From the NCBI RefSeq assembly GCF_025628885.1, contig NZ_JAOTIF010000002.1:62001-126000 (forward strand): a DNA stretch of 64,000 nt. The letters are read 5' to 3'. This document shows, piece by piece, positions 1 to 64,000 of this stretch. The translations under genes were made by a program, and so were the position numbers. The notes below the pieces were generated by a model. The model did not search any database. It was not told the DNA's origin and was given only the letters and a program-made list of their open reading frames with translations. Every line of letters starts with the position of its first letter. The stretch's first letter is position 1. This DNA is from Paraflavisolibacter caeni. Lineage in GTDB: Bacteria; Bacteroidota; Bacteroidia; Chitinophagales; Chitinophagaceae.

Positions 1-231
1 GGTGAAAGAATTGACTTTGAACTGCGATTTATCAAACCTTTCGAATCTACCGAACCTGCCTATATGATCACAGAGCCGGTTTCTGATAGCCAGACGAAAG
101 TAAAATGGGGATTTAGCGGCGAAATGAAATACCCTATGAACCTCATGCTTCTTTGTATGAACATGGAAGAAATGGTGGGTAAAGACCTGGAAACTGGTTT
201 GAATAACTTAAAAAATACATTAGAGAAATAA
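1..231 (+). CDS. SRPBCC-family protein, C-terminal part (partial)
   Basis: The open frame enters from the left edge in frame 1 and ends with TAA at 229-231, giving the last 76 residues. The stretch GEMKYPMNLMLLCMNMEEMV followed by a closing amphipathic helix (KDLETGLNNLKNTLEK) is the usual C-terminal end of the SRPBCC (polyketide-cyclase/START-like) proteins common in Bacteroidota. These fold as a hydrophobic-cavity helix-grip domain; most have no assigned ligand. The N-terminus, promoter and neighbours lie outside the window. A strong terminator follows 20 bases after the stop, so this gene ends its transcript here. Confidence 0.7.
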   Translation, partial: GERIDFELRFIKPFESTEPAYMITEPVSDSQTKVKWGFSGEMKYPMNLMLLCMNMEEMVGKDLETGLNNLKNTLEK

Positions 232-251
232 TTCAAACAGCAAGCGAAACT

Positions 252-285
252 AAAAAGAGACCGCGTTTTAAGACGGTCTCTTTTT
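252..285 (+). terminator. Rho-independent terminator
   Basis: A perfect 12-bp inverted repeat (AAAAAGAGACCG at 252-263 with CGGTCTCTTTTT at 274-285) has a 10-base loop and a terminal T-run. It lies 20 bases after the SRPBCC stop codon. Confidence 0.9.
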
Positions 286-424
286 CATTTAATAGGCTCT
301 GGGCGCACTTGTTTCATCGCTTCGGGTGGTAAAAATAGCATCAGTATTGGTCAATTTAATAGCAATATTCCTGCTATTTGAATAGGACCTTTATGCCATT
401 ATTTATTAAACAAGATCGATCAGC

Positions 425-2977
425 ATGTTGTCTATTCTCAATGCTTCCCGAAGGCTTATCCTGATATTAGCGGTTGGTTGTAGCCTCCCAGCCATGGCGC
501 AATTGAATTTACAAACTAAATTCATGAGTGTCAGCATCAACAACAAAGGATTTGTAACATCCATTAAAGACAAACGTACCAATAAGGAATATAGTCCTTC
601 TGGGCGCGCTTCTGCTTTGTTGAGCATGCATGCCAATAAAAAAATCCTGTTGCCTCAATCGGCCCGGTTTAGCCAAACAAAACAGCAAATAGAATTATCT
701 TATCTCAATGGTGCCAAAGCAGTGGTCAAAGTGCAGCTGAAAGACCAATACCTACGCCTGCAGTTGGAATCGCTGACCAACAGGGGTGATATTGACAATA
801 TTGTATGGGGACCAATAAATACAACCATTTCACAGACAATTGGAGATATTATCGGTGTTGTGCGTGATGGAAAATTTGCTTTCGGTATGATGGCATTGAA
901 CGATATTACAATTTCAGGTCCTCCTACTGAAAGTGATTTGGCAGAAATGTATTATTACATTCATAGTCCCGATCCTGTTAAATATCCCATCGATCCTAAA
1001 TACAAGGAGGGCCAGCGATTTGGGATTGGCGGAGATGGCCATAGTGATGTGGCCTTTTATTCGCATCCTGAAGAATATTTTAGAATGAATGGCGGCAACG
1101 GTGCAATATTAGAACCTGCATTCGGGTCTTCTGTATCCATGCATGCCCGTGATAGGCGAAAACCATATACTTATTTATATTCGCTCCTTCCCGATTTCCC
1201 AAATGACGGCCATCCTCGTCATCAGGTTTCCGACACCATGGATGTGGATGTAGTGGGTTCTGCCATTGCACTTTATGGCTGCCCTGATGAGAAAGGCTTG
1301 CAGGTTATAGAAGATATTGTGCTGACAGAAGGTCTGCCCCATCCAACCATTGACGGAAAATGGATAAAAGATCCTGCGGCCTATAAGCCAGATATGGCTT
1401 GGTCAGGTGTACATGATAGCACCATCAGTTATGCCAGTCAATTAGGATTGAAAGCTATACAGGATGAAGGGCTGGGTGAATATTATGCAAATCCTGCTGA
1501 TCGATGGGGCGGTAAAAGGATCAATTTTTCCAACAACAGGTTCCAGTCGATAAAGGAATTTACTGACCAAACCAATAATCATGGGATTCGTTATGGATTG
1601 CATACGCTTTGCGAGTTTATTCAGCCGCACAGCAGCGATGTGCATCCTGTTCCCAATGATGGGTTGCAAACTGTTTTGCGTACCAGGATCACCAATAATA
1701 TAGCTCCAACAGATACCATCATAACTGTTGCCGATACTTCCTTCCTGAATGAAAAAGGTACCTGGCACAAAAACGGGACCAATGTGTTGAAAATTGGTAA
1801 AGAGTTGCTTACCTACGATGGGGTAACCACTTCCAGGCCTTATACATTGTTGCATGTAAAGCGTGGGCAGTATAAAACACAGGCATTGTCTCATCAGGCA
1901 GGCGATGTGATGGGAAAATTGCAGATAAACTGCTATAATGGTTTTGTCCCCGATATGAAGCTGCAACTGGAATATGCCGACTTCTATGCAAAGTTGTTGG
2001 TCGATGGAGGTATGGATTATATCGACTTTGATGGATTGGAAAGCTGCATGTATCAAAACCAGGGAAACTATTCATTCAAAAGTTTCTATAGAAGATTATT
2101 TGATACGTACCACAAATTAGGTGGAAAGTACCTGCGGGTAATGGGATCTACTATTGTGGAAGGCAACTGGCATTATATGAGTGTATGTAATGTAGGTGGA
2201 GGCGATCATATGTTTAGCCCGGTGCTGAACAAGTGGGGGATTGAAGGTAAAGATGTTCGGTATATTTGGGAAAGCAACTATTTGCCCGCCACTTTTGGGA
2301 TCATTAGTCTTAGCCCTGATTGGAGTGTATATGATGCTGAAAACCTGCAGGCTAAATCAATAGGTTGGAATGCCACTTACATGCTGGGGCTCAGCCAGAA
2401 TACAGTTGAAAAATGTGCCGAAAAGCAGGCTATCTTCAAGGCTTACCGCACCTGGGAAAATGCAAGAGCTGCCAATGTATTTACAGATGCTCATAAGCAA
2501 TTGCTCAAAAACCTGGATTACAAATTCCATTTGGAGGAAATAGGCAATGGGGTATTTAATTTGTACCCTATCAGAGAAAGCCGGTTTAGCGTATTTGCCA
2601 ATCCTGATAGCAGCAAACTATTCAGTGTCCCGAATGAGTTTAAAACACAGTCGCTGCAGTTTGCTGCAAAATTGGTAGGTACCAAAGGGGGCAGTGTTGG
2701 AGGCGCCACTATAAAGCTGGATAATAACAATGCAATTACTATTAATGCATCAATTAGTGAAGGGCAATACCTGATTACAGAAAATGGCAAACTTTACCTG
2801 GCCGACAGGAATAGAAAGAAATTACAGGAAATCCAGGATATTAAGCTGCCTCTGTTGTCGGCCGGCACCAATAAAATGCAATGGGAATTGCGCTCTGCCA
2901 GTCATGCTGACATGAAGTTTGAAGTAGTGATCAGCTCCATGGGAACTGCCCAAAAAATTGGAAATAAGAGAATATAA
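425..2977 (+). CDS. secreted glycoside-hydrolase-like protein
   Basis: This 850-residue protein has a clear signal peptide (hydrophobic LILILAVGCSLPAMA, cleavage near residue 26 before QLN), so it is exported. The N-terminal ~280 residues are beta-rich, like the sandwich that precedes many GH36/GH97-type catalytic barrels. The middle region (about 330-680) has TIM-barrel-like segments: HGIRYGLHTLCEF, then YIDFDGLES at residues 532-540, whose aspartates sit where a barrel strand would carry a catalytic acid. The last ~150 residues again look beta-rich. I cannot assign a GH family or substrate. It stands alone, bounded by terminators on both sides. A carbohydrate role is inferred from architecture and from the nearby GntR regulator and rhamnose genes. 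Confidence 0.6.
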   Translation: MLSILNASRRLILILAVGCSLPAMAQLNLQTKFMSVSINNKGFVTSIKDKRTNKEYSPSGRASALLSMHANKKILLPQSARFSQTKQQIELSYLNGAKAVVKVQLKDQYLRLQLESLTNRGDIDNIVWGPINTTISQTIGDIIGVVRDGKFAFGMMALNDITISGPPTESDLAEMYYYIHSPDPVKYPIDPKYKEGQRFGIGGDGHSDVAFYSHPEEYFRMNGGNGAILEPAFGSSVSMHARDRRKPYTYLYSLLPDFPNDGHPRHQVSDTMDVDVVGSAIALYGCPDEKGLQVIEDIVLTEGLPHPTIDGKWIKDPAAYKPDMAWSGVHDSTISYASQLGLKAIQDEGLGEYYANPADRWGGKRINFSNNRFQSIKEFTDQTNNHGIRYGLHTLCEFIQPHSSDVHPVPNDGLQTVLRTRITNNIAPTDTIITVADTSFLNEKGTWHKNGTNVLKIGKELLTYDGVTTSRPYTLLHVKRGQYKTQALSHQAGDVMGKLQINCYNGFVPDMKLQLEYADFYAKLLVDGGMDYIDFDGLESCMYQNQGNYSFKSFYRRLFDTYHKLGGKYLRVMGSTIVEGNWHYMSVCNVGGGDHMFSPVLNKWGIEGKDVRYIWESNYLPATFGIISLSPDWSVYDAENLQAKSIGWNATYMLGLSQNTVEKCAEKQAIFKAYRTWENARAANVFTDAHKQLLKNLDYKFHLEEIGNGVFNLYPIRESRFSVFANPDSSKLFSVPNEFKTQSLQFAAKLVGTKGGSVGGATIKLDNNNAITINASISEGQYLITENGKLYLADRNRKKLQEIQDIKLPLLSAGTNKMQWELRSASHADMKFEVVISSMGTAQKIGNKRI

Positions 2978-3041
2978 TTCATAGAGCCAAATTAAATATT
3001 ACAGATCAGCCGGTTAATAATCGTTGCTGGCACTTGAAATA

Positions 3042-3080
3042 AATAAAAAAGGCAAGCCGCTACAGCTTGCCTTTTTTATT
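3042..3080. terminator. bidirectional terminator between convergent genes
   Basis: A perfect 16-bp inverted repeat (3042-3057 with 3065-3080, core GGCAAGC/GCTTGCC, loop CGCTACA) has A- and T-runs on its two flanks, so it can terminate on both strands. Its right arm overlaps the stop codon of the helicase fusion (3076-3078). Confidence 0.9.
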
Positions 3081-6000
3081 TGGAAAGTTCCACCTCCGGC
3101 AAAACGATCATCACCTCCTCTTCTCCCTTCCAGTAAACAACCGCCTGGACGCTGGCTGAGTGCAGTTGATACCCACTGCTCCAATATTTCTTCAACTCCT
3201 CTTTAAAACGATTCGAAAACCTTACTACTGTACTTCCGTTAAAACTGCACCCAAAACCATCTTCTGTAAACTGTAGGGACATCCCTGGCAGCAAACGCTG
3301 AATCCTCCTTTGCGTATTACGGTTTTGAAAAAAACTTAACCATACATCTTCATGCGTCAACACCAACGAAAGAATAGGAGGTGCCTCAAATTCATGTTGG
3401 TTACATACATAATCTGTAACATGTCGGCTCCCCTCAAAATAACAGCCATTAGTATGAATATGCAGGTGATGACTGGTGCGTGTAATAGCAACATACAACA
3501 GCCGCTTATCTTCTTCTGAAAGTGGCTTATGATTGTTCAGCAACAGGAACACATTGTCAAACTCCTTGCCCTTTGCTTTATGAATAGTCGACACAAAAAC
3601 GGTGCTTACATCAAGTGTATAAAACTCCTCCAACTTGGACTCAGCCAGGAAACTCCGCCAGTCGGTTTTGTACATCCGCTGTGGATATGTTTTGCGGAAT
3701 TGCACAACGACCTGCAATACCAAAGCTGCCTTGGTTGAAGCATGGAACTGCTGTTGAAATTGCTGCACACAACTTTCAAAATGCTCTTTGCTGATTCGTG
3801 GATGGTCTGGTTGGTAATTCAGTAAGCAATCAGATAAAAACCGCAACTCCAATAAGTTATTCAACGGAAAACCATCATTGCTCTGCACCAACTTAACAGG
3901 ATAACCGCTCCTGCGCAGCAACCCTGCTACTAATGCGGCTTCCTCATTGGTCCTTGTTAAAACACAACTGCTCCCTTGAAGGTTGGCCTGTATCAGATCT
4001 TCTACCAATGGCACCACCAGGTGCTGGCTGCTGTATTGTGTGATCCTCACCGTGCCACCTTCACCCTGTTTGGAGAGAATAGGCTTTGTTTTTAACCGGT
4101 TGCGGATACCAATTACAAATTCATTGGCGAATGAAACAATGACTTCCTTGCTGCGGTAATTGTCGACAAGCGTATAGGGACTTGCCTTTTTCTCTTTTAA
4201 AAACCATCTCATGCAAGCAATGGATGCTCCCCTCCATTCAAAGATGTTTTGATCATCATCACCTACCAGCAACACCCGCATATCTTCATTCCTTTCAGTG
4301 AGCAGCTTAATGAGTTCAAATTCTTCATCATTGATATCCTGTGCTTCATCAATTACAAGCACGGCTTTGGTGATCCGGTTTTGAATGATCTCGTTGCTCC
4401 TGATTTTGGCAATGGCTTCTTTTATGATGAGTTCCGATTTTTCCAGGTCTCCTACCTTGCCCAACAGGTCAAAGCAATAGGCATGAAATGTCTTGATCTC
4501 GGTAAAATAAGCAGCATTACCTACCAGGCCCAGCAACCTGCTTTTAAACTCCGTGGCTGCGGCTCTTGAAAAGGTGAGCATCAATAGTTGCTCATGCTTC
4601 ACATCCTCTACCTGCAGCAGGGAAGCAAGCTTGTGCACAAGAACCTTGGTTTTCCCACTACCTGGACCAGCTGCAACAACAATGTATTGGCTTTCATTGT
4701 CAGTGATGATTTTGCTTTGCTCCAGGGAAAGTCCACCATACAGTTGCTCAAATTTTTGTGGCGTCAGCGTGCGGCTGATTTCAGCCTTCCGGCCTGGGAA
4801 ATATTTGGCCAGGAATGATGCATAATTCAATTGAAAATAATCATCCACAAAGGAAATGGCTTCCTGGTAGTTTCGGATCATGCGCTGGGCATACTCGCCA
4901 ACAATATGTATCTGTTGTACCTTGTTGGCATAGAACGCTTCCAGTTTCTGGTAATCTTCTTTTTTGTATCGGGCATGTGGATTGGTCTCTTTCCGCTCGA
5001 TCGTTAAACGATTATACAACACCATAAAGCCGCCCTCTATTTTCACGGCCTCTATCCGCGATAAATAAAACAGGTTATCCTCTACATCCTTTGCCGTCAC
5101 AACGCCTTCATACAACTGGTTAGTTGTAACCAGGTACTCCTGCAACTCCTGCACCGAAAACTCTACCAACACTTCATCCGCCATTGCCCCATCACCATTG
5201 CCCCCTACAGTCTGTGCCTTTTCAAACAGATACCGGATAATAGTCCCAGCAAATGCTCTTCTCAATTGCAGCTTATGCTGTAACTCCACCACCGGGTGTT
5301 TGGGTCTGATATAGTAAGAGTCGAAATCCTTTCGGTCTTTCTTGATCCATCCCTGTATGGCCCAGATGTTAAGTATGCACTTAATATGATAGGGCGTGAT
5401 GTCTGTATGCAGTGCCTGTGAGGCTTTCTCTGTCCATTTTTTCAGGTGTATCCATACAGGTTCATCTCCAAGAGCTGTAGCCAGGAAATATTCCAGCGCA
5501 ACAAGCTTCGACGTCTGGTTCAGTGCATTGCTTTCTGCTTTGGGATTTCGCTTTATAAACGCGTTCAGGTCCTTGGTTTCTGCCAGTATCTTTTCTTCGC
5601 GCAGCAGGTTAATAATGTTGATGACACTTTCTTTCTGCAAACCCAAATGGTCTGCTATATAGTCAATCCTGCTTTCTGCTTCTTCATCTGAAGCTTCCTT
5701 GGCGCGTTTAGTAGCAAATAGTTTCTTGATGATACGGATAGCTTTTACCTTATCATCACCCACAATCTTTTCCGAACCATTAATTTTATCTATGGCCTCT
5801 CCGGCTGTTTTGGAGAGTATACCGGTAGCAAATACTCTAGGTGAATTATTACTCCTGCTCAGAAAACCGCTTTCTTCTAAGGCAGCAATAGCAGTAGTGA
5901 TGCGGGTCTCCATATCAGCCACTTCATCATCCCAGCCCGCTTTGCGGGCAATTTCCAGTGCAGAAGGGTGTATTGGCCGCTTGTTCTTTGTCAGATCTTT

Positions 6001-7869
6001 TACAGCTTTCCATACCTGTTGAATTTCCTTTAATGTAAGCTTGGTCTGGTTCAGCAACAGGAAATGCTTGTTCAGGTCTTCTTCATTGAACAGCACATAA
6101 CACCTGGCCTCTATGCTTTCATCCCTTCCTGCTCTCCCTGCTTCCTGTATATAGTTTTCCAGCGAGTCCGAGATCTCGTAGTGCACTACCATGCCTATAT
6201 TGCTCTTGTCTACGCCCATCCCGAATGCCGACGTCGCCACCATAATATCTGTTTCACCGTTCATAAACGAGTTCTGGTGCTCCAGTCGTTCCCTTACATC
6301 CATCTTGCCATGGTAATGTTTGGCATTGAAGCCATCTTTGAACAGGGTAGTAGCCAGGTCTTCAGCTTTGCGGGTTCGGGATACATACACGATTGTAGGG
6401 CAATGGTTCCCCTCCAGCAATTGGCGCAAAGTCTGGTATTTGTCTTTGTCATCTCCCTGTTGCAGTACCTTATATTCCAGGTTGGTCCGGGCTACCTTGG
6501 TGGTAAACAACGCTAAATGTAACCCTAGCTTCTCTTTAAAGTAACCTTGTATATCCTCAATAACTTTTGGCTTGGCAGTGGCCGTAAAACACGAAACAGG
6601 AATGCTATAGTTTAAATTCTTCTGCTCTTGCAGCTTTTTGATAAAGTCGCCGATGTATAAGTAATCGACGCGGAAATCTTGCCCCCAGGTACTAAAACAG
6701 TGCGCTTCATCAATCACGAAACGGGCAATAAGGCGGCCCGTCAACAAACGCTCTATAGTATTGCTGCGCAGGCTTTCCGGAGCAATGTATAAAATGCTGG
6801 CACCACCTTCTGCAATGCGTTCAATTGACTTTGCCCGTTCAATAGGGTCCAGCAATCCATTGATGGTAACTGCTTCCGTTATGCCTTTCTTTTCCAGGTT
6901 ATCAACCTGGTCCTTCATCAGCGATTGCAGGGGAGAAATAACAACCGTTAATCCCTTTTCTGTATCGCCACAGATCAGTGCAGGCAATTGAAAAGTAATG
7001 GACTTGCCACCACCTGTAGGAAAAATGGTGAGTAAAGACTTGTTTTCTATAGCTGCTTGTACCGCCCGTTCCTGCAAAGGCACACCCTCAAACTGGCGAA
7101 AGGCATCAAAGCCAAACCATCGTGCTAAAGCTCTGTGCGCATCCAGTTTTTCCTGGCAATAAACACAATCCTGTTCACAAGGTTGATTGCGCAATAAATG
7201 AAAGCATTCCTGTACCACAGGAAAGGTTTTCATCACCCACGGAGGTAGGATAGAAGTTTGATCATTGGAATGAATAAAGGAAAGGGTATAGGCCAGCGGA
7301 ATAGGCATATTTATTATCAATTCATGAAGCGGTGCATGACTGCATATGCTGTTGCGGAAAAATGATGCGATCAAGCCCTGTAGATCAATGACTTCTGGCT
7401 TAAAATCAATGAAAGTAAAGAATCCTTCAAATTCTTTGGTGTCATGTAATAGCCCGAAAAAAATTTCCTTGAGGTCCAGCGGTAAACCTGCAAAAGCGAT
7501 GATTTCATCCGCCAGCAGCTCTCTCGTCTTGAGTGCATCACTAAGGGGATTATTATATTGTTCCGGGTCCAGTTGATTGTCTTTTACCAAGCGGTGGTAA
7601 GGTCTGGCAGGAAATAGGAGAGGAGAGAGGTAAAGCGTATCAATGAATCTGAGGCCTTGTAAATTGAATTCTGATTTCCACTTCAGGTACTTGAGATCGT
7701 GATGCAACAGGTTGTGCCCACAAAGAAATGCCGTGCCCTGCAGAAATTGGTGCATTTGTGCAATAGAACTGCCTCGAAACTGCTGTCCATCTCCCTTCAC
7801 ACAACCAATATCTGCAATGCGCCCCGCCCTGGTAACTTCCAGGTCAATGAATGTTATTGCATCAGGCAT
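3076..7869 (-). CDS. exonuclease-RecQ-UvrD fusion helicase
   Basis: This 1597-residue protein joins three DNA-processing modules. Residues 1-175 resemble a DnaQ-type 3'-5' exonuclease: FIDLEV near residue 8, HNLLHHDLKYL near 52, NPLSDALKT near 107. A small CxxxCxxC cluster (CEQDCVYC, near 230) follows. Next comes a RecQ-type SF2 helicase with Walker A PTGGGKS near 283, DEAH near 386 and GRAGRDE. The usual RecQ Cys-rich zinc subdomain after the helicase core is not visible. From about residue 1050 there is a UvrD/PcrA-type SF1 helicase: AAGPGSGKTK, DEAQD near 1175, STIHKAKGKEFD and LLYVAITRT. It probably remodels or repairs DNA ends or recombination intermediates. The ATG at 7867-7869 directly precedes the exonuclease motif. 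It is single-gene, between a shared terminator and the GntR gene 17 bases upstream. Confidence 0.85.
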   Translation of the reverse strand: MPDAITFIDLEVTRAGRIADIGCVKGDGQQFRGSSIAQMHQFLQGTAFLCGHNLLHHDLKYLKWKSEFNLQGLRFIDTLYLSPLLFPARPYHRLVKDNQLDPEQYNNPLSDALKTRELLADEIIAFAGLPLDLKEIFFGLLHDTKEFEGFFTFIDFKPEVIDLQGLIASFFRNSICSHAPLHELIINMPIPLAYTLSFIHSNDQTSILPPWVMKTFPVVQECFHLLRNQPCEQDCVYCQEKLDAHRALARWFGFDAFRQFEGVPLQERAVQAAIENKSLLTIFPTGGGKSITFQLPALICGDTEKGLTVVISPLQSLMKDQVDNLEKKGITEAVTINGLLDPIERAKSIERIAEGGASILYIAPESLRSNTIERLLTGRLIARFVIDEAHCFSTWGQDFRVDYLYIGDFIKKLQEQKNLNYSIPVSCFTATAKPKVIEDIQGYFKEKLGLHLALFTTKVARTNLEYKVLQQGDDKDKYQTLRQLLEGNHCPTIVYVSRTRKAEDLATTLFKDGFNAKHYHGKMDVRERLEHQNSFMNGETDIMVATSAFGMGVDKSNIGMVVHYEISDSLENYIQEAGRAGRDESIEARCYVLFNEEDLNKHFLLLNQTKLTLKEIQQVWKAVKDLTKNKRPIHPSALEIARKAGWDDEVADMETRITTAIAALEESGFLSRSNNSPRVFATGILSKTAGEAIDKINGSEKIVGDDKVKAIRIIKKLFATKRAKEASDEEAESRIDYIADHLGLQKESVINIINLLREEKILAETKDLNAFIKRNPKAESNALNQTSKLVALEYFLATALGDEPVWIHLKKWTEKASQALHTDITPYHIKCILNIWAIQGWIKKDRKDFDSYYIRPKHPVVELQHKLQLRRAFAGTIIRYLFEKAQTVGGNGDGAMADEVLVEFSVQELQEYLVTTNQLYEGVVTAKDVEDNLFYLSRIEAVKIEGGFMVLYNRLTIERKETNPHARYKKEDYQKLEAFYANKVQQIHIVGEYAQRMIRNYQEAISFVDDYFQLNYASFLAKYFPGRKAEISRTLTPQKFEQLYGGLSLEQSKIITDNESQYIVVAAGPGSGKTKVLVHKLASLLQVEDVKHEQLLMLTFSRAAATEFKSRLLGLVGNAAYFTEIKTFHAYCFDLLGKVGDLEKSELIIKEAIAKIRSNEIIQNRITKAVLVIDEAQDINDEEFELIKLLTERNEDMRVLLVGDDDQNIFEWRGASIACMRWFLKEKKASPYTLVDNYRSKEVIVSFANEFVIGIRNRLKTKPILSKQGEGGTVRITQYSSQHLVVPLVEDLIQANLQGSSCVLTRTNEEAALVAGLLRRSGYPVKLVQSNDGFPLNNLLELRFLSDCLLNYQPDHPRISKEHFESCVQQFQQQFHASTKAALVLQVVVQFRKTYPQRMYKTDWRSFLAESKLEEFYTLDVSTVFVSTIHKAKGKEFDNVFLLLNNHKPLSEEDKRLLYVAITRTSHHLHIHTNGCYFEGSRHVTDYVCNQHEFEAPPILSLVLTHEDVWLSFFQNRNTQRRIQRLLPGMSLQFTEDGFGCSFNGSTVVRFSNRFKEELKKYWSSGYQLHSASVQAVVYWKGEEEVMIVLPEVELSK

Positions 7870-7886
7870 TGAACAGCAAAGATAAA

Positions 7887-8921
7887 CTACAACGACGGTC
7901 TCAACGTCAGCTTGAAAGGTATCTTGATATGTTCCCTCGTGTTATCCAAAACCAGTTGCGCAGCCTTTTCTCCCATCATCTGGAAATTGGTCGAAATAGT
8001 AGTAATGCCATTTAAAATGATCCGCTTCATGGGCGATTCATTATAGGAGATCACGCCAATGTCTTCACCCACCTTCAAATTCATTGAAATAGTGCGCTCG
8101 ATCAAAGTCACTAGGTCCTGGTCCATAAGCGTAATATATGCTTCTCCCGGCTTGATGGGTTCTTTTTCTATGGTGTGAACTACGCTGCTGCCAAAAGCAT
8201 ATTCCTGGCAGAAATGTTGGAAGCCGGTGAGTATTTCATCGGGAAAGTAAGTGTATTCTGGAAAGATGATCTTTAGCTTTTGGTATTTGCTTAAATGAGA
8301 TTTTGCCTGCTCCAGGGCACTATAAATATCACTTTCGAAATCTTCATATACAGAGGCATGTTCACCCCTGATACCAGGTAATTCCTTATCCAGCAGGATC
8401 AATTTTTCCTTCGGAATGTCGTTGATGATATCGTGAGCCTTTTCACCTCCCTCAAGGAAGTGCGGAATAATAACGTAATGAGTATATTCCTCATGTTGCT
8501 TTTGGCTTAACAACTGCTTGAAAAGGTGAAAGTCATTGTTGTATATGTAAAAGTCAATTGCCGCCATATCGCCAAGGCCCTCAACAAACGCATCATAGAT
8601 AACCTTCTTATGCGGACTTAGCTTATTGAAAAGAAGAAAGATTTTCAGCTTTTGGCTGGTCTCAGTGCTTTTGATAAAATAGCCCTTGCCCGGAATGGAG
8701 CCAAGCAGCCCCCTTTTTTTCAGGTACTTATATCCCTTTTCAGCCGTATCACGCGAGATCTCAAACTCAAAACTCAGCTCGTTGATAGAAGGAAGGCTAT
8801 CATTCAGCTCAAGCTTTCCCTGCCTGATACCCTCAATGATCGAATTGGCTAGTTGAAGGTATTTCGGAGTAGCCGAAAAATCATCAATCGATAATAGCTG
8901 GTAAATATTTTGAGCCTTCAT
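7887..8921 (-). CDS. GntR-family transcriptional regulator with sugar-binding-like domain
   Basis: This 344-residue protein has an N-terminal winged helix (YLQLANSIIEGIRQGKL, SINELSFEFEISRDTAEKGY, GSIPGKGYFI). The remainder resembles the periplasmic-binding-protein fold of LacI-type effector domains (KKVIYDAFVEGLGDM, VISYNESPMKRIILNG). Such GntR/LacI hybrids often sense sugars in Bacteroidota. An ATG exists at 8999, but I choose 8919-8921: MKAQNIYQLL starts the conserved domain, and a perfect TAACTTTG -7 box on the minus strand at 8954-8961 would lie inside the longer version. It diverges from the acyltransferase gene. It is the only regulator near the rhamnose cluster, 6 kb away, so control of that pathway is possible but unproven. 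Confidence 0.8.
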   Translation of the reverse strand: MKAQNIYQLLSIDDFSATPKYLQLANSIIEGIRQGKLELNDSLPSINELSFEFEISRDTAEKGYKYLKKRGLLGSIPGKGYFIKSTETSQKLKIFLLFNKLSPHKKVIYDAFVEGLGDMAAIDFYIYNNDFHLFKQLLSQKQHEEYTHYVIIPHFLEGGEKAHDIINDIPKEKLILLDKELPGIRGEHASVYEDFESDIYSALEQAKSHLSKYQKLKIIFPEYTYFPDEILTGFQHFCQEYAFGSSVVHTIEKEPIKPGEAYITLMDQDLVTLIERTISMNLKVGEDIGVISYNESPMKRIILNGITTISTNFQMMGEKAAQLVLDNTREHIKIPFKLTLRPSL

Positions 8922-8953
8922 TGCACGTTTTTCTGTTTTTGGCCGGGAATGCC

Positions 8954-8978
8954 CAAAGTTAACCACAACAATGTTAAC
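8954..8978 (-). promoter_or_regulatory. candidate promoter -7 box and dyad upstream of the GntR gene
   Basis: On the minus strand TAACTTTG (8954-8961) matches the bacteroidetal TAnnTTTG -7 box. A TTTG lies 16 bases upstream, closer than the usual 19-20. Two GTTAAC hexamers (8958-8963 and 8973-8978), 15 bases apart centre to centre, overlap the box and could be an autoregulatory operator. The dyad is short, so this is tentative. Confidence 0.4.
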
Positions 8979-9011
8979 AAAGGTTATTTTCCTCTTCACT
9001 CACCTCCCCTG

Positions 9012-9055
9012 ATTCGTCATTCCCAATTCGTCATTCGAATCATTCTTCATTCTCA
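9012..9055. repeat. 7-bp phased repeat before the acyltransferase gene
   Basis: Units ATTCGTC, ATTCCCA, ATTCGTC, ATTCGAATC, ATTCTTC and ATTCTCA follow each other on a 7-bp lattice with one 9-bp unit. It is non-coding and directly upstream of the TTG start at 9082. Confidence 0.6.
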
Positions 9056-9081
9056 CTACATTTATCCAAAATTCGCTTGCT

Positions 9082-10299
9082 TTGACCCCACGCTACTACT
9101 CCCTCGACGTATTCCGCGGTGCAACCGTTGCCTTCATGATCCTGGTCAACAATCCAGGTACCTGGTCCCATATCTATGCACCCCTTGAACATGCAAAATG
9201 GCACGGTATTACCCCAACCGATTTAGTATTCCCCTTTTTCCTCTTTGCCGTAGGTAATGCCATGGCCTTTGTGATGCCTCGACTAGAATCCGCCGGTAGC
9301 ACTGTTTTCTGGAAAAAAATATTAAAACGCACGGCCCTTATTTTTCTCATCGGGCTCCTCCTCAACTGGTTCCCCTTTGTACATTGGCAGGATAATGAAT
9401 TAGTGGCAATCAGCTGGACCTGGGTCAAACCGGATGGCACTGTCGCCGGCGTTCGCATCCTGGGTGTACTCCAGCGCATTGCCCTATGCTACTTCTTTGC
9501 ATCGGTGATCATCTATTATGGGAAAACTAGAGGCGCTTTTGTGACCGGACTGATCATATTGTTGCTTTACTGGGCGCTGTGCATTGTCGGCAATCCTTCC
9601 GATCCCTATAGCCTCCAGGGATGGTTTGGAACTGCAATCGATAAAGCCATATTAGGTGAAGCACACATGTACAAAGGAGAAGGGGTTGCCTTTGACCCTG
9701 AAGGTCTAATGAGCACCCTGCCTGCTATCGTGCAGGTGATCTTTGGTTTTCTCGTCGGTGACTACATTCGTAGAAGAGGGCTCTTTGTATTGGAAACTGG
9801 CTTGGATAAAAGCCCTGTTAATCCAATTTATCATACCCTTACTGTTTTATTGATGGCTGCCGTAGCCTTATTGTTTACCGGCTATATTTGGGATTATTCA
9901 TTTCCCATCAACAAAAAGATCTGGACCTCTTCATACGTAGTATACACATCAGGATTAGCAATATTGGTACTATGTACCCTGGTCTTCTTCATTGAAGTAC
10001 GGAAAGCCTCAGGCTGGTGGAGCCGCTTCTTCGATGTCTTTGGCAAAAACCCCCTCTTCATTTATGCCCTGAGCGGACTGATCCCTGAATTACTTTGGCT
10101 CATTCGCATACCTAGTGGTGTTAATACAGCCGGTGAAACAGAATATACGAACCCCTGGAGCTGGTTCTACCAAAACGTTACAGCCAAAACACCCGGCCTT
10201 CCCGAAAATGGCTCCCTGCTTTTCGCATTAACTTTTGTCGCTCTATTATGGGCTATCGCCTATTGGATGGATAAAAAGAAAATATATATAAGGGTATAA
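9082..10299 (+). CDS. HGSNAT/DUF5009-like membrane acyltransferase
   Basis: This 405-residue integral membrane protein has about ten hydrophobic segments. It starts with SLDVFRGATVAFMILVNNPG, the hallmark of the heparan-alpha-glucosaminide N-acetyltransferase (NagX/DUF5009) family; HGITPTDLVFPFFLFAVGNA follows. Members move acetyl groups across the membrane onto amino sugars or are uncharacterised. The only workable start is TTG at 9082-9084: the next in-frame ATG is 17 codons in and would remove the family motif. It diverges from the GntR gene, so co-regulation is plausible. Length fits the family. Substrate unknown. Confidence 0.75.
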   Translation: MTPRYYSLDVFRGATVAFMILVNNPGTWSHIYAPLEHAKWHGITPTDLVFPFFLFAVGNAMAFVMPRLESAGSTVFWKKILKRTALIFLIGLLLNWFPFVHWQDNELVAISWTWVKPDGTVAGVRILGVLQRIALCYFFASVIIYYGKTRGAFVTGLIILLLYWALCIVGNPSDPYSLQGWFGTAIDKAILGEAHMYKGEGVAFDPEGLMSTLPAIVQVIFGFLVGDYIRRRGLFVLETGLDKSPVNPIYHTLTVLLMAAVALLFTGYIWDYSFPINKKIWTSSYVVYTSGLAILVLCTLVFFIEVRKASGWWSRFFDVFGKNPLFIYALSGLIPELLWLIRIPSGVNTAGETEYTNPWSWFYQNVTAKTPGLPENGSLLFALTFVALLWAIAYWMDKKKIYIRV

Positions 10300-10302
10300 A
10301 CA

Positions 10303-10812
10303 CTAATATATCAATTGCATTTCCTTTAAAAACTTTGATGATTGAGTAGGCTCAATTTCATAATCTTTATAGGTAGCGTCATAATGAAATCTAATCAATA
10401 CTACAGGGCTCGATTTCAACTGGTTAATAGCATTTTCATCTAACTGATATCTTGGTGAAAGTGAGAAATTGTGTAAATCAATAGGTGTTTCAGAATAAAA
10501 TACATCAGGCTTACTTTCAAAAGTATGAGTTGCGTATAATGCAATAATTTGCCCGTTCGCTAATCTGAAGTTTAGCTCTGAACCCTTTTCAACTTTCGGT
10601 AAGTACTCGGAAAGTCGAACCTGAAGTGTTAAATAATTTAGCTTCTTTTCTTTTGTCAAAAAGTAGGAAAATGCAGTAGAAAACTTTGACCCGATTTCCT
10701 CATAAGTTGTATAAATAATTGTATCACCGGTTAGTTTATCTATACTGGTTTTTATACGCTGCGCTGATGTAAACAGGGGCAGAAAACAGATCATCGAAAT
10801 CAGTCGTTTCAT
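10303..10812 (-). CDS. small secreted protein of unknown function
   Basis: This 169-residue protein has a short signal peptide (MKRLISMICFLPLFTSAQ), so it is probably periplasmic or surface-exposed. The mature part is a single small domain with alternating beta-like segments (KLTGDTIIYTTYEEIGSK, PVVLIRFHYDATYKDYEIEP). I recognise no family. Its stop lies 3 bases from the acyltransferase stop (convergent). Confidence 0.6.
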   Translation of the reverse strand: MKRLISMICFLPLFTSAQRIKTSIDKLTGDTIIYTTYEEIGSKFSTAFSYFLTKEKKLNYLTLQVRLSEYLPKVEKGSELNFRLANGQIIALYATHTFESKPDVFYSETPIDLHNFSLSPRYQLDENAINQLKSSPVVLIRFHYDATYKDYEIEPTQSSKFLKEMQLIY

Positions 10813-10954
10813 AACGTTCTATTTGAAACAAACATAATGGGCCAATTAAAGAATAACAATGATCTGCTTTTCTGTAGTGGTAAAATAAAGTTAACAATTC
10901 AATTATTATCTTAAGCATGGCAAGGAAGATGCGACAGTTATATTATCTTATCAG

Positions 10955-11476
10955 TTAAAGTAAAGCGGAAACATCATTCCAGATATATCTGCATACACGT
11001 GAAAGAGTTTGATCGGGATTCTGCTTTTCAACCGTTTCAAGCTTGACTCCTCCTAATCGTTCATAAAACTTCCTGGCCTTGATGTTTGACTCATAAACCC
11101 ATAAATACATCTTATCGCTGGTACAATTATCAAAAATTTGTGTTGCACACGATCTGATCAATAAAGTACCTATGCCGGATCCCTGCACACTTGTTGAAAT
11201 GTGCAAATTGTCTAGTAACGATCCGAAATTCGGATCATCATTGTAATAGAGGCAGGAGAAACCTACAATACTCCCATCCTGGGTTGCAATAGTAACCCGT
11301 TGGTTTTTGCTTGGAAATTGAAGCCTTTGGTGCCAGACATCAGAACGGTCTTGTTCAACCTCATTGTCCAAAAAGTGATCACTGTATATACCTCGATAAT
11401 TTTGCTTCCAGCTTTCAGCGTGTAGTTTCGCAATTGCAGCATAGTCTGAAAACTGCGCCTCCCTCAATTCAATCAT
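10955..11476 (-). CDS. GNAT-family N-acetyltransferase
   Basis: This 173-residue protein has a complete GNAT fold. The N-terminal strand-helix is IELREAQFSDYAAIAKLH. The acetyl-CoA loop is in LHISTSVQGSGIGTLLIRSC (QGSGIG fits the Q/RxxGxG/A pyrophosphate motif), and the closing YESNIKARKFYERLG is typical. Substrate cannot be inferred. It is the most downstream of three same-strand genes (GNAT, hydrolase, GNAT), only 12 bases after the hydrolase stop, so probably co-transcribed. Confidence 0.85.
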   Translation of the reverse strand: MIELREAQFSDYAAIAKLHAESWKQNYRGIYSDHFLDNEVEQDRSDVWHQRLQFPSKNQRVTIATQDGSIVGFSCLYYNDDPNFGSLLDNLHISTSVQGSGIGTLLIRSCATQIFDNCTSDKMYLWVYESNIKARKFYERLGGVKLETVEKQNPDQTLSRVCRYIWNDVSALL

Positions 11477-11488
11477 TTCAGATATAGC

Positions 11489-12304
11489 TTAATTTTTATT
11501 GAATGTTGTTGTGTCTGGGATTAAAAAAGTAAGAATACTCTTTAATGTTTCTTCCTGTTGTTGATCCCGCGAAATATCTGCTTTATGATCTCCCAACTGG
11601 AATCCGTAATACCCAAATTGTGAATGATTGGCACCTCTGATAAGTATATATTTCGTAGTCTTAGGTAACTTGGATTTATTCCGGTTAATAGTTTCCATAT
11701 CTGCAACGCCGTCCTTCGACCCGTAAATTTTCATGACAGGGATCATGATGCCGGAAAGAGAAATATCCCTTGGATGAGTACTTCCTATCAAAATCAGTTT
11801 GTCAATCAATCCAGGGTGCTCAAATACAAATTGAGCAGCCATTTTTGCACCCTGTGAATGTCCTGCCAGGATGTATTCTTTTGAAGTATCTGCAAAAAGG
11901 TTGAGCTCAATTGGTTTATGATATCCTTTCGATGCAAGCCTCCATGGCATCTTCATCAAAAGGACTTTTATATCATGATCAGCAATCTTCCTGCAAAGGG
12001 GCACATAAGCTTTAGGATCGACCATAGCTCCAGGATAAAAAATAAATATCTCCTTAAAATCCTTAGTTGGAGTAAACGAAATATAATCTTCATTCTGTTC
12101 TACAGTAACACCTCTGCTATCCTGGAAATTAGCTTCATCAACTCCCTTTGCCTGGAAAGAATAAAACAACCATATAGTAAATCCGATACCCCCAAACGCC
12201 CAAACTGCCCTAAAAATCTTCCTGGGTGTCCATTTCCTGCTCGACTTCAATGCCAACTGTTTAAGTTGTTCAAGATCGTTAATATTACCTTGTCTGTAAA
12301 TCAT
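11489..12304 (-). CDS. alpha/beta hydrolase with a GNAT-like N-terminal scar
   Basis: This 271-residue protein is an alpha/beta hydrolase of the small lipase/dienelactone-hydrolase kind. The nucleophile elbow is GHSQGAKMA, the acid lies in GSKDGVAD, and the histidine in GANHSQFGYYG. A membrane anchor spans about residues 29-48 (FRAVWAFGGIGFTIWLFYSF). The first ~20 residues (MIYRQGNINDLEQLKQLALK) do not fit a hydrolase but look like the first strand and helix of a GNAT domain. A likely ancestral hydrolase start is the TTG at 12248-12250, just before KSSRKWTPRKIF. It sits between two GNAT genes, which supports an origin by partial deletion of a third GNAT. Substrate unknown. Confidence 0.75.
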   Translation of the reverse strand: MIYRQGNINDLEQLKQLALKSSRKWTPRKIFRAVWAFGGIGFTIWLFYSFQAKGVDEANFQDSRGVTVEQNEDYISFTPTKDFKEIFIFYPGAMVDPKAYVPLCRKIADHDIKVLLMKMPWRLASKGYHKPIELNLFADTSKEYILAGHSQGAKMAAQFVFEHPGLIDKLILIGSTHPRDISLSGIMIPVMKIYGSKDGVADMETINRNKSKLPKTTKYILIRGANHSQFGYYGFQLGDHKADISRDQQQEETLKSILTFLIPDTTTFNKN

Positions 12305-12346
12305 TTTCCCTTAAAATGTGTAAACATGAAAAAGTTTTATGTTGGC

Positions 12347-12874
12347 CTAATCAAGCCTTAACCTGAAACCACAAACAGGAAAACCGCCTTGGATGAAATC
12401 CAGATCCTCTGATCTTCTGAAGCCAAGCCCCTCATACATTGTCCACGCTGTTTGCATCGCCTTAGTGCTATGAATGATCATTTGGGCAAGTCCTTGTTCT
12501 TTAGCCTTCCGGATACATTCGTTTGTCAGGTGTTTGCCAATACCATATCCCCTGGCGCTTGGATCAACAGCTAGCAATCGGAAACCCGCGGCATTTTGTT
12601 CCTTTGTTGCAATACCTCCAGACCCATAATATTGCATATCGCTAAAATAAACCACCCCACCTAGTATCTTACCCTCTGTAGAAACTGCCACTAGGAGTTC
12701 AGTCCCTGGTTTATAGGTGAATGTTCCTATATTCGAAAGCATTTGATAATATTCAGGTTGTTCCGATTGTTTAGGAAATCCCTCCAGCTGCGAATAAACT
12801 TCCACCATCAGTTTCCCGATCTCCTCAAACTCACCAGGCTCCGCATTTCTTATAGTATAATCAAGTCGATTCAT
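12347..12874 (-). CDS. GNAT-family N-acetyltransferase
   Basis: This 175-residue GNAT has the N-terminal segment YTIRNAEPGEFEEIGKLMVE, the strand-loop LLAVDPSARGYGIGKHLTNE carrying the acetyl-CoA motif RGYGIG, and the closing TAWTMYEGLGFRRSEDLD. It is complete and of normal length. The sequence differs from the GNAT at 10955-11476, so the two are not a recent duplication. Acceptor substrate cannot be told from the sequence. It is first of a likely three-gene minus-strand unit with the hydrolase 42 bases downstream. Confidence 0.85.
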   Translation of the reverse strand: MNRLDYTIRNAEPGEFEEIGKLMVEVYSQLEGFPKQSEQPEYYQMLSNIGTFTYKPGTELLVAVSTEGKILGGVVYFSDMQYYGSGGIATKEQNAAGFRLLAVDPSARGYGIGKHLTNECIRKAKEQGLAQMIIHSTKAMQTAWTMYEGLGFRRSEDLDFIQGGFPVCGFRLRLD

Positions 12875-13026
12875 AATTCAAAAGTACTGCAGACAATGAT
12901 CAGGCTATGTTATTCAAGTTGGCTTCTTGCTATTACAAATAACGGCAACACATACGTTGCACAGGTACAAGCTCATGTGGTCATTTGTGTATGTGCTCTC
13001 TGTTAAAGGCCTAGCCCGGTGTCCTG

Positions 13027-13503
13027 CTATAAATCCTCTTTCTGCAAGAGTATTTTTTTGATTAGGACTATTTGCCCTAAGTGGTAATGAATATGTTCAA
13101 TGATGCCATGAAGGTTTCGGTAATAGTTGCCGTATTTTTCATCCACAAAAATTTCCTCAAGTTTGTTCTCTGGTAAATGTTCTATCAGACCGGCAAAGTT
13201 TTCAGCCTCTTTCCACGTTAGATCCAGGAGGTTTTCCCAATCCGTTTGCGAGCGAACAGGTGGATGATTAAAACTATATTGATCCTTGGCATTCAGCGGT
13301 TCTCCCTGTAAAACTTTGGCAACTGCGTTTATATAATAATTGGTATGATAAACAAGAGTGGCAATCGTATTCAATGAATAAACCTGTGCGGTTGCTTGTT
13401 CCCAGGTTACATCTGCTAAAGTTTTTGTAAGGTCAACAGAAGTCCAGTTCCCTCCAAAATAGACTGCTCTTAAGTGTTGCGCTATTTGTGCAGGTAGATG
13501 CAT
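13027..13503 (-). CDS. DinB/YfiT-like four-helix-bundle protein
   Basis: This 158-residue protein has the all-helical layout of the DinB/YfiT superfamily. The putative metal-binding histidines sit at the expected places: one in TLVYHTNYYINAVAK (helix 2), and the pair in HGIIEHIHYHLGQIV (last helix). Members bind a divalent metal; some are thiol S-transferases, most are uncharacterised. Start ATG is at 13501-13503. It stands alone, with 150 bases to the next gene. Confidence 0.75.
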   Translation of the reverse strand: MHLPAQIAQHLRAVYFGGNWTSVDLTKTLADVTWEQATAQVYSLNTIATLVYHTNYYINAVAKVLQGEPLNAKDQYSFNHPPVRSQTDWENLLDLTWKEAENFAGLIEHLPENKLEEIFVDEKYGNYYRNLHGIIEHIHYHLGQIVLIKKILLQKEDL

Positions 13504-13784
13504 GTTCTTGGTTTTGAATTGTGAAAGTGTAATTTAATGCAGACAAGGATAAGCGAAAATTTAAATGGGTTTGGCCTCGGAACTTATATAATATATGAAC
13601 CGCTCCTTTGAAATTTGCTAATGAAAATTTATAATACTCTTTTTATGAAGCAATAGGATAGTTGGATTTAATAGTAAAATGGCGGGTTGATGATATTTCT
13701 TAATATTTCTTCAGATTTTATTCTTAAATTTTCAAGTAAATCGCTACAACACCAGCCACAGCCCTTAATACTAAATAACTAAGT

Positions 13785-14360
13785 ATGAAATATATAACCT
13801 TATTTGCGCTTTTGGCTATTATAATCTCCTGTACACAGCGTAATAAACAACAACAGTCGGAAATTTCCCACCAGGACACTGTTGCTGCATTACCGGAAAT
13901 TAAAGAATATGATTATCCTGTAAGGCTGAAACACTGGCAAATAGGTAATCATGAAAATATTAGAACAGTATTGAAAATGTATAAAGCCTGGGATGAAAAA
14001 TCTATAAGTGAAATGAAATCATTGATAGCTGACAGTATGACTTATGATATGCCAGATGGAAGAAGAGGTAAAGCAGACCGGGATGCGATGATAGACAGGC
14101 TTCTCAAAAAACGTGCAGGATTGCAATTTGCATCCAATGATGTTATTGCTGCATTTCCGCTTAAAAATCTGGACGAAAATGAAGAATGGGTCATGGCGCT
14201 GGTCTATAATAAATGGGCTTATAAGGATAGGATTCGAGACTCAATGCTTTACCAGGATATCTGGAAAATAAAAGACGGGAAAATAAGTTATCTGTTGAGT
14301 CTTGAACAATCACCTTCGCGCGTTGGAGCTAAAACCTTGGAAAAAATGATAAACAGATGA
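13785..14360 (+). CDS. lipoprotein with SnoaL/NTF2-like domain
   Basis: This 191-residue protein begins with a lipoprotein signal (MKYITLFALLAIIISCTQ; lipobox IISC), so it is membrane-anchored. The body (about 55-180) resembles a SnoaL-like NTF2 domain: ENIRTVLKMYKAWDEKSISE, then LIADSMTYDMPDGRRGKADR, then the strand MALVYNKWAYKDR and a closing DIWKIKDGKISYL. This cone-shaped fold binds small ligands; enzymatic activity cannot be assumed. Preceded by 281 bases without a gene and followed by a long repeat-rich gap. Confidence 0.7.
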   Translation: MKYITLFALLAIIISCTQRNKQQQSEISHQDTVAALPEIKEYDYPVRLKHWQIGNHENIRTVLKMYKAWDEKSISEMKSLIADSMTYDMPDGRRGKADRDAMIDRLLKKRAGLQFASNDVIAAFPLKNLDENEEWVMALVYNKWAYKDRIRDSMLYQDIWKIKDGKISYLLSLEQSPSRVGAKTLEKMINR

Positions 14361-14448
14361 TTTGGGAAATCTAATCAAAGGGTTTTTTCTTCACTTTGGT
14401 GGAAGATAATATAGTTCATCAGTACAATACTTCATCATTCGTAGATTC

Positions 14449-14624
14449 AGTATACATACAGTATACTTAAAGTAGGGCTAGAGTATTCCAACAGCGTCCC
14501 TCCATTTCCTCTACTTACCCCATACTTACTCCATACCTAAGCCGTACTTTAGGTATACATCAGCCGTACCTAAGCCTAGGCTACTTCGACCATCTTTCGA
14601 CTATCTTTCGACTATGCTTCGATC
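14449..14624. repeat. 11-bp phased degenerate repeat array (copy 1)
   Basis: Sixteen consecutive 11-base units lie on one lattice. Neighbouring units resemble each other most: AGTATACATAC, AGTATACTTAA, AGTAGGGCTAG, AGTATTCCAAC at the left; TTACCCCATAC, TTACTCCATAC, CTAAGCCGTAC, TTTAGGTATAC, ATCAGCCGTAC in the middle; CTACTTCGACC, ATCTTTCGACT twice and ATGCTTCGATC at the right. There is no coding frame. The same lattice and an AGCCGTAC unit recur at 60838-61090. Confidence 0.75.
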
Positions 14625-15006
14625 TGAATTGAGCAAATGCTCATAAATAAGGGGAAAACAACCTATAGGCAGAACGCCTTCAAAGCCCTGAACGGAGTCA
14701 ATGGAACTGCGCCTAAAGGTACAAAACCAACCCCCACCTTCCAAGTTTTGATCCCCCTCCCTTAACTCTACAATCCAAACTCCGAACCTCAAACCTTAAA
14801 CTTCAAATCCCCATATTCCGAAATCCCAAATCCCAAATCCGAAATCTCCTTAATCTTCCCTCCCCGTCTCTTCCTGTTAAAAAATACTTAAAGCCATTTT
14901 TTAAAGTAAATTCGACATGACAGTCCATGATAGTCACGTTGACAATTGCTAATACTTTTATGCGCGTTCTACTATAAATTGTGCGCCATATAGAAAAAAT
15001 CTAACT
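14625..15006. other. gap upstream of the rhamnose cluster
   Basis: No gene seen. It contains the heptamer lattice at 14776-14845. The last 120 bases before rhaT should hold the rhamnose promoter, but I find no convincing TTTG/TAnnTTTG pair. The nearest candidates are TTG at 14939-14941 or 14946-14948 and the imperfect TAAATTG at 14975-14981. Confidence 0.5.
14776..14845. repeat. 7-bp phased repeat array
   Basis: Ten in-phase heptamers: CAAACTC, CGAACCT, CAAACCT, TAAACTT, CAAATCC, CCATATT, CCGAAAT, CCCAAAT, CCCAAAT, CCGAAAT. The 7-base period excludes a codon origin. It lies 150 bases after the 11-bp array, the same pairing as at 60781-61090. Confidence 0.7.
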
Positions 15007-16122
15007 ATGCAAGCTATTTTAGGAGTTATCTTTCATTTTATTGGCGGTTTCGCCTCGGGCAGTTTTTATATTCCCTACAAAAAAGTTAGGGGTTGGGCTT
15101 GGGAATCTTATTGGTTGATCGGAGGTCTCTTTTCCTGGTTGATTGTTCCGCCATTAGCCGCTTATCTCACAATTCCAAACTTTGAAGATATTATCGCTGC
15201 TGCCGATGGCAGCACGCTCTTTTATACCTACCTCTTTGGTGTGCTCTGGGGTATTGGTGGCCTTACTTATGGGTTAGGAGTTCGTTACCTTGGTGTATCG
15301 CTGGGTAGTAGCATCATCCTCGGATTGTGCATGGTTTTGGGTTCCCTGGTTCCCTCAATTTATTACAATGTCTTTCCAAAAGAAGGTAAGGATACATTTA
15401 GCCAGCTCACCGGCACTTCATGGGGGCAGATCGTATTGTTAGGTTTGGCCATTTGTATTATCGGCATTATACTCTGTGGCCGTGCCGGTATGTTAAAAGA
15501 AAAGGAATTAACCAGTGGGGTCGCAAAAGATCCGCACGGTATGGTTGTAAAAGCCGAGTACAAATTCGGTTTAGGCCTTACCGTTGCAATCATCTCTGGC
15601 TTACTCAGCGCTTGCTTCAACTTTGGCCTCGAAGCTGGCAAACCTATGGCTGATGTGGCTAACGTACTTTGGCAAAAAGCAAATCCAGGCCAGGGCTCGT
15701 TCTTGTATCAAAACAATGTGACTTATGTAGTAGTTTTGTGGGGTGGTTTAACCACTAACCTTATCTGGTGTATGATGCTGAATGCTCGCAACCGGACTTT
15801 TGGTGACTATGCAGATAGCAAGGCGCCGCTTGCTAAAAACTACATCTTTTCTGCCCTGGCAGGTCTTACTTGGTTCTTACAGTTCTTCTTCTATGGCATG
15901 GGTGAAAGTAAACTGGGCAATGGTCCTTCTTCATGGATCCTGCACATGGCATTTATTATCCTGGTTGCCAACGCATGGGGGCTCATCCTGAAAGAATGGG
16001 GTGGCGTAAGCAAGAAAACAAAAACGTCAATTATCTTAGGTATCCTTGTCATCATCGCATCTGTACTGCTGGTAGGCTATGGTAACTCATTAAAACCTGA
16101 TGCAGTAGCTGCATCTCATTAA
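15007..16122 (+). CDS. rhaT: L-rhamnose-proton symporter RhaT
   Basis: This 371-residue inner-membrane protein has about ten hydrophobic segments and recognisable RhaT sequence: IFHFIGGFASGSFYIPYKKV at the N-terminus, YGLGVRYLGVSLGSSIILGL, and FFYGMGESKLGNGPSSWILH near the C-terminus. RhaT belongs to the drug/metabolite transporter superfamily and imports L-rhamnose with protons. Length is close to the E. coli protein. It is the first gene of the rhamnose cluster, so uptake and breakdown are probably co-induced. The start ATG at 15007 has no Shine-Dalgarno sequence. Confidence 0.93.
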   Translation: MQAILGVIFHFIGGFASGSFYIPYKKVRGWAWESYWLIGGLFSWLIVPPLAAYLTIPNFEDIIAAADGSTLFYTYLFGVLWGIGGLTYGLGVRYLGVSLGSSIILGLCMVLGSLVPSIYYNVFPKEGKDTFSQLTGTSWGQIVLLGLAICIIGIILCGRAGMLKEKELTSGVAKDPHGMVVKAEYKFGLGLTVAIISGLLSACFNFGLEAGKPMADVANVLWQKANPGQGSFLYQNNVTYVVVLWGGLTTNLIWCMMLNARNRTFGDYADSKAPLAKNYIFSALAGLTWFLQFFFYGMGESKLGNGPSSWILHMAFIILVANAWGLILKEWGGVSKKTKTSIILGILVIIASVLLVGYGNSLKPDAVAASH

Positions 16123-16132
16123 AATAATGAAT

Positions 16133-16159
16133 TGTGAAATGCCTGGTTAACATTTCACA
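16133..16159 (+). other. intercistronic hairpin between rhaT and rhaEW
   Basis: A perfect 9-bp inverted repeat (TGTGAAATG at 16133-16141, CATTTCACA at 16151-16159) has a 9-base loop and no T-run. It may stabilise or separate the two messages; it is not a typical terminator. Confidence 0.45.
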
Positions 16160-16204
16160 TGTATCGTCAATTGTATTCGAATATTCAACTATAAAGTAAA
16201 CAAA

Positions 16205-18325
16205 ATGTCAATCCAAACTTCAACCTTTAAGCATGTAAGCTATTTGTGGGACGAAGCCAAGGCAGCCGAACTGGCTGGCGATGAAGTGGCTCTTCTGATC
16301 TATCGTTCTAACCTCTTGGGAGCAGACCTGCGCCTGACCAACTATGGTGGTGGTAACACCTCCTGCAAGGCAATGGCCAAAGATCCCCTGACAGGTAACG
16401 ATGTGGAGGTAATGTGGGTAAAAGGCTCTGGTGGTGACCTGGGCACATTGAAAAAAAGCGGACTTGCGGCTTTATATGTAGACCGCCTGCGCGCTCTTAA
16501 AAATATATATCGTGGCATCGAGCATGAAGATGAAATGGTAGAACTGTTCAACCACTGTATCTACGACCTTAATTCAAAAGCTCCTTCTATCGATACGCCT
16601 TTACATGGTTTCCTTCCTTTCAAACACATCGACCACTTGCATCCCGATGCAGCGATTGCAATTGCTGCCGCTAAAGATGGTAAGAAGATCGTGGAAGAGC
16701 TGTTTGGCGGCACAATGGGTTGGGTAGGTTGGCAAAAGCCCGGCTTCGATCTGGGGCTGCAATTAAAGCAGTGCCTGGACGAAAACCCTGGCATCCGTGG
16801 TATCTTCTTAGGATCTCACGGTTTGTTTACTTGGGGCGATACTGCTTACGAAAGCTATATCAACACGCTTGAAGTAATTGAGCGTTGTGCTGAATACCTG
16901 GAACAAAATATTGGTAAAAAACGCCCTGTTTTCGGTGGCGCTAAGATCCAGTCTTTACCTAAAGAAGAGCGCCTGCAAAAAGCTGCTGCTTTAGCACCCG
17001 TTCTGCGTGGCTTCTGCTCTTCTCAAACTAAAATGATTGGTCATTTCACCGATGACGATCGCGTACTGGAGTACATCAACTCCAACGACTTAGAGCGTTT
17101 GGCTCCTTTGGGAACTTCTTGCCCTGACCACTTCCTGCGCACGAAGATTTCTCCGTTGGTGCTGAACCTGGTTCCTGGTGAAGACCTGAGCGATGTGGCT
17201 GCTCTGAAAGCTAAACTGGCTCCTCAGTTCGACGAATACAGGAAGATGTATGCAGACTATTACAACACCTGCAAGCATCCAAACTCTCCGGCTATACGTG
17301 ATGCCAACCCGGTAGTGATCCTGTATCCTGGTGTAGGTATGTTTACTTTCTCAAAAGATAAACAAACTGCTAGGGTGGCTGCTGAGTTCTACATCAATGC
17401 CATCAATGTAATGAAGGGTGCCGAGGCTGTTTCTGAGTACACTTCACTGCCTCGTCAGGAAGCTTTTAATATTGAATACTGGCTGTTGGAAGAAGCCAAA
17501 TTGCAACGCATGCCTAAGCCAAAAGCATTAAGCGGACGCATTGCATTGGTGACCGGCAGCGGTGGCGGTATCGGTAAATCAATCGCTAAGAAATTTGCTG
17601 AAGAAGGCGCCTGCGTGATCATCAACGACATCAACCTGGAAAGAGTGCAAGCCACTACCGAAGAATTCAAAAAACAATTCGGTAAAGATGCTGTTGCTGC
17701 TACCTCATTGAACGTAACCGATGCTCAAAGCATTGAAAAAGCAATGGTAGACGCTGTACTGGCTTTTGGTGGTGTGGACCTGATCGTGAACAACGCTGGT
17801 ATCTCTATCTCCAAATCTATTACAGATCATACAGAAGAAGAGTGGGACAGGCTGTACGACATCTTGGTAAAAGGTCAGTTCCTGGTTTCTAAAGCTGCAG
17901 TAGCTGTAATGCGCAAGCAAAACATCGGTGGCGATATCATCAACATCGTATCTAAGAACTCTGTAGTGGCTGGTCCTAACAACGCTGGTTATGGTTCTGC
18001 AAAAGCAGCACAAGCTCACCTGACTCGTTTGCTGGCTGCTGAATTGGGTGGCGATAAGATCCGTGTGAACACAGTAAACCCGGATGCGGTAATTGCTGAT
18101 TCTAATATCTGGGCCGGTGGTTGGGCCGAAGGTCGTGCCAAAGCTTATGGCATTACCGTAGAAGAACTGCCTGCTTACTATGCAAAACGTACATTGTTAA
18201 ACGAAGTGATCCTGCCAGAAGATATCGCCAATGCCTGCTTTGCTTTTGCAGGTGGCTTGATGAATAAATCAACTGGTAATACATTGAACGTAGATGGTGG
18301 CGTAGCAATGGCCTTTACAAGATAA
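16205..18325 (+). CDS. rhaEW: bifunctional rhamnulose-1-phosphate aldolase / lactaldehyde dehydrogenase
   Basis: This 706-residue protein fuses two enzymes. Residues 1-430 are a class II aldolase/adducin-type domain that splits L-rhamnulose-1-phosphate into dihydroxyacetone phosphate and L-lactaldehyde; the zinc histidines are probably H144 and H146 (DHLHPDA) and H205 (GSHGLFTW). Residues 440-706 are a short-chain dehydrogenase: Rossmann motif TGSGGGIG near 450, NNAG, and catalytic Y596 and K600 (YGSAK). This half is expected to oxidise L-lactaldehyde to L-lactate. The fusion is the RhaEW type found in Bacteroidota, Bacillus and others. Substrate channelling is plausible but not shown. The lutABC genes downstream would use the lactate. 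Confidence 0.92.
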   Translation: MSIQTSTFKHVSYLWDEAKAAELAGDEVALLIYRSNLLGADLRLTNYGGGNTSCKAMAKDPLTGNDVEVMWVKGSGGDLGTLKKSGLAALYVDRLRALKNIYRGIEHEDEMVELFNHCIYDLNSKAPSIDTPLHGFLPFKHIDHLHPDAAIAIAAAKDGKKIVEELFGGTMGWVGWQKPGFDLGLQLKQCLDENPGIRGIFLGSHGLFTWGDTAYESYINTLEVIERCAEYLEQNIGKKRPVFGGAKIQSLPKEERLQKAAALAPVLRGFCSSQTKMIGHFTDDDRVLEYINSNDLERLAPLGTSCPDHFLRTKISPLVLNLVPGEDLSDVAALKAKLAPQFDEYRKMYADYYNTCKHPNSPAIRDANPVVILYPGVGMFTFSKDKQTARVAAEFYINAINVMKGAEAVSEYTSLPRQEAFNIEYWLLEEAKLQRMPKPKALSGRIALVTGSGGGIGKSIAKKFAEEGACVIINDINLERVQATTEEFKKQFGKDAVAATSLNVTDAQSIEKAMVDAVLAFGGVDLIVNNAGISISKSITDHTEEEWDRLYDILVKGQFLVSKAAVAVMRKQNIGGDIINIVSKNSVVAGPNNAGYGSAKAAQAHLTRLLAAELGGDKIRVNTVNPDAVIADSNIWAGGWAEGRAKAYGITVEELPAYYAKRTLLNEVILPEDIANACFAFAGGLMNKSTGNTLNVDGGVAMAFTR

Positions 18326-18344
18326 AAAGACCATTTTGATTGAT

Positions 18345-18404
18345 AAAAGTCACTAAGTTTTACAAAGCCAATACGTTCTTTTGTAGCTTGGTGACTTTTT
18401 AATT
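18345..18404 (+). terminator. long stem-loop with T-run between rhaEW and rhaM
   Basis: AAAAGTCACTAAG (18345-18357) pairs with CTTGGTGACTTTT (18387-18399) through one G-U pair. An inner stem (TACAAAG with CTTTTGTA, one bulge) fills much of the loop, and T-residues follow. It looks like a terminator or attenuator inside the operon, leaving rhaM 27 bases downstream. Confidence 0.6.
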
Positions 18405-18431
18405 TATATATCATACTCCAAACCCCATTCT

Positions 18432-18746
18432 ATGCAGCGAGTAGCTTTCAAAATGCAATTGTTCAAAGGTTTTGAAGAAGAATACAAAAAACGCCACGAT
18501 GAGATTTGGCCCGAACTTCAGGCTCTGTTAATAGAAAGCGGCATCTCCGAATACTCTATCTTTTTGGACGAAACTACCAACAGCCTCTTTGGTTTCATGA
18601 AGGTTGCCGATCAGGAAGCAGTAGATAAATTACCGGAAAAACCTGTGATGCAACGCTGGTGGAAGTACATGGGAGATATCATGGCGTCAAATCCTGATAA
18701 CTCACCCGTTAGTACCCCTTTGAAAGAAGTTTTTTATTTACCGTGA
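18432..18746 (+). CDS. rhaM: L-rhamnose mutarotase
   Basis: This 104-residue protein matches the RhaM family over its full length. RVAFKMQLFKGFEEEYKKRH is followed by DEIWPELQALL, then ISEYSIFLDE and the closing PEKPVMQRWWKYMGDIMASN. The histidine in KKRHDEIWP is the expected catalytic residue. It interconverts alpha and beta anomers of L-rhamnose, feeding the isomerase encoded next. It is a cytoplasmic ferredoxin-like dimer in known members. ATG at 18432, with no clear Shine-Dalgarno sequence. Confidence 0.93.
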   Translation: MQRVAFKMQLFKGFEEEYKKRHDEIWPELQALLIESGISEYSIFLDETTNSLFGFMKVADQEAVDKLPEKPVMQRWWKYMGDIMASNPDNSPVSTPLKEVFYLP

Positions 18747-18799
18747 TGACGCTCAAACGTGAAAGGGATTTCCTCATGTTGACATTTCATCTTTGAAGA

Positions 18800-18827
18800 A
18801 TTCTCCATTCACCATTGACCATTCACG
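18800..18827. repeat. 7-bp phased repeat between rhaM and rhaI
   Basis: Four exact-phase heptamers: ATTCTCC, ATTCACC, ATTGACC, ATTCACG. It is non-coding, 40 bases before the rhaI start. Confidence 0.6.
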
Positions 18828-18866
18828 TTTTTTATTATAACCTGAAAATTATCAATCATTGTTTCT

Positions 18867-20141
18867 ATGTTATTAGAGAAATACAAAATCGAAGAGTTCA
18901 ACCAGGCTGGCTTGGCTGAGCACAAACGCAGATTTGACTTTGCTGCTTCCTATGTAAAAAACATTGATGAAGTATTACAAAAGTTAATCGACTTCCAGGT
19001 AGCTATCCCTTCATGGGCCCTGGGTACCGGTGGTACTCGCTTTGGTCGTTTCGCTGGAGGTGGTGAACCCCGTAGCCTGGAAGAAAAGATCGAAGACGTA
19101 GGTTTGTTGCATCAACTTAATAGGTCCAGCGGTGCCATTTCTTTGCACATTCCTTGGGACATTCCTCAGAACCCTGCTGCCATAAAAGCATTAGCTGCAC
19201 AGCATGGCCTGAAATTCGATGCGGTAAACTCTAACACCTTCCAGGATCAGCCCGATCAGAAACTGAGCTACAAGTTTGGTTCTATGCAGCACGTGGACAA
19301 AGCCGTGCGCAAACAAGCGGTTGACCACAACATCGAAGTGATCAGGCATGGTATAGAACTGGGCTCTGAGTCACTGACTGTATGGCTCTCTGATGGTTCC
19401 AGCTTCCCTGGCCAGCTCAATTTCCGCAAAGCCTTCCAAAACACACTGGAAAGCCTGCAGGAAGTTTATGCTGCCCTTCCCGACAACTGGAAGATGTTCG
19501 TAGAATACAAAGCCTTCGAGCCTAACTTCTATTCTATGTCTGTTGGCGACTGGGGCCAGTCTTACCTCTATGCCTCTAAACTGGGTGAAAAAGCTTATAC
19601 GCTGGTTGACTTAGGACACCACCTGCCCAATGCCAACATCGAGCAGATCGTTTCCCTCCTCCTCATGGAAGGTAAACTGGGTGGCTTCCACTTCAACGAC
19701 TCCAAATATGGTGATGATGACCTGACGGTAGGTTCTGTAAAGCCTTACCAGCTGTTCCTGATCTTCAACGAACTGGTAGAAGGTATGGATGCAAGAGGTA
19801 TGAACCATGCTACCGATCTGGGTTGGATGATCGATGCTTCTCATAACGTGAAAGATCCGCTGGAAGACCTGCTGCAATCGGTAGAAGCGATCATGATTGC
19901 TTATACCCAGGCGTTGCTGGTTGATAGAAAAGCACTGGCTGAAGCACAGCAAGCTAATGATGTAGTTCGTTGTCAGGAGATCCTCCAAACTGCTGCCCGT
20001 ACAGACGTTCGCGCTATTGTGGCAGAAGCCCGTCTGCGTAGTGGTGGCGCCCTGCAGACCCTGCAGGCTTTCCGTCAACTGGAACTCCGCAAGGCTCTGA
20101 TCGGAGAAAGAGGCCTGAAAGCCGTTTCCACAGGACTGTAA
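18867..20141 (+). CDS. rhaI: L-rhamnose isomerase (RhaI type)
   Basis: This 424-residue protein belongs to the xylose-isomerase-like TIM-barrel L-rhamnose isomerases of the Pseudomonas stutzeri/rhizobial type, not the E. coli RhaA type. Supporting segments are FQVAIPSWALGTGGTRFGRF near residue 50, SGAISLHIPWDIPQNP, the barrel strands MFVEYKAFEPNFY and TLVDLGHHLPNANIEQ, and FHFNDSKYGDDDLTVGSVKP. The acidic and histidine residues there would bind the divalent metals. It converts L-rhamnose to L-rhamnulose. A strong terminator follows, so transcription may partly stop before the kinase. Confidence 0.92.
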   Translation: MLLEKYKIEEFNQAGLAEHKRRFDFAASYVKNIDEVLQKLIDFQVAIPSWALGTGGTRFGRFAGGGEPRSLEEKIEDVGLLHQLNRSSGAISLHIPWDIPQNPAAIKALAAQHGLKFDAVNSNTFQDQPDQKLSYKFGSMQHVDKAVRKQAVDHNIEVIRHGIELGSESLTVWLSDGSSFPGQLNFRKAFQNTLESLQEVYAALPDNWKMFVEYKAFEPNFYSMSVGDWGQSYLYASKLGEKAYTLVDLGHHLPNANIEQIVSLLLMEGKLGGFHFNDSKYGDDDLTVGSVKPYQLFLIFNELVEGMDARGMNHATDLGWMIDASHNVKDPLEDLLQSVEAIMIAYTQALLVDRKALAEAQQANDVVRCQEILQTAARTDVRAIVAEARLRSGGALQTLQAFRQLELRKALIGERGLKAVSTGL

Positions 20142-20170
20142 ACCTTAGATGACAATACTTAACTCTGCAG

Positions 20171-20206
20171 AATTAGCCGGATTTGTTGAATATCCGGCTA
20201 ATTTTT
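20171..20206 (+). terminator. Rho-independent terminator after rhaI
   Basis: A perfect 12-bp inverted repeat (AATTAGCCGGAT at 20171-20182, ATCCGGCTAATT at 20192-20203) has a 9-base loop and ends in a T-run. It lies 30 bases after the rhaI stop and about 100 bases before the kinase. Confidence 0.85.
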
Positions 20207-20281
20207 AATCATATCCCTACTTTTGCTCCAATTAGCTTTGGACAGAACTATTGAAACGAAGAGAAATTCCGACCATCTCTA

Positions 20282-20302
20282 ATTTCAAATTTCAAATTGC
20301 AA
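20282..20302. repeat. 7-bp repeat before the kinase gene
   Basis: Three in-phase heptamers ATTTCAA, ATTTCAA, ATTGCAA end 7 bases before the kinase ATG at 20310. It is short, so significance is modest. Confidence 0.45.
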
Positions 20303-20309
20303 CGCACTA

Positions 20310-21695
20310 ATGAGCACTCCTGTTATCGCGATATTTGATGTTGGTAAAACCAACAAAAAACTGTTTTTGTTCGACGAGAACTACCAGATGGTTTATGAGC
20401 AGTCGGCCAAGTTCATCGAAACTGTGGACGAGGATGGTTTCCCTTGTGACAACTTGGAAAACCTGCGCCTATCGGTCTTTGATTCCCTGAGGGCTGCCTT
20501 CAGCAAAAAGGAATTTCAGATCAAGGCCATCAACTTTGCCACCTACGGTGCTTCCTTTGTCTACATTGATGAAGAAGGCAAGCCTCTTACCCCTCTGTAT
20601 AATTACCTGAAGCCTTATGATCCCGCGCTTCAAAAACAGTTTTACGACACTTATGGTGGTGAACAGCAGTTTTCTATGCTCACAGCTTCTCCGGTTCTTG
20701 GCAACCTTAATTCCGGGATGCAACTCTACCGCATGAAATATGAGAAGCCGGATGTGTACGCTAATATAAAATATGCACTGCACCTGCCCCAGTACATGAG
20801 TTACTTACTTACTGGACAGCCGGTTACCGATATTACTTCCATTGGTTGTCATACCAACCTTTGGGACTTTACTAAGAATGATTACCACGAATGGGTATAC
20901 AAAGAAGGTATCATAGAAAAATTGGCTCCCTTGGTTCCTTCTGATTCTGTATTAGCACCCACATTCCCAGGCACTGGCTACAGTGTAGGCATTGGTCTGC
21001 ACGATAGTTCCTCTGCCCTGATTCCTTACCTGGTGAGCTTTCACGAGCCCTTCATGCTCATCTCCACAGGCACTTGGTGCATCAGCATGAATCCGTTCAA
21101 CAACACGCCGCTTACTGAAGAAGAACTGAAAAGTGACTGCCTGGCGTACCTCACTTACAAAGGACAGCCGGTAAAATCTTCCCGCCTCTTTGCTGGTTAC
21201 GAGCACGAGCAGCAGGTAAAAAGGATTGCCGAGCATTTTAATGTGGATACAGCCAAATACAAAACTGTTGGTTACGATCCTGAAATCATAGCCAAACTGA
21301 AAGGCCGCAGCGATGCAGGCTTGACATCTGTAAGTAAAGACGGACTCAAGGAATCTCCATTCGCACAAAGAGACTTGGCTTCTTTTAATACTTATACAGA
21401 AGCTTATCACCAACTCATCTTGGACTTGGTAACCGCCCAGAAGGCTTCCACTGAGCTGGTGATGAACAGTAGCGTAAAAAGATTGTTTGTGGATGGCGGC
21501 TTCAGCAAAAACCCCATTTACATGAACCTGCTCGCAGCAGCTTTTCCAAAGCTTGAGATATTCTCCGCTTCCATGGCACAGGCTACAGCAGTAGGCGCAG
21601 CATTAGCTATCCACTCAGAGTGGAACAGCAAACTATTACCAACAGATATCATTGAATTAAAATACTATTCAATTACTCAAGACGTTAGTCTATGA
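20310..21695 (+). CDS. FGGY-family carbohydrate kinase, probable L-rhamnulokinase
   Basis: This 461-residue protein is a complete FGGY kinase. The N-terminal phosphate-binding segment is IAIFDVGKTNKKLFLF; STGTWCISMNPFN lies near residue 250; the C-terminal adenosine motif is FVDGGFSKNPIYMN. FGGY kinases phosphorylate sugars at a terminal hydroxyl. Its position between rhamnose isomerase and lutABC, with no other kinase in the cluster, makes L-rhamnulose the likely substrate. It is not a close match to E. coli RhaB, so I leave the symbol blank. Its stop overlaps the lutA start (ATGA at 21692-21695), showing translational coupling. Confidence 0.85.
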   Translation: MSTPVIAIFDVGKTNKKLFLFDENYQMVYEQSAKFIETVDEDGFPCDNLENLRLSVFDSLRAAFSKKEFQIKAINFATYGASFVYIDEEGKPLTPLYNYLKPYDPALQKQFYDTYGGEQQFSMLTASPVLGNLNSGMQLYRMKYEKPDVYANIKYALHLPQYMSYLLTGQPVTDITSIGCHTNLWDFTKNDYHEWVYKEGIIEKLAPLVPSDSVLAPTFPGTGYSVGIGLHDSSSALIPYLVSFHEPFMLISTGTWCISMNPFNNTPLTEEELKSDCLAYLTYKGQPVKSSRLFAGYEHEQQVKRIAEHFNVDTAKYKTVGYDPEIIAKLKGRSDAGLTSVSKDGLKESPFAQRDLASFNTYTEAYHQLILDLVTAQKASTELVMNSSVKRLFVDGGFSKNPIYMNLLAAAFPKLEIFSASMAQATAVGAALAIHSEWNSKLLPTDIIELKYYSITQDVSL

Positions 21696-22441
21696 CCGTA
21701 GGTTTATTTATCCCATGTTATGTAGACCAGTTTTACCCGCAGGTAGCAAAAGCCACTTTGTCACTGCTCGAAAAACTTGGTGTGAATGTAGTGTTCCCAA
21801 TGAATCAAACCTGTTGTGGCCAGCCAATGGCCAATTCCGGCTTTGAACACCTCACTCATGGCTGCAACAGCCTTTTCATCAAAAACTTCAAAGACTTCGA
21901 TTATATCGTTTGTCCTTCCGGTAGCTGTACGCTTCATGTTAAAGACCACTTACATGATGAAGAGCATGAAGAAATAGCAAAAGCCATCCGCGGCAAAGTG
22001 TACGAACTCACCGAGTTCCTTACTGACGTTCTAAAAGTAGAAAAGCTGGATGCTAAATTCCCATATAAAGTGGGTATGCACCAAAGCTGCCATGGACAAA
22101 GAGGCCTGAAGCTGTCTCAAATGACCGAATTAGTGGCGCCTCCATTCTCTAAGCCCGAAAAGCTGTTGCGCATGGTAGAAGGTGTCGAGATCATCCAGCT
22201 CAGTCGTAAAGATGAATGTTGTGGCTTTGGTGGAACATTTTGCGTTGCCGAGGAAGCCGTGTCTGTAAAAATGGGTAAAGACCGTGTGGAGGACCATGTA
22301 AGCAATGGTGCACAGGTAATAACTGGTGCTGATATGAGCTGCCTGATGCACATGGAAGGAATCCTGCGCCGACAGAAAAGCCCCGTCAAGGTGATGCATA
22401 TCGCAGAAATCCTTAATGGAGATATTGAGAGCTTAAATTGA
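21692..22441 (+). CDS. lutA: lactate utilisation protein A, Cys-rich iron-sulfur subunit
   Basis: This 249-residue protein has the two cysteine-rich CCG motifs of the LutA/YkgE and heterodisulfide-reductase-like family: NQTCCGQPMANSG near residue 45 and DECCGFGGTFCV near 175. The N-terminal VGLFIPCYVDQFYPQVAKAT is typical. With LutB and LutC it forms the iron-sulfur complex that oxidises L-lactate to pyruvate. It starts inside the kinase stop codon (ATGA), so it is translated in step with it. In this cluster the lactate would come from the RhaEW dehydrogenase half. Confidence 0.92.
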   Translation: MTVGLFIPCYVDQFYPQVAKATLSLLEKLGVNVVFPMNQTCCGQPMANSGFEHLTHGCNSLFIKNFKDFDYIVCPSGSCTLHVKDHLHDEEHEEIAKAIRGKVYELTEFLTDVLKVEKLDAKFPYKVGMHQSCHGQRGLKLSQMTELVAPPFSKPEKLLRMVEGVEIIQLSRKDECCGFGGTFCVAEEAVSVKMGKDRVEDHVSNGAQVITGADMSCLMHMEGILRRQKSPVKVMHIAEILNGDIESLN

Positions 22442-22483
22442 TGACTGGGAATAAGTCTTATTAAAAGTATTTTGTTCAAGTAT

Positions 22484-23917
22484 ATGAAAAAAGATCACGC
22501 TGCCCTCGCCGATAAATTCAACCAGGATGAGCCTCGGGTGGATTGGCATGATGAAACCTTGTGGTGGATTCGACAGAAGAGAGATAAAGCCGCTTTCGGA
22601 ATCCCGGAATGGGAAGAACTGCGCGAAACTGCCTCTCGCATCAAATTCAACGTACTTTCTAACCTCTCCCAATACTTGGAACAGTTCGAGAAAGCTGCGT
22701 TAGATAATGGTGTTCAGGTTCACTGGGCCGCAGATGGAGAAGAGCACAACCGCATTGTTCATTCAATCTTGCAAAAGCACGGAGTGGACAGGCTCGTAAA
22801 AAGCAAGTCCATGCTTACGGAAGAATGCCACCTGAACGAGTACCTTCAGGAGCATGGCGTGGAGGTAATCGACACCGATTTAGGCGAACGCATCGTCCAA
22901 TTAGCCAAAGAGCCGCCGAGCCATATAGTACTGCCTTGTATTCACTGGAAAAAGGAAGAAATAGGGGAGTTGTTTCACCAACATCTGGGGACTCCAAAAG
23001 GAAATGCAGATCCTCAATACCTCACCAATGCAGCCAGGCTGCACCTGCGCGAAAAGTTCCTGACCCGTAAACTTGCTATTACTGGTGTCAACTTCGCAGT
23101 AGCAGAAACTGGTGAAATGGTGGTATGTACCAATGAGGGTAACGCGGATATGGGTGCTCATCTTGCAGACGTGCACATCGCCTGTATGGGGATCGAGAAA
23201 ATTATTCCGCAAAGAAAGCACCTCGGGGTATTTCTGAGACTGTTGGCGCGAAGTGCAACCGGGCAACCAATAACTACCTACTCAAGCCATTTTAAAAAAC
23301 CACGCAAGGGGCAGGAAATGCATATTGTATTGGTGGATAATGGTAGAAGCCGCCAGCTGGGACGCCCCGAATTCCGTAATTCATTGAAATGTATCCGTTG
23401 CGGTGCATGCTTTAATACTTGTCCTGTTTACAGGCGAAGTGGTGGTCATAGCTACCATAATGCAGTGGCAGGTCCTATCGGTGCTATTCTCGCCCCCAAC
23501 CTGGATATGAAGAAGAATGCCGACCTGCCGTTTGCTTCTACACTTTGTGGTTCTTGCAGTAACGTTTGCCCGGTAAAAATTGATATCCACGACCAACTAT
23601 ATAAATGGCGACAGGTACTGGTAAAAGATGGCTACGTGAGTAGCGCAAAGGCTGCCAGTATGAAGGCTATGGCAGCTACGCTCTCTAACCCTGCACTGTT
23701 TAAAATCGCAGGAAAACTGGGACGCTGGACCATCAAACACGCTCCTTTTGTGGTGAATAACGGATTAAACCCATGGTTCAAAAACAGGGAAATGCCCGAA
23801 CCTCCAAAGGAATCCTTTAGAGAGTGGTATCAAAAAAATAGATCCGGTACACCGCAGCCCTCTGCAGGCAGGGAGCCGCAATACAAAGAACCTTCAAAGT
23901 CAAAAATTCCCCATTAA
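22484..23917 (+). CDS. lutB: lactate utilisation protein B, iron-sulfur subunit
   Basis: This 477-residue protein matches LutB/YkgF. It has an N-terminal LUD-type domain (TGVNFAVAETGEMVVCTNEG), then two ferredoxin-type cysteine clusters (CIRCGACFNTCPVY near 308 and CGSCSNVCPVKI near 355). A TTG at 22472 would add four residues; I choose the ATG at 22484, which precedes KKDHAALADKF. The C-terminal tail after ESFREWYQKNR is longer than usual and includes GTPQPSAGREPQY, encoded over a palindromic element (23849-23880). The LutC ATG follows 10 bases after the stop. Confidence 0.92.
   Translation: MKKDHAALADKFNQDEPRVDWHDETLWWIRQKRDKAAFGIPEWEELRETASRIKFNVLSNLSQYLEQFEKAALDNGVQVHWAADGEEHNRIVHSILQKHGVDRLVKSKSMLTEECHLNEYLQEHGVEVIDTDLGERIVQLAKEPPSHIVLPCIHWKKEEIGELFHQHLGTPKGNADPQYLTNAARLHLREKFLTRKLAITGVNFAVAETGEMVVCTNEGNADMGAHLADVHIACMGIEKIIPQRKHLGVFLRLLARSATGQPITTYSSHFKKPRKGQEMHIVLVDNGRSRQLGRPEFRNSLKCIRCGACFNTCPVYRRSGGHSYHNAVAGPIGAILAPNLDMKKNADLPFASTLCGSCSNVCPVKIDIHDQLYKWRQVLVKDGYVSSAKAASMKAMAATLSNPALFKIAGKLGRWTIKHAPFVVNNGLNPWFKNREMPEPPKESFREWYQKNRSGTPQPSAGREPQYKEPSKSKIPH
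23849..23880 (-). repeat. palindromic element in the lutB 3' end
   Basis: Read on the minus strand it is GCGGCTCCC, an inner segment TGCCTGCA, GAGGGCTG, then CGGTGT. This fits the left-arm, stem-loop, CTGGGGGT plan of the copy at 38557-38589. It encodes part of the extra LutB tail. The match is moderate. Confidence 0.45.
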
Positions 23918-23927
23918 TTGAATAAAG

Positions 23928-24563
23928 ATGTCTGCAAACAACAAAAGTATGAATGATCTAAACTCCTCTTTAAGGGGTGGGGGTAGCCGGGAGCGCATAT
24001 TGACAGCAGTGAAGAAAAACCAGCCAGAATTGATGACGCTACCTGTTGTTAAAAACTTCCCGCAGGGCTTCAGCAGTCCTGTTGAAAAGTTTAGCGAGGT
24101 ACTGAAAGGCATTGGTGGTAGTGTTTACGAAGTAGCAAATTATACTGAAGTACTCCATATACTAACAGCTAACTTTCCCGGAGCAAATCGTATCATGTCC
24201 ACAGTACAGGAGCTTTCCTCTATCAATAAAGGGGATACTGGCTATGAGGATCCCCACAGCCTTGAAGATGTAGACCTTGCTGTTATTTCATCACCTTTAG
24301 CAGTAGCTGAAAATGGTGCTGTGTGGACGATGGATAGCCTGGTGCCTCAACGCGTGCTGCCTTTTATTTGCCAGCACTTGGCAGTGATTGTAAATAAGGA
24401 AAATTTGGTTTCATCAATGCATGAGGCCTATGATAAAATTGGAAATGCAGATTATGGTTTTGGTGTTTTTATAGCAGGTCCTTCTAAAACAGCAGATATT
24501 GAGCAATCATTGGTGCTAGGTGCCCACGGTCCCAAAAGCATGACCGTCTTCTTGATAGGATAA
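23928..24563 (+). CDS. lutC: lactate utilisation protein C (LUD domain)
   Basis: This 211-residue protein matches LutC/YkgG, a single LUD domain with conserved RERILTAVKKNQPE near the start, then EDVDLAVISSPLAVAENGAV, and GPSKTADIEQSLVLGAHGPK near the end. It is the third subunit needed for LutABC lactate oxidation. The first 20 residues (MSANNKSMNDLNSSLRGGGS) are unusual: codons for NSSLRGGGS lie on a palindromic element at 23962-23986. The family normally begins just before the SRERIL helix. A strong terminator follows 10 bases after the stop, closing the rhamnose-lactate cluster. Confidence 0.92.
   Translation: MSANNKSMNDLNSSLRGGGSRERILTAVKKNQPELMTLPVVKNFPQGFSSPVEKFSEVLKGIGGSVYEVANYTEVLHILTANFPGANRIMSTVQELSSINKGDTGYEDPHSLEDVDLAVISSPLAVAENGAVWTMDSLVPQRVLPFICQHLAVIVNKENLVSSMHEAYDKIGNADYGFGVFIAGPSKTADIEQSLVLGAHGPKSMTVFLIG
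23962..23986 (+). repeat. palindromic element in the lutC 5' end
   Basis: CTCCTCTTTAAGGGG then TGGGGGTAG closely matches CTCCCCTTTAGGGG then CTGGGGGTG inside the Lhr helicase gene (38557-38589). It is in frame and encodes the NSSLRGGGS segment. Confidence 0.65.
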
Positions 24564-24572
24564 TGTTAGGGT

Positions 24573-24607
24573 GACAGATGGTAGTTATAAAACTTCTACC
24601 ATCTGTC
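24573..24607 (+). terminator. terminator of the rhamnose-lut cluster
   Basis: A perfect 12-bp inverted repeat (GACAGATGGTAG at 24573-24584, CTACCATCTGTC at 24596-24607) has an 11-base loop. The following sequence is pyrimidine-rich rather than a pure T-run, and its units ATCTGTC, ATCTATC, ATCTTTT lie on a 7-bp lattice. Confidence 0.75.
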
Positions 24608-24625
24608 ATCTATCATCTTTTCTCT

Positions 24626-24850
24626 TCATCCCGCCTCCTCCAACATCAACATATCCGACCTTACACAGCCCTTGAACTTGGGCTTCGTCTTCTTCTGAAG
24701 GTCATAATAAACTTCTACAAAGAAATTATCGATCCTATAAAGGATGACCTTGTATCCATGTATGATATTTTCGCATAACATTATGCCTTTAAAGCACACT
24801 AACTCGTCTTTCCCAATCTCACTCAGGCACACAAAATCACGAAGTGTCAT
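24626..24850 (-). CDS. small conserved-looking protein, paralog of the next gene
   Basis: This 74-residue protein is of unknown function. It aligns with the 82-residue product of 24875-25123: both begin MTL, have a Gly near residue 22, share the central ILYRIDNFFVEVYYD (here) versus LFQIDKFYVEIFF pattern, and have a Lys-rich segment and a final leucine-rich part. Conservation between two diverged tandem copies supports real coding. No signal peptide or membrane segment. No family recognised. Confidence 0.6.
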   Translation of the reverse strand: MTLRDFVCLSEIGKDELVCFKGIMLCENIIHGYKVILYRIDNFFVEVYYDLQKKTKPKFKGCVRSDMLMLEEAG

Positions 24851-24874
24851 AACAGTTGATTTAAATAGAAGGTT

Positions 24875-25123
24875 TTAGTTTAAAAGAGATGATATGTTGA
24901 TGTTTGTTAAGTAGGGTTCCAACTCATCTACACACTCGAAGCTTTTTATCCAAACAATCTCATCACTTTCACGGATAAAAAATATCTCTACATAGAACTT
25001 GTCTATTTGGAAAAGGTAAACGCAAAATGCATCAGTAGTGCGGTCTGCAACAAATGCTCCTCTTTGAAGCAGAGCTCTTCGTTGCTTATCCTGCGCAAGC
25101 GCTTTAAAGTGATGGAGCGTCAT
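24875..25123 (-). CDS. small conserved-looking protein, paralog of the previous gene
   Basis: This 82-residue protein is of unknown function. MTLHHFKALAQDKQRRALLQ starts it; the central CVYLFQIDKFYVEIFF is the segment shared with its neighbour. Both may be a single predicted alpha/beta domain. The pair is 24 bases apart on the same strand, so probably one transcript. The small proteins sit next to a broken FRG-domain gene, but I see no evidence that they act together. Confidence 0.6.
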   Translation of the reverse strand: MTLHHFKALAQDKQRRALLQRGAFVADRTTDAFCVYLFQIDKFYVEIFFIRESDEIVWIKSFECVDELEPYLTNINISSLLN

Positions 25124-25240
25124 TAGTTTTTCTTTAGCAAGACTAAATTTGCATCAAAGTAAATGCCATATTCGCCGGCGAAATATAATTCTAATATCAA
25201 GGCTTACTAAGTTATATAACAATTATCAAGTTCTGACATT

Positions 25241-25288
25241 CCAATATGCCAATATTTTAAAATCACAATATCTCTAACGCCCAATATT
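25241..25288. repeat. 8-bp phased repeat upstream of the FRG pseudogene
   Basis: Six in-phase octamers: CCAATATG, CCAATATT, TTAAAATC, ACAATATC, TCTAACGC, CCAATATT. It is non-coding. Confidence 0.5.
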
Positions 25289-25331
25289 AAATTCATTGTC
25301 TTCTGGCTCAAAATTTATCCTGCACAGGTTT

Positions 25332-26029
25332 ATGAAAAATACATTTACCACTTTGAGTTTTGATAATTGGGCAGAATATAAAAGTTTCGTGGATGAACTT
25401 TCAGAAAACTGGGCATTTCGTGGACAGGCTGATGCAACACCAGGGAGCTCCCACCCGCCTGCTTGATTTTACTAAATCACCATTTATTGCAGCTTATTTT
25501 GCTTTCGAACACTGTACGTCAAGGCGTGATTACAATATTGCTATTTGGGCAATCAACTTTTCTTATCTCAGGCAAAGATCTCTGGAAGTACTTTCACAGC
25601 AATTTGCAGAAGAATTGAAGCTTTCAAATAATCTCATCAATGAGGAGGTATTTGAAAAAATCTTTTACCTCAACAAATTATACCTCGTATTTCCAGTAGA
25701 ACCTTTCCGCTTGAACAGGAGATATTCATTGCAGCAATCCATTTTTGTAAGTACTGGCACCTCCGAAGTTCCTTTCATGCGTCAGCTGTCTTTTTTGGAA
25801 GATGCAATGGAACCAGGCAGTTATAAAAATAGAAATGCCTGTAAGAATGCGAAAGGAAGCTTTGAGAAATCTGCAGCGGATGAATATCAATAGAGCCTCG
25901 CTCTTTCCTGACCTGGATGGTTATGCCGCTTCCCTCAAATTACGCTACAACAGTCTGAAGATACCGGAGGAAGTCCTGAAACAACAATTAAAATTGCTGG
26001 AAGATGAAGGCTTTAAGCTGATGCCCTAG
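25332..26029 (+). pseudogene. FRG-domain protein gene, disrupted
   Basis: Three frames hold pieces of one FRG-domain protein. The first, from ATG 25332, carries the N-terminal part ending in NWAFRGQADA, the FRG signature, then runs into a stop (about 25467). The second frame continues with QHQGAPTRLLDFTKSPFIAA, the next conserved block. The spacer of perhaps 80-100 residues that normally separates these blocks is missing, so there is an internal deletion as well as a frame change near 25430. A second frameshift near 25800 moves the C-terminal part (EALRNLQRMNINRASLFPDL) to a third frame, ending at 26029. FRG domains occur in uncharacterised, often defence- or toxin-linked proteins. Confidence 0.85.
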
Positions 26030-26381
26030 TACCTATTAGTTGCCGATGTTTTTCCCGCTTTTATCTATAAAAACAAATTATTTATCGAAATAAATTGAAA
26101 ACACATGCCTTTTTCTGCCTTTTCTGTTGTAAATTGCGATTAAAGAAGATTGAAAGACGTGAAAGGGCTGTATATTTTAAATATTATTAATTTTTCTTTT
26201 ATTAGCCATCCTGCTGGCGGTTGGTTCAAATCTGGCAAAGCTGATAAAAATAAGCGAAGAGGTCAGAAAGGAAGATCTGCTGCTTTGTCTCCAGACAGTT
26301 TTCATTTGAGAGGTAGCTCTAGTAGCAATAGCCGTTCTAATCCGGCGCCATAATTCAAAGGATTTATAATGAGAAAGTAAG
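26030..26381. other. gap with remnants of a small membrane-protein frame
   Basis: No intact gene is convincing. Around 26181-26290 one frame reads as a hydrophobic helix (ILLIFLLLAILLAVG) without a start codon, and 26310-26357 reads as a second hydrophobic stretch (EVALVAIAVLIRR) in another frame. This may be a decayed two-helix protein. The terminator at 26382 suggests that a transcript once ended here. Confidence 0.3.
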
Positions 26382-26407
26382 CTGTATCTTTATGATACAG
26401 TTTTTTT
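26382..26407 (+). terminator. Rho-independent terminator abutting the next start codon
   Basis: CTGTATC (26382-26388) and GATACAG (26394-26400) form a 7-bp stem with a 5-base loop, followed by seven T. The next base is the A of the ATG at 26408. Confidence 0.75.
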
Positions 26408-26569
26408 ATGGGTGTTTGGAAACAAATTGCTGAATATTTATATATACGTAAACCTGATCCTGACCGGCCTAAGTCGCTGTTTGTTAAATACATGCATGGC
26501 ATCAACCGCCTCAGTATCTTTCTCTTTATTATAGCACTGATCATCCTCGCTATCAAACTGCTGAGGTAA
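26408..26569 (+). CDS. small membrane protein, DUF6728-like
   Basis: This 53-residue protein reads MGVWKQIAEYLYIRKPDPDR, then PKSLFVKYMHGINRLSIF and a C-terminal transmembrane helix (LFIIALIILAIKLL). It fits a short family of Bacteroidota membrane proteins (DUF6728, from memory), with the conserved WKQIAEYLYxRKPDP start. Function unknown; it is anchored by its C-terminus. It lies convergent to lpxB with 12 bases between stops. There is no room for a promoter after the preceding terminator, so it may be read through or start from an upstream promoter. Confidence 0.75.
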   Translation: MGVWKQIAEYLYIRKPDPDRPKSLFVKYMHGINRLSIFLFIIALIILAIKLLR

Positions 26570-26581
26570 TCAGAGATATTT

Positions 26582-27688
26582 CTACATTACGAAATCTACA
26601 ATTATCCTTGCCGCTTTTTCAGATGAATTTCCTCCTTGCTGAAGCAAGTTGCTCAAACTTCGATAATCTTCACTGATCTGCTGGATGCGCTCCTTATTGT
26701 GTAAAATAGTTTCCAACTCCCTTACCACGTTTTCTTTAGTCAGTTCATGCTGGATCAACTCTTTCACTATCATTTTATCCATAATCAGGTTCACTAGCGA
26801 AATATATTTCACCTTAATGAGCCGCTTAGCAATTTCATAGGAAATGGCCGACCCCTTATAACATACTACCTGGGGCACACCAAACAATGCTGTTTCTAAT
26901 GTCGCCGTTCCTGATGTTACAAGCGCTGCAGTTGACCTAGACAGCAGCCTGTAAGTGTCTCCCTTTACAGTTGTAACATGGGGATAGCCTTTAAGAAACT
27001 CGTTGTAAAAGTTGTCATCAAGCGATGTTGCCTTTGCCACAACAAACTGGTAATTGGGAAAAGCTTTGGATGCTTCGAGCATAATGGGAAGCTTCTTGGC
27101 TATTTCCTGCTGGCGGCTGCCGGGCAATAGGGCCACAATTGGGTGTTCCTTATCTTTTTCGACAGGATTGTTTTGGAGGAATTCTTTGACAACTTGGGCC
27201 AGCGGGTGCCCCACAAACTCTACTTTATAATTCCATTTATTCTCGTAATACTCTTTTTCAAAAGGTAGGATTACCAGCATCTTATCCACCACGTCTCTGA
27301 TTAGTTTGACACGGCTTTCTTTCCACGCCCATACCTGCGGTGAAATGTAATAGATCACTTTAATCCCCTGCTCTTTGGCCCATTTGGCAATGCGTAAATT
27401 AAACCCTGGGTAATCAATGAGCACAAGTACATCGGGCTTGAATTGTAAAATATCTTCCTTGCAAAACTTGAGATTATTGAGGATAGTAGGTAGGTTTTTG
27501 ATAACTTCTGCAAAACCCATGAAAGCCAGATCCCTGTAATGTTTCACTACTATACCACCTGCGGCTTGCATTAAATCGCCGCCCCAGCAACGAATATCAG
27601 CTTGGGCGTCAAGCTTCTTGAGTTCTTTCACCAAATTGCTGCCATGTAAATCTCCCGAAGCTTCTCCTGCTATGATATAGTATTTCAT
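26582..27688 (-). CDS. lpxB: lipid-A-disaccharide synthase
   Basis: This 368-residue protein is LpxB. It has the characteristic start MKYYIIAGEASGDLHGSNLV, then PDVLVLIDYPGFNLRIA, YYISPQVWAWKESRV, VALLPGSRQQEI and TSGTATLETALFGVPQVVCY. It is the GT19 glycosyltransferase that joins UDP-diacylglucosamine and lipid X to form the lipid A disaccharide at the inner membrane. An ATG at 27736 would add 16 residues. I choose 27688 because homologous proteins start there and a TATCTTTA -7-like box (27706-27713, minus strand) lies in between. Confidence 0.95.
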   Translation of the reverse strand: MKYYIIAGEASGDLHGSNLVKELKKLDAQADIRCWGGDLMQAAGGIVVKHYRDLAFMGFAEVIKNLPTILNNLKFCKEDILQFKPDVLVLIDYPGFNLRIAKWAKEQGIKVIYYISPQVWAWKESRVKLIRDVVDKMLVILPFEKEYYENKWNYKVEFVGHPLAQVVKEFLQNNPVEKDKEHPIVALLPGSRQQEIAKKLPIMLEASKAFPNYQFVVAKATSLDDNFYNEFLKGYPHVTTVKGDTYRLLSRSTAALVTSGTATLETALFGVPQVVCYKGSAISYEIAKRLIKVKYISLVNLIMDKMIVKELIQHELTKENVVRELETILHNKERIQQISEDYRSLSNLLQQGGNSSEKAARIIVDFVM

Positions 27689-27705
27689 CTCTTGTAATTG
27701 CCGGC

Positions 27706-27713
27706 TAAAGATA
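27706..27713 (-). promoter_or_regulatory. candidate -7 box for lpxB
   Basis: TATCTTTA on the minus strand is one base off the TAnnTTTG consensus, 18 bases upstream of the lpxB ATG. No good -33 TTG is seen. Confidence 0.3.
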
Positions 27714-27749
27714 AGGGGATTGCAGTAAGGACACATCTATTCAGAAGTT

Positions 27750-27757
27750 TAACTTTG
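27750..27757 (+). promoter_or_regulatory. candidate -7 box for the MBL hydrolase
   Basis: TAACTTTG is a perfect -7 match ending 5 bases before the ATG at 27763. A transcript from it would be nearly leaderless. No -33 TTG at the right distance. Confidence 0.35.
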
Positions 27758-27762
27758 GGCCA

Positions 27763-28761
27763 ATGAAAAATAGAGAAAGGATCTTGCAGTCCGCGAATTT
27801 TAAGGGAGGTGCGTTTCAGAATCTTTCCAAAACTTCCGTTTTAGCCAAGGGGGTTACTTACTTTAAGATGATAAAAGATAGTCTCAACAAGCCTGAAGAT
27901 GTCAAGCCACCAGTAGCGCTTCCCTCTGTAAAAACAGATTTAAAATCAATACAGTCTGAAAAACCAGTTATTATTTGGTTTGGCCATTCTTCTTACTTCA
28001 TTCACATGAATGGTATCAATATATTGGTAGATCCTGTTTTTAGTGGGTTTGCTTCTCCTTTTTCATTCATGATAAAAGCATTTCCTGGGTCAGATGTTTA
28101 TACGGCCGATGATCTGCCTGCCATTGATATCCTCATTTTAACACACAACCATTATGACCACTTGGATGTAAAGACCATTTCGAATATCAGGAACAAGGTT
28201 AAATCTTGTTATGTCCCCTTAGGTGTTGGTGAAAAGCTTGAAAGACTCGGATTGAATGATCGCCTGATAACTGAATTGGATTGGTGGGAATCTGAGGACG
28301 TAAGAAATGGTATTGAATTGACCGCAACCCCTGCCAGGCATTTTTCTGGCAGAGGCTTTAGGCGCGGCGGCTCCTTGTGGACTTCATATGTATTGAAGAT
28401 TTTTGGATACAACCTCTATCTGGGTGGTGACTCTGGCTATGATAGCCACTTCAAAGAAATAGGGGATAAGTTTGATTCTTTTGATTTAGCTATTTTGGAA
28501 TGTGGTCAATACAATGCCAATTGGCCACAAATTCACATGATGCCCGAAGAAGCTGTTCAGGCTTGCATTGATCTTCGAGCGGCAATGCTTTTCCCTGTGC
28601 ATTGGGGTAAATTTGCCTTATCTACCCATTCATGGAATGAACCCATTATAAGAGTAGCAAAGGCTGCATTAGAAAAAAAAGTCGCCTTTACAACGCCAAT
28701 GATTGGAGAGCCCATAATCATCAATGAGCATTATCCCCACGCCACATGGTGGAATTTGTGA
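27763..28761 (+). CDS. MBL-fold metallo-hydrolase, NAPE-PLD/UlaG-like
   Basis: This 332-residue metallo-beta-lactamase-fold protein has IIWFGHSSYFIHMNGINILV leading to the metal-binding motif LTHNHYDHLDVKT (HxHxDH type, with H, H, D, H) near residue 130. TPARHFSGRGF, GGDSGYDSHFKEIG and FPVHWGKFALS follow, supplying the remaining ligands. The combination with ARHFSGR and HWGKF is that of the NAPE-PLD-like subgroup, which hydrolyses phosphodiester lipids in animals; the bacterial substrates are unknown. It has no signal peptide. It sits on the opposite strand between lpxB and the surE pair. Confidence 0.85.
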   Translation: MKNRERILQSANFKGGAFQNLSKTSVLAKGVTYFKMIKDSLNKPEDVKPPVALPSVKTDLKSIQSEKPVIIWFGHSSYFIHMNGINILVDPVFSGFASPFSFMIKAFPGSDVYTADDLPAIDILILTHNHYDHLDVKTISNIRNKVKSCYVPLGVGEKLERLGLNDRLITELDWWESEDVRNGIELTATPARHFSGRGFRRGGSLWTSYVLKIFGYNLYLGGDSGYDSHFKEIGDKFDSFDLAILECGQYNANWPQIHMMPEEAVQACIDLRAAMLFPVHWGKFALSTHSWNEPIIRVAKAALEKKVAFTTPMIGEPIIINEHYPHATWWNL

Positions 28762-28766
28762 TCCGG

Positions 28767-29081
28767 TCAATTCAATAACTTCAGCAACAAAAAGAGAACA
28801 CCATAGACGATCGTAATAATAAAGATGCCTTTGGATGTTTGATACTTATTGTTATTGATGTATAGTGTAAAAAGCCCGATATTGGCTACAATGCACCAGG
28901 CTGCAAAGAAGGTGATAAGCCTGCTTTCTTCGCCAATTGCTTTGATAAACTCAGAAACAGGATAGCTGGAAAACTTCATGAAATAAAGTAATACAACAAC
29001 AAATAGTGGCAGCAAAAAGCCAAGCAGTATTCCTAGTTTTAGGTTGTCTTTTTTAAGAATCAAATTTCCAGGTTTTTTCAA
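28767..29081 (-). CDS. small three-helix membrane protein
   Basis: This 104-residue protein has three hydrophobic helices: LGILLGFLLPLFVVVLLYFM, LITFFAAWCIVANIGLFTLY and GIFIITIVYGVLFLLLKLL. The start is TTG at 29079-29081 (MKKPGNLILKKDN); no earlier ATG fits. It overlaps the surE 3' end by 29 bases, so it is probably translated by coupling to surE. No family recognised. Confidence 0.65.
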   Translation of the reverse strand: MKKPGNLILKKDNLKLGILLGFLLPLFVVVLLYFMKFSSYPVSEFIKAIGEESRLITFFAAWCIVANIGLFTLYINNNKYQTSKGIFIITIVYGVLFLLLKLLN

Positions 29082-29838
29082 GTTTCTCTTTTAAACTGTA
29101 ATGTGTAAGGTCAAACTGAACAGGTACAATGCTTACATAATTATTAGCTAATGCCCATACATCTGTATCGTCACCTTCATCAAAATTCACAAATTCTCCG
29201 GTAAGCCAATAATATTTTCGGCCATGTGGATCATGGCGTTCAATAAAGTCTTCTTCATATTTCGCATAGGCTTGCCTGCAAATTTTTACCCCTTTGATCT
29301 CCTCTGGCCGTGCACTGGGTATGTTCACATTCAGTACCGTATGCTTGTCAGAAGGTGTGCTAAGCATTTGTTCAATAATCATCCTGGCATACTTCCGGGC
29401 TGCTGTGAAATCAGCTTCCAGGCTGTAATCAAGCAAAGAAAATCCAATTGAGGGAATGCTTTCTATTGCTGCTTCAACAGCTGCCGACATAGTGCCCGAA
29501 TAAATTACATTAATACTGTGATTAGCGCCATGATTGATCCCGCTAATGCAAATATCTGGTTTGGAATGCAATACTTTATCAACTGCAAGCTTTACACAAT
29601 CTACTGGGGTGCCAGTGCATTGATAGGCTTCAATGTCACCAAAGATGTTCACTTTATTCAATCTTAAGGGAATTCCTATGGTAATGGCATGTCCCATGCC
29701 TGATTGGGGCTTGTCTGGGGCTACTACAACTACTTTTCCAAGGTCTTTTACAGCTTCTATTAGGTTTCTGATTCCAGGTGCAGAAATACCATCATCGTTA
29801 GTGACTAGTATCACTGGTTCATGTTTGTCTTTTACCAT
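29053..29838 (-). CDS. surE: 5'/3'-nucleotidase SurE
   Basis: This 261-residue protein is SurE: ILVTNDDGISAPGIRNL near the start carries the metal-binding aspartates, followed by VVVVAPDKPQSGMGHAITI and SGINHGANHSINVIYSGTMS with the conserved Asn and Ser. It dephosphorylates nucleoside monophosphates and helps survival in stationary phase. An ATG at 29862 would add eight residues (MTYTNLCW). I choose the ATG at 29838, since MVKDKHEPVILVTNDDG fits the family start. It is coupled to the downstream membrane protein gene. Confidence 0.93.
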   Translation of the reverse strand: MVKDKHEPVILVTNDDGISAPGIRNLIEAVKDLGKVVVVAPDKPQSGMGHAITIGIPLRLNKVNIFGDIEAYQCTGTPVDCVKLAVDKVLHSKPDICISGINHGANHSINVIYSGTMSAAVEAAIESIPSIGFSLLDYSLEADFTAARKYARMIIEQMLSTPSDKHTVLNVNIPSARPEEIKGVKICRQAYAKYEEDFIERHDPHGRKYYWLTGEFVNFDEGDDTDVWALANNYVSIVPVQFDLTHYSLKEKLEKTWKFDS

Positions 29839-30032
29839 CCAACACAAATTAGTATATGTCAATGAAATTAAATATCAGGAATGAGTTAAGGGTTCGGAAC
29901 GCTTTACTTAAATCCTGCCACTCCAAAATTGGTTACTTTTTCCCCGTTCGCCAAAATTTGAACCAAATACTTATCAATAAGATCATTTTCTACCTCAAAA
30001 CTCCAAATTAAAAAAATCTAAACTAAAAATGT

Positions 30033-30068
30033 CTAAATAAATTAGTATTTTGCAGCTAAATATATTAG
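30033..30068 (+). promoter_or_regulatory. probable operator pair of the XRE-S24 regulator
   Basis: Two near-palindromic 13-mers, CTAAATAAATTAG (30033-30045) and CTAAATATATTAG (30056-30068), differ at one base and start 23 bases apart, about two helical turns. The second ends 4 bases before the regulator's ATG. A weaker CTAAACTAAAAAT lies at 30018. The layout suggests autoregulation. Confidence 0.65.
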
Positions 30069-30072
30069 TCTT

Positions 30073-30822
30073 ATGGCTCTTGCTAATAAAAATATAAAGT
30101 ACCTGCGTAAGCTGCGTGGCTGGACGCAAGAGGAGTTTGCCCAAAAACTGCGCATCAAAAGATCCCTCCTGGGCGCTTATGAAGAAGAAAGGGCTGAACC
30201 CAGGACAGAAGTACTGGAAGTAGTGGCCGATATGTTCAAACTGACATTGGATGAATTGATGAGGAAAGACCTGAGTGAAACAAAAGGCAGCTACATCGCC
30301 AAACGCAGGGCCCAAAAGCTGGCTTCAGGCCGCACCGATATCCCCTTCGTTCCGGTAAAAGCTGCAGCAGGTTACCTAAATGGTTACGCCGACCCTGAAT
30401 TTATTGACGAACTGAATACTTTTACCCTGCCCATGCTCTCCGGCGGCGACTATAGGGCTTTCGAAATCATTGGCGATTCAATGATGCCTACTCCAAGCGG
30501 TTCTGTTATCGTTGGGGAGAAAGTGAATAGCCTCGAAGAGGTAAAGAATAACAATACCTACATCGTGGTTTCTAAAACAGAAGGCATCGTATATAAACGG
30601 ATGCTGAAAAACAACCGCCAGAAAAATAAGTATACACTCGTTAGCGATAATCCTACATACCAGCCCTATACAATCAGTGCCGAAGATATATTAGAAGTAT
30701 GGCAGGCCCAGATGATTCTTTCAAAAGCAAATACGCAGCTGAATTGGGACGTAAATCAACTGGCTAGCATCGTGAACAACCTGCAACAACAAGTAAGTGT
30801 GCTGAAAAAACGGATAAATTAG
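30073..30822 (+). CDS. XRE-family regulator with S24 (LexA-like) domain
   Basis: This 249-residue protein has a helix-turn-helix at the N-terminus (IKYLRKLRGWTQEEFAQKLR and the recognition segment KRSLLGAYEEERAEP). An S24 peptidase-like domain follows: FEIIGDSMMPTPSGSVIVGE has the Ser nucleophile context GDSM, and YIVVSKTEGIVYKRM holds the expected Lys. KAAAGYLNGY between the domains offers an Ala-Gly bond like the LexA/CI cleavage site. The C-terminal LNWDVNQLASIVNNLQQQVS resembles a short coiled coil. It may be a stress-cleavable repressor; no phage genes are nearby, so the regulon is probably chromosomal. Confidence 0.85.
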   Translation: MALANKNIKYLRKLRGWTQEEFAQKLRIKRSLLGAYEEERAEPRTEVLEVVADMFKLTLDELMRKDLSETKGSYIAKRRAQKLASGRTDIPFVPVKAAAGYLNGYADPEFIDELNTFTLPMLSGGDYRAFEIIGDSMMPTPSGSVIVGEKVNSLEEVKNNNTYIVVSKTEGIVYKRMLKNNRQKNKYTLVSDNPTYQPYTISAEDILEVWQAQMILSKANTQLNWDVNQLASIVNNLQQQVSVLKKRIN

Positions 30823-30838
30823 CAATCTCATTTATATA

Positions 30839-30869
30839 GGCGTGCCGGTACCAAAATAACTGGCACGCC
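30839..30869 (+). terminator. stem-loop after the XRE-S24 gene
   Basis: GGCGTGCC (30839-30846) and GGCACGCC (30862-30869) form an 8-bp stem, extended by three pairs (one G-U). It lies 16 bases after the stop. The T-run is weak. Confidence 0.55.
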
Positions 30870-31181
30870 ATACTCTTCCAACTACTTCATCAACATCTCA
30901 TTTTACATTCCCATTCCCTGCTTCCCACAAATACACAACTTCAATCACTATATTGCTACCATCTCTCATTCCCCTTTATTCTTTTATATGTTGTTTTTAT
31001 AGCTATATACATTTCAATTCTTATTTTTTTTCTGTATAAATAACATTTCTGTTTTTAATACACTACAAAATTGGTAGAGAAACCCATGTTTTTTGCAGGT
31101 TTTTAATCATAAACTGCGAAAGTTATTATTTATGTAATGTGTACACTATATATTTGCTTTACCAAGCCGGCTTACTGACAT
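30870..31181. other. AT-rich gap upstream of the DUF5916 gene
   Basis: No gene is seen. It is strongly AT-rich from 30980 on, with several T-runs. It holds the promoter candidate at 31149-31156. Confidence 0.5.
31149..31156 (+). promoter_or_regulatory. candidate -7 box for the DUF5916 gene
   Basis: TATATTTG matches the TAnnTTTG consensus exactly, 25 bases before the ATG at 31182. A -33 TTTG is not evident. Confidence 0.4.
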
Positions 31182-33695
31182 ATGAGAATATTCTTTTTGG
31201 TACTGTTAACAACAGTTTTCTTCCGTACTTTTTCTCAACAAAAACATATTCCTGCTATAAGGACTATGCAGCCTCCGGTATTGGATGGTAGCCTTGACGA
31301 TTCAGTTTGGAAATCAGCTCCGGTTGCTACCGACTTTGTTCAATATATTCCCCTTAATGGATCCTCGGCTTCAGTACGTTCAGAAGTCCGTATTCTATAT
31401 GACAACGATGCTGTTTATATAGGCGCATACTTATACGATGATGCTGCTCAAATAAGGCGGCAATTGACTGCCAGGGACGATGAGCAGCAGAAAGACGTAG
31501 ACTTTTTTTCCTTATTCCTGGATACCTACAATGACCATCAGAATGCTTTTCAATTCCTGGTCACATCAGCCAACGTACAAACAGATGCAAAGCTTAATAA
31601 TACCGACTTAAACGTTTTTGGAACTGGTGGTGACCGCTCTTGGGATGCTGTGTGGCAGAGTAAGACGGCTGTGACTGAAAATGGTTGGATTGCAGAAATT
31701 CGGATTCCTTATATTTCAATTCGCTTTGCCCGTAAAGATGTACAGACTTGGGGCATTCAATTCATGCGCTTTATGCGCCGCAATACTGAAACTTCTTTCT
31801 GGAACCCCGTAGATCCTAACACAGCCGGCTTTGTCAACCAGTTTGGTAATCTGGACCTCCTGCAAAATATTCAACCACCCCTTCGCCTAAGTTTGTCGCC
31901 TTATTTATCAGGTGGTATTAGGTTAAATCCTGATGGCTCTGCTCGTGATCTGGAATTTCTGCGCAATGGTGGTATGGATATAAAATTCGGTATCAATGAA
32001 AGCTTTACGCTCGATGCTACACTGATCCCTGATTATGGTCAAACCGTTTCTGATAATGTGGTAAATAACCTTTCTCCATTCGAAATAAAGTTTGATGAGA
32101 ATAGACCCTTTTTTACAGAGGGAACCGAATTGTTCAACAAGTCAGGATTGTTTTATTCAAGGAGAATTGGGAGCACACCATCAGGCTATTATAATGTCTC
32201 AGACTTCGAATCGGCAAATCCTGATTGGAAAGTGAAGAATAATCCTTTTGTAACCCAGCTTTACAACGCATTCAAACTGTCTGGCCGTACAGATAAAAAA
32301 ATAGGTATAGGAGTCTTTAATGCCTTGGCTGCACCTATGAAAGCTCGTTTATACAATGAGACAACTGGAAAAGATACAACCCTCTTGACCGACCCCTTAA
32401 CGAATTATAACATCATTGTACTGGACAAGGCGCTGAAAGGACGGTCATTTATAACATTTACCAATACCAATGTGATACGCGAAAACACAGGTCGTGATGC
32501 TAATGTTTCTGGTCTGGATTTCGCATTTTTCAATACTTCAAACCGGTATTCCATTTCAGGCAGCGCCCGGAAAAGTGACATCCTGGGAAATACACCATAT
32601 TCAGGCTTTACTTCTACTGCTTTTGATACCATTCATACTGATCAAGGTATTTTTTTAAAGCCTTACAGTGGCTATCTGGCTAAGTTAAAGCTGGGGAAAG
32701 TAAGTGGTAAGTTGCAATATTCCCTTGCGGGGAAGATTACTTCCGACAAATATGATCATAATGATCTTGGCTATTTGGGATACGCTAATAATATCGTTTA
32801 TTCAGGTGGTATAAGTTATAACCAATACCAGCCAACAAATACATTTGTTAATTATTCATACAGTTTAAATGTAATCGGTAGCTGGTTGTATAAGCCATAT
32901 GCCTTTTCTAGCTTTGATATCAATACGACCGCATTTTGGTTGTTTAAAAACATGTGGGATGTTAGCCTGACTTTTGGTGGAGAACCATTCTGGAAAGACG
33001 ATTATTATGAATTGAGAACGCCAGGCAGACGATTGAAGATTCCCAAATATTTTTATACCCTATTGAATGGAAGCACAGATAGCCGCAAGCGTCTGTTTGC
33101 AGAATACAAATTTTCTTTTGCCGAAGCTGCAATGCCCAACAATCCATATGTTAGTATCAGTACCAACCTTCGCTACCGCTTCAACAATAAGTTTTCATTA
33201 ACCTGGGGCTATACACGTAATTACGATCAAAATCAGGTAGGGTATGTTACCAGGGAAGCGAATGGGGAGCCCGTTGCCGGCTTTCGCAATGTCAAAGAGT
33301 TGACAATGATAGCTTCCGGTATTTATAATTTCACGCCCAGGATCAATTTTACTTTCCGTACGCGCCATTATTGGAGTTCAGTACACTATAACAACTTTTT
33401 CCACGTGAAAGATGATGGTTATTATGAGCCGCGTTCCTTTATAAGTGGCAGAGACTATAATTTCAACGTATTCAATGTAGATGCCTTTTTTACCTGGGAT
33501 TTCAAACCCGGTAGCAGCATCATCGCGGGATGGGAGAACTGGCTGGGGAATGACTTCACTGTTTCAGATTATCAAAACAACAATTGGCACTACTACAGGA
33601 ACTTCAAAAACACGATTGACCTTCCTCACGGAAATGAACTGACATTAAAAATCATATACTTCCTTGATTACAACCAAATACGAAAACGGAAATAA
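31182..33695 (+). CDS. DUF5916 outer-membrane-like protein with CBM9-like domain
   Basis: This 837-residue exported protein has a signal peptide (MRIFFLVLLTTVFFRTFSQ). A family-9 carbohydrate-binding-like domain spans about residues 25-210: PPVLDGSLDDSVWKSAPVAT, EVRILYDNDAVYIGAYLYDD, and GWIAEIRIPYISIRF. From about 230 to the end come alternating aromatic beta strands as in an outer-membrane barrel, with FEIKFDENRPFFTEGTELFN and SRRIGSTPSG typical of DUF5916. Members are abundant in Bacteroidota; role unknown, perhaps glycan-linked. It is followed 28 bases later by the convergent HDAC gene. Confidence 0.85.
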   Translation: MRIFFLVLLTTVFFRTFSQQKHIPAIRTMQPPVLDGSLDDSVWKSAPVATDFVQYIPLNGSSASVRSEVRILYDNDAVYIGAYLYDDAAQIRRQLTARDDEQQKDVDFFSLFLDTYNDHQNAFQFLVTSANVQTDAKLNNTDLNVFGTGGDRSWDAVWQSKTAVTENGWIAEIRIPYISIRFARKDVQTWGIQFMRFMRRNTETSFWNPVDPNTAGFVNQFGNLDLLQNIQPPLRLSLSPYLSGGIRLNPDGSARDLEFLRNGGMDIKFGINESFTLDATLIPDYGQTVSDNVVNNLSPFEIKFDENRPFFTEGTELFNKSGLFYSRRIGSTPSGYYNVSDFESANPDWKVKNNPFVTQLYNAFKLSGRTDKKIGIGVFNALAAPMKARLYNETTGKDTTLLTDPLTNYNIIVLDKALKGRSFITFTNTNVIRENTGRDANVSGLDFAFFNTSNRYSISGSARKSDILGNTPYSGFTSTAFDTIHTDQGIFLKPYSGYLAKLKLGKVSGKLQYSLAGKITSDKYDHNDLGYLGYANNIVYSGGISYNQYQPTNTFVNYSYSLNVIGSWLYKPYAFSSFDINTTAFWLFKNMWDVSLTFGGEPFWKDDYYELRTPGRRLKIPKYFYTLLNGSTDSRKRLFAEYKFSFAEAAMPNNPYVSISTNLRYRFNNKFSLTWGYTRNYDQNQVGYVTREANGEPVAGFRNVKELTMIASGIYNFTPRINFTFRTRHYWSSVHYNNFFHVKDDGYYEPRSFISGRDYNFNVFNVDAFFTWDFKPGSSIIAGWENWLGNDFTVSDYQNNNWHYYRNFKNTIDLPHGNELTLKIIYFLDYNQIRKRK

Positions 33696-33700
33696 CGAAA

Positions 33701-33724
33701 CAATATCTCAATATCCCAACACTT
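33701..33724. repeat. 8-bp phased repeat between convergent genes
   Basis: Octamers CAATATCT, CAATATCC and CAACACTT lie in phase between the DUF5916 stop and the deacetylase stop. Short. Confidence 0.35.
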
Positions 33725-34641
33725 CACAGCTCAAAAACCTCCTTCGCTACCTTGAAAGTATTACAATGTGCTTCCACAATTGTTTTAACCAGGGGAGAAT
33801 AACCGCCTCCCATTGCTACAACGCATGGAATACGATGCTCTTTTAGTGTTGAGAGAACCACTTCATCCCTTTGTCTGCAACCGTTGATACTTACTTTAAG
33901 CTTGCCGAATTTATCAGTCGACAAAATGTCCACACCGGAAAGATAAAATGCAAAGTCTGGTTGCACCTTTTCAAGAAGCTGCGGCAGCGATCGATGCACG
34001 ATATTTAGATACTCGGCATCCTCAATGCCATCCGGCAGTTCAATATCCCAATTACTCTTTTCTTTATGAAAAGGATAATTATTCTTGCCATGCATGCTGA
34101 ATGTGAAAACCCGTGGTTCGTGTTCAAAGATCTTTGCTGTACCGTTACCCTGGTGTACATCTAAATCAATAATGAGAATTTGTTTTGCCAAACCATTGTG
34201 CAGTAAATAATTGGCAGCTACGGCAAAGTCATTCAGCAGGCAAAAGCCTTCTCCTTTTTGAGCAAAGGCGTGGTGCGTGCCGCCGGCGACATTCATTGCA
34301 ATACCATTTTCAAAGGCATAGTGGCAACAATCAATTGTCCCTTGGGTGATCATCAATTCTCTTTCTGTAAGTTGAGGCGATTGCGGAAAGCCAATATGGC
34401 GTTGCTCGCGGGCTGAAAGGGTTTGCTTCTTTAGCTTGTTTAAATATTCCTTCGAATGTGTCCATAAAACGACTTCGTCTGGACAAAGGCCCGGATTAAA
34501 TAGGTTATCCTGTTTGATAACCCCTTCATACAGCAATTGGCCCGGTATGAGTTCGTATTTCAACATAGGAAAACGGTGACCCTCAGGTAGCGGATGCGCA
34601 TAAATAGGATGGAAGGCAATATGCAGCTTGCGGTGTTTCAT
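33724..34641 (-). CDS. histone-deacetylase-family hydrolase
   Basis: This 305-residue protein has the class I/II deacetylase core. GGTHHAFAQKGEGFCLLND has the catalytic His pair, ILIIDLDVHQGNGTAKIF the zinc Asp and His, and FYLSGVDILSTDKFGKL the second zinc Asp. The GGGYSP near the C-terminus is in the expected loop. Bacterial members act on acetylpolyamines, acetoin-related or other acyl substrates. Its ATG overlaps the pdeM stop by one base (TAATG), so it is translationally coupled to the repair gene. That link is unusual but could be only an operon arrangement. Confidence 0.9.
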   Translation of the reverse strand: MKHRKLHIAFHPIYAHPLPEGHRFPMLKYELIPGQLLYEGVIKQDNLFNPGLCPDEVVLWTHSKEYLNKLKKQTLSAREQRHIGFPQSPQLTERELMITQGTIDCCHYAFENGIAMNVAGGTHHAFAQKGEGFCLLNDFAVAANYLLHNGLAKQILIIDLDVHQGNGTAKIFEHEPRVFTFSMHGKNNYPFHKEKSNWDIELPDGIEDAEYLNIVHRSLPQLLEKVQPDFAFYLSGVDILSTDKFGKLKVSINGCRQRDEVVLSTLKEHRIPCVVAMGGGYSPLVKTIVEAHCNTFKVAKEVFEL

Positions 34642-35285
34642 TACATTCGAATAAGACTGTTCTCAACTACAGCAAAAACAGATTCAGCTTTTGAAGATTC
34701 AACAATAGCCAGGCCGGTAAACTTACTATAAGCAGGAAGAATGCAATGGTCTTTGGCAAAATAAAAGCACGGAAAGCGAAGGCTCTGCCTCGCCAACCCA
34801 TGGATGACAATGCCTGGGTGCAAATGACCGCAAAAAGTATATATGGCTTTTTTTCCCTGGCAGTGTTCATGTGTAAAACAAAAATTATTGATAATGAGAT
34901 CATCATCCCATACTTCAATATCAGCCTCTTTATACCATTCATCATGCAAAATATCATGGTTGCCCCTGACTAAATGAAAGTGGGCCGCAAAATCACCACG
35001 CCAGCGTTTAAACCATTCCAGTTCCTGGTTAGCCTTGCTATGAAAAAGATCGCCAACAGCAATGATTTGCCTTGGCTGAAAATACTGTAACAAATTCACC
35101 AACCGCTGCATATCCTCTTTATATATAGCCTGCGGCACGGCAATCCCCGCTTTCCTGAAATGCCCGGTCTTTCCAAAATGCAAGTCCGATAAAATAAGGG
35201 CTCTTTCTTCTTCCCAGAAAATAGCCCTTAGCGGCGAGAGCCATAAAGTCTGATTCTTGATCTTATGTAAAACCGGCGGTTGCAT
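34641..35285 (-). CDS. pdeM: ligase-associated DNA damage response endonuclease PdeM
   Basis: This 214-residue calcineurin-like phosphoesterase has all metal motifs in order: LILSDLHFGKTGHFRKAG, AVGDLFHSK, VRGNHD, and FCGHLHPG. The combination with EEERALILSDLHFGK is that of PdeM, the endonuclease associated with a ligase-helicase-exonuclease repair cassette. The open frame extends to a TTG at 35330, but the ATG at 35283-35285 (MQPPVLHKIKNQ) fits the family length. Its partners lie on the same strand at 36723-39251, 42529-44127 and 44289-45305, interrupted by plus-strand genes. Confidence 0.9.
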   Translation of the reverse strand: MQPPVLHKIKNQTLWLSPLRAIFWEEERALILSDLHFGKTGHFRKAGIAVPQAIYKEDMQRLVNLLQYFQPRQIIAVGDLFHSKANQELEWFKRWRGDFAAHFHLVRGNHDILHDEWYKEADIEVWDDDLIINNFCFTHEHCQGKKAIYTFCGHLHPGIVIHGLARQSLRFPCFYFAKDHCILPAYSKFTGLAIVESSKAESVFAVVENSLIRM

Positions 35286-35477
35286 CAGGTGCAAAGGTAA
35301 GTTAGGACACTGAGCGTGTTCCTTGCCCAAAATGTGGAAGATGTGTTTTGGTTCGGTTTATGTAATTAATTAATTCTTAAAAAAAGTTTAAAAAATAATA
35401 TTAGCATCAGTAATAATAATTAATTAAATACATATATTGTGAGCGAACCATTCTTCTATCACCTAAACACCAGCCAT

Positions 35478-36674
35478 ATGAAACAACTTAAAATTCTGAC
35501 TGGCATCACTATCACTTTTGCTATTCTGTTTACTGCCTGTAAAAAAGATATTTCAACTGACACCAGTGTTGCTCCTCAAGTAGTAAAAGCAGACAGACTT
35601 GCTGTAGTAAGTCCCTCAACTAAAATTTCTCCTGCACTTAGAGATAAACTTGCCAAAATGCCTGCCGGCTATGAAAAACGATTGGCAAATAATCCCGTTC
35701 TTTCATTAAAGATCCAATCTGAATATCATGAAATGGCGCTTAAAGCCATGAATGTAGTTGAGTCAACTCCTTGTGATGGGAACACACTTCTTTACCAATG
35801 GCTGGACAAGCAAATTGCAGATTGGGATGGGGAAACTCTTTTCTGGGCTGCAATCTCCGGTATGTTATCCTTCCCTTCCTATGATGCTTTATTTTTTGAA
35901 AATAGTTCTGCGAACCAGTTTTTTGGGGTGAACCAGGAATATACTCATAGGGTAACTAAAACTTTCGGGGATCTGCAACGTTTCTGGAATATTCAATCCA
36001 ATAGCATTGTATTGGATGCTGTGCATGGAAATATGCTGCATGATAGAAATAAGTTGATTAGAATGGATATGATTCTTTTTGGTGATAGTCAGGAGGCTGC
36101 GGAGTATTGGGCCGACCTGATAATGATGTTGGTAGAAGAAGTGCCACAATACAGGAATGGCAATCACCCTATTTTCACCTTTAATGCCTATGCCCAGTCT
36201 ACATTTGATTTTCCTCCTTATGGAAAAATCCCTGACAAGATTGTAATTGGGGATGGGATTATGGAAGCTTTTAGCGCCATAGGTTATGCAGATGTCGCTC
36301 CACAGGCTATAGCAGCCCATGAATTCGGGCATCATATCCAGTATCAGTTACATTTATTAGATGGTCAAATCAGTCCTGAAGCTACACGCAAAAGCGAGTT
36401 AATGGCTGATGCCTATGCTGCTTACTTCCTATCACACTCAAGAGGGGCTTCCATGCAATGGAAAAGGGTAAAACAATTCTTGCAAGTATTCTTTAACATA
36501 GGCGATTGTGCATTCTCCGATGATAGTCACCATGGCACACCTACCCAAAGAATTGCTGCAGCCGAATGGGGATATCAGGTTGCTGAAAATGCACGTAAAC
36601 AAGGGCATATATTGCCAGCCCAGAAATTTACTGCACTCTTCAACGCTCAATTACCCATGATTTTGAAACAATAA
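35478..36674 (+). CDS. lipoprotein zinc metalloprotease-like
   Basis: This 398-residue protein begins with a lipoprotein signal (MKQLKILTGITITFAILFTA, then C at residue 21, lipobox FTAC). A GTG at 35439 extends the frame by 13 residues, but the ATG at 35478 directly precedes the lipoprotein signal. The catalytic zinc motif is IAAHEFGHHIQYQ (HExxH) near residue 285, and SELMADAYAAYF supplies a probable third ligand, as in neutral-zinc-metallopeptidase-like families. GTPTQRIAAAEWGY near the C-terminus matches the closing segment of that group. It is probably a periplasmic or surface-anchored protease of unknown substrate. It interrupts the minus-strand repair cassette. Confidence 0.75.
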   Translation: MKQLKILTGITITFAILFTACKKDISTDTSVAPQVVKADRLAVVSPSTKISPALRDKLAKMPAGYEKRLANNPVLSLKIQSEYHEMALKAMNVVESTPCDGNTLLYQWLDKQIADWDGETLFWAAISGMLSFPSYDALFFENSSANQFFGVNQEYTHRVTKTFGDLQRFWNIQSNSIVLDAVHGNMLHDRNKLIRMDMILFGDSQEAAEYWADLIMMLVEEVPQYRNGNHPIFTFNAYAQSTFDFPPYGKIPDKIVIGDGIMEAFSAIGYADVAPQAIAAHEFGHHIQYQLHLLDGQISPEATRKSELMADAYAAYFLSHSRGASMQWKRVKQFLQVFFNIGDCAFSDDSHHGTPTQRIAAAEWGYQVAENARKQGHILPAQKFTALFNAQLPMILKQ

Positions 36675-36687
36675 CAATTGGCCATTA

Positions 36688-36724
36688 TGCGCTGATGCTC
36701 TCCGCCTATGGCGGACCGGGGGTT
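36688..36724 (+). repeat. palindromic element, copy between convergent stops
   Basis: GCGCTGATGCTC, then TCCGCC-TAT-GGCGGA (36701-36715), then CCGGGGGTT. It is nearly identical to the copies at 44271-44306 and 52127-52164. Its right end overlaps the Lhr helicase stop codon (36723-36725). Confidence 0.85.
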
Positions 36725-39251
36725 AACTTTCTAACTGCTGCTGCATCTTCCTTACCCTGTCCTCCAGTTTCTCAGATGTCAGGTTTTCCCGTAAACTATC
36801 CACTTTAATTGGAAAGCAGAAGGGCGTAAGCCGTTTAGGATACGTAATAACAATCCTTGAGCGCTGTATGCGCTCCAACATCTGCCGTAGGCGCACTTCT
36901 TCCATTTGTTGATCAAATACCTCTTGGAAAGCCTGCCGCAGCAACACGTGATCCGGTTCATATTCACTGAACACATTAAATATCAAACCGGCCGAGGACT
37001 GCAAATGCCTTGCTTTTTTATATTCACCGGGGTAGCCTTGGAAGATCAGACCACCAATAACAGAGATATCTCTGAACTTCCGCTTGGCCATTTCTGTCGC
37101 ATTCACACTATGTTGAATATCTTCCATTAAATTGTCTGAGGAAAAAAGTTCATAGGCGTTGCTGTCATCCAGCGGGATTGGCTGGTCGCTAAGCAATTCA
37201 AAACCATAGTCATTCATCGCTATAGAGAAGGTGATAGGAGTGATCCTGGAAATCCGGTAGCCCAACACCGCCGCCATTGCCTCATGCACCAGTCGCCCTT
37301 CAAAAGGATAGACAAAAAGGTGAAAACCATCCCTTGTCTCGATTTGTTCAATCAGCAACTCATTAGGAGCCGGTACGAGCGATAACTTTTGTTGCACTTC
37401 AAATAACGGCTGCAAAACGCTCAATTCAATTTCATCACCATTCACCATCCCTGCCTTTCCAAACGCCTCCCTCAACACCTTCCCCAAACTCGCCGATAAG
37501 GGAAGTCTGCCGCCCATCCAACTCGGTACGATAGATTTCTTGGCATTCGACTTTTTAACAAGGGCCGTCATTTCTTTGATCATGACAAGTTCCAACTGTC
37601 TTCCCGCTAATGTAAAGCTATCACCAGGCTCTAAACGCGAAAGGAAGCTTTCTTCCACCATCCCCACATAGCCTCCTGTAATGAATTTTACCTTCAGCAT
37701 AGAGTCGCTTACAATGGTACCAATATGCAGCCGGTGACGCATGGCTATTCTTCGGCTTTTGATCCTGTAAATGCCATTTTCGATCTCTACTTTCTTGTAT
37801 TCGTCATACTGTTGCAATGCATTCCCTCCTAAAGTAATGAAGAAGAGAATCTCCCTCCATTCCTCTTCCGTAAGTTCTGAGTAGCAATGAGTAGATTTCA
37901 CCTCACTGAAGATCTCATCCGGTACAAAACCTTCTCCAACAGCAAGTGTGCACAGGTATTGAATCAATACGTCATAACACAGGATCATGGGCTCTCTGCT
38001 TTCTATAAACTCCTCTTCAATCGCCGACTTCAGAGCTGCTGCTTCTACCAGTTCTAAAGAATGCGTAGGCAGAAAATAGATCTTACTCACTGCATCAGGC
38101 TGGTGACCACTTCGACCCGCCCTTTGTAGAAAGCGGGCAACACCCTTCGGAGATCCCACCTGGATAACAGTCTCTACTGGACGGAAGTCCACGCCCAGGT
38201 CAAGGCTGGCTGTACAAACAACTGCTTTTAATTTGCCTTCATGCAACGCCTCTTCCACCCAGTTGCGCAACTCACTTTCAATCGACCCATGGTGCAAAGC
38301 AATAGCTCCCGCCAATTCCGGGGCCACATTTAATAGCGTCTGGTACCATAGCTCACTCATACCGCGCGTATTGATAAATATGAGCGTAGTCCGACTTTGT
38401 TCAATAATGGGCAATACCTTCTTGGCCAGCTTAATGCCCAAGTGTCCCGCCCAAGGATACTTCTCTATTTCATCCGGTAAAATAGACTCCACCTCAATCG
38501 ACTTCGATAAAGAAGCACGCACAATAATTCCATTTTTATTCAACCAAGGCTTTGCAGCGCTGCTGCTCCCCTTTAGGGGCTGGGGGTGTGTTATAGGCCT
38601 TAATAATACATCCTTTGCTTGCTCTAGATTCCCAATCGTTGCACTAATTCCCCATATCGACAGTCCTGGTTTATCTTTCAATTGCGCATTGCTCAATCCA
38701 CAAATTCGACTGATCGCCAACTCCACCTGCACACCTCGCTTACTTCCCATCAACTCATGCCATTCATCAACAGCTATAACCTGCAGATTTTTGAAAATCT
38801 CAGGATAGCCTTTTTGAGTCAATAAAAGGTGCAGACTTTCAGGTGTGATGATCAATACTTCCGGCATTTGCCGCTTTTGCTTTTGGCGGTCGGCAGTTGA
38901 GGTATCTCCACTGCGAATGCCTACCTGCCATTGCATACCCAATTCTGCAATCACCTCCTCCATGGCCCTTCCAATGTCCTTTGCCAATGCTCTTAGCGGA
39001 GTGATCCAAATGAGGAGTAGTCCATTCTTCCCCTTTGATTGGTAAGTCTTTGGATGTTGATTAATAAATTGGATCACTGTACCCAAAAAAACAGAAAAGG
39101 TCTTTCCGGTTCCCGTCGGAGCATTCACCAATCCGCTTTTACCATTAACAATATGCTGCCATGACTCTTCCTGGTAAGCAAAGGGTTGAAAGCCCTTTGA
39201 AGAAAGCCATTGATGAACAACTTGATATCCTTTCGTGTGGGTTAACTGCAT
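36723..39251 (-). CDS. ligase-associated DNA damage response DEXH-box helicase (Lhr-like)
   Basis: This 842-residue protein is an Lhr-type SF2 helicase. Walker A is VNAPTGTGKTFSVF (near 42), then LLIWITPLRALAKDIGRAME, the DEXH box VDEWHELMG, STASLDLGVD-type motif V (CTASLDLGVDF) and VARFLQRAGRSGHQP (motif VI). A winged-helix and Lhr-core region follow. It belongs to the cassette with PdeM, the ATP-dependent ligase and the MBL exonuclease, thought to process damaged DNA. Near residues 221-232, the segment THPQPLKGSSSAAK is an insertion encoded by a palindromic element (38557-38589), just before the IIVRASLSKSIEVESI strand. Confidence 0.92.
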   Translation of the reverse strand: MQLTHTKGYQVVHQWLSSKGFQPFAYQEESWQHIVNGKSGLVNAPTGTGKTFSVFLGTVIQFINQHPKTYQSKGKNGLLLIWITPLRALAKDIGRAMEEVIAELGMQWQVGIRSGDTSTADRQKQKRQMPEVLIITPESLHLLLTQKGYPEIFKNLQVIAVDEWHELMGSKRGVQVELAISRICGLSNAQLKDKPGLSIWGISATIGNLEQAKDVLLRPITHPQPLKGSSSAAKPWLNKNGIIVRASLSKSIEVESILPDEIEKYPWAGHLGIKLAKKVLPIIEQSRTTLIFINTRGMSELWYQTLLNVAPELAGAIALHHGSIESELRNWVEEALHEGKLKAVVCTASLDLGVDFRPVETVIQVGSPKGVARFLQRAGRSGHQPDAVSKIYFLPTHSLELVEAAALKSAIEEEFIESREPMILCYDVLIQYLCTLAVGEGFVPDEIFSEVKSTHCYSELTEEEWREILFFITLGGNALQQYDEYKKVEIENGIYRIKSRRIAMRHRLHIGTIVSDSMLKVKFITGGYVGMVEESFLSRLEPGDSFTLAGRQLELVMIKEMTALVKKSNAKKSIVPSWMGGRLPLSASLGKVLREAFGKAGMVNGDEIELSVLQPLFEVQQKLSLVPAPNELLIEQIETRDGFHLFVYPFEGRLVHEAMAAVLGYRISRITPITFSIAMNDYGFELLSDQPIPLDDSNAYELFSSDNLMEDIQHSVNATEMAKRKFRDISVIGGLIFQGYPGEYKKARHLQSSAGLIFNVFSEYEPDHVLLRQAFQEVFDQQMEEVRLRQMLERIQRSRIVITYPKRLTPFCFPIKVDSLRENLTSEKLEDRVRKMQQQLES
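38557..38589 (+). repeat. palindromic element inside the Lhr helicase gene
   Basis: GCGCTGCTGCTC, CCC-TTTA-GGGG, then CTGGGGGTG. The left arm and the CTGGGGGT tail match the intergenic copies at 36688, 44271 and 52127. It is in frame and codes for the helicase insertion HPQPLKGSSS. Confidence 0.75.
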
Positions 39252-39513
39252 AAAAGCGAAATTATTACACTGTATCCCATTTTTTTGACATTTATGGTGT
39301 TTACCAGTTTCCTAAAATGTTTTTAAGAAAATTATGAATTAAAAAAAATACATGATAATTTAGGCACCATGTTAATTCATTGTATTCTGGAAAGAATGCA
39401 ATGCTTGCACAAACCAACTTCCTATCGTAATCCACCATACCATCTTCCACTACCTTGAAACAACTGCTTAGCTAAACTTTACCTAAAGTTTTACCTCAGA
39501 AAACATCACCATA

Positions 39514-42201
39514 ATGCATCCTAAAACGATGCCTAAACTCGTTATGTCTAAACCGTTCTATATGTCACTAAAGTTGCGTATCCTCCTATTGCCATTATTT
39601 ATAATGGCTTTTTCCATTTTCACTAATTGGGCTCATGCTCAGGATGCTTCCGGGCAAGCCAGCCCGTCCTCAGCAAGAGTAACATCAGATAAGGATGATT
39701 ATGCCCCCCGCTCTAATGCTGTTTTTACTGGCAGTGGATTTGCACCCGGCGATAGTGTTGTATTAAGGGTCAAAAATTTAAACCGGCCATGTAATACTGT
39801 ATCTGCAGACTCGTCTTATTTGCCTTGGACAGTGATAGCAGATGCCCAGGGTGCTTTTGTGACGAATTGGACAGTTTGTGATTGTAATGGGGATTCATTA
39901 AGACTAAAAGCGGTAGGGAAACAATCAGGTTTGATCGCGTATGCATATTTTACGGATGCCGACCAACCTCCTTCACTATCTGATGCAACAATAACGTATA
40001 CAAGTGGAAGTGCAACATATGGAGCAGTTGGATCTATCAGTTATGTAGTTTCAGTAACAAGAACAAGTACTGGTAATGAAACATCTAATTTAAGTATTAC
40101 ATCTTTATTGCCTGCTGGAGTAAGTGCTAGTTTTAACCCTTCATCTCTCAACTTTAAAAATAATCTACCAAATACGTTAACATCAACATTAACGATTACT
40201 GTTACAGCTTCAGCAAGTGCTGTAATAAATTCACCTTTTACTGTTGAAGTTAGAGGTAATGGCAATACTACCAAAAATCCAACTAGTTTGTTTACAATAT
40301 CAAAGGCAGATGCGACCTTCTCCATCACCGGCTATACGGGTGCTTACGATGGTACAGAGCATAAGGCCTCCGGTACGGCCACTGGTTTGAATGCCCTGGA
40401 TCTGACAAGCCTACTGAGCTTTGGTGCTGGTCAGACCAATGCACCAGGCGGTAAAGCTTCATGGAGCTTTGCAGGTAACAATAACTACAACTCCACTTCA
40501 GGCGAGGTAGATATTACGCTCTCACCAATCAATGCGACCTTCTCCATCACCGGCTATACGGGTGCTTACGATGGTACAGAGCATAAGGCCTCCGGTACGG
40601 CCACTGGTTTGAATGCCCTGGATCTGACAAGCCTACTGAGCTTTGGTGCTGGTCAGACCAATGCACCAGGCGGTAAAGCTTCATGGAGCTTTGCAGGTAA
40701 CAATAACTACAACTCCACTTCAGGCGAGGTAGATATTACGCTCTCACCAATCAATGCGACCTTCTCCATCACCGGCTATACGGGTGCTTACGATGGTACA
40801 GAGCATAAGGCCTCCGGTACGGCCACTGGTTTGAATGCCCTGGATCTGACAAGCCTACTGAGCTTTGGTGCTGGTCAGACCAATGCACCAGGCGGTAAAG
40901 CTTCATGGAGCTTTGCAGGTAACAATAACTACAACTCCACTTCAGGCGAGGTAGATATTACAATTTCGAAAGTTGATGCTTTTATAACTGTAAATGGTTA
41001 TTCTGGTGTCTACGACGGCAGCTCCCATGGAGCATCGGGAAAAGCTACTGGTGTAAATGGAGAAAATCTGACAAATCTTTTAACACTTGGTAACATTTTT
41101 ACTGATGCCCCTGGAGGTACAGCCAACTGGGACTTTGCTGGAACTACTAACTATAAGGCCACAAATGGTTCCGTTGATGTAAGAATATTTGCAATTCCTG
41201 TAGTTACGCTGTCAACTCCAAATCCTGTATCAGTTAATACCACGTCTACAATTACAGCAACAATGGGTGCTGACGTTTTCTATCCTAAATGGGTTTATAC
41301 AATTCCAGGTAGTAATATCAATTTAAATAGTCAAACTCAGTTAGGTATTACAAGCTCAACTCCTGTTGTATATTCAGTTTCTTTAAGTTATCAAGATGGA
41401 ATGGGTAAGTCATATACCTCACCTTCTATATACGCTGTATTTTATGATCCTAATGCAGGTTTTGTAACAGGTGGCGGTTGGATCAATTCACCGGCAGGTG
41501 CTTACAGAGCCAATCCTGAATTAACCGGTAAAGCAAATTTTGGCTTTGAGTCTAAATATGAAAAAGGAAAGTCCCTGCCAAGTGGTAACACGGAATTCCA
41601 ATTCCAGGCTGGCGATCTGAAGTTTAAGAGCTCAAACTATGAATGGCTGGTTATTGCCGGATCTAAGGCACAATATAAAGGGACAGGTGCTATCAATGGT
41701 TCTGGTAATTATGGATTTATGTTGACTGCCGGAGATGGTGATCTGGGAACTACTAAAAAGCCGGATTATTTCCGTATCAAAATCTGGAATACACTTGATA
41801 ACCAAATTGTTTATGACAACCAGTATGGAGCCGCAGATAATGCAGATTTAACAACACAACTTGGCGGCGGTTCTATTGTAATACATGAAACCAAATCTTC
41901 TGGTAAGTCAACAATCGCAGCCAATGTGCAAGGCAACGATATTCTTATAGAAGAAAGTTCAGAACTGTCTGTGAAGGTGCTGCAAAATCCAAGTGCAACA
42001 GAATTTGCTTTGGTAGTAAGTGGAAACAGTAACGAGCCTGTGGAAATCCGGGCTGTATCTTTAACTGGCAATTTGGTTTATGTTACCAAAGGGGCAGCTA
42101 ACCAAACATACCGGTTTGGCAGAAATCTGTCAGCAGGCATGTACATTGTCGAAGTAAGACAAGGTAATACTGCGAAGACGATCAAATTGGTGAAGGAATA
42201 A
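39514..42201 (+). CDS. secreted T9SS-sorted protein with MBG-type repeats
   Basis: This 895-residue protein has an N-terminal export signal: hydrophobic residues follow several possible Met starts, with LRILLLPLFIMAFSIF then AHAQ. The middle carries four MBG-like bacterial Ig repeats: three identical 74-residue copies (ATFSITGYTGAYDGTEHKAS start each) and one diverged (AFITVNGYSGVYDG). The repeat DNA is at 40312-40961. Then comes VTGGGWINSPAGAY and a beta-rich domain. The C-terminus (LSVKVLQNPSATEFALVVSG, then GMYIVEVRQGNTAKTIKLVK) is a type A T9SS sorting domain. It is probably a cell-surface adhesin. The start is uncertain between ATG 39514 and ATG 39562. Confidence 0.85.
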   Translation: MHPKTMPKLVMSKPFYMSLKLRILLLPLFIMAFSIFTNWAHAQDASGQASPSSARVTSDKDDYAPRSNAVFTGSGFAPGDSVVLRVKNLNRPCNTVSADSSYLPWTVIADAQGAFVTNWTVCDCNGDSLRLKAVGKQSGLIAYAYFTDADQPPSLSDATITYTSGSATYGAVGSISYVVSVTRTSTGNETSNLSITSLLPAGVSASFNPSSLNFKNNLPNTLTSTLTITVTASASAVINSPFTVEVRGNGNTTKNPTSLFTISKADATFSITGYTGAYDGTEHKASGTATGLNALDLTSLLSFGAGQTNAPGGKASWSFAGNNNYNSTSGEVDITLSPINATFSITGYTGAYDGTEHKASGTATGLNALDLTSLLSFGAGQTNAPGGKASWSFAGNNNYNSTSGEVDITLSPINATFSITGYTGAYDGTEHKASGTATGLNALDLTSLLSFGAGQTNAPGGKASWSFAGNNNYNSTSGEVDITISKVDAFITVNGYSGVYDGSSHGASGKATGVNGENLTNLLTLGNIFTDAPGGTANWDFAGTTNYKATNGSVDVRIFAIPVVTLSTPNPVSVNTTSTITATMGADVFYPKWVYTIPGSNINLNSQTQLGITSSTPVVYSVSLSYQDGMGKSYTSPSIYAVFYDPNAGFVTGGGWINSPAGAYRANPELTGKANFGFESKYEKGKSLPSGNTEFQFQAGDLKFKSSNYEWLVIAGSKAQYKGTGAINGSGNYGFMLTAGDGDLGTTKKPDYFRIKIWNTLDNQIVYDNQYGAADNADLTTQLGGGSIVIHETKSSGKSTIAANVQGNDILIEESSELSVKVLQNPSATEFALVVSGNSNEPVEIRAVSLTGNLVYVTKGAANQTYRFGRNLSAGMYIVEVRQGNTAKTIKLVKE
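40312..40961 (+). repeat. three-copy 222-bp tandem repeat encoding MBG modules
   Basis: Units start at 40312, 40534 and 40756 (GCGACCTTCTCCATC each); the third ends at 40961. Read side by side the copies look identical over 206-222 bases, including third codon positions. The unit is 74 codons. By eye it is GC-richer than flanking coding DNA. Confidence 0.9.
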
Positions 42202-42225
42202 TAAATAAGTCATAACGGATGTAGG

Positions 42226-42253
42226 AAAGAGCCGTCGAAAGACGGCTCTTTTT
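42226..42253 (+). terminator. Rho-independent terminator with GAAA tetraloop
   Basis: AAAGAGCCGTC (42226-42236) and GACGGCTCTTT (42241-42251) form an 11-bp stem closed by a GAAA tetraloop, followed by T. It lies 24 bases after the surface-protein stop. Confidence 0.9.
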
Positions 42254-42306
42254 CATACGTGACCGCCATCAGGCAGGCAGAATACTTTACGTATCCGCCT
42301 CAACCG

Positions 42307-42350
42307 GGTTTCGCTGAAGCGAAACCACCCTTCTCCGCATGGAGAAGGGG
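42307..42350. repeat. two adjacent perfect hairpins
   Basis: GGTTTCGC-TGAA-GCGAAACC (42307-42326) is followed directly by CCCTTCTCC-GCAT-GGAGAAGGG (42328-42349). The second resembles the stem plus G-rich tail plan of the palindromic elements in this window but lacks the GCGCTG arm. The rest of the 42254-42528 gap holds no gene. Confidence 0.6.
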
Positions 42351-42528
42351 CTAGCGCACAAAGCCAGGGTTTGGAGGGGCGTAAGGATTACGTACGAGGT
42401 ACGAAGTGTTGGTGTCCTTCTTTGGATAGGAGGCGTCATTCTGTTGAGAGAATTGACTGTTGTGATTGGTGGGAAGGATCACTTATATGCATATCTCAAA
42501 TTGATAAACCATATTATTGTAAAGACCA

Positions 42529-44127
42529 TCACTTTCCATACACCTCCAGCATCTTCCTCAAATCTTCCAGCGTATTGATCTCATCCACCTTCTTATCATG
42601 CCGCCATCTGCTGATTCTTGGAAAACGCAAAGCCACACCCGACTTATGCCGGTTACTCGCAGCAATCCCTTCAAATGCAATCTCAAAAACCAGCTCTGGT
42701 TTCACAGTCCTGACTGGCCCAAACTTCTCGAGGGAATTCTTCTTTACGAACGCATCCACTTGTGTAAATTCTTGATCTGTTAAACCGGAATAAGCCTTTG
42801 TAAAAGTTACGAGCTTGTCACCATCACGAACAGCAAAGGTGTAGTCTGTATAAAGATTGCTTCGTCTACCAGCACCTTTCTGGGCATATACCATAACGGC
42901 ATCAATGGTAAGTGGATCAATTTTCCATTTCCACCAGTCCCCTCTTTTTCGGCCTGTCAGGTATTGAGAAGTTTTTCGCTTCAGCATAAAGCCTTCTGCA
43001 CCCATTTCTCGGGAACTTTCTTTTAAGCGTCCCAGTTCATCCCAGTTGTCAAAAGGTATTACCGGTGATATCAGCAGGGTAGGGTGGTTCAGAGAAGTCA
43101 CAAATTCCTCCAATTGGTTCCTTCTCTCTTCCAGCGGTTTGTTGCGCCAATCAATACCTTCATATTCCAACAGGTCATAGGCAAAGAATGCAATAGGCGC
43201 CTCTTGCAATTGCTTTTTAGTCACATTCTTCCTGCCAATGCGCGTTTGCAGCAAGGCAAAAGGAAGCGGTTTCTGATCTATTGAAGGAATAATCTCTCCA
43301 TCAATTACAATTCCATTGGGCAATGCGTCCTTAAGGGTTTGATATTCTGGGAATTTCTCTGTCATTAATTCCTCACCTCGGCTCCAGACATATAATTCGT
43401 CATTTCGCTTAATGATTTGTCCGCGAATACCATCCCACTTCCATTCAACTTGCCATTCTTCTGGATTGCCAAGACTGGATGGTTCATCTTCCAATGCATA
43501 GGCAAGAAAAAAAGGGTAAGGTTTAGAATAGTCGGCAGCTATAGCCTGATCACTTACTAGCTCGGTAAAAGAAATGGTAGAAGGATCCCAGTTGCCACTG
43601 ATATGGTGCGCGATTACTGAAGGAGCGGTGTTGGCTGTCTTAGCCAGCGCATTGACCATCAAACCTTGGGAAACGCCGATTCTAAAAGCGCCCGTAATGA
43701 GTTTATTGAACACAAACCGCTCTGCGCTGTTCATTTCATGCCAGGAATGGAGAATAAATCTTTTTTTTACTTGCTCCGTCTCTTTTTCAATAGCGATCAA
43801 TTGTTCAATATAGTAATGTAGGGGATGCGGAGAAGACTGCTCCGGATCGTGCTCCGGCAACAATAATGCAATAGTCTCAGCCAGGTCGCCAACCGTGTGA
43901 TATGATTCTTCAAATAACCAGAACGGCAGGCCAACTGCCTCCACGCACCAGTTAGCCAGTTGTGTGGTATTAACCGCTCTTTTGGGCCTTCTCCCACTGA
44001 ATAAAGCAATCACCCACACCTTATCTTTATCATCTGCCGAAGAAAAGAATTCCACCATCGCATCCAGCTTCGCATTAGTCTTCGTACTCGTCCCCAGTTT
44101 CATAACCAATTCTGCAAAAAAAGCCAT
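42529..44127 (-). CDS. ATP-dependent DNA ligase
   Basis: This 532-residue ligase is of the bacterial LigB/LigD-like type in the Lhr-PdeM repair cassette. The nucleotidyltransferase motif VEWKWDGIRGQI supplies the adenylated Lys (KxDG), with later motifs IDGEI, FFAYDLLEYEG and GFMLKRKTSQY. The N-terminal helical domain (MAFFAELVMKLGTSTKTNAK) is the normal family start, so I choose the ATG at 44127. The frame stays open to an ATG at 44205; those 26 codons include MPQPSLPKGS, coded over a hairpin element, so they are probably an untranslated remnant or a poorly conserved extension. It seals breaks together with the exonuclease encoded 84 bases upstream of the longer start. Confidence 0.92.
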   Translation of the reverse strand: MAFFAELVMKLGTSTKTNAKLDAMVEFFSSADDKDKVWVIALFSGRRPKRAVNTTQLANWCVEAVGLPFWLFEESYHTVGDLAETIALLLPEHDPEQSSPHPLHYYIEQLIAIEKETEQVKKRFILHSWHEMNSAERFVFNKLITGAFRIGVSQGLMVNALAKTANTAPSVIAHHISGNWDPSTISFTELVSDQAIAADYSKPYPFFLAYALEDEPSSLGNPEEWQVEWKWDGIRGQIIKRNDELYVWSRGEELMTEKFPEYQTLKDALPNGIVIDGEIIPSIDQKPLPFALLQTRIGRKNVTKKQLQEAPIAFFAYDLLEYEGIDWRNKPLEERRNQLEEFVTSLNHPTLLISPVIPFDNWDELGRLKESSREMGAEGFMLKRKTSQYLTGRKRGDWWKWKIDPLTIDAVMVYAQKGAGRRSNLYTDYTFAVRDGDKLVTFTKAYSGLTDQEFTQVDAFVKKNSLEKFGPVRTVKPELVFEIAFEGIAASNRHKSGVALRFPRISRWRHDKKVDEINTLEDLRKMLEVYGK

Positions 44128-44149
44128 GCTCCTAACATCTCCTTGTACA

Positions 44150-44178
44150 CTTCCCTTCGGCAAAGAAGGTTGCGGCAT
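44150..44178 (-). repeat. hairpin element at the ligase 5' end
   Basis: CCTTC (44154-44158) and GAAGG (44165-44169) flank a 6-base loop; TTGCGG follows. Read on the minus strand it codes PQPSLPKGS if the longer ligase start is used. Similar in layout to the palindromic elements but weaker. Confidence 0.4.
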
Positions 44179-44270
44179 TTCTTCATTATTTTCAATTTCA
44201 TCCATAAGAAACTCTTGCTCTTATAAGCATCTAATAATAAAAACACTGCACCAAACTTCCCCTTGGCTTG

Positions 44271-44306
44271 TGCGCTGATGCTCTCCGCCTAAGGCGGACT
44301 GGCGGT
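44271..44306 (+). repeat. palindromic element forming the exonuclease C-terminus
   Basis: GCGCTGATGCTC, TCCGCC-TAA-GGCGGA (44284-44298), then CTGGCGGTG. The exonuclease stop codon (TAG on the minus strand, 44289-44291) lies in the loop region, so the element supplies the end of that protein (TASPP). Confidence 0.8.
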
Positions 44307-45305
44307 GTGGTCGGGAGTGGTTGTTTCTTCATTCCCAAACTCCGTCCTTACTTCCCCCGCCTCAAATCCCTGTTCTCTCAAATACCTGCTAAACGCAAAC
44401 TGAAAACCATGCGTAGCATACACTCTTTCTGCCCCTGTACCCTTCACAGCTTCCAGTAATCCTTTCCAGTCTGCATGATCACTCAGGCTGAACCCCGCGT
44501 CTGCATTTTTACGCCTGAACGCTCCACGCACCTGCATCCAGCCACTGCAAATGCCAATTTCATAGGGCGCAAACTTTTTCATCCAGGGCGATCCTTCTGC
44601 ACTGGATGGAGCAATTACAACGGAACCTTTTAAAAGACTCTTAGGGGTTTCTGAGGATACTTTTTGCACTGTTGGCAGGTTCCAGCCTGCATTGATCAAA
44701 GCTTCATGTATGTTATAGATGGCCCCATGAACCAATATGTTGTCAGTAACTTCGGCTATGCAAGGAAGTAATCTTTGTGCCTTACCTAGGCTATAAGCAA
44801 TAAGAATAGAACTTTTGCCTTCTGCCTGGTTCTTGCTGATCCATGATTGAATGTCCGAAAAGATTTGTGCCTGGGGCTTCCAATGGTAGATAGGAAGTCC
44901 AAAGGTGGACTCTGTGACAAAAGTATGGCACTGTACAGGTTCAAAAGCTCCACTCAAACCGTCATTTTCTATTTTATAGTCACCGCTTATGACCCATACC
45001 TCCCCTCCGCTTTCCACCCTGATTTGCGCAGAGCCGATAATATGTCCTGCAGGGTGTAATGTAATGCGCACGCCATTAATATAAACCGGCGCATTCCATC
45101 CGATACTTTCATATTGGTTGTTTCCCAGGCGCTGCTGCAACAAGGGTTTTGTATCGTGATGGCAGAGATAGTATTTACTGCCCCACCGCGCATGATCGCT
45201 GTGAGCATGTGTGATCAATGCCCGTTCTACAGGCCGCCAGGGATCAATGTAAAAATCACCTTCACGGCAATAAAAGCCGCAATTGGAGAATTCAATTAAT
45301 GGCAT
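44289..45305 (-). CDS. ligase-associated DNA damage response exonuclease (MBL fold)
   Basis: This 338-residue MBL-fold nuclease has THAHSDHARWGS near residue 33, the HxHxDH metal motif, LHPAGHIIGSAQIRVE, WVISGDYKIENDGLSG and FSLSDHADWKG, as in the CPSF/SNM1-like exonuclease of the Lhr-ligase cassette. It is expected to digest single-stranded or frayed DNA ends before ligation. The last residues (DHTASPP) are encoded by a palindromic element, and its stop codon sits in that element. Three bases separate its start from the stop of the substrate-binding-like gene upstream, so both may be on one transcript. Confidence 0.9.
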   Translation of the reverse strand: MPLIEFSNCGFYCREGDFYIDPWRPVERALITHAHSDHARWGSKYYLCHHDTKPLLQQRLGNNQYESIGWNAPVYINGVRITLHPAGHIIGSAQIRVESGGEVWVISGDYKIENDGLSGAFEPVQCHTFVTESTFGLPIYHWKPQAQIFSDIQSWISKNQAEGKSSILIAYSLGKAQRLLPCIAEVTDNILVHGAIYNIHEALINAGWNLPTVQKVSSETPKSLLKGSVVIAPSSAEGSPWMKKFAPYEIGICSGWMQVRGAFRRKNADAGFSLSDHADWKGLLEAVKGTGAERVYATHGFQFAFSRYLREQGFEAGEVRTEFGNEETTTPDHTASPP

Positions 45306-45308
45306 TCC

Positions 45309-46493
45309 TCACTCTACTACAGATTTAATGCCGTTATTGATCTTAATAAAGTAGAGTTTTTTGTTTTCAAAGTAATCCAGCGTCATGTTTTGTTTGTTAA
45401 TGAAAACAGGCTGAATGTCAAACTGTGTGAAAATGTAATTCCCTTTACGCGAAAGGTTCGAAGCAATATCTTTTTTAGTATCCAGAAGCAGCAAGGCAAA
45501 ACGCAGCATCGTTTCATAGCCACGGAAAAACATGTCAGTAGGGCGGCTATCAATTTTGGAAACAAATTCGTTAGAGATCTGCGTCATCAACCTGTTCGTC
45601 CGGTTATAAGAAAAGGGGGACGTATAAATGATCTCAATGCTCTTATATTCAGGCTTGCTGAACTCCTTGATTTCTTCCCAGGTAGGCATTCCTATTAAAG
45701 TAATGGGATAGGTTTCACCTATGGCGGCTAGTTGGCGAGATAGCTCTGTTCCAAATCCAATGTCTAAACTGCCAGCGATAACTACATTTCTTTTGGTGCT
45801 GTCCAATTTCTGAACAAGAGCACTGGTATTGGTAATAGTACCTGCATCTACAACATCAATTTTCAGCGGAGATGAAGTAGTTGACTTTGCAATATCTGAG
45901 AAATAATCTCTAAGCTGGTTCTCCTGTACCCCGTTCTTTCTGAAAAGAATGGTCTTGTCCTGGCGGTGATTCTTTTGCAGGTATTGGTAAATCCCTTCGC
46001 AGTGGGCACGAAGCGTAGAATTTAGTATTACTAAGTAGGGATTATTCTGGACGCCTGCATCATTGGGAAGCGTAGCGGAGATCAGAGGAACCTTCCTTTG
46101 GAGGGCGGTTTCTGCCAACATCCGCACCTCACCGGGATTTGCATGGGCAATCATCAATTCTACACCATTCATCGCAGGGTCATTGAGCTGCTGAGCTAAT
46201 GGGTATCTTTTGGACTTGGAATCATAAATGAAAACTTCCAGTGGTGCGCCTGCCCGCTGCAACGAATCAAGGGCCAACTGCGCTCCCTGGTAAAACTCAA
46301 GTCCCGAATGTAAGAATTTAGGGAACTCCTTTCCGAATCGGTAATTGTAACTGGCATCAAAGACAGAGTCAAGATACAAAGGTGCAAAGAACGCAATCTT
46401 ATGCCTGGCCGGCTGTAAACTTTGTGCTTGTACATTCACCGAATGCACAAGCACTATAATCAATAACCCTAAATAAAAAAGGCGTTGTTTCAT
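45309..46493 (-). CDS. exported periplasmic-binding-protein-like protein
   Basis: This 394-residue protein has a signal peptide (LFYLGLLIIVLVHSVNVQAQ). It is a type 1 periplasmic-binding fold of the Leu/Ile/Val-binding kind: HKIAFFAPLYLDSVFDASYN, LEFYQGAQLALDSLQRAG, LMIAHANPGEVRMLAETALQ, VVIAGSLDIGFGTELSRQLA. No ABC transporter genes are adjacent, so ligand capture for another process, such as the LpoA-like regulation of envelope enzymes, is as likely as transport. Its stop is three bases from the exonuclease start. Confidence 0.7.
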   Translation of the reverse strand: MKQRLFYLGLLIIVLVHSVNVQAQSLQPARHKIAFFAPLYLDSVFDASYNYRFGKEFPKFLHSGLEFYQGAQLALDSLQRAGAPLEVFIYDSKSKRYPLAQQLNDPAMNGVELMIAHANPGEVRMLAETALQRKVPLISATLPNDAGVQNNPYLVILNSTLRAHCEGIYQYLQKNHRQDKTILFRKNGVQENQLRDYFSDIAKSTTSSPLKIDVVDAGTITNTSALVQKLDSTKRNVVIAGSLDIGFGTELSRQLAAIGETYPITLIGMPTWEEIKEFSKPEYKSIEIIYTSPFSYNRTNRLMTQISNEFVSKIDSRPTDMFFRGYETMLRFALLLLDTKKDIASNLSRKGNYIFTQFDIQPVFINKQNMTLDYFENKKLYFIKINNGIKSVVE

Positions 46494-46577
46494 GCTAATC
46501 CTTTAAGTCCTATAAATCCTTCCGGCCCGCACCCACTCAAAATTTTCAATTTCCTAATATCATCTATTCCCACTCAA

Positions 46578-48113
46578 TTATTCCCACTCTATCGTCGCCG
46601 GCGGCTTGCTGCTAATATCATACACCACCCTGTTAATCCCCCTTACCGAATTGATGATTTCGTTGGAAACATGGGCCAGGAAATCGTACGGCAGATGCGC
46701 CCAGTCAGCAGTCATACCATCTACACTGGTTACGGCGCGCAGGGCGACAGTAAACTCATAAGTACGTTCATCTCCCATCACACCAACACTGCGTACTGGT
46801 AACAAGATCGCTCCAGCCTGCCATACAGTTGCATATAAGTTATACTTCTTCAACGCTTTAACATAAATATCATCTGCGGCCTGCAGCAGTTTAACCTTTT
46901 CTTCAGTCACCTCACCCAAAATGCGTATAGCTAAGCCTGGGCCTGGAAAAGGGTGGCGGTTCAACAAATCATCCGGAATCCCTAATTCGCGTCCCACTCT
47001 TCTTACTTCGTCTTTGAACAGGTAACGCAGCGGCTCCACTAGCTTCAGGTGCATCTTCTTAGGAAGACCGCCTACATTATGGTGCGATTTAATAGTAACT
47101 GAAGGACCATGTACGGAAACACTCTCAATAACGTCTGGATAAATGGTGCCCTGCCCAAGCATGGTTGCATCCTTATCTTCTTTAGCGGCTTCCTGGAATA
47201 CATCGATAAAAGTCTTACCTATAGCTTTTCGTTTTTTCTCAGGATCAGTCTTGCCAGCTAACTTCTTGTAGAAAAGCTTACGGGCATCAATGCCTTTAAC
47301 ATTAAGACCAAGCTCTTTATAAACTTCCAATACCTTTTCAAATTCATCCTTGCGCAGTACGCCATTGTCCACAAAAATGCCGTGCAGGTTCTTACCAATG
47401 GCTCTGTGAATAAGCATGGCTGCAACTGTAGAATCTACGCCACCACTAAGTGCCATGATTACTTTTTGCTTGCCGATCTGCTTTTTCAGTTCTTCAACAG
47501 TCTCGGTAACAAAATGCGCTGGCGTCCAGTCCTGCGAACAGCCACAAATGTTTACCAGGAAGTTTTGAAGTATTTTTTTACCCTCAATGGAGTGATACAC
47601 TTCAGGGTGGAACTGCAAGCCATACAACGGCTTCAGACCATCTTCCTGCGATTTAAAGGCTGCTACCGGTATGCTGTCCGTAGTGGCCAGCAACTGGAAA
47701 TTGTCGGGTAATTTCAGGATAGAGTCGCCATGACTCATCCACACCTGCGATGCGGACGTAATGTTTTGCAACAGCGCTTCCTCTGTCTCCACGTGCAATA
47801 CAGCGCGGCCGTATTCCCGCTTGTTGCTTTTTTCCACCTTGCCGCCAAATTGCTTTGCAGTAAGCTGTGCGCCATAGCAAACCCCTAATACTGGAGTGTG
47901 TGATGCCAACGCCTGCACATTTACCTCAGGTGCATTTTTATCGTTTACGGAAAAAGGAGAGCCTGATAGAATGATCCCTTTGACACTGGGATCGGGCTGC
48001 AACTCTTTCGAAAATGGTAATATCTCACAATAAACATTGGCTTCGCGAACAGCCCTCGCTATCAGTTGGGTGTATTGAGAGCCAAAATCAAGGATTAATA
48101 TTTTTTCTGTCAT
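46578..48113 (-). CDS. guaA: GMP synthase, glutamine-hydrolysing
   Basis: This 511-residue protein has an N-terminal class I glutamine amidotransferase ([35 protein letters not shown] with the catalytic Cys, and [10 protein letters not shown]). An ATP-pyrophosphatase follows ([20 protein letters not shown]-loop SGGVDS), then the C-terminal dimerisation domain ending PATIEWE. It converts XMP to GMP. The open frame begins at 48242, but the ATG at 48111-48113 ([15 protein letters not shown]) is the family start. The last codons before the stop are repeated once after it (see findings). Confidence 0.96.
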
Positions 48114-48468
48114 ACCGGGCGTGAAGGTAAGAACAAACTGTGAAGTACAGGCAGGATGATAGTTGAAGGGTTCATTTGCATTGACAAAATCTCGTCTCAA
48201 AAGATTGTTAGGTCTAAATATTGCATGAGCTTTAAATATCATTTACATGCACTTAAAAATGTGGCGTCCTTCCACATATTTGGGCATGACATAAATCACA
48301 AATTCCTATACAACCAATATTTATTTTTAGGGGAAAACCATTAAATTTAAGGTGCGATTTATTTTAGGTAAGACTCTTTGGATATGCACTAAGAATTGAT
48401 GGAAAGACCCCTTACCCATAACCTTAGTTGAAAATTTTACTGATTTTAAAATCCCTAAAACATAGTTT
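48114..48468. other. gap between guaA and the DUF2892 gene
   Basis: No gene is supported. It should hold promoters for both divergent genes. No perfect -7/-33 pair is visible on either strand; the closest for guaA is TACCTTCA just before its ATG. Confidence 0.4.
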
Positions 48469-48681
48469 ATGAAAAGAAATGTGGGTTCTGCAGACAGGTC
48501 AATCAGGTTATTGGCCGCTGCAATCATCATCATCCTTTATTTTTCCAATATTATTACAGGTACTATTGGTAATATAACACTTACCCTGGCTATCATATTA
48601 ATGTTAACCAGTTTTGCTGGTTTTTGCCCTTTTTATGCTTTATTGGGCGTCAATACCTGTGAGGTGAAAAAAGCACGCTAG
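48469..48681 (+). CDS. DUF2892 family inner-membrane protein
   Basis: This 70-residue protein has two hydrophobic helices (IRLLAAAIIIILYFSNII and ITLTLAIILMLTSFAGFCPF) and starts MKRNVGSADRSIRLL, the conserved entry of DUF2892 (YgaP-like membrane domain). The CPFYALLGVNTC end is also typical. Such proteins often accompany rhodanese or sulfur metabolism, but no such gene is next to it. Function unknown. Confidence 0.8.
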   Translation: MKRNVGSADRSIRLLAAAIIIILYFSNIITGTIGNITLTLAIILMLTSFAGFCPFYALLGVNTCEVKKAR

Positions 48682-48992
48682 TAACGTTTCGAATCCGATT
48701 GTCCCCCCTATTCCCGAGGTGTAGAGTTGAAATTGGCTTTGCTGTCAATAAGTAAAACTTTGCCTTCTCCATTTCACGAATTCCTATCTTCTGACTGCAA
48801 ATGAAAGGCTTCCCGCCAGATAAATGCTGTTAGAATTAAATCCGTATCCCATTTAAACTCAAGTTGCTCCCTGGTAATCATTTCTCTTCTTATTAAAATT
48901 TCTCATATTCCTTCTGGGCTTTTCGGGAATTATTTTACAAATTGTAACCACAATGCTGTTATATTAGTCTAACAGATAAACATCATCATATT
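48682..48992. other. gap upstream of the GIN-domain gene
   Basis: I see no gene, clear terminator or repeat. The ORFs here are short and unsupported. Confidence 0.4.
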
Positions 48993-49715
48993 ATGAAACG
49001 GACTGCTTTATTTTTATCAATACTGCTATTTACTTTTTGTTCTTGCACTTACATTGGTGGTAAACGCGTAAGAGGCAATGGAGATTCCGTTACCCAGGAA
49101 CGCCAGGTGGGCAATTTCACAGGTGTCAGTGTAAGAGGGGGAATCGATGTTGTGGTTGCACCCGGACCGGTCTCTTCTTTTAAAATACAAGCCGATAGGA
49201 ACCTATTGGATTATATTGATATAAAAAACAATGGAGGAATAGTTGAAGTGCGTACCAGGCACGGGTTTAATTTGCGGCCTGTAGCAGGCATGAAAGTGTT
49301 TGCAACAGCTCCCTCATTTTCTTCAATTGAAGTGGCAGGCAGTGGAAACATAACTTCCCAATCAAAAGTTCATGGCGACAATAAGCTAAACTTGGAGATT
49401 AAAGGCAGCGGCGATATCAGGTTGGACGTCGATGCTCCTAACATTGATGCAACGATTGCTGGCAGCGGTTCGATATCCTTAAACGGTACGACACAAAATT
49501 TTGAGGCAGATATTAAAGGCAGTGGCGACGTACGCAGCTTCAACCTGTTAAGTGAAAACACAAACGTAGACATTGCTGGCAGTGGTAATGCCGAAGTATT
49601 TGCCAGCAAACAATTGAACGTCGAGATCAAAGGCGCTGGCGATGTTCGCTACAAAGGCACCGCCGCCGTAAACCAAAAGATCATGGGTTCCGGCAGCGTC
49701 AAACAAGTCAATTAA
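48993..49715 (+). CDS. GIN-domain (DUF2807) lipoprotein
   Basis: This 240-residue protein begins with a lipoprotein signal (MKRTALFLSILLFTFCSC). It then has VGNFTGVSVRGGIDVVVAPG, followed by repeating SGxG turns: VAGSGNITSQ, IKGSGDIRL, IAGSGSISL, IKGSGDVRS, IAGSGNAEV, IKGAGDVRY, IMGSGSVKQ. These spaced AGSG/KGSG turns are the beta-helix-like rungs of the 'head GIN' domain. Bacteroidota have many; role unknown, probably outer-membrane- or surface-anchored. Confidence 0.85.
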   Translation: MKRTALFLSILLFTFCSCTYIGGKRVRGNGDSVTQERQVGNFTGVSVRGGIDVVVAPGPVSSFKIQADRNLLDYIDIKNNGGIVEVRTRHGFNLRPVAGMKVFATAPSFSSIEVAGSGNITSQSKVHGDNKLNLEIKGSGDIRLDVDAPNIDATIAGSGSISLNGTTQNFEADIKGSGDVRSFNLLSENTNVDIAGSGNAEVFASKQLNVEIKGAGDVRYKGTAAVNQKIMGSGSVKQVN

Positions 49716-49716
49716 A

Positions 49717-49754
49717 TGTAACGATCCTGCCCCTCAAGGGGCAGGATCGTTACA
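49717..49754. terminator. perfect 18-bp palindrome between convergent genes
   Basis: TGTAACGATCCTGCCCCT (49717-49734) is exactly mirrored at 49737-49754 around the two bases CA. It starts at the second base after the GIN gene's stop codon and covers the pbpC stop codon (49750-49752). There is no T-run, so it is either a bidirectional terminator of unusual type or a palindromic element. Confidence 0.6.
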
Positions 49755-52086
49755 TATTCACATATCTCACGCTGATCCGCACATTCCTGTTTCTCCCCTT
49801 ATCATCGGTACACGAAATCTTAACCGCCCCCTCTGTTGGTATGAAAAATTGCTTTTCGTGTACTCCTGTTGCCTTGTAAAACCGGTCATTGATATACCAG
49901 TACAATTTTGTTACATCATTGCCTGCAGTAGCACTCAATTGCAAGGGTTCTGGATCTTGTTTACTGATAAAATATTCATTGCCGTTCAAGGGTGAAGTAA
50001 TGACTGGAGCATCACCCCTGAAGATCTTTTCACATTCAGGATTATGTGGTGGTATTTTTTGATAGGCAATACTATTAGCTTCATAGAAATCCTGCATTTC
50101 TGGCGCAATGAGAGGGTATAGCTTTTTGATATAACCGGATGCTGGTGCACAATCATTGCAAAATGAAATCGAACTGTCCACAGAAACCTTCACTTCCTGC
50201 ATATGCTGGCAGGTGGCAGTTGATGAAACCAACGGTATAAAATAATCCAGGATCAGGTTAGTACAGTAGGGCGATGGTGGTAAGCCACTTACACTGCACA
50301 CTTGTCGCAACGCACAATCTTCTGGCGGGGCAAACCAGCCTGCATCACTGTCGTAATCAATAGTGTTGAATATCTTGAATAGTAAAGGCGTTGCAGTATT
50401 AGCGCCACTCAACTCAGGAACTCCTTGTGCCGAAAAGTTACCTACCCAAATGCCTACTGTAAAATGCTTGTTGTAGCCAATACTCCACGCGTCCCTTCGG
50501 CCATAAGAAGTGCCGGTTTTCCACGCTATCTTCGGCATCCGCTCCGTTGCCTGCCAGTTCAGCGGAAAATCCGGTCTGTTTACTTGCGACAAAATATCAC
50601 TGATCATATAACTGGCCGCCTTACTCAACACCTCCACCCTCTTACGCCCTCTATCCAGGTTTGCTCCCGTATTTCCCCTAACATATTCCGGCCTTTCATA
50701 CACTCCCTCATTCGCAAAGGCAGAAAACAACCCCGTCAGTTCCTCCAAAGTAGTACCACAGCCACCTAGTATCATAGACAATCCCAGTTTGTTGCGGTCC
50801 TTTTTTACCTGCTTAAAATCTAATGCGGCCAACTGGTTCACTAGTTGCTCCTTCCCTAATAGTTGCAGGCACTTTACAGAAGGAATATTCAACGAATGTT
50901 CAAGTGCATACGCAACCGACACGTAGCCATTGAATTTTTGATCATAATTCTCCGGTGCATAACCACTATAGTTAATCGGAACATCATTGATAATGGTCTT
51001 AGGCGTCAGTAGCCCTTCATCTATACACACACCATACAACAATGGTTTCAACGTACTGCCTGGCTGCCGTATAGCCGCAGCGCCATTTACCTGTCCTCCA
51101 TCTATTGTATCTGCAAAACTTCCGGAGCCAACATAAGTGATCACTTTATGTGTTTTATTATCAATGATCACTACGGCCGCATTGCGGATATTGTTCAGCC
51201 GCAGCGAACGCACATAGTCTTCCACCAGCTTTTCTACTTTCAATTGTGTATTAAGGTGTATGTTAGTTTTGATCAGGTATCTGTTAGCCTCTTTTTTGAG
51301 TTTATAAGAAAGATGTGGCACATAATGCGGCACCATACCTCTGTTCGCAGAAAGCGGTTCTGCCAGTGCATCTTCAATTTCTTTTGGGGTAAACACTTTT
51401 TCCTTAGCAAATTGATGCAGCCATCGATTTCTTTCCTGTACGATCACCTCATTATTCTGGCCCATCACCAGTGAAGAAGGGCGGTTGGGGATGATGGACA
51501 AAGCGGTGATCTCTGACAGGGAAAGATGATCAGGATTCTTTTTGAAATATAAGAGGGAAGCAGCCTTTACGCCCTCTATATTCCCGCCATAAGGCACCAG
51601 GTTTAGGTATAATTGAAGAATCTCATTTTTGCTGTATTTCCATTCTAATTGCAATGCCCGGAACATTTCAAGAAACTTTGCCGGCAGGGTCCGCTTCCTG
51701 GGCTCCAGCATTCTGGCAACCTGCATAGTAATTGTAGAAGCGCCTGAAGTCCTCTTTATCCTTACCAGGTTTTTCACCATAGCCCTCCCGATAGCCAGCA
51801 CATTCACTCCCGGATGGTAATAAAAATAGCGGTCCTCCTTCGCCACAATAGTTTTGCGGAGCAACGGCGAAATTTCCTCCAATTCCGTCTTCATGCGCCA
51901 CTTTTCATCCCTTGTCAGGTAAGCATTAATAACAGCATCTCGGTCATCTGTAACAATGGTAGAATACTCAACATTATCCGGTAGAGGGAAAACCACATTC
52001 AACAGCAAAAACAGTACAATAGCCCCAACGATCATAAGGCCAAACAATCGAACCGGCTTTTTAATATGGTATGATCGGATACGCAA
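49750..52086 (-). CDS. pbpC: penicillin-binding protein 1C
   Basis: This 778-residue bifunctional peptidoglycan synthase has a membrane anchor (residues 15-35), a GT51 glycosyltransferase domain (TIVAKEDRYFYYHPGVN, ASTITMQVARMLEP, LQLYLNLVPYGGNIEGVKAA), a transpeptidase domain (RQPGSTLKPLLYG with SxxK, EHSLNIPSVK, and KTGTSYGRRDAWS) and the C-terminal BiPBP domain. It polymerises and crosslinks murein in the periplasm. The start is TTG at 52084-52086: a TAA lies directly upstream in frame, and the first ATG (residue 18) would cut into the anchor. It diverges from the alpha-2-macroglobulin gene, its usual partner. Confidence 0.9.
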   Translation of the reverse strand: MRIRSYHIKKPVRLFGLMIVGAIVLFLLLNVVFPLPDNVEYSTIVTDDRDAVINAYLTRDEKWRMKTELEEISPLLRKTIVAKEDRYFYYHPGVNVLAIGRAMVKNLVRIKRTSGASTITMQVARMLEPRKRTLPAKFLEMFRALQLEWKYSKNEILQLYLNLVPYGGNIEGVKAASLLYFKKNPDHLSLSEITALSIIPNRPSSLVMGQNNEVIVQERNRWLHQFAKEKVFTPKEIEDALAEPLSANRGMVPHYVPHLSYKLKKEANRYLIKTNIHLNTQLKVEKLVEDYVRSLRLNNIRNAAVVIIDNKTHKVITYVGSGSFADTIDGGQVNGAAAIRQPGSTLKPLLYGVCIDEGLLTPKTIINDVPINYSGYAPENYDQKFNGYVSVAYALEHSLNIPSVKCLQLLGKEQLVNQLAALDFKQVKKDRNKLGLSMILGGCGTTLEELTGLFSAFANEGVYERPEYVRGNTGANLDRGRKRVEVLSKAASYMISDILSQVNRPDFPLNWQATERMPKIAWKTGTSYGRRDAWSIGYNKHFTVGIWVGNFSAQGVPELSGANTATPLLFKIFNTIDYDSDAGWFAPPEDCALRQVCSVSGLPPSPYCTNLILDYFIPLVSSTATCQHMQEVKVSVDSSISFCNDCAPASGYIKKLYPLIAPEMQDFYEANSIAYQKIPPHNPECEKIFRGDAPVITSPLNGNEYFISKQDPEPLQLSATAGNDVTKLYWYINDRFYKATGVHEKQFFIPTEGAVKISCTDDKGRNRNVRISVRYVNM

Positions 52087-52126
52087 TTATATATGAATTA
52101 TATGATTTTTTCTCCCCGGTCCATGC

Positions 52127-52164
52127 GCGCTGATGCTCTCCGCCTTAGGCGGACTGGGGGTTTT
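52127..52164 (+). repeat. palindromic element in the pbpC-A2M divergent gap
   Basis: GCGCTGATGCTC, TCCGCC-TTA-GGCGGA (52139-52153), then CTGGGGGTT. Almost identical to the copies at 36688 and 44271. The rest of 52087-52366 holds the two promoters, not clearly resolved. Confidence 0.85.
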
Positions 52165-52366
52165 ACAAATCATTTAACACCCGCCCCCTCACAAACCTTT
52201 GTAACTTAATAGGGCAATTCAAAATTTATGGACGCCCCGGGTCTGCCTCCATAGCTTTTCATCCCTAATTTCTGCTTTCTTTTTCATTCAGAAATTATTG
52301 TTTTATCATTTAACGCTTCATTTTTTGTTTTACCTTTTACTTCTGTTCTATTAACCCAAAAACTCT

Positions 52367-55300
52367 ATGCGTAATAAGTTCTTTTTAGCAACTGCTTTGC
52401 TGGTTGCTATTTTTTTATCCGCTTGTAATCGCGATACCGTTGCGCTTTCTTTTACCAATGCCAAAGGCGAAGTGCCCCAACTCGGTAACCTTGTCTTTCG
52501 TTTCAATAAATCATTAATAGCCGATTCTTTATTGAATAACTGGGACTCCACCAAATACGTTTCCTTCGAACCAGACATTCCGGGCCGGTTCCGCTGGGAA
52601 ACACCTTCCGAATTAGTCTTTTCTCCATTGCAGCCGTTAAAGCCCGCTACTTCCTATAAAGCAAAAGTGCGCAACGATGTATTGCAATACACAGACATTG
52701 ATAAAGTAAAAGATGCAGATGAAATCTCCTTTTACACATCACCATTGCAACTGGCTGATGCGCAGGTAACCTGGGTGTTGAAGGAAGAAGGTAGCCGCAC
52801 GCCTATACCCCAAATAGCTTTACAATTCAATTACCCGGTAAAGCCTGAAGAGTTAAAAGATAAGTTGGCGGTAGAAGTGGACGGAACAAAAATGGACTAC
52901 ACCCTGCAAACCATTTCTCCTTCTGATAAAGTGTCCCTGCGATTGGAACACCTGAAAGCTGAAGACAAAAACTATGAAGCCAAAATATCAATAGCTTCAG
53001 GACTGCTTCCGCTCAAAGGGTCTAACAAAACCGCAGATGAAATAAAAACAATCCTTTCCATTCCATCTCCTTTTGTTTTAAACATCAACAATGTTGAAGC
53101 CGAACACGATGGTACCGAAGGCATCGTCCATATTACCACCAGCCAGCAACTGACCGGTGAAAACATTGCCTCACTGATCTCCTTCGATCCTGCTGTAAAA
53201 TTTACAACGGAGCAGGACGACTTTGGCGTTACATTACGCAGCAACGACTTCAGTCCCGACGAGGGGTATGCTTTGACGGTACAGAAAGGGTTACGCGGTA
53301 AAATAGGTGGAGTCCTGAGGGAAAATTATAATGGCAGTGTTGCTTTTGGTTCTATTGCGCCTGATATACAGTTTACCAACACCAAAGCTGTATACTTATC
53401 TAAACGTGGCGGCGGAAATATAGAAGTGCGTATTACCAACGTTCCAAAAGTAAAACTGATTATATCCAAGATCTATGAAAACAATTTGCTGATGGCCGAA
53501 AGGAATGGCTATTATCCGGACGATGAATATGATGAAGAAGAAGAAAATGAATATAGTGAGAGTGAATACGCTAGCTATCGCAGCGAATCCATCCAACCAA
53601 CAGCTGGCGATATCATCTACTCTAAAGAGATTGATACACGAACGCTGCCTAAATCAGGCGCAGGACGTATTTTAAATCTTTCCCAATTCGAAGACAGGCT
53701 CCCTGAAGCTGGCGGTATCTATCATGTGAAGATCCGTTCTGTAAAGGATTACTGGGTATCCGACAGCCGCTTTATTTCTCTCTCTGATATAGGCCTGATT
53801 GCCAAACAAGGTGCTGATAAAATGTATGTGTTTGCTAACTCCATTAAAACGGCAACTGCTCTTGATGGTATTACCATCAATGTATATGGCTCCAACAACC
53901 AGCTAATTGGAACTGGTGCTACCAACAGCGATGGTGTAGCCGAAGTGCAAGTGGAGAAAAGAGACTTTGCTGGCTTCAAACCAGCTATGGTCATAGCGAA
54001 AACAGCCAATGATTTCAATTACCTTCCTTTCAACAATACAAGGGTAAATACATCCCGGTTTGATGTAGGGGGAAAACGTGATAACCCAACAGGCTTCGAT
54101 GCTTTCATTTATGCCGAAAGAGATATCTACCGCCCGGGTGAAAAGGTGAACTTTTCCGTATTGCTGCGCGACCGGAAATGGAAAAGCCCGGGAGCCCTCC
54201 CTATTAAAATGAAATTCTTACTTCCTAATGGCAAGGAGTTGAAATCTTTTAGAAAGAACCTGAACGAGCAGGGTTCTGTTGAGGGAAATGTAGATATTTC
54301 AACAGCAGCTATTACGGGTAGTTATTTGTTGGAAATATATAGCTCCAATGATGTATTGCTGGCATCTAAAAACTTTATGATCGAAGAATTTGTGCCGGAT
54401 AGAATTCGACTGACTACCAAACTTGATAAACCTTATTTGCGGCCTCAGGATAAAGCTACGCTTTCCATCAACGCAGTCAACTTTTTTGGTCCCCCTGCAG
54501 CCAACCGGAACTATGAAACAGAAATACAGATCAAGCAGAAAAAGTTTATTGTAAAGAGTTTCAATCAATATGATTTTGATCTGGACAACCAGCAAACATT
54601 TTTTGACAAGGATGTGAAAGAGGGAAAGACAGACGCGAATGGGAATGCTATAGTTACCCATGAGATCCCAGGCATGTACGCAAACATCGGCCTCCTCCAG
54701 GCAAGTTTTTATTCAACTGTTTTTGACGAAACCGGCCGTCCCGTTAGCCGCATGGCTTCTGCCGACGTCTATACTCAGGATGTGTTCCATGGCATTAAAG
54801 ATGATGGCTATTACTATTATGCCTTGAACCAGCCGGTAAAGTTTCAGATGATTTCTGTAAATCGTGATGGCGTTCCAACAACGGCAACAGCAAGAGTAAA
54901 GGTGATCAAACACGAATACAGAACTGTGCTGGCGAAAAGAGGTACTTACTTCCGTTACGATTCCCAGGAAGAAGACAAGCTTTTGGCTGATAAAGAAATG
55001 GTGATCGGCAATGGAACAGATTTTATTTATATACCCCGTTCGCCTGGCGACTATGAGGTCCGTATATATCGTCCGGGCGCCAATGCTTATGTAAGTAAAA
55101 AATTCTACAGCTATGGATCCTGGGGTGCTAATATTTCATCTTTTGAAGTGAATACGGAAGGACAGATCGATATCAGCTTGGATAAGGAAAAATACAATGC
55201 TGGTGAAACTGCAAAGGTGCTGTTCAAAACTCCATTCAGTGGACGCATGCTGGTAACAACAGAAACGGACGGCGTACTCACCCATCAATACCTCGACGTT

Positions 55301-57778
55301 GTAAAACGCATCGCTAGTATTGATTTAAAACTAACCGGTGAGCATGTGCCGAACGTTTATGTGACCGCAACACTGTTTAAGCCGCACGAAATTTCCGACA
55401 TCCCGCTCACTGTGGCCCACGGTTTTCAGAATATAGCGGTAGAGGATAAGGGCAGAAAGATGCCGGTTGCGATCACCGCACAAAAATCTGTTCGTTCCAA
55501 AACACATCAAAAGGTAAGAGTAAAAGCTGCACCGGGCAGTTTCATTACACTGGCGGCTGTGGATAATGGGGTATTGCAGGTTTCCGATTTCAAAACCCCA
55601 GATCCATACCAGTACTATTATCAGAAGAAGGCTTTGTCAGTAGCCGCTTTTGACCTTTATCCATTATTATTCCCCGAAGTAAGGCCGAGACTAAGCAGTA
55701 CGGGTGGCGACATGAGTATGGAAAAAAGAGTGAACCCTATGCCTGCTCGTCGCTTCAAGATTCTTTCCTATTGGAGTGGCATCAAAAAGGCCAATGGCAG
55801 CGGTGTTGCTGAATTTGAATTCGATATACCCCAATTCAGTGGAGAAGTGCGCCTGATGGCCGTTGCCTACAAGGACGAACAATTTGGTTCTGCCGAAGCG
55901 ACAACAACGGTGGCTGATCCTGTAGTGCTAAGTTCGTCCCTGCCTCGTTTCTTAAGCCCGGGCGATACTGTCCTCATGCCGGTGACCATCAGTAATACAA
56001 CTACCAAAGTTGCCAACGGCCAGGCGACTATTTCCGCCACAGGTCCCATAAAACCAGTACAAGGCAACATCCAAAACATCAGTCTCAATCCCAATAGCGA
56101 AACACAAACAATATTTAAAATTGTTGCAGATCAGGGCATTGGCGTGGCAAAGGTCTCAGTGAATGTATCTGCAATAGAAGAGAAGTTCACAGAAGAAACG
56201 GAAATCTCCATTCGTCCTCCTTCTACCTTGCAGAAAGTGGCCGGTAGCGGCTCGATGGCAGGTGGAAGCATACAACGGATAGCCATACCTGCTAATGACT
56301 TTCTTCCGGGCAGCTCCAGTTATGAATTGGTGGTCAGCCGGTCACCTGTAACCGAAATTGCCGATCAGATTCGCTACCTGGTTCAATACCCGTATGGCTG
56401 TACAGAGCAGACAATTTCTGCAGCCTTCCCGCAATTATACTTTGCTGATTTTTCTGACCTCCTGAACTGGAAGAACAATAGCGGCCGGAACGCCAACACA
56501 AATGTGATAGAAGCTATTCGCAGGATTAAAATGAGACAATTATACAATGGTGCTGTAACGCTCTGGGATGGGGAAGGTGCCGAGAATTGGTGGACGACTG
56601 CCTATGCTGCTCACTTCCTGATAGAAGCCCGGAAAGCCGGATTTGATGTCGATAACAGTCTTCTGGAAACCATGCTTGGTTACCTGACTGAGCGACTGAA
56701 GACAAAACAAACCTTCAACTATATCTACAACCGAAATCAGCAAAGAAAGATTGCACCCAAGGAAGTGCCCTATAGCTTGTATGTTCTGGCTCTTGCTAAT
56801 CGTTCCCAGGTGTCGGCTATGAACTATTATAAGGCCAACCAGCAGTACCTGGCGCTCGATGGAAAATACCTTTTATCCGCTGCTTATTCAGTTTCAGGCG
56901 ATAGAAGATCATTTACTGCTTTATTGCCTCGTTCTTTCAGCGGTGAGGAATCTGTTCAACAAACGGGCGGTTCTTTTTACAGCGCCACCAGGGATGAGTC
57001 CATAGCCCTCAATGCTCTGATAGAAGTGGATCCCGGTAATGCACAAATACCCGTCATGGCCAAACATATCACACAGCGATTAAAAACAGAACCTTATCTC
57101 AATACCCAGGAGCGTTCATTTGCTTTCCTCGCTTTAGGTAAGCTGGCTAGGAGTGATGCCAAATCTAACGTTACAGCTGAAATCAAAAGCAATGGTAAGA
57201 CCATTGCCAAGATAAATGGCAATGACTGGCGTGGTGGTAAAGACTTATTAAAGTCTTCCTCTTTGGAAATTGCTACAAAAGGCTCTGGCCGTCTGTATTA
57301 TGCCTGGCAGGCTGAAGGCATCAGTAGGAGTGGGGCTTACACCGAAGAAGATAATTTTATCAAAGTACGCCGCACATTCTTTGACCGCTACGGCAGGGAG
57401 ATCACCGGCAAAACCTTTGCACAGAATGATTTGATCATTGTCGGCATTACCCTGGAAAAAGCCTATAGCAACACGATCGAAAACATAGTCATTACCGACT
57501 TGCTGCCCGCAGGCTTCGAAATAGAAAATCCCCGGACCAAAGAGTTACCAGGTATGGACTGGATCAAGAATGCTTCAGAGCCCTTAGCTCTTGATGTCCG
57601 TGACGATCGTATCCACTTTTTTGTCGATGCCCGTTCACCTAAACAAACCTATTATTACGCCGTCCGCGCCGTTTCTTTGGGGCAATTCAAACAAGGCCCC
57701 GTTAGTGCCGACGCCATGTACAACGGTGAGATCCACTCATACCACGGAGCCCAATCAATAACCGTAGTCAAGCGATAA
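52367..57778 (+). CDS. alpha-2-macroglobulin-family lipoprotein
   Basis: This 1803-residue protein has a lipoprotein signal (FFLATALLVAIFLSAC). It then has successive MG-type beta domains, a bait-like and CUB-like region, and the thioester domain with QYPYGCTEQTIS near residue 1345 (CTEQ fits the CxEQ thioester). An alpha/alpha barrel follows (GAVTLWDGEGAENWWTTAYA), then a receptor-binding-like end. Bacterial A2Ms sit in the periplasm, trap proteases through the thioester and are encoded beside pbpC, as here. A highly acidic stretch (YDEEEENEYSESEYASY, residues about 387-403) interrupts the N-terminal third. The terminator at 57798 ends it. Confidence 0.9.
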   Translation: MRNKFFLATALLVAIFLSACNRDTVALSFTNAKGEVPQLGNLVFRFNKSLIADSLLNNWDSTKYVSFEPDIPGRFRWETPSELVFSPLQPLKPATSYKAKVRNDVLQYTDIDKVKDADEISFYTSPLQLADAQVTWVLKEEGSRTPIPQIALQFNYPVKPEELKDKLAVEVDGTKMDYTLQTISPSDKVSLRLEHLKAEDKNYEAKISIASGLLPLKGSNKTADEIKTILSIPSPFVLNINNVEAEHDGTEGIVHITTSQQLTGENIASLISFDPAVKFTTEQDDFGVTLRSNDFSPDEGYALTVQKGLRGKIGGVLRENYNGSVAFGSIAPDIQFTNTKAVYLSKRGGGNIEVRITNVPKVKLIISKIYENNLLMAERNGYYPDDEYDEEEENEYSESEYASYRSESIQPTAGDIIYSKEIDTRTLPKSGAGRILNLSQFEDRLPEAGGIYHVKIRSVKDYWVSDSRFISLSDIGLIAKQGADKMYVFANSIKTATALDGITINVYGSNNQLIGTGATNSDGVAEVQVEKRDFAGFKPAMVIAKTANDFNYLPFNNTRVNTSRFDVGGKRDNPTGFDAFIYAERDIYRPGEKVNFSVLLRDRKWKSPGALPIKMKFLLPNGKELKSFRKNLNEQGSVEGNVDISTAAITGSYLLEIYSSNDVLLASKNFMIEEFVPDRIRLTTKLDKPYLRPQDKATLSINAVNFFGPPAANRNYETEIQIKQKKFIVKSFNQYDFDLDNQQTFFDKDVKEGKTDANGNAIVTHEIPGMYANIGLLQASFYSTVFDETGRPVSRMASADVYTQDVFHGIKDDGYYYYALNQPVKFQMISVNRDGVPTTATARVKVIKHEYRTVLAKRGTYFRYDSQEEDKLLADKEMVIGNGTDFIYIPRSPGDYEVRIYRPGANAYVSKKFYSYGSWGANISSFEVNTEGQIDISLDKEKYNAGETAKVLFKTPFSGRMLVTTETDGVLTHQYLDVVKRIASIDLKLTGEHVPNVYVTATLFKPHEISDIPLTVAHGFQNIAVEDKGRKMPVAITAQKSVRSKTHQKVRVKAAPGSFITLAAVDNGVLQVSDFKTPDPYQYYYQKKALSVAAFDLYPLLFPEVRPRLSSTGGDMSMEKRVNPMPARRFKILSYWSGIKKANGSGVAEFEFDIPQFSGEVRLMAVAYKDEQFGSAEATTTVADPVVLSSSLPRFLSPGDTVLMPVTISNTTTKVANGQATISATGPIKPVQGNIQNISLNPNSETQTIFKIVADQGIGVAKVSVNVSAIEEKFTEETEISIRPPSTLQKVAGSGSMAGGSIQRIAIPANDFLPGSSSYELVVSRSPVTEIADQIRYLVQYPYGCTEQTISAAFPQLYFADFSDLLNWKNNSGRNANTNVIEAIRRIKMRQLYNGAVTLWDGEGAENWWTTAYAAHFLIEARKAGFDVDNSLLETMLGYLTERLKTKQTFNYIYNRNQQRKIAPKEVPYSLYVLALANRSQVSAMNYYKANQQYLALDGKYLLSAAYSVSGDRRSFTALLPRSFSGEESVQQTGGSFYSATRDESIALNALIEVDPGNAQIPVMAKHITQRLKTEPYLNTQERSFAFLALGKLARSDAKSNVTAEIKSNGKTIAKINGNDWRGGKDLLKSSSLEIATKGSGRLYYAWQAEGISRSGAYTEEDNFIKVRRTFFDRYGREITGKTFAQNDLIIVGITLEKAYSNTIENIVITDLLPAGFEIENPRTKELPGMDWIKNASEPLALDVRDDRIHFFVDARSPKQTYYYAVRAVSLGQFKQGPVSADAMYNGEIHSYHGAQSITVVKR

Positions 57779-57797
57779 GTAATAGTAATAATCATCT

Positions 57798-57831
57798 AAT
57801 GCGTGATGAGTTCACATACTCATCACGCATT
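57798..57831. terminator. bidirectional terminator
   Basis: A perfect 14-bp inverted repeat, AATGCGTGATGAGT (57798-57811) with ACTCATCACGCATT (57818-57831) and a 6-base loop, separates the convergent A2M and rhomboid genes. Confidence 0.85.
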
Positions 57832-57872
57832 TCTCTTTAAAAGGCATAGTCGCTCTCTGTTTACTACCTTCT

Positions 57873-58640
57873 CTACCACCCCGCCCGTCTCCGCGTCACT
57901 ACCTGCGGCTTTTTGGTAACAAAAAACTTGACAAGTATAAGCCCCGCAATAAAACCCCCTATATGGGCTGCATAAGCAATGCCTCCGGCCGCTTCAGTCC
58001 CGCCCAAAGCTCCTAGGCCATTGACAACCTGGAACACAAACCAAAGTCCGACAGCTAAAAAAGCAGGAACAGATATAATGCTCCACAAAAGCCACACATG
58101 CACCGCCCTGCCTGGAAATAGGAGTATGTAGCCGCCTAAAACGCCTGATATAGCGCCCGAAGCACCAAGGCTCGGTATAAGCGGGTTCTGGCCAAAAAAT
58201 GCCGTAGCAAATACATGGCTTAGTGCTGCAAGGATACCACACAACAGGTAAAAAATAAAATAATTACGATGTCCCATAGCATCCTCCAGGTTATCACCAA
58301 ATATCCATAAGTACATCATGTTCCCGGCAATGTGTGCAACCCCGCCGTGCATGAACATGGAAGTAATCAAAGTGAGATAAACAGGAATCGGCGTGGGTTG
58401 AAGTCCTGGCATTTCTACTTGCTGTCCGGTAATAGGATCTTTAATGATCTGCGAATCCGTAATAAGATCATTACCGGTCAGGATCTCTCCGGGAACCGTA
58501 GAAAATGCAAACGTGAAGTGCATATTCCGTCCTATTTCCTGCCAGAAAATAAATACGAAAATATTGATGGCTATAAGAAGGTAATTCACATAGGGAGTAA
58601 TGTGTCGGTCTCTGTTATCGTCGCCAATTGGAAACACCAT
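57873..58640 (-). CDS. rhomboid-family intramembrane serine protease
   Basis: This 255-residue protein has six hydrophobic helices. SLGASGAISGVLGGYILLFP holds the GxSG catalytic Ser, IAYAAHIGGFIAGLILVKFF the catalytic His, and FMHGGVAHIAGNMMYLWIFG the conserved H-x4-N segment. It has all the elements of an active rhomboid that cuts transmembrane helices of other proteins. ATG at 58638-58640 starts MVFPIGDDNRDRHITPYVN, a common rhomboid entry in Bacteroidota. Single gene with terminator on the convergent side. Confidence 0.92.
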   Translation of the reverse strand: MVFPIGDDNRDRHITPYVNYLLIAINIFVFIFWQEIGRNMHFTFAFSTVPGEILTGNDLITDSQIIKDPITGQQVEMPGLQPTPIPVYLTLITSMFMHGGVAHIAGNMMYLWIFGDNLEDAMGHRNYFIFYLLCGILAALSHVFATAFFGQNPLIPSLGASGAISGVLGGYILLFPGRAVHVWLLWSIISVPAFLAVGLWFVFQVVNGLGALGGTEAAGGIAYAAHIGGFIAGLILVKFFVTKKPQVVTRRRAGW

Positions 58641-58737
58641 GCTTTTCTGATTTTTAGTTGAACAGCTGCATTTCTCATACCAAGGCCGATTGAATCAGAA
58701 ATGATCTATTGAATCCCTCCAATCCATGGTCAAAAAA

Positions 58738-58760
58738 AAGTCTGGCTTTTGGCCAGACTT
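58738..58760 (-). terminator. terminator of the RRM gene
   Basis: AAGTCTGGC (58738-58746) and GCCAGACTT (58752-58760) form a 9-bp stem; on the minus strand a run of eight T follows (58732-58739). It lies 24 bases after the RRM stop. Confidence 0.85.
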
Positions 58761-58783
58761 AAAATTATAAGATCAATATGTGT

Positions 58784-59179
58784 TTAGTAGCTATCTCTGT
58801 AACCGCCGCCGCCGCGATTGAAACCACCGCCGCCGCCTTTTTTATAGCCGCCGCCGTTTCCGCCACGGTTGAAACCGCCGCCACCGCCGCCACGGTTAAA
58901 TCCGCCGCCGCCTTTTTTATAGCCGCCACCGGATTCTTCTTTTGGACGGGATTCATTAACGACTAGATTCCTGCCGTCAATTTCGCTTCCGTTTAATTGG
59001 TTAATTGCAGCTTGTGCTTCCTCTTTGTTGGTCATTTCAACAAAGCCAAAGCCTTTACTGCGGTTAGTAAATTTGTCCATTACAATCTTGGCTGAAGTAA
59101 CCTCGCCGAAGGGTGTAAATAAGTCGGCTAAATCCTGATCTTTCAGGTTCCAACTAAGGTTTCCAACGTAAATGTTCAT
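58784..59179 (-). CDS. RNA-binding protein, single RRM with glycine-rich tail
   Basis: This 131-residue protein has one RNA-recognition motif with RNP2 IYVGNL at residues 3-8 and RNP1 KGFGFVEM, as in cyanobacterial and plant glycine-rich cold-inducible proteins. A tail follows with repeated KKGGGGFNRGG-type segments, ending GGGGYRDSY. It probably acts as an RNA chaperone. The frame opens at 59230, but ATG 59179 begins the RRM (MNIYVGNLSWNLKDQ). An alanine-rich antisense frame over the tail is only a product of the repeated GGC codons. Confidence 0.9.
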   Translation of the reverse strand: MNIYVGNLSWNLKDQDLADLFTPFGEVTSAKIVMDKFTNRSKGFGFVEMTNKEEAQAAINQLNGSEIDGRNLVVNESRPKEESGGGYKKGGGGFNRGGGGGGFNRGGNGGGYKKGGGGGFNRGGGGYRDSY

Positions 59180-59502
59180 TGTGAAAGGTTTAAAGAAAAC
59201 AAAAAACGCTAGTTTTTTAACAGCCAACAAGAAACAAGGAACAAAAGGTTCAATGATATTGCGAAACTGTACTGATGACTAGACGATAACGAAAATAAAG
59301 GAATTATTTTACAAAAAACCAAATTCTTTTTAAAGAAAAATTGTTCTTATTTGATTTTTGACAGGAAATCTAAGCGGAAATTGAATAAATGCGCATGAGA
59401 AAGCTTATATAGAAAACCTCAAAATCACCGCTGGAGCAATTAAATAACTTGATAGAATTCATTAAAAAGAAATTCTTTTACTTCACAAATGACACTTCTG
59501 AC
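59180..59502. other. long leader region upstream of the RRM gene
   Basis: No gene is seen. The 59226-59246 stretch AACAAGA, AACAAGG, AACAAAA is in 7-bp phase. A long 5' leader is likely for the RRM gene; no exact -7 box is visible. Confidence 0.4.
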
Positions 59503-59539
59503 AAAAAAAGAGGGTGTCTCTTACTTTTGAGACACCCTC
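59503..59539 (-). terminator. terminator of the rpsF-rpsR-rplI operon
   Basis: GAGGGTGTCTC (59510-59520) and GAGACACCCTC (59529-59539) form an 11-bp stem; on the minus strand seven T follow (59503-59509). It lies 24 bases after the rplI stop. Confidence 0.9.
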
Positions 59540-59562
59540 CATATAAAAAAGAAATAACGTTA

Positions 59563-60009
59563 TTATTCAGCAACAACTTCAAATTCAACTTCAGCGGATT
59601 GTCCATTACCAAAGTCGATAGCTGCTTTATAAGTACCTAATTCTTTTACTTCATCATTGATAGAGATCTTTCTTCTATCAATAGTGTAACCTTTCTGATC
59701 TTTAATAGCACGGCTGATTTGCAAAGGCGTAACGCTTCCGAAAATTTTGCCGCTGGTACCAGTTTTAGCACCAATTTTCAGCGGAGATTCTTGCAGCTTG
59801 CTTACTACGCTGTTGATTTCCGCCAGCATTTTTTCTTCTTTCTTCTTAGCTTGCTTCAGACGCTCTTCCAGTTGTTTGCGGTTTGAAGGGCTAGCTTCCA
59901 CGGCAAAGCCTTGTGGAATTAAGTAGTTACGGGCATAACCGTTTCTTACTTTTACCAGCTCGTTGCTTCCGCCAAGGTTATCAACGTCTTGTATTAATAT
60001 TACTTCCAT
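59563..60009 (-). CDS. rplI: 50S ribosomal protein bL9
   Basis: This 148-residue protein is bL9. The N-terminal domain MEVILIQDVDNLGGSNELVK has the conserved GYARNYLIPQGFA, then the long connecting helix (QLEERLKQAKKKEEKMLAEI) and the C-terminal RNA-binding domain (GSVTPLQISRAIKDQ). It is last in the operon. Its ATG is preceded by a near-perfect Shine-Dalgarno sequence AAAGGAGG with 6 bases spacing, which overlaps the rpsR stop codon. Confidence 0.97.
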   Translation of the reverse strand: MEVILIQDVDNLGGSNELVKVRNGYARNYLIPQGFAVEASPSNRKQLEERLKQAKKKEEKMLAEINSVVSKLQESPLKIGAKTGTSGKIFGSVTPLQISRAIKDQKGYTIDRRKISINDEVKELGTYKAAIDFGNGQSAEVEFEVVAE

Positions 60010-60015
60010 TTATAA

Positions 60016-60023
60016 CCTCCTTT
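60016..60023 (-). promoter_or_regulatory. strong Shine-Dalgarno sequence of rplI
   Basis: On the minus strand AAAGGAGG lies 6 bases before the rplI ATG and overlaps the rpsR stop TAA (60022-60024). It is unusual against the mostly SD-free starts in this window. Confidence 0.85.
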
Positions 60024-60288
60024 ACTTTAAAAGATCTGTTACATAAGGTAACAAAGCCATTTGACGTGCTTTTTTCACTGCATCGCTCACTTTACGCTGG
60101 TATTTCAAAGAATTACCAGTAATACGGCGAGGCAATAATTTACCTTGTTCGTTTAAAAACTTTTTCAGGAACTCTACATCTTTATAGTCGATGTAGCGGA
60201 TGCCATATTTCTTGAAGCGGCAGAATTTCTTAGGGCGCTTCTCGCTTTTAATGGCCGTCAGGTATTTAATTTCATTTGCTTTAGCCAT
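60022..60288 (-). CDS. rpsR: 30S ribosomal protein bS18
   Basis: This 88-residue protein is bS18: [20 protein letters not shown], then [20 protein letters not shown] and [20 protein letters not shown], the conserved 16S-binding core. It pairs with bS6 on the small-subunit platform. Its ATG (60286-60288) lies two bases after the rpsF stop, with GGAGG 7 bases upstream inside the last rpsF codons, so translation is coupled and also SD-driven. Confidence 0.97.
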
Positions 60289-60290
60289 GA

Positions 60291-60647
60291 TTAAACCTCC
60301 GTAGCTTTTTCAGTTCCTGTAGGTACGCCACTTCTCTTCTTTGCATTGTACTCAACGGCGTATTTATCGAGTTTTGTAGCCAAGTGACGCAATACAGATT
60401 CGTCACGCAGAAGCTGTATTTTCAGCTTCTCATTGAAGTCGGATGGCGCAGTAAATTCCACAACCCAGTACAAACCAGTGGTTTTTTTCTGGATGGGATA
60501 CGCCAGTGATTTTAATCCCCAAGGATTTTCAGCCACAATCTGACCACCGTTTTCGGTAACCAGGCTTGTGTACTTTTTCTGAGCATTTTTAAACTCGTCA
60601 TCGCTCAGAACAGGGGTAAAAATCACCATCAATTCATAATTGTTCAT
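60291..60647 (-). CDS. rpsF: 30S ribosomal protein bS6
   Basis: This 118-residue protein is bS6: [40 protein letters not shown] and [20 protein letters not shown] are characteristic. The frame is open further upstream to 60788, but the ATG at 60645-60647 is the family start, and the leader has a -7 box at 60686-60693. The start has only a weak AGGG close to the ATG, unlike the next two genes. It is first in rpsF-rpsR-rplI. Confidence 0.96.
60296..60300 (-). promoter_or_regulatory. strong Shine-Dalgarno sequence of rpsR
   Basis: GGAGG on the minus strand is 7 bases before the rpsR ATG and is formed by the last Glu-Val codons of rpsF. Confidence 0.85.
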
Positions 60648-60685
60648 TTCCCTGCGTATTTTGTTAAAAAATAAAAATTGGAGCG

Positions 60686-60693
60686 CAAAGGTA
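60686..60693 (-). promoter_or_regulatory. -7 box of the rpsF operon
   Basis: TACCTTTG on the minus strand matches TAnnTTTG exactly, 38 bases before the rpsF ATG. The expected start would give a leader of about 33 bases. No good -33 TTG is seen. Confidence 0.55.
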
Positions 60694-60780
60694 ATAGGAA
60701 ACGAGTATATGTAATATTTTATTTGTGATTTTAACCCTAGATTGGCAACAATAAACCCTTTACCATATCCCAATAAACCC

Positions 60781-60829
60781 TCTATCATCTCTCATCTACC
60801 ATATTTTCTCCCCCAATCGTCATTCCACT
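60781..60829. repeat. 7-bp phased repeat array
   Basis: Heptamers TCTATCA, TCTCTCA, TCTACCA, TATTTTC, TCCCCCA, ATCGTCA and TTCCACT run in phase and end 8 bases before the 11-bp array. Just upstream, CAATAAACCC occurs at 60749 and 60771, 22 bases (two 11-bp units) apart. Confidence 0.6.
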
Positions 60830-60837
60830 CATTTACC

Positions 60838-61090
60838 TTATAGTAATCTTATAGGAAACTTACCGTAAAGTTATAGTAAACATATAGTAGAGTTATAGTA
60901 AACATTAGCCGTACATCCTAACTACATCCTCCCTATATACTCCTCGACCACTCCTATACTACTCCGGATCAACCCCGTATCTACCATATACCTACGCCCT
61001 ACTATCCCCTTATCTAACCCACTCATACCTTCTGGATAGCTGAAGCATACCGGAAGCACACCTGAAGCATACTTACAGCATACCTGAAGC
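60838..61090. repeat. 11-bp phased degenerate repeat array (copy 2)
   Basis: Twenty-three consecutive 11-base units fit one lattice without slips. The left block has TTATAGTAATC, TTATAGGAAAC, TTACCGTAAAG, TTATAGTAAAC, ATATAGTAGAG, TTATAGTAAAC. Then come ATTAGCCGTAC, ATCCTAACTAC, ATCCTCCCTAT and degenerate C/T-rich units. The right block has ATAGCTGAAGC, ATACCGGAAGC, ACACCTGAAGC, ATACTTACAGC, ATACCTGAAGC. It fills the gap between the rpsF promoter and the recJ 3' end and is non-coding. Confidence 0.8.
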
Positions 61091-61123
61091 ACGAAACAGA
61101 TTTTTACTCCCCCAACCCCAAGC

Positions 61124-62848
61124 TTAGACATCATTCTCATCATCTTCCGGCGTTTCCCTGATATCCAGAACCTTAAGTTGCAGGTTCTTCTCGCCATTCC
61201 AGTCGTTCTCATCTATTTTAAAAACAATATCAACAGGGTTTCCTGTTAAGAGTAGGGGCATTTTGTCGGCCATGCCAAAACCAATGCCTGTAAAAGTGAT
61301 GTTGTCCTGTTTGACAACAAAACGGAGGTGGGATTCTTTGACCACTTTACTATAGCCGGTATTATATATATATCTGGCCACAAAGGTGGGACGTACATTA
61401 TCTGGCCCAAATGGCTCCATCTGGCAAAGAATATCATAAAAGGGCTGCCGGATGTCACTAAACTTGATTTCTGCATCAATGACAATTTCCGGGATCAGCA
61501 ATTCAGGGTGTATGGAGGCCTGAACTACCTCTTCAAATTTTTGACAGAAGGCATCTACTTTATCGAGTTCCAGCGTCATGCCGGCTGCATAAAAGTGGCC
61601 GCCATAGCCTAAAAGCAGGTCTTTACACTGGTGGACAGCTTCGTAAACATTGAATCCGGCAACGCTCCTGGCAGAGCCGGATACATAATCCCCGGACTGG
61701 GTAAGGATAATCGTAGGCCGGTAATAATAATCTATTAACCGTGAAGCCACAATGCCAACCACCCCTTTATGCCAGTGTGGTTGAAATAGAACGGTACTTT
61801 TGCGGTTAACCAACAAAGCATCGCTCTCAATAAGAGTAAGGGCTTCTTCAGTGATGCTGCTATCAGCCTCTTTGCGGTGGCTGTTATCCACATGAAGTGC
61901 TTCTGCCCATTGCATAGCCTCATCCAGGCTTTCTGCTACAAACATTTGCACCGCTTTCCGGGCATCATCCATTCTGCCGGCAGCATTTACCCTAGGAGCA
62001 ATGATAAATACAAGGTTTTGGATCTGGATAGTCTTTAAAAAACCACTCAGGATACTCAACGCCTTTATACCAAAATTCGGGTTGTCATTCGCCTTTTGTA
62101 AGCCATAATAAGCTAAAACCCGGTTCTCTCCGGTAATAGGGACAATATCCGCCGCAATTGCAGTTGCTACAAGGTCAAGAAAATGGAAGGCTTCCTCCTG
62201 GGGTAGCCCCATTTTTTGACAGAGGGCCGAAATAAGCTTAAAACCTACGCCACAGCCACAAAGATCCTTATAGGGATATGGACAGTTTAGTTGTTTGGGA
62301 TTCAGAATAGCCACCGCTTCGGGCAGAATTTCATCCGGTAGGTGATGGTCGCAAACAATAAAATCAATGCCTAGTTCTTTGGCATATTGGATGAGGTCCA
62401 CTGATTTAATGCCGCAGTCCAGCGAGATAATTAATGTATAATCCTGCTCAAATGCAAAGTCCACACCGGCCTTGCTAATGCCATAACCTTCCTTATAGCG
62501 GTGGGGAATATAAAATTCTGTATGGGAATAAAACTTTTTGATGAATTGGTACATGCACGCAACAGATGTGGTGCCGTCAACATCATAGTCTCCGAATACA
62601 AGTATTTTTTCTTCGTTAGCGAAAGCCTGCAAGATGCGGTCAACAGCCTTGTCCATGTCCTTCATGAGCCATGGATCATGCAAATCACTCAACTGTGGTC
62701 TAAAGAACTTTTTAGCCTGGCCAAAAGTTTCAATACCCCTCTGCACAAGGAGATTACACAAAACAGGGTGTATCTTCAATGCCTGGTAAAGAGCATCAAC
62801 CTTTTCCTTTTCAGCGCCACTAACCCTCCATCTTTTTTGCTTGCTCAT
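61124..62848 (-). CDS. recJ: single-stranded-DNA exonuclease RecJ
   Basis: This 574-residue protein is RecJ. The DHH catalytic core has LVFGDYDVDGTTSVACMYQF near residue 80, LIISLDCGIKSVD and FIVCDHHLPDE (DHH). The DHHA1 part has LLGYGGHFYAAGMTLE, and an OB-fold end follows. It is a 5'-3' single-strand exonuclease in recombination, mismatch and base excision repair. It is 2 bases downstream of the polyprenyl synthase stop, so co-transcribed with it. Confidence 0.96.
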   Translation of the reverse strand: MSKQKRWRVSGAEKEKVDALYQALKIHPVLCNLLVQRGIETFGQAKKFFRPQLSDLHDPWLMKDMDKAVDRILQAFANEEKILVFGDYDVDGTTSVACMYQFIKKFYSHTEFYIPHRYKEGYGISKAGVDFAFEQDYTLIISLDCGIKSVDLIQYAKELGIDFIVCDHHLPDEILPEAVAILNPKQLNCPYPYKDLCGCGVGFKLISALCQKMGLPQEEAFHFLDLVATAIAADIVPITGENRVLAYYGLQKANDNPNFGIKALSILSGFLKTIQIQNLVFIIAPRVNAAGRMDDARKAVQMFVAESLDEAMQWAEALHVDNSHRKEADSSITEEALTLIESDALLVNRKSTVLFQPHWHKGVVGIVASRLIDYYYRPTIILTQSGDYVSGSARSVAGFNVYEAVHQCKDLLLGYGGHFYAAGMTLELDKVDAFCQKFEEVVQASIHPELLIPEIVIDAEIKFSDIRQPFYDILCQMEPFGPDNVRPTFVARYIYNTGYSKVVKESHLRFVVKQDNITFTGIGFGMADKMPLLLTGNPVDIVFKIDENDWNGEKNLQLKVLDIRETPEDDENDV

Positions 62849-62850
62849 GA

Positions 62851-63813
62851 TTAATATTTACGATCCGTAACGAAATTGACCAGGTCTTCAAAACCGTCCC
62901 TGATTTCTGAAGGTGGAAATGTATGCAATATTTGCAAAGCTTGCTGCTTATATGCGTTCATTTTATCAATTGTGTAAGAAATACCTCCGCTTTTGATAAC
63001 CACATCAACCACATAATCAACTTTGGCCTTCCGGGTATTCTCATTCTTTATAATGTAAATCAACTCCCGGCGCGTCTTCTTATCAATGGTATTTAAAGTA
63101 TATATGAGCGGTAAAGTGAGCTTCTTTTCTTTAATATCATTACCGGTTGGTTTACCAATGTCTTGAGCAGTATAATCAAAAAGGTCGTCCTTCATTTGAA
63201 AAGCAATGCCCACCTTTTCGCCAAATTCCCTCATTTTCTCCGTTTGCTCTTCATCCTGTGTCGATGACCATGTGCCAGCAGCGCAGGCTGCAGCTAATAA
63301 AGACGCAGTTTTATTGCGGATAATATCAAAATAGACATCTTCATCCAAATTCAATGATCTTGACTTTTCCATTTGCAGCAATTCCCCTTCACTCATTTGG
63401 CGAACAGCGTTAGATAATAGCTGCAGTATGCGAAAGTCATTATTGTCCAATGAAAGCAACAATCCCTTGGCAAGCAGGTAATCGCCTACTAACACGGAAA
63501 CTTTATTTTTCCACAAAGCATACACAGAAAAGAAACCCCTGCGTTCCAAAGAATCGTCCACCACATCGTCATGCACTAAAGTAGCTGTATGCAATAGCTC
63601 TACTAATGAAGCTGCTCTATAGGTAGAATCGTTAACTTGACCTGATAATTTAGCGGCCAGAAATACAAACATAGGCCGCATCTGTTTCCCTTTACGCTTT
63701 ACAACGTAGCGCATTACACGATCTAACAAGGGAACATTGCTGTTGACTGCATCTTTAAATTTATGCTCAAAGATGGCCAATTCTTTTTCTATTAATTTAA
63801 CTGGTAATTCCAT
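62851..63813 (-). CDS. polyprenyl diphosphate synthase, probably long-chain
   Basis: This 320-residue all-helical trans-prenyltransferase has both aspartate-rich motifs: TATLVHDDVVDDSLERRG (first, DDxxD) near residue 75 and IAFQMKDDLFDYTAQDIGKP (second). The GGKQMRP-type entry appears as KRKGKQMRPMFVFLAAKL. The small residues (A, T) before the first motif suggest a long product, such as the side chain of menaquinone. It is on one transcript with recJ. The exact chain length cannot be read from the sequence. Confidence 0.9.
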   Translation of the reverse strand: MELPVKLIEKELAIFEHKFKDAVNSNVPLLDRVMRYVVKRKGKQMRPMFVFLAAKLSGQVNDSTYRAASLVELLHTATLVHDDVVDDSLERRGFFSVYALWKNKVSVLVGDYLLAKGLLLSLDNNDFRILQLLSNAVRQMSEGELLQMEKSRSLNLDEDVYFDIIRNKTASLLAAACAAGTWSSTQDEEQTEKMREFGEKVGIAFQMKDDLFDYTAQDIGKPTGNDIKEKKLTLPLIYTLNTIDKKTRRELIYIIKNENTRKAKVDYVVDVVIKSGGISYTIDKMNAYKQQALQILHTFPPSEIRDGFEDLVNFVTDRKY

Positions 63814-63873
63814 TCGTAAATTCTGGGAGCAAGTTACAACTGACTTTAATTAAAACAACCTGAAGTGTAATAA

Positions 63874-63904
63874 TTGACTTGGCAGGATTTTTATTATATC
63901 TTTG
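63874..63904 (+). promoter_or_regulatory. promoter for a gene beyond the right edge (P1)
   Basis: TTG (63874-63876), 20 bases, TATCTTTG (63897-63904): an exact bacteroidetal -33/-7 pair on the plus strand. Confidence 0.7.
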
Positions 63905-63940
63905 ATTTACGTGTAACCTTGTCAGTAATAATTTTAAAAA

Positions 63941-63971
63941 TTTGGTAATTGTACGTCAATATTTATTTTTG
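63941..63971 (+). promoter_or_regulatory. promoter for a gene beyond the right edge (P2)
   Basis: TTTG (63941-63944), 19 bases, TATTTTTG (63964-63971): a second exact -33/-7 pair 67 bases downstream of P1. No start codon with an open frame is visible before the window ends. Confidence 0.7.
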
Positions 63972-64000
63972 CCTCTGATTAGGACATTGTTTTTCAAAAA

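Follow-up and report, generated by a model that had tools for sequence, protein, structure and literature searches.

The window, the whole stretch of 64,000 nucleotides analysed here, corresponds to positions 62001-126000 of contig C12 in genome G000 (7.0 Mb in 89 contigs). Within it, a gap of 480 bp separates two genes on the minus strand, taken to be rpsF (60291-60647) and recJ (61124-62848). This gap holds an array of degenerate 11-bp units at 60838-61090, and the locus reads as follows.

60291-60647, minus strand: rpsF (bS6), 5' end toward the array (ORF list, translation from 60647)
60778-60837, no strand assigned: left flank, a 7-bp TCTATCA-like array and a CATTCGTCATTCC-like stretch, common to some copies
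60838-60903, no strand assigned: left module of family A, six 11-bp units of the TTATAGTAA type, shared by the 13 best copies including the window copy
60904-61035, no strand assigned: middle module of family A, twelve degenerate C/T-rich 11-bp units, the first being a CCGTAC unit
61036-61090, no strand assigned: right module of family A, five GAAGC-like 11-bp units (lag-11 test, Tandem Repeats Finder)
61091-61110, no strand assigned: right end of family A, elsewhere GCACGAAACAGATTTTGACCCC, determined by aligned right ends; copies diverge past this point
61124-62848, minus strand: recJ, 3' end toward the array (ORF list; relatives found by search)

The array and its periodicity

The initial annotation described a lattice of 23 units, beginning with six TTATAGTAA-like units and ending with five GAAGC-like units, and both the lattice and the two blocks are real. 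The array measures 253 bp, or 23 x 11, and its self-identity at lag 11 is 0.603, as compared to a mean of 0.271 (sd 0.030) in 5000 dinucleotide shuffles, none of which came up to 0.603, be it at lag 11 or at another lag from 2 to 30. Echoes are found at lags 22 (0.554), 33 (0.491) and 44 (0.426), with identities of 0.216-0.309 at the remaining lags from 1 to 43. Taken singly, the three thirds have lag-11 identities of 0.652 (left), 0.529 (middle) and 0.756 (right), each reached by 0/2000 shuffles; for the middle module the value of 0.529 stands against 0.306 in shuffles (0/2000). Tandem Repeats Finder reports the array as three separate pieces. Neighbouring units of the core share 60% identity, which is below the near-perfect head-to-tail repetition of simple sequence repeats of the STRR or heptamer type.

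Coding had been dismissed because 11 is not a multiple of three. That argument is weak, since three units (33 bp) would encode an 11-residue repeat, but the conclusion is right: copies vary in 11-bp steps, so any reading frame would shift and the array is non-coding. The sole ORF of at least 60 aa that touches the array (60922-61212, minus strand, 96 aa) was rejected as a candidate, being another frame running out of recJ. A scan of 60600-61200 found no terminator, and a sigma-70 style scan of the same region, a model unsuited to Bacteroidota, gave four promoter-like sites versus 2.0 in shuffles. Arrays of 7 bp occur in the window at 60781-60802, 14785-14846, 9012-9052 and 24595-24618 (TCTATCA, AACCTCA/CAAATCC, ATTCGTC), and Tandem Repeats Finder further lists a 222-bp unit at 40310-40961 (2.9 repeats, 100% identity).

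Two related families in the own genome

The own genome contains at least 43 matches to 60700-61200 (40 of 99 candidates scored), the longest of which show 80-91% identity over 230-340 bp. The array is a dispersed repeat: rather than being a local array, 60838-61090 belongs to a dispersed family whose right end is defined. The initial annotation had made its reading depend on similar arrays occurring elsewhere, and they are present across the own genome and in the relative G017. The 13 best copies, including the window copy, can be aligned between CCTTATAGTAAT and GCACGAAACAGATTTTG, except that L011 lacks the right part, and many of the differences among them are whole units. Allowing one mismatch, the right end of family A is matched at 35 places genome-wide, 13 on the plus and 22 on the minus strand, as against 0 for the reversed control; a few of the 35 may be due to chance, for instance one reading GCAGGAAACAGATTTT. 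The conserved right end is short and beyond it the copies diverge. Left ends are blurred, since copies continue into 7-bp arrays or into more 11-bp units.

Further 11-bp arrays belong to family B, which is related to family A and is represented in the window by the following features.

14440-14627, no strand assigned: family B lattice, units of the GTATACC, CCGTACC and TTCGACTATC classes (Tandem Repeats Finder, lag scan)
14618-14757, no strand assigned: right part of family B and non-periodic tail, conserved across 29 aligned copies including the window copy
14714-14726, minus strand: 13-mer TTTTGTACCTTTA, common to G017 elements; CTTG lies 20 nt upstream of it, at 14742-14745 of the minus strand

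The tail of family B is conserved, non-periodic and about 120 bp long. The family B pattern has 43 genome-wide matches with at most three mismatches (22 plus, 21 minus; control 0), and at some loci A and B modules are joined in composite copies. When the 464 kb of contig C12 were scanned for arrays with an identity of at least 0.55 over 66 bp, 13 were found at lag 11 and nine at lag 7, with 0 or 1 at each of lags 8, 9, 10, 12, 13, 16, 17, 19, 20 and 23. One of the 13 (C12:349299) is GATGGAT-like and falls outside families A and B. The spacing is equally strict at the level of a single motif, as 66 of 69 CCGTAC pairs at most 24 bases apart in the own genome are spaced by exactly 11 or 22 bp. 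Comparison of 60780-61112 with plasmids and phages gave no match at E 1e-5. Carriage by viruses was rejected, since the sole viral-contig hit, to an 18-base end motif, lies in a helicase-like ORF that has no array and is due to chance.

Gain and loss of units

The cores of the 13 family A copies measure 169, 186, 197, 208, 219, 230, 241 (three copies), 256, 260, 263 and 268 bp. Core length equals 10 modulo 11 in 9/13 A and 13/23 B copies and lies off this 11-bp ladder in the other 4/13 and 10/23. The absence of any slip, noted initially, is thus true of the window copy and not of the family, in which four of the 13 full-length A cores are off the common ladder. Between nearest copies, gaps are multiples of 11 in 14/45 cases for A, 51/100 for B and 0/53 for the B tail; gaps of other lengths make up 31/45 in A, mostly of 1-4 bp, and 49/100 in B. 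Substitutions between nearest copies number 105 of 2091 in A, 259 of 3436 in B and 152 of 2703 in the B tail. Density being alike in lattice and tail, the lattice is no more conserved than the rest. The pattern is that expected when units are added and removed through slippage or unequal recombination, rather than that of a phase kept by strong selection. This agrees with the early suggestion of growth by local duplication and drift: adjacent units are the most similar, and length differences of 11, 22 or 33 bp are frequent within the family.

Genomic context of the arrays

Context was determined for 35 array calls from 20 fetched loci, one locus being present twice, some having two arrays and 1/20 having no call. 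Overlap with any ORF of at least 90 aa is 60 bp or less in 33/35 calls, and two of the 35 calls overlap such an ORF. Flanking genes are divergent in 11 cases, codirectional in 17 and convergent in seven; among all C12 gaps that reach 250 bp the corresponding numbers are 22, 46 and 15. Where the flanking genes are codirectional, coding and G-poor strand coincide in 10/17 cases. The proteins flanking different loci have no mutual homology at E 1e-4. This mixture of contexts and strands argues against a role bound to one side of a gene. A role in 5'-UTRs was rejected since array orientation relative to the neighbours is mixed, both in the 35 calls and in a short-flank survey in which many neighbours are undefined.

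Relatives of the same genus

One genome per species was compared. The initial annotation had proposed the rpsF-recJ gap of related strains as a point of comparison, and there the array has no counterpart in the five genus members in which both genes are adjacent and codirectional within the fetched locus: the gap measures 207 bp in G010, 214 bp in G008, 285 bp in G003, 312 bp in G012 and 304 bp in G016 (Cnuella takakiae), and in all five the array is absent. The locus of G016 contains the recJ stretch of the named Cnuella takakiae record letter for letter, which places the host in Chitinophagaceae, within the GTDB genus that it shares with G016. In 11 other genus members rpsF has no match in the fetched recJ flank, and in G017 it has the opposite direction. 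By eye, 9-bp units resembling GTCTTTACT form an array in the gap of G016 (L210), where they are seen in both strand orientations.

At the DNA level, 16 of the 17 other genus members lack family A and all 17 lack the tail of family B. The lone family A match is L049 (G014:C150:1819-1865; 47 bp, E 7.5e-4). Under the strict threshold no 11-bp arrays were detected in G004 (200 kb), G010 and G005 (140 kb each), G016 (100 kb), G008 and G003 (60 kb each), nor near recJ in 80 named records (590 kb). Degenerate 8-bp arrays occur at L242:7697 and L244:14239 (G010) and at L248:1723 and L251:19108 (G005). The halves of the G010 arrays look complementary, (CAAGTTCA)n followed by (ACTTGTGA)n, such that a long hairpin would be possible.

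The second species G017

The recJ of G017 is 75% identical to that of the own genome. In 500 kb of G017 DNA, with the few bases around G016 counted apart, a threshold of 0.56 gave nine arrays at lag 11, eight at lag 8, five at lag 12 and 52 at lag 7; lag 7 having the highest count and lag 8 being close to lag 11, the period of 11 is less dominant here. The G017 arrays fall into unit classes known from G000. CCGTAC pairs are spaced by 11 or 22 bp in 31/36 cases, CCTTCGA pairs by multiples of 11 in 4/4, and there are 15 ATAGTAA pairs versus eight in the control. At the five loci listing both CCGTAC and ATAGTAA pairs nearby, the ATAGTAA units precede CCGTAC on the same strand, which is the order of family A. 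The 11-bp unit length, the classes of units and the order of modules thus persist between two species, although DNA searches with the A and B elements of the own genome gave no match in the second, which separates inherited features (period, order, end) from drifting ones.

The terminus of family B is also shared. The 13-mer TTTTGTAYCTTTA occurs 24 times in the sampled DNA of G000, 20 times in that of G017 and once in the other sampled genomes, with G000 and G017 samples picked in part around arrays. Downstream of it, lag 11 is the best of lags 7-12 in 24/24 G000 and 15/20 G017 cases. Four G017 copies of about 1.1 kb run from this 13-mer, which has a mismatch in one of them, to the stop codon of an orphan gene (200-203 aa; MARQAGPLFITGTIDD...) or slightly beyond it, by a few bases. 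Identity is 86-92% in five of the six pairs that they form, the remaining pair not being listed at 85%, and the four have both ends in common and otherwise unrelated flanks.

Nature of the element

Fixed right ends, the occurrence of both orientations and unrelated flanks make it likely that the copies move as units. No terminal inverted repeats were identified in the four long G017 copies or in window copies A and B, the latter two with approximate left ends (634-1000 of 1000 shuffles reach the scores). For target-site duplication, the longest flank repeat of the four G017 copies is 0-3 nt, a length reached by 244-500 of 500 random pairs. The only transposase type searched, Y1/RAYT (Y1_Tnp, PF01797), has no member in the own genome and was detected in 5/14 control genomes; a REP/RAYT element was therefore rejected. 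The element is short, non-coding, multi-copy and mainly intergenic, like a MITE, but with inverted ends and target duplication missing it is not filed as one.

The reading we favour, with moderate confidence, is that the array represents one copy of a non-coding repeat of mobile type that is dispersed in the genome and has a decayed 11-bp minisatellite as its core. Copies would be inserted as whole units by an activity provided in trans, after which units would be won and lost by slippage or unequal recombination, and drift. A family A copy would have come to lie between recJ and rpsF, with no effect on either gene required.

The element is probably non-autonomous with a minisatellite core, and the closest kind that was found is BrickBuilt of Porphyromonas gingivalis, a minisatellite-containing MITE with a leader, a tail and a 23-nt unit, present in 19 copies in one strain, whose terminal inverted repeats resemble those of known IS elements and which has target-site duplications in three of four testable copies (PMC4596501). 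Both elements belong to Bacteroidota, are dispersed and intergenic and have a limited host range, and both consist of spacer-free tandem units, the number of which varies among BrickBuilt copies and strains. They differ in the unit (23 nt versus a degenerate 11 bp), in the inverted repeats and target duplications, neither of which was found here, and in number, 19 copies in one strain versus 35 and 43 right-end matches. The comparison of leader and tail draws for one end on the B tail (29 copies) and the G017 leader (25); the other end is blurred. The initial statement that no element of this kind has been described was accordingly too strong (PMC4596501), even if no 11-bp intergenic element was present among the matches listed for open-licence PubMed Central.

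Ectopic recombination or gene conversion among intergenic arrays born by slippage, requiring no mobile element, would account for much of the same evidence. It agrees with the missing inverted repeats, target duplications and Y1 transposase, with the composite copies joining A and B modules and with the abundance of 7-bp arrays, but it has difficulty with a fixed right end common to 35 (A) and 43 (B) places, with four 1.1-kb G017 copies that share two identical ends between unrelated flanks, and with a module order that is alike in two species. We consider it unlikely, while deserving more weight than the functional readings that follow.

The dispersed mobile-type repeat that we favour can also be set beside other intergenic repeats. 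BIME/REP elements of enterobacteria are intergenic, mosaic, present in both orientations and of high copy number, all of which applies here; REP units differ in being palindromic and linked to a Y1 RAYT transposase, a type not found in the own genome. STRR of cyanobacteria are intergenic heptamer arrays. Arrays of the heptamer TAACTGA, reported as intergenic in Beggiatoaceae, Cyanobacteria and five Bacteroidetes, are likewise short direct repeats that are scattered and mostly intergenic, and 7-bp arrays share gaps with the present element; they consist of one heptamer, whereas the present element is about 250 bp long, multi-module, equipped with a defined right end and probably copied whole (PMC4679880). 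The 7-, 8- and 11-bp versions make the preference of intergenic arrays for certain unit lengths addressable within one genus. The present family also carries a warning that such gaps should not be read as regulating neighbours such as rpsF.

Transcription and RNA structure

A different reading is that the G-rich (minus) strand is transcribed into a non-coding RNA, with a promoter, a hairpin leader and the 11-nt array serving as scaffold or sponge. The -7 box consensus of Bacteroidota is TAnnTTTG. The 13-mer TTTTGTAYCTTTA, which opens family B in G000, usually with CTTG 19-20 nt upstream (by eye), resembles it, and a putative promoter reading the G-rich strand is possible. In G017 the upstream CTTG is present in just 8/25 leaders (by eye), and family A has no such end.

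Of 30 G017 leader rows, five unrelated ones were removed before alignment. In the 25 kept, a 5-bp hairpin has 81.7% of its cells paired and 13 cells changed on both sides; 0/500 shuffles reach the paired share, the number of two-sided cells or the covariation score, and on these three measures the unslid register is the best. Against this, the count of pairs that show two-sided change is reached by 42/500 shuffles and that of pair types by 394/500, and on both a slide of -1 beats the true register. RNAalifold predicts no pairs in these leaders, and in the 29 B tails it predicts 14 pairs, none with two-sided change.

The lattices fold like shuffles, save for the plus strand of family B. For the two strands of family A the z values are 0.9 and -0.3 (core) and 0.8 and 1.2 (left module); for family B they are -2.2 for the lattice and -1.6 for the tail on the plus strand and -0.4 for both on the minus strand. 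Rfam gave no match at gathering score in the window, and in five loci a single match (E up to 1), outside the element of L198, with 27.2 bits against a gathering score of 50. The structured RNA put forward initially gains little or no support, in view of the shuffle-like folding of family A on both strands, the lack of two-sided change in the B tail and the absence of Rfam gathering matches, and we regard a transcribed RNA as quite unlikely.

Helical phasing

Units one helical turn apart could also form a DNA-shape or wrapping site for a nucleoid protein or gyrase, and BIMEs are said to bend or wrap DNA for such proteins in enterobacteria. The exact 11-bp period, the intergenic position and the lack of a fixed orientation fit such a site, as do the 16 of 41 TA steps that fall in one phase in the window copy. 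A period of about 11 bp is, moreover, commonly linked to negatively supercoiled DNA; the genome-wide periodicity of bacterial DNA is a dinucleotide bias, in cyanobacteria mainly coding, and while the period is alike the present array differs in being a tandem repeat at the sequence level (PMC4132750). Over 81 own arrays the excess phase power is 0.04 for TA, 0.57 for CG, 0.22 for TT and 0.19 for AA, and TA-step phasing as a shape code was rejected on this value for TA. Copies of slipped phase occur, and the 140-kb samples of G010 and of G005 have 8-bp and no 11-bp arrays, all of which makes a wrapping site very unlikely. Together, the helix-face and RNA functions proposed initially have little support.

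Orphan genes adjoining the arrays

The orphan proteins at the end of the long G017 copies share the motif order MARQ...GTI...FY. They have no Pfam match below E 0.16 (three proteins), no match in PHROGs or NCBIfam (two proteins each) and no relative on plasmids, phages or viral contigs. The sampled DNA, picked in part around arrays, contains ten such genes: nine in G017, at L298:7102-7713 (minus strand), L225, L164, L166, L231, L284, L287, L292 and L314, one of them matched only in residues 1-108, and one in G003 (L258).

With a loose threshold, 9/10 of these genes have an 11-bp array within 600 bp upstream, and with a stricter one 5/8 loci do. In an unselected 900 kb of G017, the loose detector, which finds 54 arrays at lag 11 versus 17-140 at the other lags from 7 to 16, places an upstream array at 4/5 MARQ genes as compared to 154/4000 random positions and to 38/213 ORFs with an upstream gap of at least 300 bp. 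Under the stricter threshold the counts are 3/5 versus 22/213, and 0/1 in G003, where a clear 11-bp lattice is nonetheless visible to the eye. Control lags of 8-10, 12 and 13 give 0 or 1 of 5, and lags 7 and 14 give 2/5 (loose). Two of the four array-bearing cases, L225 and L314, are 75% identical to each other. Since the background of long upstream gaps is the fairer one, the association is only modest, and we regard it as suggestive, not firm. The 733 kb of the own genome that were searched are rich in arrays and gave no MARQ gene, so an array can exist without the gene next to it.

A two-part element would consist of the 11-bp lattice with its 13-mer TTTTGTAYCTTTA in cis and the orphan protein of about 200 aa, the genes of which have such lattices upstream in two species, in trans, this protein recognising the lattice once per helical turn and driving its copying or expansion. 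We hold this to be highly improbable; if true, it would amount to a new kind of genetic element, and the gene at the end of the long copies offers a concrete candidate protein for study. Least probable of all is that the arrays are the upstream regions of MARQ-type genes in G017 and G003, with gene-less arrays as remnants, as the excess over random and long-gap positions and the low control lags would suggest; against it stand the weaker counts under the stricter threshold, lags 7 and 14, the lack of MARQ genes in 733 kb of the own genome, and adjoining arrays that belong to different families and occur in both orientations.

About 100 bp before the start codon, ATGTGTATAACTAAA is common to eight G017 MARQ upstream regions, four of which are near-copies of each other.
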